From Candidatus Epulonipiscium sp. (GTDB lineage: Bacteria > Bacillota > Clostridia > Lachnospirales > Anaerotignaceae), in the NCBI GenBank assembly GCA_012519385.1, contig JAAYQI010000033.1, positions 1 to 43,043 of the forward strand: DNA of 43,043 bases, given 5' to 3'. The stretch's first letter is position 1. Every line of letters starts with the position of its first letter. Both the position numbers and the translations under genes were made by a program. The notes beneath the pieces are model-generated. The model was not told the origin of the DNA. It made no database searches and saw nothing but the letters and a program-made list of their open reading frames with translations. This document shows positions 1 to 43,043 of this stretch, in pieces.

Positions 1-727
1 GGAATTGATGAATCAAATTATATAGTACCCGACCCATGAGTTTATTGGCATTGGCTCTTTGCAGATGGATATCCGCCCCCGAATGTCCTCCCTTTAAGCC
101 TTTGATTTGTATGCTGTATGCCCTAGTATCCTTAGGGATATCCTCTCTTTCTAAAGGCAAGGATAACGTGGCTCTTTTTCCACCACAACAGCTTACAACA
201 AAATGTCCTTCTTCTTCCGTATCCATATTAATGAATCTTTTTCCTGTAACATCATAAGGGTCAAACGCATGGGCACCTTTCATACCCACTTCTTCATCGG
301 TGGTAAAGATTGCCTCAATAGGAGGATGCTCCAAATCCTCGGAATCCAACACAGCCAGCATATAGGCCGCCGCAATTCCGTTATCGGCTCCCAATGTGGT
401 GCCATTGGCAGATATAAAATCATCTTTTATCACAAGTTCTAAACCATCTGTCAAAAAATCATGATTTGTGTCCATATTTTTTTCACAAACCATGTCAATA
501 TGACCTTGTAAAATTACTGCAGGAGAATGCTCATAGCCTTTGGTTCCTGGCTTTTTAATAAATACGTTATTGGCTTCATCTTGTCTGCAATAAAACCCCT
601 TCTCCTGTGCATAATGCAAAATATAATCACTAACTACCTTTTCATTTCCGCTTCCTCTTGGAATTTTGCTAATTTCCTCAAAAAAGTAAAATACCTTTTG
701 TGGGTTCAGTTCTTCTAATACCGCCAC
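1..727 (-). CDS. pepD: PepD-type aminoacyl-histidine dipeptidase (M20 family), C-terminus cut by window edge
   Basis: Zinc dipeptidase that hydrolyses Xaa-His and related dipeptides in the cytoplasm. About 242 codons are present and the 3' part lies beyond the window. The visible N-terminal half shows M20 metal-site motifs: GHIDMV (H76, D78), GADNG (bridging D115), TDEEVG (E145-E146, catalytic/metal) and NMDTEEEG (D169). The start is GTG at 725-727, because an AAGGAGGT ribosome site (complement of 734-741) lies 6 nt upstream; the nearby ATG at 729-731 is in another frame. Full-length family members are about 480 residues, so roughly half is missing. It is the first gene after a terminator, and a perfect 22-bp palindrome lies about 50 bp upstream. 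The start of lid-domain sequence (KGLKGGHSGADIH) is also visible, as expected for this subfamily. Confidence 0.88.
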   Translation of the reverse strand, partial: MAVLEELNPQKVFYFFEEISKIPRGSGNEKVVSDYILHYAQEKGFYCRQDEANNVFIKKPGTKGYEHSPAVILQGHIDMVCEKNMDTNHDFLTDGLELVIKDDFISANGTTLGADNGIAAAYMLAVLDSEDLEHPPIEAIFTTDEEVGMKGAHAFDPYDVTGKRFINMDTEEEGHFVVSCCGGKRATLSLPLEREDIPKDTRAYSIQIKGLKGGHSGADIHLQRANANKLMGRVLYNLIHQF

Positions 728-778
728 ACATATACCTCCTTACCAAGTTTTGAATGGATAAGCCTTCCAATTATTTTG

Positions 779-800
779 ATATGATAGTATACTATCATAT
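779..800. promoter_or_regulatory. Perfect 22-bp palindrome upstream of pepD
   Basis: Each half reads ATATGATAGTA and its exact complement, so the site is fully self-complementary with no spacer. It lies about 50 bp upstream of the pepD GTG start and downstream of the terminator of the previous gene, the position expected for an operator. The core also resembles a -10 element on both strands. The cognate regulator is unknown. Confidence 0.45.
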
Positions 801-922
801 CCTTCTATGATTTACCATGCTGTTATTCCCAAGGATTCAATTTTTTTCCAAAAATTATACATCCTTATCACAATGGTTATATTTTTGAGTTTATGCACCA
901 ATACTTTTCTGTATTTTTAAAT

Positions 923-966
923 ATTAAAAAAATGTTCTGCCTTCTTTGATATTAGAAAACAGAACA
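923..966 (-). terminator. Rho-independent terminator after the DUF5662-like gene
   Basis: On the minus strand the stem TGTTCTG / CAGAACA, extended by TTTCT / AGAA pairing inside, is followed by a run of seven T. It starts 9 bp beyond the stop codon of the 975-1556 gene and separates that gene from pepD. Confidence 0.75.
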
Positions 967-974
967 CTAAAGGT

Positions 975-1556
975 TCACTTTTTTGCGAAAAAACTACGGA
1001 ATGTATTTTTCAGTCTTGTTATTTTATCTTGCCGAATAATGTGGGAGATATATCTCAGTGTTTTCTCCTCACCATCATTTGCTAGCATATTCAATAGCTT
1101 TTCCAACAAGGCTTGTGATTCTGGGTGCATAATATGATATTTAATGCCTTTTTCATAATAAATCTTAGGGCTTGCATCGGTGTATTCTTCCTTTTGATAA
1201 ATTTTGCACGCTGCAATACGGTCAAGAAACATTTCTACAACATACCGTACTGGCATCTTCATTCCCACTAAAACCGTACCTTCGCCCCCTTTGCCGTAAT
1301 CAATCCAATATTCAAAATGGTGCTTGTTTCTACCTTTATGATGCAGCCACGCAGAGGAATACCCTTTTTTCTCTCTTTCTGCATTATTAGGGCTTCTGTC
1401 ACCCTGAAAATACTTTGCACCCACAAAAAACTCCGTAGGAGAATATTTTGAAAGATCATGCAATATTCCTTGTTTGTATAGGCCAACTGCAAAGCAATAT
1501 CTCCCAACCAATTTTTTGTGTTCTGTTATGGTACGAAAATGTTCTACTGCCTTCAT
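975..1556 (-). CDS. DUF5662-like protein of unknown function
   Basis: Predicted soluble protein of 193 residues from ATG at 1556 (MKAVEHFRTITEHKKLV). A longer reading from 1604 exists, but only the internal start has a purine-rich site (GAGGTAGG) in front. The sequence carries HDLSKYSPTEF and HHKGRNKHHFEYW, histidine/aspartate-rich motifs that recall HD-type metal-binding helices. I associate this pattern with DUF5662 proteins of Lachnospiraceae and other Clostridia, from memory and unchecked. It sits alone between sigG and pepD on the same strand with its own terminator. No enzymatic role can be assigned; a metal-dependent hydrolase is possible. Confidence 0.65.
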   Translation of the reverse strand: MKAVEHFRTITEHKKLVGRYCFAVGLYKQGILHDLSKYSPTEFFVGAKYFQGDRSPNNAEREKKGYSSAWLHHKGRNKHHFEYWIDYGKGGEGTVLVGMKMPVRYVVEMFLDRIAACKIYQKEEYTDASPKIYYEKGIKYHIMHPESQALLEKLLNMLANDGEEKTLRYISHIIRQDKITRLKNTFRSFFAKK

Positions 1557-1638
1557 ATACCTACCTCGATCCCTATAAAAATTTATTCCATTTAAGCATA
1601 CCATATTCAGCAGAAAATTCCAATTCCAACAAAAATGT

Positions 1639-2409
1639 TTACATATATTTTCGCATATGCTTTAAGGCACTTTTTTCCAACCGAGAAACTTGTGCTTGGC
1701 TAATGCCGATTTCCTCGCTTACCTCCGTCTGTGTTTTTCCTTCAAAAAATCGCAAGCTAACAATTCGCTTTTCTCTTTCTGATAATCTATGGATTGCTTC
1801 ATTTAGGGAAATATTTTCCAGCCAAATTGCATCTGCATTTTTTTCATCGCTCACTTGGTCCATAACAAATAAAGCATCTCCGCCATCGTGATATACTGGT
1901 TCAAATAATGAAATCGGGTCCTGAATAGCATCCAATGCCATTACTACAGATTCTTTGGTCATATCCAGTTCTTTGGCAATTTCATCAATGGTAGGCTCCT
2001 TGGATTTTTCTTCCATCAGCCGTTCCTTGGCCTGCAAAGCCTTATACGCCGTATCTCGCAAGGACCTACTTACTCTAATGGTATTATTATCCCGTAAATA
2101 GCGCTTGATCTCACCAATGATCATAGGTACAGCATAAGTGGAAAATTTTACCTGATGAGATACGTCAAAATTATCAATCGCTTTTATCAAGCCAATGCAC
2201 CCTACTTGAAATAAATCATCCATATATTCTCCACGGTTGGAAAAACGCTGTATCACGCTTAAAACCAGCCTTAAATTACCATAAATATACTTCTGTCTTG
2301 CTTCTTCATCGCCTTGTTGTATTTTATCAAAAAGGATTTTTTTCTCCTCGCTATTCAATATTGGAAGCTTTGAGGTGTTGACGCCACAAATTTCTACTTT
2401 GTTAATCAT
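1639..2409 (-). CDS. sigG: RNA polymerase sporulation sigma factor SigG
   Basis: Late forespore sigma factor that directs RNA polymerase to forespore genes after engulfment. The protein of 256 residues begins with NKVEICGVNTSKLPIL, the N-terminal signature of SigG and the main reason for preferring it over SigF. Region 2 is seen in YIYGNLRLVLSVIQRF and DDLFQVGCIGLIKAIDNFD, and region 4 ends with the helix-turn-helix TQTEVSEEIGISQAQVSRLEKSAL. The start is ATG at 2409, preceded by GAGGAGGGTATCGGG; the ATG at 2433 lacks a comparable site. In Bacillus and many Clostridia sigG follows spoIIGA-sigE; no such genes lie upstream here, where a CoA-transferase gene and terminators are found instead. A possible sigma-F/G type promoter lies at 2466-2494. 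Confidence 0.92.
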   Translation of the reverse strand: MINKVEICGVNTSKLPILNSEEKKILFDKIQQGDEEARQKYIYGNLRLVLSVIQRFSNRGEYMDDLFQVGCIGLIKAIDNFDVSHQVKFSTYAVPMIIGEIKRYLRDNNTIRVSRSLRDTAYKALQAKERLMEEKSKEPTIDEIAKELDMTKESVVMALDAIQDPISLFEPVYHDGGDALFVMDQVSDEKNADAIWLENISLNEAIHRLSEREKRIVSLRFFEGKTQTEVSEEIGISQAQVSRLEKSALKHMRKYM

Positions 2410-2465
2410 CCCGATACCCTCCTCAAGATACATTTCCAGACGTAATTCAAAAATTCGCCTGTTAA

Positions 2466-2494
2466 AATGATTTCCAGAGAAGGAAGAATTATAC
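2466..2494 (-). promoter_or_regulatory. Possible sigma-F/sigma-G promoter of sigG
   Basis: On the minus strand GTATA (complement of 2490-2494) and GGAAATCATT (complement of 2466-2475) are 14 bp apart and resemble the GYATA / GGNNANA elements of forespore sigma factors, with one mismatch in the second. It is about 57 bp upstream of the sigG start. Tentative. Confidence 0.35.
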
Positions 2495-2591
2495 CTCGCA
2501 AAGGATACAATAAAGTTCTATAAAACTACTGTTTTTTTCACTATGAAAAATCCTGTCAAAAAAGGAAAGCAAACTATCTTCCATCAAAAAT

Positions 2592-2624
2592 AGCGAGCCA
2601 TAAGGCAAAGCCTTAAAACTCGCT
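2592..2624 (-). terminator. Second hairpin downstream of the CoA-transferase gene
   Basis: AGCGAG / CTCGCT with an inner AAGGC / GCCTT stem, followed on the minus strand by ATTTTTG. It lies between the CoA-transferase stop and sigG and probably backs up the terminator at 2655-2687. The rest of 2410-2734 is AT-rich with no supported gene. Confidence 0.55.
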
Positions 2625-2654
2625 GTTTTCCTCATACAAAATAAATTTTTCCTA

Positions 2655-2687
2655 AAAACGAGTAAGGACACCCTTGCTTTCCTTACT
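2655..2687 (-). terminator. Terminator of the class III CoA-transferase gene
   Basis: Minus-strand stem AGTAAGG / CCTTACT with a 13-nt loop, followed by CGTTTTTAGG. It starts about 50 bp after the stop codon of the 2735-3919 gene. Confidence 0.6.
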
Positions 2688-2734
2688 TCACTGTTTTTTC
2701 ATAAAAATATGTTTTTCAACAGTTTTTTACAGTA

Positions 2735-3919
2735 TTAGTCAAATACTTTTTTCTGCTGAAGTTCTTCTATTGCTTCTTGGCTATATCCCAAGTTTTTCAT
2801 TACTTCCTGAGTATGATATCCAAGAGGATAACCTCCGTGGCGATACTCAATAGGGCAATCAGATAACTTAATGGCAGTACCTAATTGTTTTACTACCTTA
2901 TCCTCTGTAGGTAATGCAACATCCACTACCATTTCCCTTGCCTTCATATGTTCATCCTCTATCAATGCCTCTTTTAAGGATAACACAGGCTCTACGCAAA
3001 CATCCTTACCGTCAAATATTTGCATCCACTCTTGTAAAGTTTTGCTTTTTAGCACCATGCGGATATCTTCTTTTACTTCTTCTAAGTTTTCAGGCCATAC
3101 AGTACCTTCTATATATTGAGGTCTATCAATGCAGTTACAGAAGTTTTCCCAGAATTGAGGCTCTAAGCATCCAACACTTAAATATCTGCCGTCCTTGGTT
3201 TCATAAAAATCATACATACATCCGCCATTTAAGCGCTGTCCTTCTCTTTGAGGTTCCAGGCCTGTAGCCAAGAAAGCTGTTCCGTCCATTGCGTTAAAAG
3301 GAATCAAGCCATCAAACATTGCTACATCCACATACTGCCCTTTGCCAGTATTATTTCTGTAATTTACCGCCGCCAATATTCCTACAACAGAATTGAGGGA
3401 GCCTACTGCCAAATCTGCAATCTGCATATTGGTCAAAACAGGGCCTGTTGCCTTGCGGCCTGCGTAGGACATATTTCCGCTACGAGCCAAATAATTAATA
3501 TCATGGCCTGCATTCATCTTTAATGGGCCGCTTTGTCCATATCCTGTTAAAGAACAATAAATCAGCCTTGGGTTAATCTCTTTTAACGTTTCATAATCCA
3601 GCCCTAATTTTTTCATAACACCTGGGCGGAACTGCTCCATAACGATGTCATATTCCAAAATCAGTTTTTTTACAATTTCTACTGCTTCTTTTGTTTTAAG
3701 ATTTAGAAACATTGTTTTTTTGTTTCTGCCAAGCCATGCTTGGTTCGCAGAAATATTTGTTCCTTCAATAAACGGCGGATACTCCACAACAATGTCTGGT
3801 TTGCTTTTTGAACTTACTTTTAACACCTCAGCTCCCATATCCGCCAGCATCAGTGTGGCAAAAGGGCCAGGTAATAATGTGGAAAAATCCAAAATCTTTA
3901 AGCCATCCAATGAACCCAT
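2735..3919 (-). CDS. CaiB/BaiF class III CoA-transferase family protein, alpha-methylacyl-CoA racemase-like
   Basis: Class III CoA-transferase fold acting on acyl-CoA thioesters; about 394 residues, the usual family length. Markers are LDGLKILDFSTLLPGPFATLMLADMGAEV at the N-terminus, LGRNKKTMFLNLK, and GYGQSGPLKMNAGHDINYLA. With M3 numbered from the upstream ATG, H141 in GHDINY and D171 in ADLAVGS are 30 residues apart, as are the His/Asp pair of mycobacterial alpha-methylacyl-CoA racemase, so a racemase is at least as likely as a CoA-transferase. The ATG at 3925 is only 2 nt from the GGGGG ribosome site, while the ATG at 3919 has 8 nt spacing and is preferred. The gene stands alone between terminators, so the substrate cannot be read from context. 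Confidence 0.8.
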   Translation of the reverse strand: MGSLDGLKILDFSTLLPGPFATLMLADMGAEVLKVSSKSKPDIVVEYPPFIEGTNISANQAWLGRNKKTMFLNLKTKEAVEIVKKLILEYDIVMEQFRPGVMKKLGLDYETLKEINPRLIYCSLTGYGQSGPLKMNAGHDINYLARSGNMSYAGRKATGPVLTNMQIADLAVGSLNSVVGILAAVNYRNNTGKGQYVDVAMFDGLIPFNAMDGTAFLATGLEPQREGQRLNGGCMYDFYETKDGRYLSVGCLEPQFWENFCNCIDRPQYIEGTVWPENLEEVKEDIRMVLKSKTLQEWMQIFDGKDVCVEPVLSLKEALIEDEHMKAREMVVDVALPTEDKVVKQLGTAIKLSDCPIEYRHGGYPLGYHTQEVMKNLGYSQEAIEELQQKKVFD

Positions 3920-4107
3920 AGTCATTTCCCCCTATTTTCATATTATTTTGATGAATTTTCTCGGCTACAACACACAGTATACATAATATGTGGATAACTG
4001 CCCCGCTATTGTAAGCCTTCTTGTTTCAAGATAACATATCCCTAAGGTAAATGCAACAATTCCACAGGAATTGAATTGTACTGCTTTAAAAACTTGTAAT
4101 TCTTACA

Positions 4108-4138
4108 CAAAAAAAGCCGGAAAAACTATTTTTCCGGC
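4108..4138 (-). terminator. glyA terminator
   Basis: Near-perfect GCCGGAAAAA / TTTTTCCGGC stem with a 3-nt loop; on the minus strand it is followed by TTTTTTTG. It lies about 55 bp after the glyA stop. Confidence 0.9.
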
Positions 4139-4193
4139 TAAGGGTTATTCTAAGAGGACGCAGGGATAAAAGGCTCCCAGCATCTCCATAGTC

Positions 4194-5435
4194 TTAATCT
4201 TTATAAAGAGGATATTTTGCAGTTAAAGCATGTACTCTTTTGGTAGCTTCCTCTTTATTTCCCTCAAAATCTTTTAAAACCATAGCAATGATATGAGCAA
4301 TCTCCACCATATCGTCTTCCTTCATTCCTCTGGAAGTTACAGCAGGGGTTCCAATACGGATACCACTGGTAACGAAAGGAGATTCAGGGTCATTAGGGAT
4401 GGTATTTTTATTTACAGTGATGGAAACTTCATCCAATATTTTTTCTGCATATTTTCCTGTAATATTCAGCTTTCTTAAATCAGCAAGCATCAAGTGGTTA
4501 TCAGTTCCTCCTGATACAATATCAATTCCTTCTTTTTGTAAAGCTTCCGCAAGTACTGCCGCATTTTTAACCACTTGCTTGGAATATTCCTTAAACTCTG
4601 GCTGTAATGCCTCATGGAAGCAAATTGCCTTTGCCGCAATGGTATGCATCAATGGTCCGCCCTGTGTTCCAGGGAAAATTGCTTTATCAATGTCTTTTGC
4701 ATATTTTTCTTTGCACATAATAACACCGCCTCTAGGGCCACGCAGTGTTTTATGGGTTGTAGTTGTTACAAAGTCAGCATAAGGCACAGGGCTTGGGTGA
4801 AGGCCAGTTGCTACTAAGCCTGCAATATGAGCAATATCTACCATATAATATGCACCGACTTCTTGTGCAATTTCGGAAATCTTTTTAAAATCAATGATAC
4901 GTGCATAAGCACTTGCACCTGCCACAATCATTTTAGGCTTATGCTCCAATGCTTTTTTTCTCACGTCATCATAATCTAAATATCCTTTTTCATCTAATCC
5001 GTAAGAAATAAAGTTATAATACTTTCCGGACATATTCACAGGGCTTCCATGAGAAAGATGACCGCCTTGGTCAAGATTCATTCCCAAAACAGTATCTCCT
5101 GGTTTTAGCATTGCAAAATATACTGCAAGATTTGCCTGAGAACCTGAATGAGGTTGCACATTAGCGTGTTCACAGCCAAAGAGCTTTTTCAAACGGTCTT
5201 TTGCCAAGTTTTCGGCGATATCAACCTTTTCACAACCGCCGTAATATCTCTTTCCTGGATATCCTTCTGCATATTTATTGGTAAGAGGAGTCCCCATAGC
5301 CAACATAACTGCCTTGGAAACCACATTCTCCGAAGCAATCAATTCCAGATTTTGTTCTTGACGATGCATTTCCTGCTCAATAGCCGCTGCAATTTCAGGG
5401 TCAACTTTTTTAATTTCGCTATAATCTAAATCCAT
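4194..5435 (-). CDS. glyA: Serine hydroxymethyltransferase
   Basis: PLP enzyme that converts serine and tetrahydrofolate to glycine and 5,10-methylene-tetrahydrofolate. The 413-residue protein has the expected family length. It shows [12 protein letters not shown] at residues 29-40, the glycine-rich [15 protein letters not shown] at 55-69, HSGSQAN at 96-102, DIAHIAGLV at 200-208 and the PLP lysine K229 in [14 protein letters not shown]. The start is ATG at 5435, preceded by AAAGGAGGAATAGAT; the further upstream ATG at 5462 lacks a site. The gene is monocistronic, with a strong extended -10 promoter at 5540-5567 and a terminator at 4108-4138. It works with serC-serA found at 23099-25407. Confidence 0.97.
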
Positions 5436-5512
5436 ATCTATTCCTCCTTTATCCACCCACACATCTTACTTAGGTTATGCTTTCATAGTAAACATGAATC
5501 CGTAAAAGTCAG

Positions 5513-5533
5513 ATGTACTCTCTATGAGAACAT
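5513..5533 (-). other. Hairpin at the 5' end of the glyA transcript
   Basis: ATGT-TCTC / GAGA-(GT)-ACAT with a 3-nt loop begins at the transcription start predicted from the promoter at 5540-5567. It has no T-run, so it is more likely an mRNA-stabilising or regulatory leader hairpin than a terminator. Confidence 0.35.
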
Positions 5534-5539
5534 ACTAAA

Positions 5540-5567
5540 ATTATACCATAAACCCTTTGAAAGGCAA
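5540..5567 (-). promoter_or_regulatory. Sigma-A promoter of glyA
   Basis: Minus strand TTGCCT, 16 bp, then TGG-TATAAT (extended -10). The leader to the ATG is about 100 nt; no glycine-riboswitch core was seen in it. The remainder of 5568-5739 shows no gene and should hold the aroC promoter, which I could not place clearly. Confidence 0.75.
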
Positions 5568-5739
5568 CTACTTTATATTTACCCTTTTGAGGTACGAAAA
5601 TAGCTATTAAAATGACCGCTTTTATGCTAAAATAAAAAACAACTATGGAGGTCTTATTCCAATTCTATCCACAGCATAATATACCAAGCAGTAGTTTGGT
5701 CTTTGCTTCTATGGATAACAATAAACGAGGTGATACATT

Positions 5740-6843
5740 TTGTCTGGTTCTACATTCGGAAAATTATTTACAATCTCTACCTGGGGGGAATCTCACGGGA
5801 AAGCACTTGGAGTGGTAATTGATGGGTGTCCTGCGGGAATTTCTCTGGAGGAGGCGGATATCCAAGCAGATTTGGATAGACGAAAACCCGGCTCCCATTT
5901 ATATTCCACCCCTAGAAAAGAAAGTGATACGGTTCACATTTTATCAGGTGTGTTTCAAGGCAAAACCACAGGTACTCCCATTTCTTTGGTAATTTATAAC
6001 GAGGACCATCATTCCGCAGATTATTCTGCTCTTTCAGAAGTATACCGCCCAGGTCATGCTGATTTTACCTTTGACCAAAAGTTTGGTTTCCGAGATTACC
6101 GTGGGGGCGGACGCTCCTCGGGGCGAGAAACAGCAGCAAGAGTTGCAGCAGGAGCAGTAGCAAAAAAAATATTGGCTTCTTTGGATATTTCCATCTGTGC
6201 CTATACCAAACAAATCGGCCCTGTTTCCATAGAACATTTTGATGCTAATGAGATTTTGAAAAACAAGGTATGTATGCCCGATGCCAATGCCGCCCAAAAA
6301 GCAAGTGCATTTCTAGATGATTGTATTAAAAAACAGGATTCTGCAGGCGGTATCATCGAATGCAGGGTAGAAGGCCTTCCCGCAGGAATTGGTGAGCCAG
6401 TTTTCCAAAAGCTGGATGCCCTTCTTGGTCAGGCAATTCTTTCCATAGGAGCCGTAAAAGGGATTGAATTTGGCGATGGATTTGATATTGCCAATGCTGT
6501 GGGTTCCCAAAATAACGATAGCTTTTATGTTGCGGAAGATGGCTCCATTCAAAAAAGAACCAATCACGCAGGAGGAATATTAGGAGGTATCAGTGACGGT
6601 TCCCCTCTTATTTTTCGAGCCGCACTAAAACCCACGCCCTCCATCGGACAAGAACAGCAAACAGTGAATGCTCACGGAGAGGCTACTGCTATTTCCATCA
6701 AAGGTCGCCATGACCCTGTGGTAGTTCCTCGTGCGGTGGTGGTTGTAGAAGCAATGACTGCCATCACTTTGGTAGACCTTTTGTTTCAAAATATGTTGTC
6801 AACAATTCATGGCATCCATGAATTTTATAAAAAAAATAAATGA
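5740..6843 (+). CDS. aroC: Chorismate synthase
   Basis: Last enzyme of the shikimate pathway; converts 5-enolpyruvylshikimate-3-phosphate to chorismate using reduced FMN. The 367-residue protein matches the family length and shows GESHGKALGVVIDGCPAG near the N-terminus, RPGHADFTFDQKFGFRDYRGGGRSSGRETAARVAAGAVAKKIL in the core, and RHDPVVVPRAVVVVEAMTA near the C-terminus (short pieces of longer conserved blocks). The start is TTG at 5740, with an in-frame GAGGTG site 9 nt upstream and no better ATG. The LUD-domain gene follows 18 bp later and is probably co-transcribed. Together with aroQ (12611-13066) and the TrpB2-like gene it marks aromatic amino acid synthesis. Confidence 0.96.
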   Translation: MSGSTFGKLFTISTWGESHGKALGVVIDGCPAGISLEEADIQADLDRRKPGSHLYSTPRKESDTVHILSGVFQGKTTGTPISLVIYNEDHHSADYSALSEVYRPGHADFTFDQKFGFRDYRGGGRSSGRETAARVAAGAVAKKILASLDISICAYTKQIGPVSIEHFDANEILKNKVCMPDANAAQKASAFLDDCIKKQDSAGGIIECRVEGLPAGIGEPVFQKLDALLGQAILSIGAVKGIEFGDGFDIANAVGSQNNDSFYVAEDGSIQKRTNHAGGILGGISDGSPLIFRAALKPTPSIGQEQQTVNAHGEATAISIKGRHDPVVVPRAVVVVEAMTAITLVDLLFQNMLSTIHGIHEFYKKNK

Positions 6844-6861
6844 TATCCGGAAAGGGGTTTT

Positions 6862-7509
6862 ATGATGTCTGCAAGTACACCAAAAGAAAAAAGAACGGAA
6901 TTATTAGCAAACTCTTTAGTTGCATCCTTAGAGAAACGTAATTTTGAAGCATATTTCTGTCCAACAGGAAAAGATGCAGTACAAAAAGTATTGGAGCTAA
7001 TTCCCGAAGATAGCCTAATCTCTTGGGGTGGTTCTCAAACCATTCGTGAACTGGGTGTAACAAAGGCACTTCACGAAGGCAATTATCGTGTCATTGATAG
7101 AGATTTAGGAAAAAATCCTCAAGAAGTGTATGAATTACACCGCCAAGGGCTGTTATCCGATTATTATATCACTAGTACCAATGCCATTTCTGAAGATGGT
7201 ATTTTGGTAAATGTAGACGGTAACGGCAACCGTGTAGCGGCATTATGTTTTGGGCCAAAAAATGTAATTGTAATGTGTGGCATCAATAAAGTAGCACAAA
7301 ACTTAGATTGTGCTATTTCCAGAGCAAGGTCCTATGCAGCCCCTATCAATAGTATGCGCTTTATGGGTAATACCCCTTGTGCTACTACAGGAAAATGCCA
7401 TGACTGCACTTCTTCAGATTGTATTTGTGCCCAAGTTGTACTGACCAGATTTTGCAAGCCTGCAAAACGTATTAAAGTCATTTTAATCGGTGAAGAACTA
7501 GGATTTTAA
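6862..7509 (+). CDS. LUD-domain protein (LutC/YkgG family)
   Basis: Predicted soluble protein of 215 residues with the LUD (DUF162) fold: SLVASLEKRNFEAYFC near the N-terminus, DSLISWGGSQTIRELG at 50-65, and GILVNVDGNGNRVAALCFGPKNVIVMCG at 113-140. LutC-type members take part in lactate oxidation with LutA and LutB, but neither gene is present here, so that role is not supported by context. A cysteine cluster near the C-terminus (C173, C179, C182, C187, C189 in TPCATTGKCHDCTSSDCIC) suggests metal or iron-sulphur binding. It lies 18 bp after aroC. The start is ATG at 6862 or 6865; the second has better spacing from GGAAAGGGG. I regard it as a stand-alone LUD protein of unknown role. Confidence 0.78.
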   Translation: MMSASTPKEKRTELLANSLVASLEKRNFEAYFCPTGKDAVQKVLELIPEDSLISWGGSQTIRELGVTKALHEGNYRVIDRDLGKNPQEVYELHRQGLLSDYYITSTNAISEDGILVNVDGNGNRVAALCFGPKNVIVMCGINKVAQNLDCAISRARSYAAPINSMRFMGNTPCATTGKCHDCTSSDCICAQVVLTRFCKPAKRIKVILIGEELGF

Positions 7510-7530
7510 ATCATTCTATTTATACAAAAG

Positions 7531-7565
7531 GAGAACTGCCAAGGGCAATGCCCTCGGCAGTTCTC
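7531..7565. terminator. Long hairpin between convergent genes
   Basis: GAGAACTGCC / GGCAGTTCTC with an inner AGGGC / GCCCT stem and one mismatch. T-runs are short on both sides (CTTTTG on the minus strand), but the position between the LUD gene and the minus-strand cysteine-rich gene suits a bidirectional terminator. Confidence 0.6.
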
Positions 7566-7642
7566 TGTATTATAAAGAAGGGATTATGGAGTGGCTAAAG
7601 GATTTGGTAAATCCATTTATTTCAGGTAATACTTTGGTACTG

Positions 7643-8587
7643 TTATCTGCAGCAGCCTCTATTTCTGCATCCGCAGTTTCCTGCACTATCTGTTTCGCCT
7701 TCTACACAGTCTTCCTTAATGCAGCTTCCTGGAACACAGCAAGACTGAGGTGTAGCAGTTGGAGCAAAGATTTCCATAGGGAATTCTAAGCTATCAAAGA
7801 ACTCACAAGCATCTGCACTACTGCTTACAGATGGGCAAGCGCAAGATTCAGGAACACAATTTCCATGAGAAACAACAACCATATTCACTGTGCGGAATAA
7901 TTTTACAATGGTGAATAAGCCGATTGTTACATTGACTGCAATAGGAGCGCCGAATGCGGAATCAACATCATCGCATCCACAGCCGCTACCGCCGCATCCG
8001 CAGCCACAACCACAGCCGCATCCGCCACAATTATTGCTAGCAAACTTTAACTCAGCCTGCAAAGCAACAGCTTTACCTTCTGCACTTACAAACGGACCAC
8101 CTACAGCATTTGCACAGGAGCCATAAAGATCGGAGGCTACTGTAATTTCAGATTCATCGGAGCCAAATAAAGTTACTTTCAAGGTATAATTGGTTACAGC
8201 TCCAATACATCCGATGCAAGTTCCGTCTGCTCTTCTAAATTCCAAATCATAAAAAATAACATACTTTAATTCAACATCCCAGCATCCAGGTTTAAACGGA
8301 TTTTTTCTTTTGGATAAAATCTCAATTCTTTCCAACTCCAAGTTTTTAATTGAAACATTAGCCGCATTGCAAGGAGGAACAATAATATCTCCCTCACAAA
8401 GCATTTCGTTACAAGTAGGAACGTTTCGTGCTGCTCTGGCAGGACCTAAGATTGCCGGAGTAAGGCATTTTTGAATTTTGCACTGATCAAAGATTTTTTG
8501 GGCAATAATACATTCCTCTCGCTGTTGTTGACCAGATCTACATTCAGCTTTGATTGTTACATTGTTGTCTAATTCGAATGCTCCCAT
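7643..8587 (-). CDS. Cysteine-rich protein, probable spore surface (coat/exosporium) protein
   Basis: Protein of 314 residues with 31 cysteines (about 10%) and no signal peptide or membrane segment. Residues 187-205 form an alternating Cys-Gly tract with 8 cysteines in 19 residues, and the tail (283-313) has two Cys-Cys pairs and CGC. The N-terminal half looks like a folded domain: CIIAQKIFDQCKIQKCLTPAILGPA (26-50), KNPFKPGCWDVELKYVIFYDLEFRRADG (95-122), and TLKVTLFGSDESEITVASDLYG (135-156). The ATG at 8587 has an AAAGGAGG site. A sigma-K-like promoter lies 37-63 bp upstream. Cysteine-rich, cross-linkable proteins made under SigK are typical of clostridial coat or exosporium, so that is the inferred role. 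I do not recognise a named family; a metal-binding protein is the alternative. Confidence 0.6.
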   Translation of the reverse strand: MGAFELDNNVTIKAECRSGQQQREECIIAQKIFDQCKIQKCLTPAILGPARAARNVPTCNEMLCEGDIIVPPCNAANVSIKNLELERIEILSKRKNPFKPGCWDVELKYVIFYDLEFRRADGTCIGCIGAVTNYTLKVTLFGSDESEITVASDLYGSCANAVGGPFVSAEGKAVALQAELKFASNNCGGCGCGCGCGCGGSGCGCDDVDSAFGAPIAVNVTIGLFTIVKLFRTVNMVVVSHGNCVPESCACPSVSSSADACEFFDSLEFPMEIFAPTATPQSCCVPGSCIKEDCVEGETDSAGNCGCRNRGCCR

Positions 8588-8623
8588 TTTAAAGCCTCCT
8601 TTATTAATTAAATTGTTCTTTTA

Positions 8624-8650
8624 TATCATATGTTGTTCTTAAAAATGGGT
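8624..8650 (-). promoter_or_regulatory. Sigma-K-like promoter of the cysteine-rich protein
   Basis: Minus strand AC (complement of 8649-8650), 16 bp, then CATATGATA (complement of 8624-8632), matching the AC-N16-CATANNNTA pattern of mother-cell sigma-K. The only overlap with a sigma-A promoter is a loose TATAAA-like stretch, without a good -35. Confidence 0.5.
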
Positions 8651-8727
8651 GATTGCTTGAATCCTATTTTTTTTACCCAATATTTTTCGCCAATGGGGGA
8701 AGATATTGGCATGGAGGTGAAAGATAT

Positions 8728-8938
8728 GATATACTAGAGCCAATTCAATTCATAAAAGCGTAGTTCCTCAAAACCCCTTGGGTTTTTCGGTCATTTGCTT
8801 CGCAAATATGGCGTTCAAGCACAACCTCTTAAAACATGAGTTTTCTCGCTGTGCTTTATCGCCATGCTTTCTCCGCTTTTATGGATATACTAGAGCCAAT
8901 TCAATTCATAAAAGCGTAGTTCCTCAAAACCCCTTGGG
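8728..8938 (+). repeat. Structured repeat element with a 55-bp direct duplication
   Basis: A perfect 55-bp repeat occurs at 8728-8782 and 8884-8938 (156-bp period). Between and within the copies lies a nested inverted-repeat structure: CATAAAAGCG (8751-8760) pairs with CGCTTTTATG (8874-8883), ATGGCG (8808-8813) with CGCCAT (8860-8865), AAGCACA (8817-8823) with TGTGCTT (8850-8856), and AAAAC with GTTTT (8831-8844), plus a small ATTTGC / GCAAAT hairpin (8793-8807). This is the architecture of a small non-autonomous element or REP-like repeat. It contains no gene of its own and lies just upstream of the RNA methyltransferase. Confidence 0.6.
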
Positions 8939-8975
8939 GGATTCGCTATTTACTATATATCTAGGAGGAGTTTTT

Positions 8976-9758
8976 TTGATTGAAAGTTTACAAAACAAAA
9001 CGGCAAAAAAAATACAAGGCTTAAAAAACAGAAAAAATCGGGAGAAAGAAGGCCTTTTTATTGCAGAAGGACTGCGGTTTGTTTCTTCTATCCCAGAAGA
9101 TTGGGAAGTAGAATACTTCGTTGTTTCCCAAAGCTATGCAGAATCTTCTGATTGCTCCATACTGCAAAAACGTGCTGAAACTTTGATTTTTTCCAATCAA
9201 GTTTTTCAAGCTGTTTCTGAAACCACAAATTCCCAAGGAATTTTGGCTCTTTGCCGGCAAAAAAACTTCCATATTCATGAAATTCTAGAAAAAGAGAGCC
9301 GTGGTTTTTATATCATAGCAGAAGAACTTAACGACCCCGGTAATTTAGGCACACTGATACGAACTGCCGATGCTTGTGGTGTAAATGGCATCTTTTTATC
9401 AAAAGGCAGTGTAGATTTATATAATCCTAAGGTATTGCGTTCTACCATGGGTTCTATTTTTCATGTACCTGTGGTGCAGGAGGTAGAGATATCTCAACTA
9501 ATACAACAAATGCATACCCAAAAAATTACAGTGCTTGCTGCACACCTGCAAGGCAAGCAGTATCTGTATGATTTTGATTTTACTGTGCCTTGTGCAGTCC
9601 TTGTAGGCAATGAAGCCAGAGGGCTTTCTGACGATGCAGTAGCTTTATGCGATGATTTAGTAAAAATACCCATGGTGGGCAAAGCAGAATCCTTAAATGT
9701 ATCTATGGCGGCAGGTTTATTGATGTATGAAGCCGTGCGACAGCGGAAAACCTACTAA
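8976..9758 (+). CDS. TrmH/SpoU-family RNA 2'-O-methyltransferase
   Basis: SAM-dependent methyltransferase of the SPOUT class, modifying ribose 2'-OH in rRNA or tRNA. The 260-residue protein has an N-terminal substrate-binding domain (KIQGLKNRKNREKEGLFIAEG) and the three SPOUT motifs: ELNDPGNLGTLIRTADACGVNGIFL, LVGNEARGLSDDAV, and IPMVGKAESLNVSMAAGLLMYEA. The start is TTG at 8976, 7 nt after AGGAGGAG. The frame stays open upstream to 8778 through the repeat element, but that extension is repeat-encoded and lacks a ribosome site. The gene converges on dinB with 3 bp between the stop codons. The exact target (23S G2251-like or other) cannot be told from the sequence. Confidence 0.9.
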   Translation: MIESLQNKTAKKIQGLKNRKNREKEGLFIAEGLRFVSSIPEDWEVEYFVVSQSYAESSDCSILQKRAETLIFSNQVFQAVSETTNSQGILALCRQKNFHIHEILEKESRGFYIIAEELNDPGNLGTLIRTADACGVNGIFLSKGSVDLYNPKVLRSTMGSIFHVPVVQEVEISQLIQQMHTQKITVLAAHLQGKQYLYDFDFTVPCAVLVGNEARGLSDDAVALCDDLVKIPMVGKAESLNVSMAAGLLMYEAVRQRKTY

Positions 9759-9761
9759 AAC

Positions 9762-11006
9762 TTATCGAAAAGAATTGGGATTGATTTGAAGATGTCCGCC
9801 AGAACAATTCTTCAAATTAGGAAGCAGTAAAGAAGAACGGCACACCGCCTGCTTTCCATATTTTAGGCGAATGGCATCCATTGCTTTATCCGCTTTTTTC
9901 TCTTTGCTCCAATCTTGTGCAAAAAGAGAAAGCTGAACACCTTCTTCTGGGCATAGCCGCCCTGCCCGAACTCCCAATAAACGGATAGGCTCCCCCTTCC
10001 ATGCTTGCAAAAATAGCTTACAGGCATATTTGTAAATGGCATTGGTACAATTTACGACATCCGATATTCTGCATTGGTGAGAATATACTTGAAAATCAGA
10101 GGATTTGATGGTTATAGTAATTTCTTCTGCACAAAGGCCATGCTTACGAAGGCGTGATGCTACTGTATCAGAAAGTGCCAACAAAACCCCAAATGCCCCT
10201 TGGGCATCGGTTACATCTTTAGGAAGGGTGGTGCTGTTACCGATGCTTTTGGGAGTATTTATGGCATCCGCAGGAGAAACCATGGAGGACTCTATTCCGT
10301 TTGCATAAGCATAGAGCAAAGCTCCAAAGCTCTTAAACTCCTTCTCCAAAAGAGCACTGCTTGTGTGAGCCAAATCCCCTATGGTTTGTATATTCATCCG
10401 CTTAAGCCGCTGTGCCGTTCGCCTGCCTACCATAAAAAGCTGTTCTACGGGCTGTGGCCAAAGCTTGTCTTTGATTTCATGCGGATACATGGTATGAATT
10501 TTATCGGGCTTTTCCAGTTCCCCAGCCATTTTTGCCAAAAGTTTATTGGTGCTGATACCGATATTTACAGTAAATTTCAGTTCTGTTTTAATATGATTTC
10601 GAATCCGCTGGGCAGCATCTAATGGGGCACCAAAAATCTCCTCCATTCCCGTATACTCCAAAAAACATTCATCAATGCTAAATACCTCTATCCTATCGGA
10701 ATAATTGGATAACAAAGAAAATAACTGCTGGGAGTAGCGATGGTATAACTCAAAATCAGGAGATACACAGATAAGATGAGGACATTTTTGCTGTGCCGAA
10801 AAGACAGGCTCTCCCGTAACGATTCCAAACTTTTTTGCAGGAGTACTCTTTGCCAAAACAATGCCACGGCGGCTTTGAGAACTGCCTGCAATAACCGAAG
10901 GAACCGTACGCAGGTCAAGAGCATCTGGGTTTTCTTTAAGACGCTTCACAGCTTCCCAGCTTAAAAATGCATTATTTACATCAATATGAAATAAAGTACG
11001 TTCCAT
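9762..11006 (-). CDS. dinB: DNA polymerase IV (Y family)
   Basis: Error-prone translesion polymerase of the SOS response. The 414-residue protein shows the catalytic acidic residues D9 (FHIDVNNAF) and D112-E113 (FSIDECFLEY), the palm/fingers block RRGIVLAKSTPAKKFG, and the helix-hairpin-helix thumb region VEQLFMVGRRTAQRLKRMNIQTIGDLA. It is slightly longer than E. coli DinB (351), as usual for this clostridial branch. No clear QLxLF-type clamp peptide is at the very C-terminus, but VQLSLFAQ in the C-terminal third resembles the beta-clamp binding motif. Start ATG 11006 follows GGAGAAGGTGGAAAT. Its promoter (11039-11067) contains a perfect SOS box in the spacer. Confidence 0.93.
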   Translation of the reverse strand: MERTLFHIDVNNAFLSWEAVKRLKENPDALDLRTVPSVIAGSSQSRRGIVLAKSTPAKKFGIVTGEPVFSAQQKCPHLICVSPDFELYHRYSQQLFSLLSNYSDRIEVFSIDECFLEYTGMEEIFGAPLDAAQRIRNHIKTELKFTVNIGISTNKLLAKMAGELEKPDKIHTMYPHEIKDKLWPQPVEQLFMVGRRTAQRLKRMNIQTIGDLAHTSSALLEKEFKSFGALLYAYANGIESSMVSPADAINTPKSIGNSTTLPKDVTDAQGAFGVLLALSDTVASRLRKHGLCAEEITITIKSSDFQVYSHQCRISDVVNCTNAIYKYACKLFLQAWKGEPIRLLGVRAGRLCPEEGVQLSLFAQDWSKEKKADKAMDAIRLKYGKQAVCRSSLLLPNLKNCSGGHLQINPNSFR

Positions 11007-11038
11007 ATTTCCACCTTCTCCTTCACAATGATATATGC

Positions 11039-11067
11039 ATTATATCACGAACTCACGTTCGTTTCAA
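11039..11067 (-). promoter_or_regulatory. dinB promoter with LexA (SOS) box in its spacer
   Basis: Minus strand TTGAAA, 17 bp, TATAAT. The palindrome CGAAC-TCAC-GTTCG at 11048-11061 fills the spacer and matches the Gram-positive/clostridial LexA site (CGAAC-N4-GTTCG), so bound LexA would block RNA polymerase. A second box is at lexA itself (33682-33695). Confidence 0.88.
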
Positions 11068-11119
11068 TATGGAGATTTATGATAATACCGTTATATTTTT
11101 TTAGAATCGAGGTAAAAAT

Positions 11120-11935
11120 ATGAAAAAGTATGTTCGTTTTTTCATTCAACTACTTTCCCTTGGTGCCGCCTTTTTATACTGGCAGGATAATTCCATTGTT
11201 ACTACCCGTATGCAGGCTTCCTTCCCCAATTTGCCTCGAAACTTCCACGGGTATCGCATATTACAAATATCAGACTTACAAAATAAGTCCTTTGGGTATC
11301 AGCAAAAACGCCTATTGAAAAAAATCAAAAAAATAGATGCTGATTTGATTTGTATCACAGGAGATTTATTAGATGCCAACCGCACAAATGTGGAGGATGC
11401 TATGAGCTTAATCCAAGGAATTGTTCCTTTGGCACCTGTATATTATGTTTCGGGGAATCATGAATTTCGCTCGGGAATGTATGAAGAACTGCTACTACAA
11501 TTACAAATGGCAGGGGTACACATATTAGAAAACGACACTGCAAAGCTAGAGCTTCAAGGTGACACCATTCGCCTTATGGGTCTTGCGGATATTAGAGCAA
11601 ACAAAAATTATAGTTTTGTATTACAAAAACTGAAAAAAAAATGCGGCAACCATTTTACCATATTGCTTTCTCATAGACCTGAACTTTTTTCTCTGTATGT
11701 AAAGCAAAACATAGACTTAATATTTACAGGCCATGCCCATGGTGGGCAAATTCGCTTGCCTTTTATTGGTGGATTATTTGCACCCAACCAAGGATTTCTA
11801 CCAAAATATACCTCGGGTATCCATTCGGAGGGACGTACAAATATGGTTGTCAGCAGAGGCTTAGGTAACAGCCGCTTTCCCTTTCGCATCGGCAATCGCC
11901 CCGAACTTGTAGAAGTGGTGTTAAATCGAGAATGA
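11120..11935 (+). CDS. Membrane-anchored metallophosphoesterase (YkuE/YaeI-like)
   Basis: Calcineurin-like phosphoesterase of 271 residues with an N-terminal membrane anchor (about residues 5-20) and an extracytoplasmic or membrane-facing catalytic domain. Metal-site motifs are ISDLQN (D52), GDLLD (D82), GNHE (N113-H114), LSHRPE (H185) and GHAHGGQ (H205, H207). The first motif normally reads DLH; here the histidine is glutamine (Q54), which may alter metal binding. YkuE-type enzymes have been linked to the cell wall and YaeI to lipid phosphodiester bonds, but the substrate here is unknown. The start is ATG with GAGGT 8 nt upstream. It diverges from dinB, so it may share the control region holding the SOS box. 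Confidence 0.82.
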   Translation: MKKYVRFFIQLLSLGAAFLYWQDNSIVTTRMQASFPNLPRNFHGYRILQISDLQNKSFGYQQKRLLKKIKKIDADLICITGDLLDANRTNVEDAMSLIQGIVPLAPVYYVSGNHEFRSGMYEELLLQLQMAGVHILENDTAKLELQGDTIRLMGLADIRANKNYSFVLQKLKKKCGNHFTILLSHRPELFSLYVKQNIDLIFTGHAHGGQIRLPFIGGLFAPNQGFLPKYTSGIHSEGRTNMVVSRGLGNSRFPFRIGNRPELVEVVLNRE

Positions 11936-11938
11936 TGG

Positions 11939-11968
11939 TTGTATATCTGAAAGAAATTATGGTATAAT
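11939..11968 (+). promoter_or_regulatory. Sigma-A promoter of the cyclophilin gene
   Basis: TTGTAT at 11939-11944, 18 bp, then TGG-TATAAT (-10 at 11963-11968, extended). The predicted transcription start near 11975 lies after the upstream in-frame ATG at 11968, which supports the TTG start at 12010. Confidence 0.65.
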
Positions 11969-12009
11969 TGCTAAAATACTATTTACACAATTTGGAAAGG
12001 ATGAGAATC

Positions 12010-12534
12010 TTGGCAAAAAATCCTATTGTAACATTTACATTAAAAAGCAATGAAGAAATCAAAGCAGAGTTATACCCTGAAATTGCACCTAATACAGTAA
12101 ATAATTTCATTGATTTGGTACAAAAAGGTTTTTATGATGGGTTGATTTTTCATAGAGTAATTCGCGGCTTTATGATACAAGGCGGCTGCCCTAACGGAAC
12201 AGGCATGGGAGGCCCAGGCTATACCATTCCAGGCGAATTTGCATATAATGGTTTTAAAAATAATTTGAAGCATGAAGCAGGAGTATTATCTATGGCTAGA
12301 GCAATGCACCCTGACTCTGCAGGTTCCCAATTCTTTATTATGCATGAAGATTCTCCTCATTTAGACGGACAATACGCTGCTTTTGGTAAAGTAATCGAAG
12401 GGATGGACGTGGTAAATCGTATTGCTAATACAAAAACAGACCGTTCTGACCGCCCTTTGGAAGAACAAGTCATGGCAAAAGTAACAGTGGAGCTTTTTGG
12501 CGAAAGTTATCCTGAACCTGTGAAGGTAGGCTAA
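12010..12534 (+). CDS. Peptidyl-prolyl cis-trans isomerase, cyclophilin type
   Basis: Cytoplasmic cyclophilin that catalyses proline isomerisation during folding. It has 174 residues from TTG at 12010 and no signal peptide. Typical motifs are LYPEIAPNTVNNFIDLVQKGFYDGLIFHRVIRGFMIQGG (active-site R and F in FHRVIRGFMIQGG), SAGSQFFIMHEDSPHLDGQYAAFGKVIEGMDVV, and a short C-terminal strand. The upstream ATGs at 11968 and 12001 are rejected: the first overlaps the -10 element and the second directly abuts GGAAAGG, whereas TTG has AAGGATGAG at good spacing. A perfect terminator follows at 12555-12578. Confidence 0.93.
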   Translation: MAKNPIVTFTLKSNEEIKAELYPEIAPNTVNNFIDLVQKGFYDGLIFHRVIRGFMIQGGCPNGTGMGGPGYTIPGEFAYNGFKNNLKHEAGVLSMARAMHPDSAGSQFFIMHEDSPHLDGQYAAFGKVIEGMDVVNRIANTKTDRSDRPLEEQVMAKVTVELFGESYPEPVKVG

Positions 12535-12554
12535 TATCATAGCAAATAAAATAT

Positions 12555-12578
12555 GGGCAGAGAATCTCTGCCCTTTTT
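12555..12578 (+). terminator. Terminator of the cyclophilin gene
   Basis: GGGCAGAGA / TCTCTGCCC with essentially no loop mismatch, followed by TTTTT. It separates the cyclophilin from aroQ. Confidence 0.9.
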
Positions 12579-12610
12579 ACTACAAAAAGATACGAAAGGA
12601 GAGCTATAAC

Positions 12611-13066
12611 TTGAAATTAATGGTAATCAACGGACCTAATCTAAACATGGTAGGTGTGAGAGAAAAAGGAATTTATGGTGCTAAAAGTTTTCAGGAGATT
12701 TGTAGCTTTATCCAAAAAGAAGCCGAAAAAAGAGGACATAGTATTACTCTTTTGCAAAGCAACAGCGAAGGCAGTATCATTGACTTTTTGCAAAAGGCTT
12801 ATTTTGAGCAGTATGACGGGGTCATTATCAATCCAGGGGCATACACTCATTATAGCATTGCCATCCATGATGCCATAAAAGCCAATGCCAAAATCCCTAC
12901 TGTGGAAGTGCATCTTTCCAATATTCATGCTAGGGAGGAGTTTCGCCACGTTTCCAAAACTGCACCCGCCTGCATTGGGCAACTCTGCGGATTTGGAGAA
13001 TATGGTTACATCATGGCGATGGATGCGCTTGAATTTATGTATGGAAAAAAAGAAGCAAATCAATAA
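12611..13066 (+). CDS. aroQ: Type II 3-dehydroquinate dehydratase
   Basis: Third step of the shikimate pathway: dehydrates 3-dehydroquinate to 3-dehydroshikimate by trans elimination. The 151-residue protein has the standard type II length and forms dodecamers in known members. Motifs are INGPNLNMVGVREKGIYG (Arg and catalytic Tyr of the lid region), NPGAYTHYSIAIHDAI (catalytic His in THYS) and EVHLSNIHAREEFRH. The start is TTG at 12611, with AAAGGAGAG about 9 nt upstream; an in-frame ATG three codons later is possible but worse placed. No clear terminator was found before the tRNA gene. Confidence 0.95.
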   Translation: MKLMVINGPNLNMVGVREKGIYGAKSFQEICSFIQKEAEKRGHSITLLQSNSEGSIIDFLQKAYFEQYDGVIINPGAYTHYSIAIHDAIKANAKIPTVEVHLSNIHAREEFRHVSKTAPACIGQLCGFGEYGYIMAMDALEFMYGKKEANQ

Positions 13067-13099
13067 AGAAACATTTTTTTCAAGAAAATAAAAAAAACC

Positions 13100-13128
13100 T
13101 TGATTTTTTATACAACCTATGATACACT
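13100..13128 (+). promoter_or_regulatory. Probable tRNA-Leu promoter
   Basis: TTGATT at 13100-13105, 17 bp, TACACT at 13123-13128, about 28 bp upstream of the mature tRNA 5' end. The -10 is weak, but no better pair lies between aroQ and the tRNA. Confidence 0.45.
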
Positions 13129-13156
13129 ATTTAAGCAAGTGACGTTGTATCAGTAT

Positions 13157-13240
13157 GCGGACATGGCGGAACTGGCAGACGCGCCAGACTCAAAATCTGG
13201 TTATGGTGACATAGTGTGGGTTCGATTCCCACTGTCCGCA
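13157..13240 (+). tRNA. tRNA-Leu (anticodon CAA)
   Basis: The 84-nt gene folds as a class II tRNA: acceptor GCGGACA / TGTCCGC with discriminator A, anticodon stem CCAGA / TCTGG around loop CTCAAAA (anticodon CAA at 13191-13193, reads UUG), a long variable arm (TATGGTGACATA region), and T arm GTGGG-TTCGATT-CCCAC. CCA is not encoded. A terminator follows 4 nt later. Confidence 0.97.
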
Positions 13241-13244
13241 GTTT

Positions 13245-13281
13245 AAAAGCCTTCAAAACATTCGTTTTGAAGGCTTTTTTT
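13245..13281. terminator. Bidirectional terminator between tRNA-Leu and the exosortase cluster
   Basis: AAAAGCCTTCAAAAC / GTTTTGAAGGCTTTT with a 4-nt loop; T-run on the plus strand (tRNA) and TTTT on the minus strand for the last gene of the cluster ending at 13296. Confidence 0.92.
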
Positions 13282-13295
13282 GATGTCATCCCCCA

Positions 13296-14363
13296 TTAGG
13301 TATTCTCTTTCTTTTCAGCAAAAACCCATTCTCTTTGCATTTGAAAGCTAATGAAAAATAACATAATATCTACACAGATTTTTATAAAAATTTCCCTTCC
13401 GCCTATCATCCCATAAATCCCCTGTACCAGTGTCGCACTGCTTAACATCTGAATCCCGCATATTATATAATACTTCACCAGTTCAGGTGTTATCTTTTCC
13501 TTGCTATGAAAAACCTGTTTTTTATTTGCGGCAAAATTATAAATAGAAGAAATCCCTCGGGCAACTATTGTACTTATCATAATATAGGAGGCATATTTCC
13601 CCTTTAAAAACATAATGAAAACCTGAAATATCCCAATATCCAGTAAAAACGATGCCGCAGAAGTAAGCACAAATTGAAAAAACAAGGCATAAATCTTCAG
13701 CGAATCCCTGAGTGGATGAAAATGGGTGGTATGCCCACCCTTCTCATACACCGTCTGTATGGGCACCTCTATCAAAGGAATTTTCTTTTTTTTGATAAAC
13801 AAAAGCATATTGGTCTCATATTCAAAGCCTTCCCCCGAAACAGCGATAAATTCCTCCAATAAAGAATAGGGAATTGCCCGTAATCCCGTTTGGGTATCCT
13901 TTAGCCAGATACCGCATAGTAAGCCAAATACTCCATTGGTAATGATATTTCCAAATCTGCTTTTCCAAGGAATTTCCTTGCCATAAAAATTTCGGGACCC
14001 CAAAATCAGAGCATTCTCATGCTGGACTAACGCTTGTGCACAGCTTTCCACATCCTTCGGCAGATGCTGTCCATCAGAATCCACTGTAACCACACCCTTA
14101 CAATCAGGCAAAGCAGAAACCACATAAGAAAAGGCTGTTTTTAACGCTTCCCCTTTTCCCTTATTTTTGTCATGCACCAATATAGTACAGCCATATTCCT
14201 CCTTTGCCTCTTGATAATAGCGGTCATATTGTGATGAACTGCCATCATTGACAATAATCATATGCAAAAATCCTCTTTCCCTCAGTTCTTTCAATAATGC
14301 CAACAGTTTATGAGAAGGGTTCAAAGATGGTATTACGATACTCACTTTGTCACCAATATCCAT
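13296..14363 (-). CDS. GT2 glycosyltransferase fused to a GtrA-like membrane domain
   Basis: Protein of 355 residues. Residues 5-215 form a family 2 glycosyltransferase resembling dolichyl/polyprenyl-phosphate sugar synthases: VSIVIPSLNPSHKL, IIVNDGSS (D40), TVDSDGQH (D95-x-D97), and KDTQTGLRAIP. Residues about 225-350 contain four hydrophobic segments typical of GtrA, ending in a basic tail. Such fusions usually make polyprenyl-phosphate-linked hexose and help it cross the membrane. It is the last gene of the exosortase cluster: the upstream stop is 1 nt before this ATG, and the GGGAGG site lies inside the previous gene, so translation is coupled. The likely role is to supply a lipid-linked sugar for the membrane enzymes of the locus (inference). 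Confidence 0.85.
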   Translation of the reverse strand: MDIGDKVSIVIPSLNPSHKLLALLKELRERGFLHMIIVNDGSSSQYDRYYQEAKEEYGCTILVHDKNKGKGEALKTAFSYVVSALPDCKGVVTVDSDGQHLPKDVESCAQALVQHENALILGSRNFYGKEIPWKSRFGNIITNGVFGLLCGIWLKDTQTGLRAIPYSLLEEFIAVSGEGFEYETNMLLFIKKKKIPLIEVPIQTVYEKGGHTTHFHPLRDSLKIYALFFQFVLTSAASFLLDIGIFQVFIMFLKGKYASYIMISTIVARGISSIYNFAANKKQVFHSKEKITPELVKYYIICGIQMLSSATLVQGIYGMIGGREIFIKICVDIMLFFISFQMQREWVFAEKKENT

Positions 14364-14364
14364 A

Positions 14365-16887
14365 TTAGACCTCCCTGCAATAACCTACAGTTTTACTATG
14401 CTCTTTACGGAACAGATACACAAAAAATATGATACTAAGCAATACACCGCAACAGCTGACTACTATGCCATTTACAAAATACGGATATGTAATGCTAAGC
14501 TCTGTTTTTCCCGCTGAAACATATATTAAATGATTTTTCACCCCTACAGGACGGCTCGCCTGAAAAATATCCAAATGAGATAATGCCGTATTTACACTGC
14601 TTCCTTTGGTTTCAATCACAATCTTATCTGGCTTATAGGTAATGGTAACAGGTACCGTTTTCCGCTGTGGCAATGTTCCATAACTCTCACCAAAAAGTCT
14701 CTCTAATAAAGCTACCACACCTGTATCTCTTGTTAAAAGTGCATGATATACTAAATTAGCCCCCAAAAAGTGAATGTTACCTGTTTCATCTTCCCCAAAA
14801 AATATAACTTCTCTATTTTGAAACGCAGAATGCCCTGTGATGTTTGGCACACCATCCAGATATACGGTATTCCATGTTTCCATATCGTCTGCAAAGTCAA
14901 TGGCTTCATATCGCTTATTCTGATATGTTAAAATAGGATATTTTTCCTCAAAAACAATGGTTTGTGCATATACACGAAGGAATTGGTTGGTTCCTGTCTC
15001 TTGGTCAAAGGGAATTCGGTTCATATCAATAAAAACCTCAACACCCTTGGCCGCCAACTGCCGAATCATATCCTCAGCAGTACCCTTATTGCGATAGGTA
15101 AAGCCTGATAAATAAATCTTTTTATAGTTCAATAATTTTTCTAAAGAATAATCTTCTAGGCATCTGGAATCCCCTTCTTCAAAATCGGCAAAAAGCATTG
15201 CGATATCCTTTGCAGAAGATCCAATGGAAAGGTTTTCATACCTTGTAATGGTTCCAAATGTTCCCGTTACGGGGTATTGAAACAATAACTGCCCCTCTGT
15301 TTCCGATATAAATTGATAACCCGATTGTTTTGCTGCAGTTTTTACTCTACCTAAGTCATATTCTCTCCATTTTAAGAGGTCTTTCGGAATCACAACAACA
15401 TCACTGCCCAATTCCAGCAGTCGGTCAAACAAATACGCATAATGGCCTAACTCCAGTGCAGTATTGATTTGCACCATATTGGTTGCCGTTGCCGCACCTT
15501 CCCACCCTGCACCAAATACATACCGAACCTTAGGCTCCACTCCCGAAATATAATAGGATGCCAAAGAAGAACGACTTAGATTCATAACGGCCATTCTCTG
15601 TTTTGTTAGAGCTTTCGCCTTGGGTAGTGCCTCACGGGTTGCATGGCTTTCCATCACGCTTTTGGTAAATCCATTTCGTTCACTGCTAAGTTTTTGCAAA
15701 TACTGTATAGAAGGGTAACAATCCAATAGCAAAATAACGCCTAATAGCACCACCAGCCACTTTTTTAAACTGCTCCAAAGCATAAAACCCATTAAAATAA
15801 ACACAATGGATAAGGGTACAAATCGTATCATCCATAAATATTGGCTAAACGGTAAAGATGAAAATACTTGATAGGCAGCTTCTCCCGTACAGAGGAATAA
15901 AATAAGCCCTGCCACAAATATAATTCTTGTTTTTTTATGGCTTAACACAGCCCCCATTATACTGATAAAAAATAATGAAATACCATAGTAAAAAACCATC
16001 ATCTCTCCACCCATTCTTTTCCACGGGCTAAGAGATAGCAGTATATTTTGAAAAAAAAGTTTCATTACTTGATTATTGCCTGTGTTATTAGAAACAGCTC
16101 CTCCATGCATGGCTGGCACCAGCCATATCCCCACCACAAGAAAGCCTAAAAAAAACACCAGTATCAGCAAACTCTCAGGACCAAAGCTTTTCCTGCTGAT
16201 TCCATGAAAAATCATCAGTAATAATATAGAGCTTAGTACAATCAGTGCTATCCCCAAATGGCATAGCACCATTAATAAAAATAAAAGGAAAGCGTAGAAT
16301 AAATGTCTTAATTGCTCTCGCTCCAAATATTCCCAAACGGTATAGCAAAAAAATGGCAACAATGCATTGATTACCATTCTTGGTACATTCCCATCCAGTG
16401 TAAGAATGCGGAAATTTTCAGGACAAAAAAACCAGACCAATGCCAAAACAACCGACAAACCTATCCTATTGTACCGCCTACCAAAACATAACCACCCACA
16501 GGAGCCAATAAAAAATAAGCACCCTAAAAATACCCCATAAGCATCAATGGCATTGCCCCCTGTTATGCCATGCACCAATGCCAGAAAATAAAGTGGCAAT
16601 GGACTCCAGTAACGCATGATTTCTACACCGTTATACCACATAGAATCATAGAGGGGATACCAGCGCCCCTGCAGTATATTGCTGAGCAAAGTTTCTCCAC
16701 GATATATGTGGCACAACGTATCTGCACCATCTAAAGCGATATATATCTGTTTTAACACCAAAGATAGTCCTAGAGAAAAAATCAGAAAAAAAACAATCGC
16801 CCCTACTATCTTTATTTCTTCTAAGTAAAAAACGGATGACTCCCTTATTTTTTTAAGAGTAGCTTCCCTTACCTTTTTTTCCTCCAT
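14365..16887 (-). CDS. Large PTPS-related integral membrane protein of the exosortase cluster
   Basis: Protein of 840 residues with a cytoplasmic N-terminus, about 10-12 membrane segments between residues 27 and 400, a large presumably extracytoplasmic domain (about 420-800) and one last membrane segment near 803-830 with a basic tail. The N-terminal region (ALDGADTLCHIYRGETLLSNILQGRWYPLYDSMWYNG, MRYWSPLPLYFLALVHGITGG) resembles the membrane proteins annotated as 6-pyruvoyl-tetrahydropterin-synthase-related, which share the topology of GT-C or YfhO-like glycosyltransferases. An acidic D-A-D in the first periplasmic loop (GADT) would fit a lipid-linked sugar transferase active site. It starts 13 bp after the gene upstream, with a GGGGG site. 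The role as a glycan-transferring enzyme is inference. Confidence 0.72.
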   Translation of the reverse strand: MEEKKVREATLKKIRESSVFYLEEIKIVGAIVFFLIFSLGLSLVLKQIYIALDGADTLCHIYRGETLLSNILQGRWYPLYDSMWYNGVEIMRYWSPLPLYFLALVHGITGGNAIDAYGVFLGCLFFIGSCGWLCFGRRYNRIGLSVVLALVWFFCPENFRILTLDGNVPRMVINALLPFFCYTVWEYLEREQLRHLFYAFLLFLLMVLCHLGIALIVLSSILLLMIFHGISRKSFGPESLLILVFFLGFLVVGIWLVPAMHGGAVSNNTGNNQVMKLFFQNILLSLSPWKRMGGEMMVFYYGISLFFISIMGAVLSHKKTRIIFVAGLILFLCTGEAAYQVFSSLPFSQYLWMIRFVPLSIVFILMGFMLWSSLKKWLVVLLGVILLLDCYPSIQYLQKLSSERNGFTKSVMESHATREALPKAKALTKQRMAVMNLSRSSLASYYISGVEPKVRYVFGAGWEGAATATNMVQINTALELGHYAYLFDRLLELGSDVVVIPKDLLKWREYDLGRVKTAAKQSGYQFISETEGQLLFQYPVTGTFGTITRYENLSIGSSAKDIAMLFADFEEGDSRCLEDYSLEKLLNYKKIYLSGFTYRNKGTAEDMIRQLAAKGVEVFIDMNRIPFDQETGTNQFLRVYAQTIVFEEKYPILTYQNKRYEAIDFADDMETWNTVYLDGVPNITGHSAFQNREVIFFGEDETGNIHFLGANLVYHALLTRDTGVVALLERLFGESYGTLPQRKTVPVTITYKPDKIVIETKGSSVNTALSHLDIFQASRPVGVKNHLIYVSAGKTELSITYPYFVNGIVVSCCGVLLSIIFFVYLFRKEHSKTVGYCREV

Positions 16888-16899
16888 GCTTGTTCCCCC

Positions 16900-18087
16900 T
16901 TATTGAATCTCAAAAGGTATCTCTATGAGATAAGACCTTGTGGGTGTTTCACTACACTCAAATTGTGTTAATATCCACCCAGATTCTTGTAGGATAACAG
17001 TAATTTCATTTTTAAAATATTCGCTAATATTTTCTAACGATGGATTTAGTGTATCAAAAGGAGCAATGGTATTGATGGTTTGATCCTGATATTTTGCGAA
17101 AAGTGCATCAATTTTGTCCTCTATTTCATTGAATAACACAAATTCATCCTTCTGCTTCACCATTTGAATCATGACCTGCCAAGTGTGAGGGTGGATATCC
17201 CCCTCTTTGCCATCAATCATAATAGAATGATATGCATTCAAATAAAACTTCAGCCGATACTGGCGGTAGAGTGCTCTTTTTTCAAGAATTACCTTAGGCT
17301 CTTCTATCTGCTCCTTGGGCATCTTCCGCTCTTCCGCTTCCATTCTCTGGGCAGAATCCTCATCAGTTAAATATTTTTCTGAACTTAAAGCAGAAACTTG
17401 GCAATTTTTTTTCAGCACTTCTTGTTTTAAAGAAAATATCTCCCTTTTGGCTCTCACCAATTCTTTATGAAACAGCAACACGCTACAAAGAGAAACAGCA
17501 CCCAGCAGCAATATCCCCAGTGTGATATAGGTATGGTGTACTCTGGTTTGACTTTGGTTCGTGATAAAGTCCTTACTGGTGCAAAGCATTAAATGATAGA
17601 TTTGTCCCGAAAGTTGAATACTCCCCGAAGATATTATAAACTTTTGCTGATATTGGTCAGAAACCACCTTGCTAAAAAATCCTCTTTTCCCAATTTCTTT
17701 ATAAAAATTGATATTTTCCTCCTGAGGAAAATAATTTGTGATAGGCAATTTTATGTATTGCTTTGTGACAGCATTATTTTTATAAAACACAATTTGCCTT
17801 CCCTGGCATAGTATCCAGTAGCGACTGCCCGAAGTCACATTTTCCTCAAAATAATCCGTAAGCTGTTGCAAAACCTCCTCCACGGTTTCACCCTTTTGGC
17901 TCATATTTTCCGAAAACGCAACAACCTGTTTTATCAACAATAACTGTTCTTCTCCGTAGCGTTCCAAAAGCACCTGTTGGTGTTTGCCTTCTTCAACGCT
18001 ATTAAAAAAGAGAATTCCAACAAAACATAATACTATCACTATAATTCTTTTTTTGTTTGAACTAGGTATTTTCAATATTTGTTTCAT
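16900..18087 (-). CDS. Membrane-anchored 6-pyruvoyl-tetrahydropterin synthase-like protein, exosortase G-associated
   Basis: Protein of 395 residues: membrane segment at 14-29, an extracytoplasmic domain at 30-185, a second membrane segment at 188-206, a charged coiled-coil stretch at 208-265, and a cytoplasmic PTPS/QueD-like domain at 273-395. The zinc ligands of that fold are kept as H287 (YLNAYHSI) and H299/H301 (DIHPHTWQV), with NPSLENISEYF and the late acidic ECSETPTRSY. The catalytic cysteine normally found before the HxH motif is absent, so pterin synthesis is doubtful. The membrane tether and sensor-like outer domain suggest a regulatory or scaffolding task. It matches, from memory, the TIGR03112-type family found next to XrtG. 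Start ATG 18087 is 11 bp from the previous stop, with AGGAT upstream. Confidence 0.75.
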   Translation of the reverse strand: MKQILKIPSSNKKRIIVIVLCFVGILFFNSVEEGKHQQVLLERYGEEQLLLIKQVVAFSENMSQKGETVEEVLQQLTDYFEENVTSGSRYWILCQGRQIVFYKNNAVTKQYIKLPITNYFPQEENINFYKEIGKRGFFSKVVSDQYQQKFIISSGSIQLSGQIYHLMLCTSKDFITNQSQTRVHHTYITLGILLLGAVSLCSVLLFHKELVRAKREIFSLKQEVLKKNCQVSALSSEKYLTDEDSAQRMEAEERKMPKEQIEEPKVILEKRALYRQYRLKFYLNAYHSIMIDGKEGDIHPHTWQVMIQMVKQKDEFVLFNEIEDKIDALFAKYQDQTINTIAPFDTLNPSLENISEYFKNEITVILQESGWILTQFECSETPTRSYLIEIPFEIQ

Positions 18088-18098
18088 GTTTGGTTATC

Positions 18099-19487
18099 CT
18101 ATTCTTCAAAGTTTTTTTCGTTTTCCACATTCACAAACCCACGAAGGGTAGCCAGCCATTGTAATGGCCTTGCTATCATATTCTCTGTTTCTTGTACGGC
18201 AGCCCTTCCTTCTTCTGTTAAATTTCTGGTGCGCCAACTGCCCTGGCTATCAATGCTATTGATAATGCCCGCCAAGCGTATCCAAAATATCATAAAATTA
18301 AAAAAAGGAAGCAGCGCAATCAAAAGTCCACATTTTCGATAGTATTTTTTTATCTCGGGAAAATCCGCCAAATATCTAATAATGGAGAAATAGTATAAGT
18401 ATGCCGAAATAATATATAATCCAAAAATTAACCCCATAGAGAATATGATTAATCTCATGGAATAATTTTTAAATACTAAGCATCCCAAGGCAAAATACCA
18501 AATCATTCTGGGAAAGGCAAATGTGTGGTCATACAGTAACGTACGAAACATCAAGCTTCTGGCAAGAAGGTTTGCAGTAGGCAACCTTTTATTAAAAAAC
18601 AAACGAGAAACCTCTATTTCGCCCCTCTGCCATCTTTGCCTTTGGGTATAGAGCTGATTTATCCCGCTGATAGGCTCCGATAAAAAAATGGCATTCTCGC
18701 ATAAGTAAATCCTTTGTTTTAGCAAAAATCTCACTTGAAAGGTAACTTGCGTATCCTCCGATACAGTTCCTGTATGATATAACTGAGATTTTAAAATGGT
18801 GGATTTACGAAAAGCAGAAAATGCGCCCGATACTGTAAAAATAGAGTTTAACTCGGAATCAAAGTTCCTTCCTGATAAAAAAGCCTGAGCATATTCACAA
18901 AATTCCAGTCGTTGCAGTAATCTTTTCCAATAAGATTTCTCCTGCCTAATCAAATCTTTGTCTGTTAAAATAACACCTGTCATACAGCCAATCTCAGAAT
19001 CTGCTTCAAAGCGATTCACCATATTTTTTAGGGCATCTTCTTGTAATCTTCCATCGCTGTCGATATGGATAATGTATTTTCCCTCACTATTATATAGCGC
19101 AAGATTTAATGCCTTGGCCTTTCCCTGCTTAGAATTAAGCCACTGCATCATTAGTTCAGGAAATTCCCTCTGACATTCTTGAAAAATTTCAAAGCTATTA
19201 TCCTGCCCCTCATTATGTATCAAATAAATACGCATTAAATGCCGTGGATACGTAGAATGATAAATGGAAGCAATGCAGCTTTTTAACGTATCCGCTGAGT
19301 TATATACGGGGATAATAATACAAATCTCCGGATAATTGGTTATAGGTTCTACTGGTTTTTGAACTATCTTCTTTTTGACAAGGATAAAAAATCCCCCGAT
19401 TGCAGGAAGAATCTCTACCAAAAGCGGAATAATAATCCATGACATCCAAAAAACAATAGAACTGCAAAGAAAATCAAGGATTCTCAT
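18099..19487 (-). CDS. Processive-type family 2 glycosyltransferase, exosortase G-associated
   Basis: Membrane glycosyltransferase of 462 residues. Membrane segments near residues 6-37 precede a GT2 domain: CIIIPVYNSADTLKSC (56-71), HIDSDG (D143-x-D145), TVSEDTQ (E244-D245) and the QxxRW motif Q282-W286 (QRQRW), which marks processive synthases such as cellulose, hyaluronan and PNAG synthases. Three or more membrane segments follow at about 320-415. It probably builds a polysaccharide and threads it across the membrane, or acts as a related single-addition enzyme. The gene overlaps the exosortase gene by 14 bp and its GGAGG site lies inside that gene. It corresponds, from memory, to the TIGR03111-type partner of XrtG. 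Confidence 0.85.
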   Translation of the reverse strand: MRILDFLCSSIVFWMSWIIIPLLVEILPAIGGFFILVKKKIVQKPVEPITNYPEICIIIPVYNSADTLKSCIASIYHSTYPRHLMRIYLIHNEGQDNSFEIFQECQREFPELMMQWLNSKQGKAKALNLALYNSEGKYIIHIDSDGRLQEDALKNMVNRFEADSEIGCMTGVILTDKDLIRQEKSYWKRLLQRLEFCEYAQAFLSGRNFDSELNSIFTVSGAFSAFRKSTILKSQLYHTGTVSEDTQVTFQVRFLLKQRIYLCENAIFLSEPISGINQLYTQRQRWQRGEIEVSRLFFNKRLPTANLLARSLMFRTLLYDHTFAFPRMIWYFALGCLVFKNYSMRLIIFSMGLIFGLYIISAYLYYFSIIRYLADFPEIKKYYRKCGLLIALLPFFNFMIFWIRLAGIINSIDSQGSWRTRNLTEEGRAAVQETENMIARPLQWLATLRGFVNVENEKNFEE

Positions 19488-20061
19488 AACGTAACCCTCC
19501 TATCCTTTGCCTAATGATATGGGCACGAGTAAATACATAGTAGTATAATGCTATAGAAAATCCGTAAAATATTAACCTGCCTAAAATGGTATGGGCAATA
19601 TAATAGGAATCACTGCCTGCCCAGTAAATCAGCGTACAAATGGCATGAATCCGCAGTACATTTGCCATAAAAATCCACAAAACTCCAATGATGCTGACAA
19701 TAATCTTTTCTAAAACCTCATAGACCGGGAAAAACCATAGCATTGATAAAAACACCATAATCTCAATCACACCAGAACACTCATAGTCAATATAAAGGGA
19801 AATGGCGGAATCTTTATTTTCAATAAATAATACGCCATATTCAAAATACGGCACATACATCCTAGTTAGCTCTCCCAAAAAACCTGCTACCAATGATACA
19901 AATCGGGACAAGTGGACTGTCATAATGGGCTCCGCCCAAATCATAAAAGAAATGAATAAACCGACACTCCCCCATAAAAACCTCCAAAACTTTAGCTGTG
20001 CTCGGTGCAGCACCTCCAGCACAAAAAGCCAAACTATAAAATAGATAACCTTTGCTGTCAT
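19474..20061 (-). CDS. xrtG: Exosortase family protein, XrtG type
   Basis: Multi-pass membrane cysteine protease/transpeptidase of 195 residues with about five to six membrane segments. The exosortase/archaeosortase catalytic residues are all present: C95 in DYECSGVIE, R137 in NVLRIHA and H157 in IAHTILGR. Exosortases are thought to cleave a C-terminal tripartite sorting signal and pass the protein to another anchor. The start is ATG at 20061, because its ATGA overlaps the stop of the substrate gene and a GAGGTG site lies 6 nt upstream; a longer reading from 20130 runs inside the upstream gene. The adjacent tailed protein (20058-20810) is the obvious substrate. Assignment to XrtG rests on size, neighbours and Gram-positive host, from memory of the family descriptions. 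Confidence 0.87.
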   Translation of the reverse strand: MTAKVIYFIVWLFVLEVLHRAQLKFWRFLWGSVGLFISFMIWAEPIMTVHLSRFVSLVAGFLGELTRMYVPYFEYGVLFIENKDSAISLYIDYECSGVIEIMVFLSMLWFFPVYEVLEKIIVSIIGVLWIFMANVLRIHAICTLIYWAGSDSYYIAHTILGRLIFYGFSIALYYYVFTRAHIIRQRIGGLRYENP

Positions 20062-20810
20062 ATTGCACACCTCATAGGAAGGGATTTCCGATGCCTGTGC
20101 CATAGTATTGCTGCAACAGTACCTATGCAAAATACAACTCCCACCACTGGTCCAGTAGAGGTACCCACAGCCACCAATGCTACTGGCTCTGCAATCACAT
20201 TAGGATTCCACACTTCAATTTTGCTAATTGTATCTAAGTTTAGGTTCTTATGCTTTGTTGTAAAAGCAGTGTAAGGAATTTTCATTTCAAACTCATCCTG
20301 ACCATTGCCCCCAGGAACATAGAGGTAGGCCTTGGAATTAGGAATCTGAACATCCCTATCCGTACTGCTGCCATCATGGTTATACCTTACATAGTATGAA
20401 TTTCTGCCAACAGGCCCTCCAAAAATAGGGGTGCTATTTTGTCCTCCTGCCGTACAGATATTGAGGACAATTTCATATCTTCCATTTGCCCTAAAATGAA
20501 ACTGATTTCCGTTAAAAGAATCTTTCCAAGCCTTTATCATTTTGATATGAAAATAAACGTACTCTCCATCACAAAATAAGGAGGCATATCTCATCTGAGA
20601 ATTAGGCGGAGTCCAACCAGTTGGTACCCAGTTGGTCACATAGGAATGTGGCTTATCCGCCCAGTCATCAAAATAGCCATCAATCACAACATTGCCGTAG
20701 GTATTTGTATTTCCTCCTAATGCATATACAGGCAGTACACTTGAAATACTAATACAAATTGAAATAAAAAAAGCCATCCCTGCTTGAATCCTCTTTTTGC
20801 CATAAGTCAT
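20058..20810 (-). CDS. Secreted protein with C-terminal sorting tail (Firmicu-CTERM-like), probable exosortase substrate
   Basis: Precursor of 250 residues. Signal peptide at 1-30 (basic start, hydrophobic core, likely cut after VYA). The mature domain begins VVIDGYFDDWADKPHS, similar to the opening of CBM9/DOMON-type sugar- or ligand-binding beta-sandwich domains, and continues with VYFHIKMIKAWKDS and FHFRANGRYEIVLNI. The tail has the three parts expected of a sorting signal: short motif TSTGP at 217-221, a hydrophobic segment to about 237, and the basic cluster HRHRK at 238-242. This resembles the Firmicu-CTERM tail I recall as paired with XrtG. The stop overlaps the exosortase start (ATGA). 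A single substrate next to its enzyme implies a dedicated system. The start ATG at 20810 follows the previous stop by 5 bp. Confidence 0.78.
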   Translation of the reverse strand: MTYGKKRIQAGMAFFISICISISSVLPVYALGGNTNTYGNVVIDGYFDDWADKPHSYVTNWVPTGWTPPNSQMRYASLFCDGEYVYFHIKMIKAWKDSFNGNQFHFRANGRYEIVLNICTAGGQNSTPIFGGPVGRNSYYVRYNHDGSSTDRDVQIPNSKAYLYVPGGNGQDEFEMKIPYTAFTTKHKNLNLDTISKIEVWNPNVIAEPVALVAVGTSTGPVVGVVFCIGTVAAILWHRHRKSLPMRCAI

Positions 20811-20815
20811 AATAC

Positions 20816-21172
20816 TTATCCCCCCATTCTTCCCGTCACCCTGTATGTACGCAAGGGTGTTTCGCTAATTTCTAGCATCACCAAATGGTATTGGTGCTTC
20901 TCTAACAATTCTGAAAGCTGCAGATAGAAAAAATCCCCCAAGTTTTCTATGGTAGGAGATACCTCCTGCCACTGCTCCATCTCATTCAGATATTTCCCGT
21001 TATATTGTTCCAGATAATTTTCTACTAGTTCGTCAATTTTTTTATAATTGAGCATAGATTCCTTTTCATTCAGCTTAATATAAATAAAAATCTCTAAGGT
21101 ATGTATATGCTTATTCTGAATGTTCTGATTCATGCTATGCTCCATTGGAAGCCGATATCCGCACTTATACAA
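20816..21172 (-). CDS. Small 6-pyruvoyl-tetrahydropterin synthase-like protein, first gene of the exosortase cluster
   Basis: Soluble PTPS/QueD-fold protein of about 118 residues from TTG at 21172. Using numbering from the upstream ATG (21199), zinc-type histidines are H21 (LPMEHSM) and H31/H33 (NKHIHTLEI), followed by SPTIENLGDFF and ISETPLRTYRV, the conserved second half of the fold. As in the membrane-anchored paralogue two genes later in function (16900-18087), the catalytic cysteine before HxH is missing. The ATG at 21199 would leave a leader of only about 11 nt without a ribosome site, while TTG has GGGGG about 11 nt upstream, so TTG is preferred. It opens the operon behind the strong promoter at 21217-21245. 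Function unknown; perhaps a pterin-like ligand sensor. Confidence 0.7.
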   Translation of the reverse strand: MYKCGYRLPMEHSMNQNIQNKHIHTLEIFIYIKLNEKESMLNYKKIDELVENYLEQYNGKYLNEMEQWQEVSPTIENLGDFFYLQLSELLEKHQYHLVMLEISETPLRTYRVTGRMGG

Positions 21173-21216
21173 AATATGCCCTACCCCCTTTAGAAACATA
21201 TTTTTTTATTTGGCTC

Positions 21217-21245
21217 ATTATATCATAGCTCTATTGGGTATGCAA
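21217..21245 (-). promoter_or_regulatory. Sigma-A promoter of the exosortase cluster
   Basis: Minus strand TTGCAT, 17 bp, then TGA-TATAAT (extended -10). The start of transcription is predicted near 21210. No other clear promoter was seen between this and 13296, and gene gaps inside are 12 bp or less, so the seven genes are likely one operon. Confidence 0.82.
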
Positions 21246-21504
21246 TGCTTTCTCTCCGACAATTATTGTTAGAGATTTTTCAACTTATAAAGACAAATTT
21301 ATATACAAAAGGTATTTTTTCCGAAAAATATTACATACGCCTAAAAATATCTACTCTAATGGTATGAGTTTTATAAAAAAAACATCTATCTACATAAATA
21401 AGTCTCACATTACAAACAGTATGACTATCTGTTTCTTCTATTGTTACAATTATGATTTCCAAAACACTCCAAATACCTAAAAAATTTTGTGTACTTTAAC
21501 GAAA
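21246..21504. other. AT-rich intergenic region
   Basis: Between the exosortase operon promoter and the terminator of the small YtxH-like gene. No open frame with a ribosome site, no RNA motif and no convincing repeat were seen. Upstream elements of the operon promoter may lie here. Confidence 0.5.
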
Positions 21505-21548
21505 ATAAAAGAAACCGAGTATCCAATGTTGTATTGATACTCGGTTTC
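21505..21548 (-). terminator. Terminator of the small YtxH-like gene
   Basis: Perfect 13-bp stem GAAACCGAGTATC / GATACTCGGTTTC with a 12-nt loop; followed on the minus strand by TTTTATTTT. Confidence 0.92.
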
Positions 21549-21562
21549 CTTGGCTACAAGTT

Positions 21563-21736
21563 TTAGAGTTCTAAAATGCTGTCTACCACGTCGTCAACCA
21601 TCTCACTTGTTTTAACTGCAGCCTTTTTGCCCTTATCTAATACAGTATTTCTGGCTTTTTTATCCTGCATCAGATAGCCTATGCCCATTGCCGCCATTGT
21701 GCCTCCTGCTAAAAGTCCAACTGTAAAGGCTTTCAT
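21563..21736 (-). CDS. Small YtxH-like membrane-anchored protein
   Basis: Protein of 57 residues starting MKAFTVGLLAGGTMAAMGIGYLM, a single glycine-rich membrane segment, followed by a lysine-rich amphipathic helix (DKKARNTVLDKGKKAAVKTSEMVDDVVDSI). This layout is shared by YtxH-type small stress-linked proteins, whose function is unclear. The ATG at 21736 has GGAGTG 5 nt upstream; the ATG at 21754 does not. It has its own terminator and lies downstream of DUF1015 on the same strand. Confidence 0.62.
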   Translation of the reverse strand: MKAFTVGLLAGGTMAAMGIGYLMQDKKARNTVLDKGKKAAVKTSEMVDDVVDSILEL

Positions 21737-21861
21737 GGAATCACTCCTTTGCAATCGTTTGTCTTCATGATTTTCTTATGGAAAAATCATATCACGCTGC
21801 AAAATTAATATGTGACAAAAGGAAAAAATATATGCTGTTTTTTCTTTCCATTTTTTGTTTT

Positions 21862-23112
21862 TTAGCCTTCTAAGGAATGAATAAATAATCCACTTCTTAA
21901 TTTAGGCTCAAACCATGTAGACTTTGGTGGCATAGTTCTTCCGCTGTCAGCCACAGCCATCAATTCCTCCATAGAAGTAGGATACATGGAAAAGGCTACC
22001 GCCATTTCTCCATTATCTACCCTTCTTTCCAGTTCCTTCAAGCCACGGATGCCGCCCACAAAATCAATCCTCTGGTCCGTTCTTGGATCACCAATGGCTA
22101 AAATTGGTTCTAATAATGATTTTTGTAAAATGGAAACATCCAAGGATTCCACTGCATCCTTAGAAATTATCTCCTCCTTGGCACAGAGCAGATACCATTT
22201 GCCTTCTAAATACATTCCAAATTGGTGGAGTTTTTTGGGGCTACAGCTTTTATCATCGGTGCAAGGAATGATTTCAAACTTTTCTGCTACCTTTTGCAAA
22301 AACTCCTGTGGTGTATGTCCATTTAAGTCTTTTACCAATCTATTGTAGTCCATAATGTATAAGTCATCTGCGGAAAATAACACAGCCAAGTAATAATTAA
22401 ATTCTTCTTCTCCTGTGTAGTTAGGATTTTGCTCTCTTCTTTTTAACCCAACTTTAACAGCGGAAGCATTTCTATGGTGTCCGTCTGCAATATAGAGATT
22501 TGGCACCTGCTGAAATTGAGCAACCAGTGCAGAAATCACATCTGCATCCTCAATCTTCCATGCAGAATGCTCCACTCCATCTTCTGCCACAAAATCGTAG
22601 ATAGCAGGATGTTCCTCCATCCATCTTTTCAGTATGTTACGAATCTCCTCTTTTTCTCTGTATGCAAGAAAAATGGGGCCTGTGTTGGCATTTAATGTAT
22701 CTACATGGCGGATTCTGTCTTCTTCTTTATCCGCTCTTGTCAGTTCATGCTTTTTGATGGTTTCATTCAAATACTCATCAATACTGGTGCAGGCCACCAA
22801 TCCTGTTTGTACCTGTTCTCCCATTTTTAAACGATAGATATAAAACATCGGCTTTTCATCCTGCAATAAAACGTGAGAAGATATCATTTTTTCCAAATTT
22901 TCTTTTGCTTTTTGATAAACCCTATCGTCATACGGAGAAATGGCAGGGTCCAGGTCGATTTCCGCCTTGTCAACGTGTAAAAAAGAATCCGGTTTCCCTA
23001 CTACCATTTGTCTTGCTTCCTCGCTATTCATAACGTCATAAGGTAGCGCTGCCACAGCGGATGCTTTTTCCTGGGTGGGTCTAATTCCACAAAATGGTTT
23101 AATGCTCGCCAT
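21862..23112 (-). CDS. DUF1015 family protein of the serine operon
   Basis: Soluble protein of 416 residues with N-terminal FCGIRPTQEKASAVAALPYDVMNSEEAR, central FYIYRLKMGEQVQTGLVAC and IADGHHRNASAVKVG, and C-terminal GDPRTDQRIDFVGGIRGLKELE and PPKSTWFEPKLRSGLFIHSLE, the pattern of DUF1015. The DGHHR motif recalls ParB/Srx-fold enzymes, some of which are serine kinases; this link is my inference. It overlaps the end of serA by 14 bp, so it is translationally coupled in serC-serA-DUF1015. No phosphoserine phosphatase (serB) is present in the operon, so a role in that step or in serine/phosphoserine handling is an attractive but untested guess. Confidence 0.85.
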   Translation of the reverse strand: MASIKPFCGIRPTQEKASAVAALPYDVMNSEEARQMVVGKPDSFLHVDKAEIDLDPAISPYDDRVYQKAKENLEKMISSHVLLQDEKPMFYIYRLKMGEQVQTGLVACTSIDEYLNETIKKHELTRADKEEDRIRHVDTLNANTGPIFLAYREKEEIRNILKRWMEEHPAIYDFVAEDGVEHSAWKIEDADVISALVAQFQQVPNLYIADGHHRNASAVKVGLKRREQNPNYTGEEEFNYYLAVLFSADDLYIMDYNRLVKDLNGHTPQEFLQKVAEKFEIIPCTDDKSCSPKKLHQFGMYLEGKWYLLCAKEEIISKDAVESLDVSILQKSLLEPILAIGDPRTDQRIDFVGGIRGLKELERRVDNGEMAVAFSMYPTSMEELMAVADSGRTMPPKSTWFEPKLRSGLFIHSLEG

Positions 23113-24310
23113 ATTCCATTCCCCCTTCTGGACTTCCGTCTAAATTTAAAATCCTCACCTTAAGTACACTTGGTATGTTGTATAAGTCCTCTATCAATTC
23201 CTGCTCTTTTCCCTTCATATCATCACAGATAATCAGGTTGTAAGCAAGTTCTCCCTTACTTTTATTTACCATGTTATCAATGTTAATGTCATACTTGGTT
23301 AATACAGAGCTCAATAAACCAATCATATTTACTTGATTTTTATGAGATACGGCAATTCTTGGCTTTCCTGTATAGGGTACAGCACAGTTAGGAAAATTCA
23401 CAGAATTTTTGATATTTCCATATCTCAAATATTCCCGAAGCTCCTCAGCAGCCATTGCGGCACAGTTTTCCTCCGATTCAGGAGTAGATGCTCCCAAGTG
23501 AGGTGTCACAATTACATTTTCAATCCCCAGTACATCAGCACTTGGAAAATCCACCACATAACGGGCAACAATTCCATCTTTTATGGCTTCTTTCAAAGCC
23601 TCTGAATCTACCAATTCTCCTCTGGCAAAGTTTAATAGCCTTACGCCTCTTTTTGTTTCAGAAAATAACTCCCTGTTAAAAGTATGTTTTGTTTTATCAT
23701 TCAAAGGGATATGTAATGTGATATAATCACATTGTCTTACAATGGTTTCCAAACGAGAAGCGTGCTTAACAGCACTTGATAAGTTCCAAGCAGAATCTAT
23801 GGAAAGATAGGGGTCATAACCGATAACATCCATACCCAAATCCAGTGCTGCATTGGCAACCAAAACACCAATGGCACCCAGCCCGATAACGCCCAATGTT
23901 TTGCCCGCAATTTCGGGGCCGGCGAATTCTTTTTTGCCCGCCTCTACTGCTTTTTCCACATCCTCATGGTCACGCAGAGTTTGTGTCCAGTTTGCTCCAT
24001 CAATAACTTTTCTGGAAGAAATCAATAATCCTGTTAATACTAGCTCCTTTACGGCATTGGCATTGGCTCCAGGAGTATTAAATACAGGGATTCCTCTTTT
24101 TGTGCAACGGTCAATGGGGATATTGTTGGTTCCCGCTCCTGCTCTGGCTATAGCCAATAGGTTATCATTTAGTGTCATTTGGTGCATATCATAACTTCTG
24201 ACTAATATACCATCAGGATTTTCTCCTTTATTTGTGATTTCAAATTCGCCCTTTGGCAGTTTTTCCAATCCTACAGGTGCAATGTTATTTAATGTCTGAA
24301 TTTTATACAT
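23099..24310 (-). CDS. serA: D-3-phosphoglycerate dehydrogenase with ACT domain
   Basis: First step of serine synthesis: oxidises 3-phosphoglycerate to 3-phosphohydroxypyruvate with NAD. The 403-residue protein shows ARAGAGTNNIPIDRCTKRGIPVFNTPGANANAVKEL (substrate/hinge), TLGVIGLGAIGVLVANAALDLG (Rossmann glycine motif near 140-160), the catalytic Arg in LLNFARGELVD and the catalytic His in VTPHLGAST. The last 80 residues (RIAVSHKNQVNMIGLLSSVLTKYDINID) form an ACT domain, usually the site of serine feedback. The ATG at 24310 has AAGGAGAG 8 nt upstream. It lies 14 bp after serC and overlaps DUF1015. Confidence 0.95.
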   Translation of the reverse strand: MYKIQTLNNIAPVGLEKLPKGEFEITNKGENPDGILVRSYDMHQMTLNDNLLAIARAGAGTNNIPIDRCTKRGIPVFNTPGANANAVKELVLTGLLISSRKVIDGANWTQTLRDHEDVEKAVEAGKKEFAGPEIAGKTLGVIGLGAIGVLVANAALDLGMDVIGYDPYLSIDSAWNLSSAVKHASRLETIVRQCDYITLHIPLNDKTKHTFNRELFSETKRGVRLLNFARGELVDSEALKEAIKDGIVARYVVDFPSADVLGIENVIVTPHLGASTPESEENCAAMAAEELREYLRYGNIKNSVNFPNCAVPYTGKPRIAVSHKNQVNMIGLLSSVLTKYDINIDNMVNKSKGELAYNLIICDDMKGKEQELIEDLYNIPSVLKVRILNLDGSPEGGMEYGEH

Positions 24311-24324
24311 AACAAAAGCTCTCC

Positions 24325-25407
24325 TTATCTATTCTCCATCTCAAACTTTTTCATCAATTCCACCAAGGCTTTTACGCCTTCCACAGGCATAGCGTTATAA
24401 ATGCTAGCACGCATACCGCCCACAGTACGGTGTCCTTTTAAATTTACCAGGCCTTTTGCTTCTGCCTCTTTGATAAAGCGTGCATTGAGTTCTTCTGTTG
24501 GCAGTACAAAAGGTATGTTCATCAAAGAGCGGTGTTCTTTTACCACCGTTCCACGAAATAGCTTGGATTCATCCAAAAAGTCATAGATTAACCCTGCTTT
24601 GTATTCATTTATTTTTTGCAGTTGAGCAATACCGCCCTGTTCTTTCACCCAGTCAAACACCAATCCTGCAAAATAAATGCCAAAGGTAGGTGGAGTGTTA
24701 TATAAAGAGTTTTCTTTTGCATGAATATCATATTTTAACATAGTGGGGGTAAACTCCATAGCATTACCCAGCAAATCCTCTCTTACAATAACGATGGTTA
24801 CGCCTGCAGGGCCAATATTTTTTTGCGCTCCCGCAAATAATAAACCAAATTTTGTAATATCTACTTCTTCCGCAAGAATGCTAGAGGACATATCTCCCAC
24901 CAAAGGCACATCTCCCGTATCGGGAAGCTTGGTATAGCGTGTACCGTAAATAGTGTTATTCAATGTAATATAAAAATAATCCGCCTCTGGATCAAACTTA
25001 CTGGGATCCAACTGCGGAATTCGGTCAAAGGTAGTATCTTCAGAAGATGCAACAATGTTTACGTTACCGTAACGAGCTGCTTCCTGTGCCGCTTTTTTCG
25101 CCCATTGTCCGGTAATTACGTAGTCCGCTTTTTTGTTCTTATTCATCAAATTCAGCGGTATCATAGAAAACTGCAAAGAACCGCCGCCTTGTAAAAAAAG
25201 AACTTTGTAGTTGGAAGGTATCTTCATTAAATCCCGTAACGAGGATTCCGCTCTGGATATAATATCTTCAAACATTTTAGATCGATGGCTCATCTCCATA
25301 ACTGACATGCCGCAGGAACTGTAACAGACAAATTCTTTCTGTGCTTTTTCCAACACTTCTAACGGCAGCATTGATGGTCCTGCTGAAAAATTAAATACTC
25401 TTTCCAT
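24325..25407 (-). CDS. serC: Phosphoserine aminotransferase
   Basis: PLP enzyme converting 3-phosphohydroxypyruvate and glutamate to phosphoserine and 2-oxoglutarate. The 360-residue protein begins MERVFNFSAGPSMLPLEVLE, includes LQGGGSLQFSMIPLN (72-86, phosphate-binding), and carries the PLP lysine K196 in FAGAQKNIGPAGV, followed by NTPPTFGIYFAGLVF and GGMRASIYNAMP. The start is ATG at 25407, preceded by AGGAGGCTTACAC; the in-frame ATG at 25446 has no site. A strong promoter lies at 25490-25517 and a hairpin near the transcript start (25449-25475). First gene of the serC-serA-DUF1015 operon. Confidence 0.96.
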   Translation of the reverse strand: MERVFNFSAGPSMLPLEVLEKAQKEFVCYSSCGMSVMEMSHRSKMFEDIISRAESSLRDLMKIPSNYKVLFLQGGGSLQFSMIPLNLMNKNKKADYVITGQWAKKAAQEAARYGNVNIVASSEDTTFDRIPQLDPSKFDPEADYFYITLNNTIYGTRYTKLPDTGDVPLVGDMSSSILAEEVDITKFGLLFAGAQKNIGPAGVTIVIVREDLLGNAMEFTPTMLKYDIHAKENSLYNTPPTFGIYFAGLVFDWVKEQGGIAQLQKINEYKAGLIYDFLDESKLFRGTVVKEHRSLMNIPFVLPTEELNARFIKEAEAKGLVNLKGHRTVGGMRASIYNAMPVEGVKALVELMKKFEMENR

Positions 25408-25448
25408 GTGTAAGCCTCCTAAAATGTAATATAGTTTTGAAAACAATG

Positions 25449-25475
25449 CTCGGTATCCACATTTTGTATACCGAG
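25449..25475 (-). other. Hairpin in the serC leader, near the transcript 5' end
   Basis: CTCGGTAT / ATACCGAG stem with about a 10-nt loop, placed a few nt after the start predicted from the promoter at 25490-25517. On the plus strand it is followed by a T-run, but no plus-strand gene ends here; for the serC mRNA it is a leader hairpin. Confidence 0.5.
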
Positions 25476-25489
25476 TTTTTATTTTTTTT

Positions 25490-25517
25490 ATTATAGCACA
25501 CTTCTTTCATTCGTCAA
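25490..25517 (-). promoter_or_regulatory. Sigma-A promoter of serC-serA-DUF1015
   Basis: Minus strand TTGACG, 16 bp, TATAAT. No T-box or other riboswitch core was recognised in the 75-nt leader. Confidence 0.82.
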
Positions 25518-25596
25518 CTAGTATAGTGTTTTTTATCGCGAATACAAATGTTTCTGTCAGGATAACACATTCGACTTTTTTCGTTATATTGCACAA

Positions 25597-26367
25597 CTAT
25601 ACATCGGTGATATTCCGAGGTTCCACCCCTAAATATCGGCATATTGCCCAATAGTATGCAAATGCAGCTTTTTTACATCCTTCCTCCGTAGCGAAGGCAG
25701 CTACATCTCCTGCATTGGTAATAAAGCACTGCTCCACCAATACTGAAGGGCAAGGCATTCCTTCCAAAATGCCAAATGTTCCATACTCATATACCGTGGT
25801 ATCTTGCGCCTCTACAATAGTTTTCACAAAATCCCCAGATCCATCGGGTATGTAATATCCAAACCGAATTCCCTCTGTTCCCCGCAAGGTACTTCCTTGA
25901 CGCTCCATCTGCCTTGCAATTTCTTGTGCAAATATCATGCTTGCCCCATGGTTTTTTCTGCCAGGGGGTGCTGGATAACATTCAAAGCCCGTACCGCGTC
26001 CGCTGTCATCGGCATTTCCGTGGATTGAAAGCACAATATCGGGGTTGGCGCTTTTTAAAGTGCTGTTTCTTGGGTTAATTTCTTTTCCTTCTCCATATTT
26101 TCTGGAAAGCTTCACACGAAACCTTCCGTCTTTTTCCAAAATAGTCTCCAAATATTTCACTGTGGTTTCTGTTAGCTCCACTTCTGGAATAATGCCTTGT
26201 GCCCCCACATCTGCTCCGCCATGCCCTGGGTCTAGCCCAATGATAAAAGGCGAGCTAATGTTTCGGTAAAACCAACCGATGAAGATACAAATAAAAAGTA
26301 ACATCAGTCGTTTGCGCATGACCCTTTTTTTTCTTTTTCGGGTATTCTTTCTTTTGCGTTGTTTCAT
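25597..26367 (-). CDS. N-acetylmuramoyl-L-alanine amidase (Amidase_3), membrane-anchored
   Basis: Zinc amidase that cuts the bond between N-acetylmuramic acid and the stem peptide in peptidoglycan. The 256-residue protein has a very basic N-terminus (residues 1-20, mostly Lys/Arg), a membrane segment or uncleaved signal at 21-33, and the Amidase_3 domain at 41-250. Metal and catalytic residues: H49 (LDPGHGGAD), E64 (EVELTE), H116 (LSIHGNAD) and the late Glu in SVLVEQCFITNAGD. CwlD, the sporulation amidase, has the same layout, but the sequence is not close enough to name it. Start is ATG at 26367, with GAGGAG upstream. Not obviously in an operon with serC, which has its own promoter. Confidence 0.88.
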   Translation of the reverse strand: MKQRKRKNTRKRKKRVMRKRLMLLFICIFIGWFYRNISSPFIIGLDPGHGGADVGAQGIIPEVELTETTVKYLETILEKDGRFRVKLSRKYGEGKEINPRNSTLKSANPDIVLSIHGNADDSGRGTGFECYPAPPGRKNHGASMIFAQEIARQMERQGSTLRGTEGIRFGYYIPDGSGDFVKTIVEAQDTTVYEYGTFGILEGMPCPSVLVEQCFITNAGDVAAFATEEGCKKAAFAYYWAICRYLGVEPRNITDV

Positions 26368-26401
26368 AAATAATCTCCTCATTACAAATGATACTTAGAC
26401 C

Positions 26402-26420
26402 AGAACCTACTAGAGGTTCT
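26402..26420. repeat. Inverted repeat upstream of the amidase gene
   Basis: AGAACCT and AGGTTCT, 5 bp apart, 35 bp upstream of the amidase start. Could be an operator or a small leader hairpin; no regulator is suggested. Confidence 0.35.
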
Positions 26421-26521
26421 TCACTGCTGACTAATAGCATATATTACAATAATGACAAAAATTCTTTTACCTGCTACCTTTATTTTTTACAAGTAGTGTG
26501 AAATTCTTTATTTTTAAGGTA

Positions 26522-26549
26522 TTGACAAAATCACAAAAATATGTAAAAT
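26522..26549 (+). promoter_or_regulatory. Sigma-A promoter of the T-box/trpB2 unit
   Basis: TTGACA at 26522-26527, 16 bp, TAAAAT at 26544-26549. Transcription should start just upstream of the T-box leader. Confidence 0.8.
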
Positions 26550-26555
26550 GAAACA

Positions 26556-26821
26556 AAACACTTAAAAAGCGTTGAACAGGAAGAGTATATCCTTCTTCGG
26601 AATCTCAGAGAGTCGGTGGGTGGTGAAAACCGATGTTTCCAGAGGATAGAATGGGCCTGGGAGTGGAAGCCGAACATTTTTACTAACTAGTAGGCAACAC
26701 GGGTTCTCCCGTTACAGAGATTATCCTTGGATAACAAAGTGGGTCGTTTATCGGCCAACTGAGGTGGCACCACGCAATCGCGTCCTCTATATACCTTTCG
26801 GGGTATGTAGAGGGCTTTTTT
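26556..26821 (+). promoter_or_regulatory. T-box riboswitch, tryptophan specifier (UGG)
   Basis: Leader RNA that binds uncharged tRNA and switches between terminator and antiterminator. The hallmark T-box AGGTGGCACCACG is at 26762-26774. Stem I elements include the AG-bulge/GNUG-type region (GGTGGGTGGTGAAAACC) and the segment GGGAGTGGAAGCCGAAC, in which TGG at 26664-26666 is in the specifier position, just before the closing strand of stem I. TGG decodes tryptophan, in agreement with the downstream TrpB2-like gene. The intrinsic terminator is CCTCTATATACC / GGTATGTAGAGG (26784-26813), followed by GCTTTTTT. Low charged tRNA-Trp would turn the gene on. Confidence 0.93.
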
Positions 26822-26867
26822 ATTAGCTTAGAATAGAAAAACCGAGAGAAGAATAGGAGAGATAGTT

Positions 26868-28247
26868 ATGAGCAAAATTCCAAACAGAATCTTATTAACC
26901 GAAAACGAGTTACCAAAGCAATGGTACAACATGATGGCGGATATGCCTGAAAGGCCCGACCCATACATCAATCCCCAAACCATGAAACCCGCTTCTGTAG
27001 AGGACTTATATCCTGTTTTTGCAGAAGAACTATGCAAGCAAGAATTTGCTACAGAACAGTATATTGATATTCCTGAAGAAATTCAAGAAAAATATAAAAT
27101 GTACCGTCCTTCTTCCTTGCATCGTGCCTATGCACTGGAAAAAGCACTGCAAACACCTGCAAAAATTTATTATAAATATGAAGGCAGTAATACCTCTGGC
27201 AGTCACAAGCTGAATTCTGCCATTGCGCAGGCCTATTATAATAAACAACAAGGCATTACCCACCTCACCACAGAAACAGGTGCTGGTCAATGGGGTACGG
27301 CTTTATCCATGGCATGTGCTTTTTACGACCTACCTCTAAAAGTATACATGGTAAAAATCAGTGCAGAGCAAAAACCTTACCGCAAAGCTGTTATTGAAAC
27401 CTATGGCGGTACTGTTATCCCAAGCCCCAGTAACACCACCAACGCTGGCCGTGCTATACTGGCAAAAGACCCTAATTGCACAGGCTCTTTGGGAACTGCC
27501 ATCAGCGAAGCCATCGAGGTTGCAGTAAGTACACCAAACACTCGGTATGTATTAGGCTCTGTGTTAAACCAAGTGGTACTGCATCAGTCCATTATCGGCA
27601 TCGAAGCAAAAATGCAAATGGAAAAAATAGGAGAATACCCTGATATTATCATCGGCTGTGCAGGCGGCGGTTCTAACCTAGGAGGGCTCATCAGCGAGTA
27701 TATGCATGACCGCCTCACAGGGAAGAAAAAACCTTATTTTATCGCAGCAGAACCTGCGGCTTGCCCCTCTCTTTCCAGAGGAAAGTATGCCTATGATTTC
27801 TGCGATACAGGTCATGTAACCCCTTTGGCAAGAATGTATACCTTAGGCAGTGGGTTCATCCCTTCTTCCATCCATTCAGGTGGATTGCGTTATCATGGTA
27901 TGTCCCCCATTATTTCCAAACTGTATCATGATGGATTTTTAGATGAAGCAAGGGCATTGTATCAAAATGAAGTTTTTGATGCCGCTACCTTTTTTGCAAA
28001 AACAGAATCTATACTACCCGCTCCCGAATCTGCTCATGCCATTGCGGCTGCAATACAGGAAGCGAAAAAATGCAAAGAAACAGGAGAAAGCAAAACAATT
28101 CTCTTTGGCTTAACAGGAAATGGTGCTTACGATTTAGCGGCATATATGAATTACCACTCTGGAAAAATGGAGGACTACGCTCCTACCGATGAAGAATTGG
28201 AAAAAGGCTTTGCAACCTTACCAAAAATTCCAGGTATTCAAGAGTAA
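26868..28247 (+). CDS. trpB: TrpB2-type tryptophan synthase beta chain
   Basis: PLP enzyme that makes tryptophan from indole (and serine). The 459-residue length, and the N-terminal block WYNMMADMPERPDPYINPQT, mark the TrpB2 subfamily rather than the shorter TrpB1 that pairs with TrpA. The PLP lysine is K114 in SNTSGSHKLNSAIAQAYY; the phosphate loop is CAGGGSNLGG and a late motif is GSGFIPSSIHSGGLRYHGMSP. No trpA or other trp genes are next to it, so it may salvage free indole or recapture leaked indole, as proposed for TrpB2 proteins. Expression is predicted to be controlled by the tryptophan T-box directly upstream. Start ATG is preceded by AGGAGAGATAGTT. Confidence 0.92.
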   Translation: MSKIPNRILLTENELPKQWYNMMADMPERPDPYINPQTMKPASVEDLYPVFAEELCKQEFATEQYIDIPEEIQEKYKMYRPSSLHRAYALEKALQTPAKIYYKYEGSNTSGSHKLNSAIAQAYYNKQQGITHLTTETGAGQWGTALSMACAFYDLPLKVYMVKISAEQKPYRKAVIETYGGTVIPSPSNTTNAGRAILAKDPNCTGSLGTAISEAIEVAVSTPNTRYVLGSVLNQVVLHQSIIGIEAKMQMEKIGEYPDIIIGCAGGGSNLGGLISEYMHDRLTGKKKPYFIAAEPAACPSLSRGKYAYDFCDTGHVTPLARMYTLGSGFIPSSIHSGGLRYHGMSPIISKLYHDGFLDEARALYQNEVFDAATFFAKTESILPAPESAHAIAAAIQEAKKCKETGESKTILFGLTGNGAYDLAAYMNYHSGKMEDYAPTDEELEKGFATLPKIPGIQE

Positions 28248-28286
28248 CACCATAAATTATTAAAATATCAAAAACAAGTTCTCAAG

Positions 28287-28340
28287 AAATAAGCAGGCTC
28301 CCATGGTAATAAATCATAGAACCTGCTTATTTGCTTATTT
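28287..28340 (+). terminator. Terminator of trpB2
   Basis: AAATAAGCAGG / CCTGCTTATTT, 11-bp perfect stem with a 24-nt loop, followed by GCTTATTTTT. No good T-run on the minus strand, so it serves the plus-strand gene. Confidence 0.72.
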
Positions 28341-28386
28341 TTACATTTTTTCCAAACTGCCTTATCTCTCTTATACTTCGGCTATT

Positions 28387-29601
28387 TTATTCGTACCGCA
28401 GTGCCGTAATAGGGTCTGCTTTTGCTGCTTTTCTGGCAGGATATAACCCGAAGAAAATACCTACTATTGCAGAAAAAACAACCGCCGTTATTACTACAGA
28501 AGGCCTTACCACAACACCTATTCCTATGGTAGCACCGCCAATGCCAACCACTCCTATACCCAGCGCTGTACCAATGATACCTCCTGCCGCCGAAATAATG
28601 GCAGATTCAATCAAAAACTGCATCAGTACATCTCCAGTTCTTGCACCCAATGCTTTTCTGATACCGATTTCTCTGGTACGTTCCGTTACAGAAACCAACA
28701 TAATATTCATAATACCAATTCCGCCTACCACCAAAGAGATAGCAGCAATGGCACCTACCGCTAAGGATAATTTGCTCATCATACCATCAACGGTCTGCAT
28801 ATCCTCCATAGCAGTATAAAACTCAATTTCCTCTTTTGCTTTATTTTTCATACGGCTTAATGCTCCTACAAACTGGCTGCGGAATGTTTCCATATCTGCA
28901 TTGTCAGAAACATACATATCCAGCGACCACAGCGTATCATTTTGCCTTATCCCCACTGTTTCAGGGATATAAGCCGTAGCAAGACTGCCGCCTGATAATA
29001 ATTTCATCAAAGCAGAATCTGTATTTTTATAAATACCCACTACCAAAAGTTCCTGTTCCTCTTGGGAAATCTTTGCACGAACCACTTCACCAACAGCGTT
29101 CTCTTTCCCAAACATTTCCATCGCTGTAGAATCTTGTATTACAATGTGCTTTTTGCCTTCTTTCACATCTTGGTCGCTAATCATGCGCCCATATATAATC
29201 TCTACTTTTTGCACATCCGTATACTTCTCAGCAGTACCCACTATAGTTACCTGTATCGTTTTTCTTCCCTTTTGCAAATTGGTACGGTCATAGAACCCTA
29301 ACCCTATGTAAGCGATGTTGTCCTGAAAGGCATCTTTTAGCTTTTCCACATCATCTTTTGTAAATAAACAGGTATCATCATAAAGTCCATCCTCGGGATT
29401 TATGTATACACTCACTCTTTTCTTCCCAATGTTTTCATACTCTGCCGCAATCACGCTACGCATAGTATCTCCGATAGAAACAATGGAAATAACAGAACTA
29501 ATACCAATAATCATACCAAGCATTGTCAAAAAGGAACGCATTTTATTGATTCTGATTGCTTGAAACGCCAATTTCATATTTTCCCAAAAAAGCATTGGCA
29601 T
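28387..29601 (-). CDS. MacB-like ABC transporter permease (FtsX fold)
   Basis: Permease of 404 residues: membrane segment at about 20-45 (MRSFLTMLGMIIGISSVISIVSIG, the MacB/FtsX N-terminal signature), a large extracytoplasmic MacB-type periplasmic core domain (about 50-270), then three membrane segments at the C-terminus with NIMLVSVTERTREIGIRKALGAR, the conserved FtsX coupling region, and GIFFGLYPARKAAKADPITALRYE. MacB-type systems are mechanotransmission exporters for peptides, lipoproteins or drugs rather than channels. The start overlaps the ATPase stop (TAATG). Last gene of the adaptor-ATPase-permease operon. Confidence 0.92.
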   Translation of the reverse strand: MPMLFWENMKLAFQAIRINKMRSFLTMLGMIIGISSVISIVSIGDTMRSVIAAEYENIGKKRVSVYINPEDGLYDDTCLFTKDDVEKLKDAFQDNIAYIGLGFYDRTNLQKGRKTIQVTIVGTAEKYTDVQKVEIIYGRMISDQDVKEGKKHIVIQDSTAMEMFGKENAVGEVVRAKISQEEQELLVVGIYKNTDSALMKLLSGGSLATAYIPETVGIRQNDTLWSLDMYVSDNADMETFRSQFVGALSRMKNKAKEEIEFYTAMEDMQTVDGMMSKLSLAVGAIAAISLVVGGIGIMNIMLVSVTERTREIGIRKALGARTGDVLMQFLIESAIISAAGGIIGTALGIGVVGIGGATIGIGVVVRPSVVITAVVFSAIVGIFFGLYPARKAAKADPITALRYE

Positions 29602-30290
29602 TACTCCTCCCTTCTGACATCACTGATCATATGTCCATCTTGAAAGCGAAGCACTCGTTTTGTAAACTCGGCAATATCTTCCTCATGGGTTACTACAATC
29701 ACAGTAGCACCCTCACGGTTTAGCTCTGAGAATAACTCCATAATCTCTACTGAAGAAGCTGTATCCAAGTTTCCCGTGGGCTCATCGGCTAATATAATAG
29801 GCGGATTGTTTGCCAATGCTCTTGCAATGGCAACTCTTTGCTTTTGCCCGCCCGAAAGTTCATTGGGCATATGGTCAAGCCTTTTTTCAAGTCCAACCTT
29901 TTTTAATAATTCCTCCGCTCTTTGGAATCTTTTCGAGGCTGATATTTTTCCATAAATCATGGGAAGCTCTACATTTTTTCTGGCGGAGGTTCTGGGTATC
30001 AAATGAAAGGATTGAAATACAAAGCCAATTTTTTTGTTACGCACCAAGGATAACTCATTTTCGCTTTGCTCTGTCACGTTAATACCATCCAATAAGTAAG
30101 AACCGCTAGTGGGTCTGTCTAAACAACCCAATATGTTCATCAATGTAGATTTACCCGATCCAGATTGACCCATAATGGCTACATATTCTCCTTGTTCTAT
30201 GGTCAAATCAAGATCTTTTAAAGCGTGCACCTGTATGGCGCCTGTATCATAGATTTTATTTAGTTTTTCTATTTTTATAATTTCTTTCAT
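29601..30290 (-). CDS. MacB/LolD-type ABC transporter ATP-binding protein
   Basis: Cytoplasmic ATPase of 229 residues that powers the adjacent permease. Walker A GQSGSGKST, Q-loop FVFQSFHLIPRTSARKNVELPM, signature LSGGQKQRVAIARAL, Walker B IILADEPTGNLD and H-loop VVTHE are all present, so it should be active. The stop overlaps the permease start by TAATG; it lies 57 bp after the adaptor gene. Confidence 0.95.
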   Translation of the reverse strand: MKEIIKIEKLNKIYDTGAIQVHALKDLDLTIEQGEYVAIMGQSGSGKSTLMNILGCLDRPTSGSYLLDGINVTEQSENELSLVRNKKIGFVFQSFHLIPRTSARKNVELPMIYGKISASKRFQRAEELLKKVGLEKRLDHMPNELSGGQKQRVAIARALANNPPIILADEPTGNLDTASSVEIMELFSELNREGATVIVVTHEEDIAEFTKRVLRFQDGHMISDVRREE

Positions 30291-30347
30291 GCTATCCGTC
30301 CTTGTCTGGTCATATTCATGAAGCCATGGGCTTTGCTATGGAATTAT

Positions 30348-31709
30348 TTATTCCATACTCTGCCCCATCTCAGTTACCTCACTGCCTTCTACCAAATCCG
30401 CTGTAGGAGAAAGTATAATACGATCGCCGGCTTTTAGCGTATCATTAAAAATTTCAACTTCCAAATCATTTTCTACACCTGTAGTTACAGGAACACTTTC
30501 TACCTTATTTTGGTCGTTGACACGTAATACCTTTACGCTGTCCTCACCTTCTTGTAACAAACAATCAATGGGTACTACAAATGTATTTTTACTTTGTGCA
30601 ATCATGATTTTTGCCTTTGCATTAATACCAGCAATCAAGCCCTGCTTTTCGCCTTGTATTTCTACTACAGCAGGTATTACTCTTTCACCTGAGCCAGAAG
30701 CCTTTTCTTCTCCAGTAGGAGAAATTCTGACAACGACACCCTCTACGGTTTTTCCTGCTAAAATATCAGCACTAACTGTCGCCTTTTGGCCTACTTTTAC
30801 TTTATCAATATCATACTCGCTTACCAACACCTTCATCTGTAGCTTATCAATATTTTCTACTACAAACATCGGCTTATCATCATCTGTCTCGTTTGCAAAT
30901 CTACCCAGCTTAATATTTACTCTGGTAATTGTGCCGTCAATAGGGCTTTTAATTTGACAATCTGCTAAATCTTGTTTTTTGCGTTCCAGTTCCATTTTTG
31001 CTATGGCAATAGACTTACTTCTGGAAGCACTTGCAGTATTTTTCGCATTTTCTATGCTTTTTAACTCTGCTTGTGTAGCAACCACCTTGCCATCCTTTAC
31101 CGTATAAGAATTTACAACACGCTGTGCTTCCTCGAATTCGCTTTTGGAGTTTTTAAAATCTTCCTCACTTACTGCGCCGATTTTCACCAATTCCTTATTG
31201 CTCTCGTATTTTCTTTTAGCAGAATTCAATGTCTCCAAATCTTTTTCATAGGCAACCTGTCGGTCTTTTAATTTTTCTTCCAAATCAAGGCGAGCCTGCT
31301 CCGCACTCTGATTTTCGTTGCGGCTACTTTCCTTATCTTGTATCATTAAAAGTTCCAAGTCCTGCTCCATTTTCTGAATGTCTTTTAACAAAGATTCCGA
31401 ATCTAGCTGTGCCAATATCTGCCCTTTTTTAACCCTATCTCCCTCCTTCACAAAGAGATTCACTACTTCATAGTGCAAATTAGATACAATTTCCGCACTT
31501 TCTGTGCCCTCCAAAGGGGCCTTTAAAGACAGGGTTCTTTCAATATTCTTTTTTTCTAGGGCATAGGTATTTACCATAGGTCCTGCTGTATTGGCAGCAT
31601 TACCCTGCATTTTCATAAACCCGATGCCTAGTACTCCAGCTAAAACCACTGCTCCTACAATAATTGTTTTCTTCTTTTTGACAAAAAATTCCTTCTTCAT
31701 GTCTCCCAT
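30348..31709 (-). CDS. HlyD/MacA-family membrane fusion (adaptor) protein
   Basis: Adaptor of 453 residues with an N-terminal membrane anchor (about 13-31). Order of domains: lipoyl half (NLHYEVVNLFVKEGDRVKKGQILAQLDSESLL), long alpha-helical coiled coil (about 105-245, rich in E/K/Q), second lipoyl half (CQIKSPIDGTITRVNIKLGRFA), beta-barrel (KVKVGQKATVSADILAGKTVEGVVVRISPTG) and a membrane-proximal domain. In Gram-positives these work with MacB-like permeases without an outer-membrane partner. An in-frame ATG at 31700 is an alternative start with somewhat better spacing. First gene of the three-gene export operon; substrate unknown. Confidence 0.9.
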   Translation of the reverse strand: MGDMKKEFFVKKKKTIIVGAVVLAGVLGIGFMKMQGNAANTAGPMVNTYALEKKNIERTLSLKAPLEGTESAEIVSNLHYEVVNLFVKEGDRVKKGQILAQLDSESLLKDIQKMEQDLELLMIQDKESSRNENQSAEQARLDLEEKLKDRQVAYEKDLETLNSAKRKYESNKELVKIGAVSEEDFKNSKSEFEEAQRVVNSYTVKDGKVVATQAELKSIENAKNTASASRSKSIAIAKMELERKKQDLADCQIKSPIDGTITRVNIKLGRFANETDDDKPMFVVENIDKLQMKVLVSEYDIDKVKVGQKATVSADILAGKTVEGVVVRISPTGEEKASGSGERVIPAVVEIQGEKQGLIAGINAKAKIMIAQSKNTFVVPIDCLLQEGEDSVKVLRVNDQNKVESVPVTTGVENDLEVEIFNDTLKAGDRIILSPTADLVEGSEVTEMGQSME

Positions 31710-31896
31710 CCTATCCTTGTAGTTTTCTATTCATACGACAAAAAAGTCCTTTTGCCTTCACTGTAATCTATTATAAATGATAAATCTTACGACTTTCTGA
31801 ACAGTATCTTTCTATAATTTATCTTTTTTCCATAATTTTACGAAAGGCATCCCTTTGGCACTTTCTTTTTCTCAAAAAATCATCCATTTACAATAA

Positions 31897-31930
31897 CAAA
31901 AAGCACCTTACTCACTTTGGAATAAGGTGC
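31897..31930 (-). terminator. floA terminator
   Basis: GCACCTTA / TAAGGTGC with a 12-nt loop; on the minus strand followed by TTTTTGTT. It lies 20 bp after the floA stop. Confidence 0.88.
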
Positions 31931-31950
31931 CTGATATGTTTCATTAAGGT

Positions 31951-32970
31951 TTATTTTTGTTCAGGATTTCCTTTTCCTTTTTGGAAAAGCTTACTCAAAT
32001 CCGTATTTCCCACATTATTTCTCATAGTTGTATCTGCTTGCACGTTTTGAATTTTATAATAATCCATCACACCTAAGTTTCCACTGCGAAGTGCCTCTGC
32101 CATAGCCAAAGGAATCTGTGCTTCCGCCTCTACTACCTTGGCTTTCATTTGCTCTACTTCCGCTCTCATTTCCTGTTCTCTTGCAATAGCTGTTGCACGT
32201 CTTTCTTCCGCTTTGGCTTGAGCAATTTGCTTATCCGCCTCTGCCTGCTGAATCTGTAAATTTGCACCGATATTTCTGCCAATATCTACGTCTGCAATGT
32301 CGATGGATAAAATCTCAAATGCCGTACCACTATCAAGACCCTTACTTAACACGGTTCTGGAGATAGAATCGGGGTTTTCCAACACACTCTTATGGCTTGC
32401 GGAAGAACCAACTGTGGTAACAATACCCTCTCCAACTCTGGCAATAATAGTTTCTTCTCCTGCTCCACCTACCAAACGTGCCAAATTTGCCCTTACTGTT
32501 ACTTTGGCAATTACTTTTACCTCAATACCATCGATAGCAACAGCAGAAATCCAAGGTGTTTCAATAATTTTAGGTGTAACGCTCATTTTTACTGCTTCAA
32601 ACACATTTCGTCCTGCTAAGTCGATTGCTGCCGCTCTTTCAAAAGATAAATCAAGATTCGCCCTATGTGCCGCAATCAAGGCATCCACAACATTATCTAC
32701 ACGTCCTCCCGATAATAAATGGGATTCTAATTGGTTTACATTTACATCCATTCCTGCTTTTTGCGCCTTAATCAAAGGACGGATGATACGGTCTGCACGT
32801 ACTCGTCTTAACCGCATACCAACTAAAGAAAAAATCTTTACCTTTACTCCTGCAGAAACCGCAGAAATCCATAGTCCCAAAGGTACAAAGCTTAAAAATA
32901 TAGAAACTAATACAATAATAAGAAAAAACGTAACGCCTACTGCAAAAAAGTTAAAACCACCATAACCCAT
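31951..32970 (-). CDS. floA: Flotillin-like protein FloA
   Basis: Scaffold protein of membrane microdomains. The 339-residue protein has an N-terminal hairpin-type membrane segment (about 8-40), an SPFH-like central domain ([56 protein letters not shown]) and a long helical region rich in Ala/Glu ([46 protein letters not shown]) typical of FloA oligomerisation. It follows nfeD by about 30 bp, the usual pairing. The nfeD promoter at 33570-33598 should drive both. Confidence 0.95.
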
Positions 32971-33003
32971 TTCTTTTCCTCCTTCTTATCTGCCACCTTC
33001 GGC

Positions 33004-33474
33004 TTACAATACAATTTCTTGCACAACAACATTTTTTCCACGTATTTCTATAATACGAATGGGTTTATTCTTTTCAATATATTCACCCTTAGAAAAAACA
33101 TCAATCTGCCGCCCTTCAAATTCCCCTTTTCCATAAGGCTTTAACGGTGTAATGGTCACACCTTCTTTGCCTTCCAAGTCTTTCAAAGAACTCTCATCAA
33201 AATCCTGTGTATCTAGTTTTTCTGTCAAAACAAACTTATTATACACATTTTTTGTACGCAATACTTGAATAATAATGACAAACAGTAAAATCAAACCTCC
33301 GACTGCCATCAAAAACATTGCCGTACCGTACTCAAAGGCAACCAGCAATGTTGTTGCTACCAGCCCCGCTGCACCTAAAATGCCAAACACTCCAAACCCA
33401 GGAATCAGCATTTCCACCACTACCAAAACCAAGCCTATAATCGCTAATATCACAATCCAAGGTAACATTTCCAC
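33004..33474 (-). CDS. NfeD-family membrane protein, partner of FloA
   Basis: Short NfeD protein of 156 residues without the ClpP-like protease domain of long forms. Three membrane segments at about 4-25, 28-47 and 53-72, then a soluble OB-fold domain (GKEGVTITPLKPYGKGEFEGRQIDVFSKGEYIEKNKPIRIIEIRGKNVVVQ). It is consistently paired with flotillins and thought to aid their function. Start ATG has AAGGGGGTG upstream. First gene of nfeD-floA. Confidence 0.93.
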   Translation of the reverse strand: MEMLPWIVILAIIGLVLVVVEMLIPGFGVFGILGAAGLVATTLLVAFEYGTAMFLMAVGGLILLFVIIIQVLRTKNVYNKFVLTEKLDTQDFDESSLKDLEGKEGVTITPLKPYGKGEFEGRQIDVFSKGEYIEKNKPIRIIEIRGKNVVVQEIVL

Positions 33475-33520
33475 ACCCCCTTAAAAAAATATACCTTGAT
33501 ACCAGCAAAATTACTCTTTA

Positions 33521-33561
33521 AAAGTGCAAAGTATCACTATCTTTCATAGTTTCTGCACTTT
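33521..33561 (-). other. Inverted repeat in the nfeD leader
   Basis: AAAGTGCA / TGCACTTT ends with an inner CTAT / ATAG stem. It starts within a few nt of the transcription start predicted from the nfeD promoter, so it would form a hairpin at the mRNA 5' end. Confidence 0.4.
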
Positions 33562-33569
33562 CTATTATT

Positions 33570-33598
33570 ATGATACCATAACCCCAACTTTGCCTCAA
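33570..33598 (-). promoter_or_regulatory. nfeD-floA promoter
   Basis: Minus strand TTGAGG, 17 bp, then TGG-TATCAT (extended -10). Confidence 0.6.
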
Positions 33599-33681
33599 GT
33601 TTTTTTGTTAAATTTCTCACAATTTAATAAAAATGTAAAATTAAAATGACAACCTCCGACCTATTTTATCATAGCCCATAG

Positions 33682-33721
33682 CGAACGTAGGTTTGAATTT
33701 TATGGTAAGCTGTGGTATACT
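33682..33721 (+). promoter_or_regulatory. lexA promoter with LexA (SOS) box
   Basis: TTGAAT at 33693-33698, 17 bp, TATACT at 33716-33721. The box CGAACGTAGGTTTG at 33682-33695 matches the clostridial SOS pattern (CGAAC-N4-GTTYG) and overlaps the -35, so LexA should repress its own gene. Confidence 0.83.
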
Positions 33722-33749
33722 ATGGCTAAGTATAAACGGAGGTGATAAA

Positions 33750-34364
33750 ATGAAAAAAATATCAAAAAAACAAGACGAAATATTAGAATTTATGAAAAAA
33801 GAAGTCCGTGAAAAAGGCTATCCTCCCTCTGTGCGGGAAATTTGTACGGCTGTAAATTTGAAATCCACCTCAACGGTACATGGCCATTTGTCCCAGCTAG
33901 AAAAAAAAGGATATATCCGTCGTGACCCAAGTAAGCCACGTGCCATAGAAATAATAGATATGCAACAATCTCAAACACCACAAAGAGAACTTGCCTTTGT
34001 TCCCATTATTGGCACAGTAACTGCTGGAACACCTATATTTGCAGAAGAAAATATTACAGATGTGTTCCCCATTCCTGTGGATTATCTCTCCAACAAAGAA
34101 TCCTTCATGCTTAATGTAAAAGGCGATAGCATGATTGAAGCAGGTATCTTTGATAAAGATTTAATATTGGTACAAAAGCAAAATTATGCTCAAAACGGAG
34201 ATATTGTAGTAGCACTGATTGATGATGATTATGCCACAGTAAAAACTTTTTACAAAGAAAAGGAATATATTCGTCTGCAACCGGAAAACTCTTCCTTATC
34301 ACCTATTTTAGTGCGTGATGTGAGAATACTAGGAAAAGTAATTGGTCTTTTCCGAAAAATATAA
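33750..34364 (+). CDS. lexA: LexA repressor
   Basis: SOS repressor of 204 residues that self-cleaves when RecA filaments form. N-terminal winged helix ([53 protein letters not shown], 6-58), cleavage site A92-G93 in TAGTP, catalytic S127 in GDSM and K165 in YATVK. All functional residues are intact. The start is ATG at 33750 behind GGAGGTGA; the earlier in-frame ATG at 33693 lies within the promoter. Controlled by its own SOS box, as is dinB at 11048-11061. nadE follows after 27 bp. Confidence 0.97.
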
Positions 34365-34391
34365 AGAACGAAAGAACAGGAGTGAACATAA

Positions 34392-36335
34392 ATGTACGGT
34401 TTTGTCAGAGTCGGTGCCGCAGTGCCAAAGCTGAAAGTATCCGATTGTATCTATAACACCGAAGAAATATTAAAATCTATTGAGGAAGCACAAAAAAAAC
34501 AAATTCAAGTTCTTACCTTTCCCGAGCTTTGCATCACTGCATACACCTGCGGAGATTTATTTTTCCAAACAAGCCTTTTAGAAACAGCCAAAAAATCTCT
34601 GCAAGAAATTGTAGAAAAAACAAAGTCTATTGATATGCTTTTTACCCTTGGGCTTCCTTTGGCACTGGATAATCAAATATTTAATTGTGCTGCTGTGATA
34701 TATAAAGGAACTATATTAGGTATTGTTCCAAAAACACATATTCCTAATTACTGCGAGTTTTATGAAGAACGTTGGTTTGCCGCAGCTGAGGATTTGGTTT
34801 CGGAAGAAATCCTTCTCTGTGGGCAAAAAGTACCCATCGGTTCGGATTTATTATTTCAGTCAGAACAAGTTGCCAACTTAAAAATCGGAGTAGAGCTGTG
34901 CGAAGATTTATGGAACCCCATCCCCCCCAGTTCCTACCAAAGCCTTTATGGTGCAACATTACTGCTAAATCTTTCTGCCAGCAACGAACTAGCCTCCAAG
35001 CATGAGTATCGCAGGGCATTGGTTGCACAGCAATCTTCTCGTACCATTGGGGCATATATTTACGCTTCCGCAGGCATCGGCGAATCCACACAAGACGCAG
35101 TATTTAGTGGCCATAGTATGATTTATGAAAACGGCATTTTATTAAAAGAATCGCAGCGTTTTGCAAGAGAGGGACAAATCATATTTGCTGATGTAGATTT
35201 AGAACTGCTTGCCAACGACCGTAGAAAAAATTCTAGCTTTATGAACCATACCAAACGCTCCGATGCACAGCGTTTTTATCGTGAAATTAAATTCTCCATG
35301 GAAGCAGCAGAAAAAATAGACTCTTTAGAAAGAGTCATCAAAACCAAACCCTTTATACCACAACAAGACGAATCACTGGATGAACGCTGTCATGATATTT
35401 TCCATATTCAGGTAGCAGGTTTAGCCCGCAGAGCAGAGCATACCAATGCGCAATCTTTGGTAATTGGTATATCAGGTGGGTTGGATTCCACATTGGCATT
35501 ACTGGTTGCCGTAAAAGCCTGTGACTTTTTGGGCTGGGAGCGTAACCGTGTGCTAGGCATTACCATGCCGGGCTTTGGCACTACAGACCGTACCTATCAA
35601 AACGCTCTTTCTCTCATGCAATCTCTTGGCATCAGAGTCAAAGAAATTTCCATTAAAGATGCGGCTTTACAGCATTTTAAAGATATTGGACATGACCCAA
35701 GCCTTCACAATGTCACTTACGAAAATACACAAGCAAGAGAACGTACGCAGATTCTTATGGATATTGCCAATCAGGAAAATGGGTTTGTTATCGGCACAGG
35801 CGACCTCTCTGAGCTTGCACTAGGCTGGGCAACCTATAACGGAGACCATATGTCTATGTATGGTGTGAATGCAGGAATCCCTAAAACATTGGTGCGAGTT
35901 CTGGTAAAATGGATTGCGGAATCCGGGGAACTTGAGGCTACCGCAAATGATATTCTGATGGATGTATTGGATACTCCTGTCAGCCCCGAATTGCTCCCTC
36001 CTGACGAGAGCGGAAAAATCAACCAAAAAACTGAAGAAATTGTTGGCCCTTATGAATTGCATGATTTCTTTTTGTATTATGTGGTACGCTTCGGCTTTTC
36101 TCCTGCAAAAATATTATTTTTGGCAGAAACCGCCTTTAAAGGAGAGTATGATAGAGAAACCCTCCTAAAATGGCTGAAAAACTTCTATAGAAGATTTTTT
36201 GCACAGCAGTTTAAACGCTCCTGTCTCCCAGATGGGCCCAAGGTAGGCACCATCAACCTCTCCCCAAGAGGAGATTGGCGTATGCCTACAGATGCCTCCA
36301 ATCGAGTTTGGATGGAAGAAGTAGAAAAATTATAA
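34392..36335 (+). CDS. nadE: Glutamine-dependent NAD+ synthetase
   Basis: Last step of NAD synthesis: amidates deamido-NAD using ammonia released from glutamine. The 647-residue two-domain protein has an N-terminal nitrilase-type glutaminase (1-300) with triad E45 (TFPELCITAY), K114 (PKTHIPNY) and C170 (VELCEDLW), and a C-terminal ATP-pyrophosphatase domain with the PP-loop S361-S366 (ISGGLDSTLA), followed by GTGDLSELALGWATYNGDHMSMYGVN. Full length and intact. It lies 27 bp after lexA and probably shares its transcript, with its own ribosome site AGGAGTG. Confidence 0.96.
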   Translation: MYGFVRVGAAVPKLKVSDCIYNTEEILKSIEEAQKKQIQVLTFPELCITAYTCGDLFFQTSLLETAKKSLQEIVEKTKSIDMLFTLGLPLALDNQIFNCAAVIYKGTILGIVPKTHIPNYCEFYEERWFAAAEDLVSEEILLCGQKVPIGSDLLFQSEQVANLKIGVELCEDLWNPIPPSSYQSLYGATLLLNLSASNELASKHEYRRALVAQQSSRTIGAYIYASAGIGESTQDAVFSGHSMIYENGILLKESQRFAREGQIIFADVDLELLANDRRKNSSFMNHTKRSDAQRFYREIKFSMEAAEKIDSLERVIKTKPFIPQQDESLDERCHDIFHIQVAGLARRAEHTNAQSLVIGISGGLDSTLALLVAVKACDFLGWERNRVLGITMPGFGTTDRTYQNALSLMQSLGIRVKEISIKDAALQHFKDIGHDPSLHNVTYENTQARERTQILMDIANQENGFVIGTGDLSELALGWATYNGDHMSMYGVNAGIPKTLVRVLVKWIAESGELEATANDILMDVLDTPVSPELLPPDESGKINQKTEEIVGPYELHDFFLYYVVRFGFSPAKILFLAETAFKGEYDRETLLKWLKNFYRRFFAQQFKRSCLPDGPKVGTINLSPRGDWRMPTDASNRVWMEEVEKL

Positions 36336-36352
36336 TCCATTTATATTAAATA

Positions 36353-36406
36353 AAAAGCCTATGGTTCTTTGACAATCTTCTGCCAAATTCCATAGGCTTT
36401 TCTTTT
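36353..36406. terminator. Bidirectional terminator between nadE and exoA
   Basis: AAAAGCCTATGG / CCATAGGCTTTT, 12-bp perfect stem, 25-nt loop, T-run on the plus strand (TTTTCTTTT) and AAAAAT/T-run context on the other. Confidence 0.8.
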
Positions 36407-37163
36407 ATTCTAAATCTATCTCCAATGCCACAGGGCAGTGATCAGACCCCATCACATCACTATGTATTTCTGCCTTCTGTAGGGCTTCTTTCAGCCGTTG
36501 GGATACGATATAATAATCTATTCGCCAACCAGCATTTTTCGCTCTAGCTTGAAAACGATAGCTCCACCAAGAATATGCTCCTTCCAAATCGGGGTAAAAA
36601 TAACGGAAGGTATCAATAAAACCACTTTGGAGCAGTACACTGAATTTTCCTCTTTCTTCATCGGTAAATCCTGGGTTTTTACGGTTGGTTTTTGGATTTT
36701 TTAAATCAATTTCTTCATGCGCCACATTTAAGTCACCGCAAATAATGACAGGCTTTACTGCATCCAACTCTTTGATGTAATCTAAAAAATCATCCTCCCA
36801 TTTCATACGATATTCCAACCGTGCGTTTTTGTCCTGAGAGTTTGGAGTATATACCGTAACATGAAAAAAGTTTTCAAACTCCATAGTAATCACACGGCCT
36901 TCTTGGTCATGCTCCTCTATGCCAATGCCGCACACTACCTGCAAAGGTTTCTTTTTGGTAAAAACCGCAACTCCAGAATACCCTTTCTTTTGGGCATAAT
37001 TCCAATATTGGTAGTATCCAGGCAAGTCCAAGTCTATTTGTCCTTCCTGTAATTTTGTTTCCTGTATGGAAAAAATATCAGCGTCCTGTTTTTGGAAATA
37101 ATCCATAAAACCCTTCCCAATAACAGCACGTAAACCGTTCACATTCCATGAAATCAATTTCAT
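36405..37163 (-). CDS. exoA: Exodeoxyribonuclease III (ExoA/XthA family)
   Basis: AP endonuclease and 3'-5' exonuclease of base excision repair. The 252-residue protein has the EEP-family motifs: SWNVNGLRAV (N-terminus), SIQETKLQ (metal Glu), GYSGVAVFTKKKP, GDLNVAHEEIDL (catalytic Asp/Asn), RIDYYIVSQRL and GSDHCPVALEI (catalytic Asp-His). The length is that of B. subtilis ExoA. Single gene, convergent with nadE and divergent from the amidase gene. Confidence 0.96.
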   Translation of the reverse strand: MKLISWNVNGLRAVIGKGFMDYFQKQDADIFSIQETKLQEGQIDLDLPGYYQYWNYAQKKGYSGVAVFTKKKPLQVVCGIGIEEHDQEGRVITMEFENFFHVTVYTPNSQDKNARLEYRMKWEDDFLDYIKELDAVKPVIICGDLNVAHEEIDLKNPKTNRKNPGFTDEERGKFSVLLQSGFIDTFRYFYPDLEGAYSWWSYRFQARAKNAGWRIDYYIVSQRLKEALQKAEIHSDVMGSDHCPVALEIDLE

Positions 37164-37314
37164 ATGGGCACCTCACAATTTCTAAGTTTTGCAATAGTAT
37201 ACCATAACTTTCGCAAAGAAGTAAATTTATTTTAGCCTAATACCGTCTTGTGCAAACCCCCTTCTTAGAGTACAATAATTGGATAGCATGACTACCAAAA
37301 GAGGAGGAAGTATA

Positions 37315-38112
37315 ATGAAAATTGGATTGGGACAACTTGACATTATATGGGAAAATAAAGAGAAAAATAAACTATCCTGCTCAAACATGATTGCACAGGC
37401 AAAGCAAGAAGGTGTAGATTTTATTGTATTTCCAGAGATGACTTTAACAGGCTTTTCCATGAACCCTGCCGACTTAGGAGAAACCATGGAGGATTCCCCT
37501 TCCATCGCCTTTTTCCAAGAAGAAGCCAAAAAGCATCAAATCTATATTGCCTTTGGAATCATAATCAAAAATGAAGATAAAGCAGAAAACCATTGCATTA
37601 TTCTCAATGACACAGGTGAGATTATTGCAAATTATGCAAAAATTCATCCATTTTCCTATGGTGCAGAGTCAAAATATTACACAGGCGGCACCACTTTAAC
37701 CTCCTGTGCGGTAAAGGAGCTTATCGTTTCTCCCTTAATCTGTTATGATTTACGGTTCCCTGAAATATTTCAGGCTTGCTCAGAAAATAGCAGTCTGATT
37801 ACGGTAATTGCTAACTGGCCTGCCCCACGCCGTGCCCATTGGATTTCTCTTTTAAAAGCAAGAGCCATTGAAAATCAATGTTATATTGCAGGGGTCAACC
37901 GCTGTGGCGAAGGAGAAGGCTTAACCTATGTGGGAGATAGTATGGTAATTAGCCCTTACGGGGATATTATTTCCACCGTGCAAGATACCCCAGGGCTTAT
38001 TGTAGCAGAATTGGATTTGGAGCTTGTAGAAAAATACCGCAGTGAATTTCCATTAAAAGCAGATAGAAAGCCCTGCCTTTATACGAAATTTTACTGCCCC
38101 CAACATAAATAA
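37315..38112 (+). CDS. Carbon-nitrogen hydrolase (nitrilase superfamily, omega-amidase-like)
   Basis: Cytoplasmic amidase of 265 residues with the Glu-Lys-Cys triad: E41 (FPEMTLTGF), K109 (YAKIHPFSYGAE) and C143 (LICYDLRFPE). The block KIHPFSYGAE and the ending AELDLELVEKYRSEFPLKADRKP resemble YafV/Nit2-type omega-amidases, which hydrolyse alpha-ketoglutaramate or alpha-ketosuccinamate, so that is the best guess. The start is ATG at 37315, 7 nt after GAGGAGG; the longer reading from 37279 has no site. A bidirectional terminator follows. Confidence 0.88.
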   Translation: MKIGLGQLDIIWENKEKNKLSCSNMIAQAKQEGVDFIVFPEMTLTGFSMNPADLGETMEDSPSIAFFQEEAKKHQIYIAFGIIIKNEDKAENHCIILNDTGEIIANYAKIHPFSYGAESKYYTGGTTLTSCAVKELIVSPLICYDLRFPEIFQACSENSSLITVIANWPAPRRAHWISLLKARAIENQCYIAGVNRCGEGEGLTYVGDSMVISPYGDIISTVQDTPGLIVAELDLELVEKYRSEFPLKADRKPCLYTKFYCPQHK

Positions 38113-38113
38113 T

Positions 38114-38152
38114 AAAAAAGTACTCGAGGATTTGTTTTCGAGTACTTTTTTT
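38114..38152. terminator. Bidirectional terminator between the amidase and helicase genes
   Basis: AAAAGTACTCGA / TCGAGTACTTTT stem, T-run on the plus strand and A/T-run for the minus-strand helicase gene. Confidence 0.92.
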
Positions 38153-38176
38153 GTTCGCATAATAATAAATTACGCT

Positions 38177-40024
38177 CTATTTCAATCCTAACTCTCGTAA
38201 AAATCTGGAACGAGTGGCAGGGTTATCATATCTTGTTTTTATCTCTGATAAATAAAGCCTTTGCCTTGCTCTTGTTGCCGCCACATAAAATAACCTGCGT
38301 TCTTCTTCAATCCCTTGCGGTGTGTCGCTTTTTTCATGGGGTACCACTCCTTCAATCAAACTGGGTAAAAAAACCGCATCAAACTCCAACCCTTTTGCAG
38401 AGTGCATGGTGGTAAGCACTACACCATTTATGTTGTGATACTCATTTCTTTTTTCTCTGCTTTCTTCCATATCTCCCATTTTTTGCATCATGTCAATAAA
38501 TTCCTCGATGGTTTCTGTCTGTTTTGCCGCCTCTGTAATTTCATCGGCAATTTCCAAAAGCCCCGCTAAAGATGCCTTCCGATAGGCACAATAATCTGCC
38601 AAATACCTGTCATATCCTATCACTTTGCGGATAAAAATAATTCCCTCATGCGCTTTCATCTGCCGTAGCTTGCAGATATCCATCTGTAGCTTTGTTAAAG
38701 TATCCTCCTGCCAGCTCACCATGCTACTACAGCAAAAAAAACTCCGCAATAAAGGATACGGCATTTTAGATGCTTCTTGTATAAATTCCTTAGAGATGTA
38801 GCGAGTGGGTTTATTGATAATTCTTTTTACTGCTTCGTCATCTTCTTCATTCCTAGCCAAAATAAGATAAGCTATGATATCCTGCGCAATCCAATGGCGA
38901 TAAATATTAATGGCCTTATCCTTCATGGTATAGGGTATGCCTTTTCTTTGTAAAATACGAGCATATAAACTTCCCTGCAAATTGGTTCTATATATAATGG
39001 CTATTTGAGGAAAGGCAATTCCTTCTGCTCTTAATAATTCAATCTTTTTTGCAATGGCTTCTGCTTCCGAGGTAGCATCTTTTTGTGTAAAAAAACGTAT
39101 CTTTTGACCTTCATAGCCAATGCCTTTCATATGTTTGGGAAATCTTTTTTGATTTGTCCGTATAATTTTTTCCGCCAAGCGTATAATTTTTTCTGCCGAA
39201 CGATAATTGGTATGTAATATCACCTTTTTGGTTTGAGGAAAATCCTTGGAAAAATCCAACATAAAGTCGGGTCTGGCGCCTCTAAAGCAATAAATACTCT
39301 GGTCATCATCCCCCACTACAAATAAGTTTTCCTGCTCCTTTACTAAAAGCCTAAGGCATTCGTACTGTGCCTTATTGATATCTTGAAATTCATCCACCAA
39401 AATATGCTGATATTTTTCCTGCCAGTACTTCCGCAGGTTTTCGTCCTCCAAAAGCAATTCATAGCACTGCACAAGCATATCATCAAAATCCAGCTTATTA
39501 TGCCGATTTTTATATAGCTCCATTTTTTGATATACTTTTTGAAATTCTTCCTTGGGCAAATGCTTTGGTTCATACTGCTTGATAGAAATTAGCTCATTTT
39601 TCATCAAAGAAACTTCAGCCAAAAAGGAACGGATGTATTCCTCCTGGTCGTTAGTTTCGATGTCCAAATCCTGCAATATTGCTTTTAGCGCATTCCACTT
39701 TTCTTCTTCTTGAATAATTTGCTCCACATCATACCCATAAGCAGAACGTAGTATCAAAAAAAATATACTGTGGAAAGTACCAAACTTTACCCGTTCTCCT
39801 TCTGCAACTCCTAAGTCCAAAAAACGCCTTTTCATCTGCTGTGCCGCCGCTTTTGTAAAGGTAATGACCAATATTTCTCGTGGGTTGACGTGTTCTTTTT
39901 CTATTAAACGTTTCACTCTATGAATGATAACAGTGGTTTTTCCGCTACCAGGCCCTGCCAATACCAACATAGGGCCATTGCTGTGAGAAATTGCTGCTTT
40001 CTGCTCAGGGTTAAATTCTTGCAT
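38177..40024 (-). CDS. UvrD/PcrA-like superfamily 1 DNA helicase, short form
   Basis: ATP-dependent 3'-5' helicase of 615 residues, about 100 shorter than classical PcrA (about 720-740). Helicase motifs: Walker A LAGPGSGKTT (17-26), LVITFTKAAAQQMKRR (Ia), LVDEFQDIN (II), VGDDDQSIYCFRGA (III), LHTNYRSAEKII (IV), VVLTTMHSAKGLEFDAVFLP (V) and EERRLFYVAATRARQRLYLS (VI). The protein ends shortly after motif VI (RSRFLRELGL), so it lacks the PcrA C-terminal tail that binds RNA polymerase. A housekeeping PcrA probably exists elsewhere; this is likely an accessory repair helicase. ATG at 40024 follows AGGAAA, a weak site. Confidence 0.9.
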   Translation of the reverse strand: MQEFNPEQKAAISHSNGPMLVLAGPGSGKTTVIIHRVKRLIEKEHVNPREILVITFTKAAAQQMKRRFLDLGVAEGERVKFGTFHSIFFLILRSAYGYDVEQIIQEEEKWNALKAILQDLDIETNDQEEYIRSFLAEVSLMKNELISIKQYEPKHLPKEEFQKVYQKMELYKNRHNKLDFDDMLVQCYELLLEDENLRKYWQEKYQHILVDEFQDINKAQYECLRLLVKEQENLFVVGDDDQSIYCFRGARPDFMLDFSKDFPQTKKVILHTNYRSAEKIIRLAEKIIRTNQKRFPKHMKGIGYEGQKIRFFTQKDATSEAEAIAKKIELLRAEGIAFPQIAIIYRTNLQGSLYARILQRKGIPYTMKDKAINIYRHWIAQDIIAYLILARNEEDDEAVKRIINKPTRYISKEFIQEASKMPYPLLRSFFCCSSMVSWQEDTLTKLQMDICKLRQMKAHEGIIFIRKVIGYDRYLADYCAYRKASLAGLLEIADEITEAAKQTETIEEFIDMMQKMGDMEESREKRNEYHNINGVVLTTMHSAKGLEFDAVFLPSLIEGVVPHEKSDTPQGIEEERRLFYVAATRARQRLYLSEIKTRYDNPATRSRFLRELGLK

Positions 40025-40236
40025 ACTATTTTTCCTTTCTAGGCATTCATTATAAGCGAGAATCCGTTAGGTTCAAGGTTCTCCGCTTTTGACTGACCCC
40101 ATTGTAACATAAAATCTAAAAAATTTAGGACAAATTTTGCAAAATCCTTAAAATCCTTATGTTTTTAGGTATAGTGTTGCTATTTATGCATTTTTGTATT
40201 AAAATCCCTACATGTGTAGCAAGTTATTTTACGTTT
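40025..40236. other. AT-rich intergenic region between divergent genes
   Basis: Upstream of the helicase (minus) and the glycosyltransferase-aminotransferase gene (plus). It must hold both promoters, but I could not place either with confidence. A small near-palindrome CTACATGTGTAG lies at about 40208-40219. No gene seen. Confidence 0.4.
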
Positions 40237-40295
40237 AAAAACCTCCGTTACAGACTTTGATAAGTCAAAACCTCCGACATGGACTTTGATAAAGT
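40237..40295 (+). repeat. Two imperfect 29-bp direct repeats
   Basis: Units start at 40237 and 40267 (30-bp period): both read AAAACCTCCG, five variable bases, GACTTTGATAA. They lie about 80 bp upstream of the glycosyltransferase-aminotransferase start. A tandem operator or a duplication product are the likeliest explanations. The second copy also contains ACTTT-GAT-AAAGT. Confidence 0.5.
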
Positions 40296-40375
40296 TAGGT
40301 GGAGTAATTTTGTAAAATAGACCTTGCCATGTTTCCCTTTAGACAGAATAGAATAGAAACTTAGGAGGTTTTACC

Positions 40376-42925
40376 ATGAATATTGGTTTATTTACAGATA
40401 CGTATTTCCCTCAGATAAATGGTGTTGCAACTTCTGTGCATACCTTGGCAGATGCCTTAAAACAGCGGGGGCATAACGTATATATCTTTACTCCTTCTGA
40501 CCCCAGAGCAGACAAAAATGAAGATGCTTCCATACTGCGTATGCCTAGCATTCCCTTTTTGATGTTAAAAAACTATCGGGTTGGTATGTTATATACACCC
40601 TTTACCCTTAATAAAATCAATCACCTAAAACTGGATATTGTGCATACTCAAACGGAGTTCCCTCTAGGTATGTTTGGAAAATTTCTTTCCGTTACACATC
40701 AAATTCCTATGGTGCATACGTACCACACCATGTATCAAGACTATGTGCATTACATTGCTGGGGGCAAACTAATTACGCCCGCTATGGCAAAGGAATTTAG
40801 TAAGATTTTTTGCAATACGGCACAGGCAGTGATTGCTCCTACACAAAAAGCAAAGGATTTTTTAGAAGAATGCGGTGTTTCTAAACCTATCCGTATTATT
40901 CCCACGGGTATTGATACAAGCCGTTTTGCAAAATCAAACTTTTCCCCTAAAGAAATTGCATCCTTACGGCGCTCTTTGGGCTTGGAGGAAGATACACCCA
41001 CCATACTTTCTTTAGGTAGAGTTGCCAAGGAAAAAAGCATTGATGTTATTTTGCGAGGACTGCCTGCCCTTTTTCAAAAACTTCCTCAGGCAAAAATGGT
41101 GATTGTTGGAGATGGTCCCGAGCGAGAAAATTTAGAAAAGCTAACCCATGAACTAAATATTGCTGAAAACGTGATATTTGCTGGTGCCCGCCCTTGGGAA
41201 GAAATCGGAAAGTACTATCAAATCGGTACCGTATTTGTCAGCGCATCCCTTTCCGAAACACAAGGCCTTACCTTTGCAGAGGCAATGGCAGGTGGCATCC
41301 CTGTGGTGGCAAAAAGAGATGCCTCCATTGAATCCATTATCACTCATAACGAAACAGGGGTATTGTTTGAAAAAGATGAGGAAGTTTCTGATATCCTCTA
41401 CACTATTTTAACAGATTCTGCTCTACGAAAGAGGTTATCCGATACCTCCATGGCAGTGATGGAACAGCTTTCTGTTGAAAACTTTGTAACAAATGTGGAA
41501 CAGCTTTATTATGAAGTATTGGAAGGTGCATTATTGCAGCCGAAAAAAATCGCCTTGCCCACGCTACCTCTTGCACTAGGGGTAAAAGCAGTAAAAAAAA
41601 TAGGCTCTGTACCCCAAAGAATTGTGCGCAGCGGGCTTCGGAAAACTGGTATCCCTATCGGCCGCTTCCCAATGCTGCCAGAGTTTGTAGCTAGTGCACC
41701 ATACCCTATTTTTTCTCAAGAAAAAAAAGAGCCCGATTCTGTTTTATCTAAAAAAATGCAGCGTCTTTTGGTATCGGGAGAGCTATTTCAGGCTATGTTT
41801 GAAGACAGCGCCAGATTAATTGAGACCTACGGCAAAGAAAATATATTTGACTTTAGTATCGGTAACCCTAGTGCAGAACCCCCTGCTGCTGTCAAAAATT
41901 CTTTAATCACTCTCTTGGAAGAAGAAAGCTCAATGGATATTTATGGCTACACCAGCCCTGCAGGGCTACCCAGTGTACGCCGTGCCATAGCAGATTCTAT
42001 CAATAAAGAATTTGCTACACAATATACAGAAAAGAATGTTATCCTCACCTGCAGTGCATCGGGTGCGTTAAATACAGTGTTTAAAACCATACTTAATCCC
42101 CAAGATGAGGTGATTGTGTTTGCTCCTTACTTTGGCGACTATGAAGCATATATCCAAAGCTACGACGGTATCATTGTAACAATTCCTACTCATGATACGG
42201 ACTTTCAACCAAACTTGGAAAAACTAAGCTATGCCATAACTCCTAGAACTAAGGCGGTACTGATTAACTCCCCCAATAACCCTAGCGGCGTTATCTACTC
42301 TGCCAAAACATTGGAGAAGCTTTCGGAACTCCTTCGTTCTAAAGAGGATGAGTATGGTCATCCCATTTTTTTAATTGCTGATGAGCCTTACCGAAAACTT
42401 GCCTACGATGGAATAGAAGTTCCTTTTGTACCTCATTTTTATGATAATACTTTTGTGTGCTACTCTTACAGCAAAGCCCTATCTCTGCCAGGTGCCAGAG
42501 TTGGGTATGTTTTTGTACCTGATGCCTGCACAGGCTTTTCAGAAATTATGGAAGGACTTACAGCAGCAAATAGAACTACTATCATTCATGCACCAACGCT
42601 ATTTCAAAAAGTAATTCCTTATTGCTTGGAAGAAACAGCCGCTTTGGAAACCTATGATAAAAACAGGACGTATTTCTACAATATGCTTACGGAACTGGGG
42701 TACACCTGCTCCTATCCCCAAGGGGCGTTTTACCTTTTTCCAAAATCCCCTATTGCCGATGAAAAAGCATTTTGTAAAGAGGCACAGGAGCACCGCATAC
42801 TAGTTGTGCCAGGAAGTGCCTTTGGATGCCCAGGATATTTCCGAGTATCCTATTGTGTTCCATTTGAAACTATTGTGAATAGCTATGCCGGCTTTAAAGC
42901 TCTGGCAGACAAATATTTGAGGTGA
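40376..42925 (+). CDS. Fusion of GT4 glycosyltransferase and class I/II aminotransferase
   Basis: Single open frame of 849 residues. Residues 1-385 are a GT4 (GT-B fold) glycosyltransferase like diacylglycerol or phosphatidylinositol glycosyltransferases: MNIGLFTDTYFPQINGVATS, TQTEFPLG, LSLGRVAKEKSID and the EX7E motif E294-E302 (SETQGLTFAE). Residues 386-455 are a basic linker. Residues 456-849 are a fold type I PLP aminotransferase: FDFSIGNPSAEPP, YGYTSPAGLPSVRRAIA, NSPNNPSG (634-638), ADEPYR (D669) and PLP lysine K700 in SYSKALSLPGAR. Related aminotransferases usually start at SKKMQ as separate proteins. No ribosome site precedes the internal ATG (codon 461), so one polypeptide is likely. 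Roles of the two halves may be unrelated. hisC starts 7 bp after the stop. Confidence 0.88.
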   Translation: MNIGLFTDTYFPQINGVATSVHTLADALKQRGHNVYIFTPSDPRADKNEDASILRMPSIPFLMLKNYRVGMLYTPFTLNKINHLKLDIVHTQTEFPLGMFGKFLSVTHQIPMVHTYHTMYQDYVHYIAGGKLITPAMAKEFSKIFCNTAQAVIAPTQKAKDFLEECGVSKPIRIIPTGIDTSRFAKSNFSPKEIASLRRSLGLEEDTPTILSLGRVAKEKSIDVILRGLPALFQKLPQAKMVIVGDGPERENLEKLTHELNIAENVIFAGARPWEEIGKYYQIGTVFVSASLSETQGLTFAEAMAGGIPVVAKRDASIESIITHNETGVLFEKDEEVSDILYTILTDSALRKRLSDTSMAVMEQLSVENFVTNVEQLYYEVLEGALLQPKKIALPTLPLALGVKAVKKIGSVPQRIVRSGLRKTGIPIGRFPMLPEFVASAPYPIFSQEKKEPDSVLSKKMQRLLVSGELFQAMFEDSARLIETYGKENIFDFSIGNPSAEPPAAVKNSLITLLEEESSMDIYGYTSPAGLPSVRRAIADSINKEFATQYTEKNVILTCSASGALNTVFKTILNPQDEVIVFAPYFGDYEAYIQSYDGIIVTIPTHDTDFQPNLEKLSYAITPRTKAVLINSPNNPSGVIYSAKTLEKLSELLRSKEDEYGHPIFLIADEPYRKLAYDGIEVPFVPHFYDNTFVCYSYSKALSLPGARVGYVFVPDACTGFSEIMEGLTAANRTTIIHAPTLFQKVIPYCLEETAALETYDKNRTYFYNMLTELGYTCSYPQGAFYLFPKSPIADEKAFCKEAQEHRILVVPGSAFGCPGYFRVSYCVPFETIVNSYAGFKALADKYLR

Positions 42926-42931
42926 TATCTA

Positions 42932-43043
42932 TGACAAACTCTTGGAAAAATAACTTACGAAGCATTACCCCCTATACGCCAGGGGAACAACCAAAACAAG
43001 AAAATATCATCAAGCTAAATGCTAACGAGAACCCTTATCCCCC
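42932..43043 (+). CDS. hisC: Histidinol-phosphate aminotransferase, N-terminal fragment cut by window edge
   Basis: The first 37 residues (MTNSWKNNLRSITPYTPGEQ, then IIKLNANENPYPP) match the start of HisC-type aminotransferases, including the N-E-N-P substrate loop. ATG at 42932 follows GAGGTGATATCT, which overlaps the end of the preceding fusion gene, so the two are co-transcribed and probably translationally linked. HisC transaminates imidazole-acetol phosphate in histidine synthesis; clostridial members may also act on aromatic amino acids. The rest lies outside the window. Confidence 0.8.

Follow-up and report, generated by a model that had tools for sequence, protein, structure and literature searches.

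The seven genes at the centre of this report are a complete, ordinary-looking copy of an already known, functionally unexplained exosortase cluster of the XrtG kind. They lie together in the window, by which we mean the whole 43,043-nucleotide stretch of DNA that was analysed, and their product is probably a surface polysaccharide plus one surface protein whose tail is cut off. We put the probability at roughly 0.5 for the explanation as a whole, namely that the locus encodes an XrtG-type, synthase-dependent surface-polysaccharide machine with a tail-cut protein and PTPS-related regulators. The identity of the polymer and the order of the steps set out below are our interpretation of the gene content.

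Profile searches placed the named genes well over the NCBIfam curated cut-offs (Table 1), and the locus therefore belongs to the known XrtG kind. The family numbers that an earlier, sequence-only reading had given proved correct, and its naming of the XrtG cluster as complete is supported by the same scores. Further matches were to PTPS (55 and 56 bits) and to GtrA (37 bits).

Table 1. Positions in the window of the seven clustered genes and of the promoter candidate, with profile scores and curated cut-offs.
Feature	Position	Strand	Evidence
Promoter candidate, extended -10 (TGaTATAAT), before gene 1	21219..21224, give or take a base or two	-	read from sequence
Gene 1, small cytosolic PTPS-related protein, 118 aa, TTG start	20816..21172	-	TIGR03112, 95.4 bits (cut-off 69.35)
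Gene 2, Firmicu-CTERM protein, 250 aa	20058..20810	-	TIGR04145, 96.3 bits (cut-off 50)
Gene 3, XrtG exosortase, 195 aa, C95/R137/H157	19474..20061	-	TIGR03110, 208.8 bits (cut-off 102.75)
Gene 4, processive GT2 membrane glycosyltransferase	18099..19487	-	TIGR03111, 613.2 bits (cut-off 363.95); motifs
Gene 5, two-helix membrane sensor with extracellular domain and fused cytosolic PTPS-related domain	16900..18087	-	TIGR03112, 145.1 bits (cut-off 69.35)
Gene 6, PF10131 multi-helix membrane protein with large extracellular domain	14365..16887	-	PF10131, 490 bits
Gene 7, GT2 fused to GtrA/DPMS membrane domain, polyprenyl-phosphate-sugar synthase type	13296..14363	-	PF00535 + PF04138

All seven genes were found on one strand at the positions first claimed for them, tightly clustered between 13296 and 21172. 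From gene 1 to gene 7 the junctions measure +5, -4, -14, +11, +12 and +1 bp, so the claim that gaps are 12 bp or less was right, while the "several" overlaps reduce to two (-4 and -14 bp). The best start of gene 1 is the TTG at 21172, downstream of AAGGGGGT; the alternative ATG upstream, at 21199, has no ribosome site. The xrtG gene starts at ATG 20061, where an ATGA also takes in the stop codon of gene 2, and with this start the numbering C95/R137/H157 is exact. The "one strong promoter" fared less well: an extended -10 is present, its TATAAT and upstream TG standing ~20 bp ahead of ATG 21199, but the -35 is weak (TTGCAT) and a consensus scan of the region gave no excess over chance (31 matches vs 32.7 in shuffled sequence). 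Base composition was uninformative as to recent acquisition (38.0% GC in the cluster vs 39.2-39.7% in the flanks). A role in defence was considered and rejected, with zero PADLOC matches for genes 3-6.

We compared the cluster with about 40 further XrtG loci and followed the co-occurrence of its parts over 398 genomes. The TIGR03111 enzyme directly follows XrtG in 36/36 loci whose contig continues, and the conserved synteny expected by the sequence-only reading thus holds. XrtG, TIGR03112 and PF10131 are common to the same 11 of the 398 genomes; in this set, genomes outside the XrtG group yielded no strong PF10131 match and no TIGR03112 match over cut-off. Fusions join most of the parts to one another: PTPS to PF10131 in L042, L035 and L044, PTPS to PF10131 to CTERM in L043 and L047 (with an identical layout in L048), sensor to PTPS, and GT2 to GtrA.

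Sequence gives good support to a glycan-making branch that comprises a processive glycosyltransferase and a lipid-linked-sugar arm (the GT2-GtrA protein and the candidate GT-C-type protein). Gene 4 retains intact DSD, ED and QRQRW motifs and would polymerise and extrude the glycan. Gene 7, whose best NCBIfam relatives are AglJ and PpgS, both under cut-off, would make and flip a polyprenyl-phosphate sugar, with which gene 6 could then decorate the glycan, or a different acceptor, at the outer face. Gene 6 carries a conserved xDxxxH...WYNG...RYWxP signature and a GT-C-like acidic motif in its first loop. Since structure models failed (the AlphaFold model, from 2 sequences, had a pLDDT of 36 and was too poor to use), its putative assignment to GT-C leans on this motif and on the Pfam clan of PF10131. 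The arrangement of genes 7 and 6, GT2 plus GtrA plus a multi-helix enzyme, could also be read as a three-component system of the CsbB/GtcA/YfhO kind, in which the glycosyltransferases would glycosylate teichoic or lipoteichoic acid and no exopolysaccharide would be made. We consider this quite improbable, as GT2/GtrA genes are absent from several loci that keep XrtG, TIGR03111 and PF10131 (e.g. L031, L034, L041 and L071), and the profile search relates gene 4 to PgaC/IcaA.

The PTPS-related domains retain the three zinc-ligand His residues and the base-anchoring Glu. Alignment to solved relatives revealed that the catalytic Cys and the Asp-His dyad are missing from both window copies, as they are across the family; genes 1 and 5 thus lack the residues that define true PTPS and QueD enzymes. 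Weak matches to the PTPS and QueD profiles, together with the retained zinc His, would fit active pterin or queuosine enzymes supplying a small molecule to the pathway, but the family-wide loss of catalytic residues, the fusions to membrane proteins and the restriction of above-cut-off matches to XrtG genomes among those compared make this very improbable. Instead, the domains look like dead, predicted ligand-binding sensors fused to membrane machinery. In gene 5 the domain spans residues 277-389 (TIGR03112), while residues 1-260 are homologous to stand-alone sensor proteins at other XrtG loci, and the usual C-terminal domain of that sensor resembles a degenerate GGDEF (hhalign 85.7%). The cluster of L036 contains an intact GGDEF plus HD domains, and at a Lactococcus plasmid XrtG locus GGDEF and EAL genes lie immediately upstream. 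Nucleotides may control the system, as the PTPS and GGDEF-like modules hint. Under the synthase explanation, the modules in genes 1 and 5 would be catalytically dead and would tie the state of a putative cytosolic nucleotide or pterin ligand to the synthase, with gene 5 reading a signal outside and passing it on. GGDEF proteins were found in 32/32 XrtG genomes tested; because 160/196 genomes of the class also have them, the co-occurrence of c-di-GMP enzymes proves little, and we dropped genome-level enrichment as a line of argument.

Gene 2 consists of a signal peptide, an ectodomain bearing IDGYFDDW, and a tail of GTSTGP, a hydrophobic helix and RHRK. It is the sole Firmicu-CTERM protein found in its genome and lies beside xrtG, bearing out the claim of a dedicated single substrate; in the compared genomes, too, there is one CTERM gene per genome, located in the XrtG cluster. 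C95, R137 and H157 of XrtG align with all unfused homologues and sit in membrane helices. According to the proposed mechanism, the gene 2 protein would cross the membrane via its signal peptide and be held by its C-terminal helix until the Cys-Arg-His centre of XrtG cuts the tail, the predicted site being the Gly-Pro region. The IDGxFDDW ectodomain could then act on nascent glycan beside the complex in the membrane; this dedicated outer-face protein, which XrtG would clip, probably acts at or near the synthase. For a CBM9/DOMON identity of the ectodomain the motif is suggestive, yet searches gave no significant match among carbohydrate-binding folds (CBM9 1i82 at E=0.33), and Pfam gave no match. 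The AlphaFold model of gene 2 (3 sequences, pLDDT 38) was too poor to use.

In one clade of XrtG loci the CTERM ectodomain is fused straight to helix 1 of XrtG and its own tail helix is missing. The catalytic Cys is replaced by Asn in 9/9 fused XrtG proteins and is present in 30/30 unfused ones (27 plus three plasmid loci). All nine fused loci belong to the one clade, which rules out nine independent events; the fusion is a single evolutionary event, and its link to Cys loss counts as one observation. Purifying selection is intact in this clade (dN/dS about 0.07-0.13 where measurable), as are the GT2 motifs. Since the ectodomain is stuck on an XrtG without its nucleophile while the glycosyltransferases are intact, transfer to a separate glycan is dispensable for keeping the system, and the fused clade cannot depend on attachment of the protein to a travelling glycan.

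These findings bear on the proposal of the sequence-only reading that the tailed protein is joined to the locus's own lipid-linked or extruded glycan; XrtG would then be a transpeptidase making the covalent link. The clustering of one substrate, one enzyme and one synthase, the intact triad in the window and the proposal that exosortases are transpeptidases tied to exopolysaccharide (PMC1569441) are consistent with such a link. However, it found no support here: the analysed sequences show no sign of a glycan acceptor, and the fused clade keeps the system with an ectodomain that cannot leave XrtG. We therefore regard glycan attachment as possible but rather unlikely. The presumed acceptor might instead be a membrane lipid amine, leaving the cut protein lipid-anchored beside the synthase. 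Such a transfer would explain a clade that swaps the anchor for XrtG's own helix, and has a model in the attachment of ArtA substrates to archaetidylethanolamine, termed speculative there (PMC7157517), but no lipid-biosynthesis gene was recognised among the profiled cluster members, and we entertain it with considerable doubt. On a further reading, the Cys-to-Asn clade would be a natural knock-out and XrtG a membrane scaffold that places a dedicated glycan-handling ectodomain at the synthase, the tail cut not being essential; the dead PTPS domains would gate the synthase as receptors of a new class, with a guanine nucleotide (possibly c-di-GMP) or a pterin as ligand. We think this combination unlikely.

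XrtG loci are named in family databases. Among the open-licence papers searched, one names XrtG, and does so only as an expression correlate of a self-aggregating L. plantarum. The comparison makes the XrtG question testable, as core parts are gained and lost together and the substrate is one-to-one, and the natural Cys-less, substrate-fused XrtG offers a clear handle on the purpose of tail cutting.

Several known systems resemble the cluster in part. The Gram-negative PEP-CTERM/EpsH exosortases likewise combine a Cys-Arg-His membrane enzyme, tailed secreted substrates and a link to exopolysaccharide, but with 1-65 substrates per genome (PMC1569441), compared to the one here, whose gene adjoins that of the enzyme. 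XrtG is related to archaeosortase ArtA by enzyme superfamily (TIGR04178 match), whereas the proposed lipid acceptor and PssA/PssD genes of that system (PMC7157517) have no counterpart in the window cluster. Among BcsA/PgaC-like synthases under c-di-GMP regulation, of which L. acidophilus gts (PMC6123363) is an example, a GT2 synthase similarly stands beside c-di-GMP turnover or receptor genes; no exosortase is reported there, and the receptor is a degenerate EAL protein rather than PTPS. Lactococcus lactis pBV60 (L072) shares CTERM, xrtG, the TIGR03111 glycosyltransferase and PTPS with the window, but has GGDEF and EAL directly upstream and, instead of PF10131, a glycosyltransferase of TIGR03766. 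On the Lachnospira eligens plasmid (EUBELI_RS12440-12415) the order in common with the window is CTERM, xrtG, TIGR03111 glycosyltransferase, sensor, PTPS and PF10131; relative to it, the window fuses sensor and PTPS, and adds the small PTPS gene first and GT2-GtrA last.

All seven genes claimed for this locus in the sequence-only reading were located in the window as it had described, and its C95, R137 and H157 of XrtG were exact in number when counted from the ATG start. Six of the seven proteins scored above cut-off in their named families when searched against NCBIfam and Pfam profiles, while the seventh carried GT2 and GtrA domains. These scores left no room for chance. The coordinates are summarized in the table, together with those of features in homologous loci from relatives (L numbers).

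Features of the window locus and of homologous loci
Location	Feature	Detail
Window 13156-13278	tRNA-Leu (caa) gene and terminator hairpin	Immediately beyond the cluster 3' end
Window 13296-21172	Seven-gene XrtG cluster	Minus strand
Window 14365-16887	Gene 6, PF10131 membrane protein	Residues ~575-650, extracellular, weakly resemble beta-galactosidase domains (5gsl, E=0.048)
Window 20061	xrtG start, ATG	ATGA overlap with the CTERM gene stop
Window 21172	Gene 1 best start, TTG	
L034:9717-12617	XrtG-associated glycosyltransferase continuing in frame into a long extension with membrane and sulfatase-like parts	966 aa in total; extension LtaS-like as judged by eye
L036:11582-13366	Sensor in the XrtG cluster	Intact-looking GGDEF (GGGEF) plus HD; GGDEF position degenerate in others
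L050:9585-11033	XrtG and glycosyltransferase in one frame (genome G070)	Part of the glycosyltransferase missing
L072:4413-6098	PAS-GGDEF and EAL genes, Lactococcus plasmid	Directly upstream of the XrtG operon

Among homologous loci sampled from whole genomes and plasmids, the TIGR03111 glycosyltransferase directly followed XrtG in 36/36 loci with a continuing contig, in support of conserved synteny. Beyond these 36, genome G070 carried a broken in-frame XrtG–GT2 fusion, and a profile search of this genome returned neither TIGR03112 over cut-off nor PF10131; its locus is probably decaying. The CTERM domain adjoined XrtG in the intact loci having upstream sequence, with the sole exception of L038, where it was placed after the glycosyltransferase. 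A draw of 398 genomes yielded XrtG in 12, with an additional weak match of 23.6 bits. TIGR03112 exceeded its cut-off in 11 genomes and PF10131 matched strongly in 11; all three were carried by the same 11. The distribution is sporadic: of 36 genomes from the family to which the window belongs, a single one, that of the window, had the system. Since every TIGR04145 match except a weak one in genome G366 lay at the XrtG cluster, each system has one dedicated substrate, in agreement with the single tailed protein of the sequence-only reading.

Relatives carry the parts of the window locus in several fused forms. PTPS was joined to PF10131 in L042, L035 and L044, and PTPS, PF10131 and CTERM formed a single protein of ~1,300 residues in L043 and L047, with the same layout in L048. 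The window itself has sensor–PTPS and GT2–GtrA fusions, the parts of which are separate genes in L014, L016, L032 and L033. Because gene joining usually means joined function, it is most likely that a single membrane assembly contains PTPS, PF10131, CTERM, XrtG and the sensor; gene 4 is linked to this proposed assembly through adjacency only.

Another fusion joins the CTERM ectodomain to the N-terminus of XrtG, and was found in nine loci (L029, L030, L044, L046, L063 and L067-L070). The fused XrtGs were ~400 residues long (354 in L070, ended by the contig end), and the ectodomain lacked its own tail helix, the first XrtG helix coming directly after it. The catalytic Cys was replaced by Asn in 9/9 ('ENSG' versus 'ECSG'); it was kept in 27/27 unfused XrtGs and in three plasmid XrtGs. 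Arg and His were retained in every XrtG reaching that far, L070 ending before the His. As the nine loci form a single clade (support 93/97), fusion with Cys loss represents one event. Assembly error is unlikely, because clade member G074 is a single-contig genome, and dN/dS of ~0.07-0.13, where dS was measurable, indicates that the fused XrtG domain is not decaying and is still under purifying selection. The adjoining glycosyltransferase kept all catalytic motifs. L067 and L068 are near-identical loci on separate contigs of one genome (G846). On the simplest reading, the XrtG Cys normally cuts the CTERM tail, and an ectodomain welded to XrtG needs no cut and acts at the membrane complex. The window XrtG retains its Cys, and the fused clade does not show what follows the cut there.

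Both window PTPS copies kept the three zinc His and a Glu (SETPTR or SETPLR), which in PTPS enzymes anchors the pterin ring. Neither copy has the catalytic Cys or the Asp-His dyad, and the same holds across the family. Cys absence alone is no proof of inactivity, since the nearest solved relatives include proteins also lacking it; when the loss of both sites is taken together with the fusions to membrane proteins, a sensor role is more probable than an enzymatic one. In relatives, the usual C-terminal domain of the sensor resembles a degenerate GGDEF (hhalign 85.7%), with weak Pfam GGDEF matches in L032. This likeness, the GGDEF plus HD at the corresponding place in L036 and the GGDEF and EAL genes upstream of the L072 operon point to c-di-GMP, but the genome-wide test was uninformative: GGDEF proteins occurred in 32/32 XrtG genomes and, as base rate, in 160/196 genomes of the class.

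In the open-licence papers searched, we found no prior account of the locked co-occurrence, the fusions, the Cys-to-Asn clade or the dead PTPS domains, which together render the long-open function of XrtG testable. Exosortases have been proposed to be transpeptidases tied to exopolysaccharide (PMC1569441), and ArtA has been modelled as attaching lipid (PMC7157517). A PgaC-like synthase of L. acidophilus has been linked to c-di-GMP, in a report that does not mention an exosortase (PMC6123363). Among the papers searched, one alone names XrtG; it reports that the L. plantarum locus is over-expressed in type-I interferon-inducing strains (PMC12854382). XrtG loci were already a known kind, to which the locus in the window adds a new and complete example.
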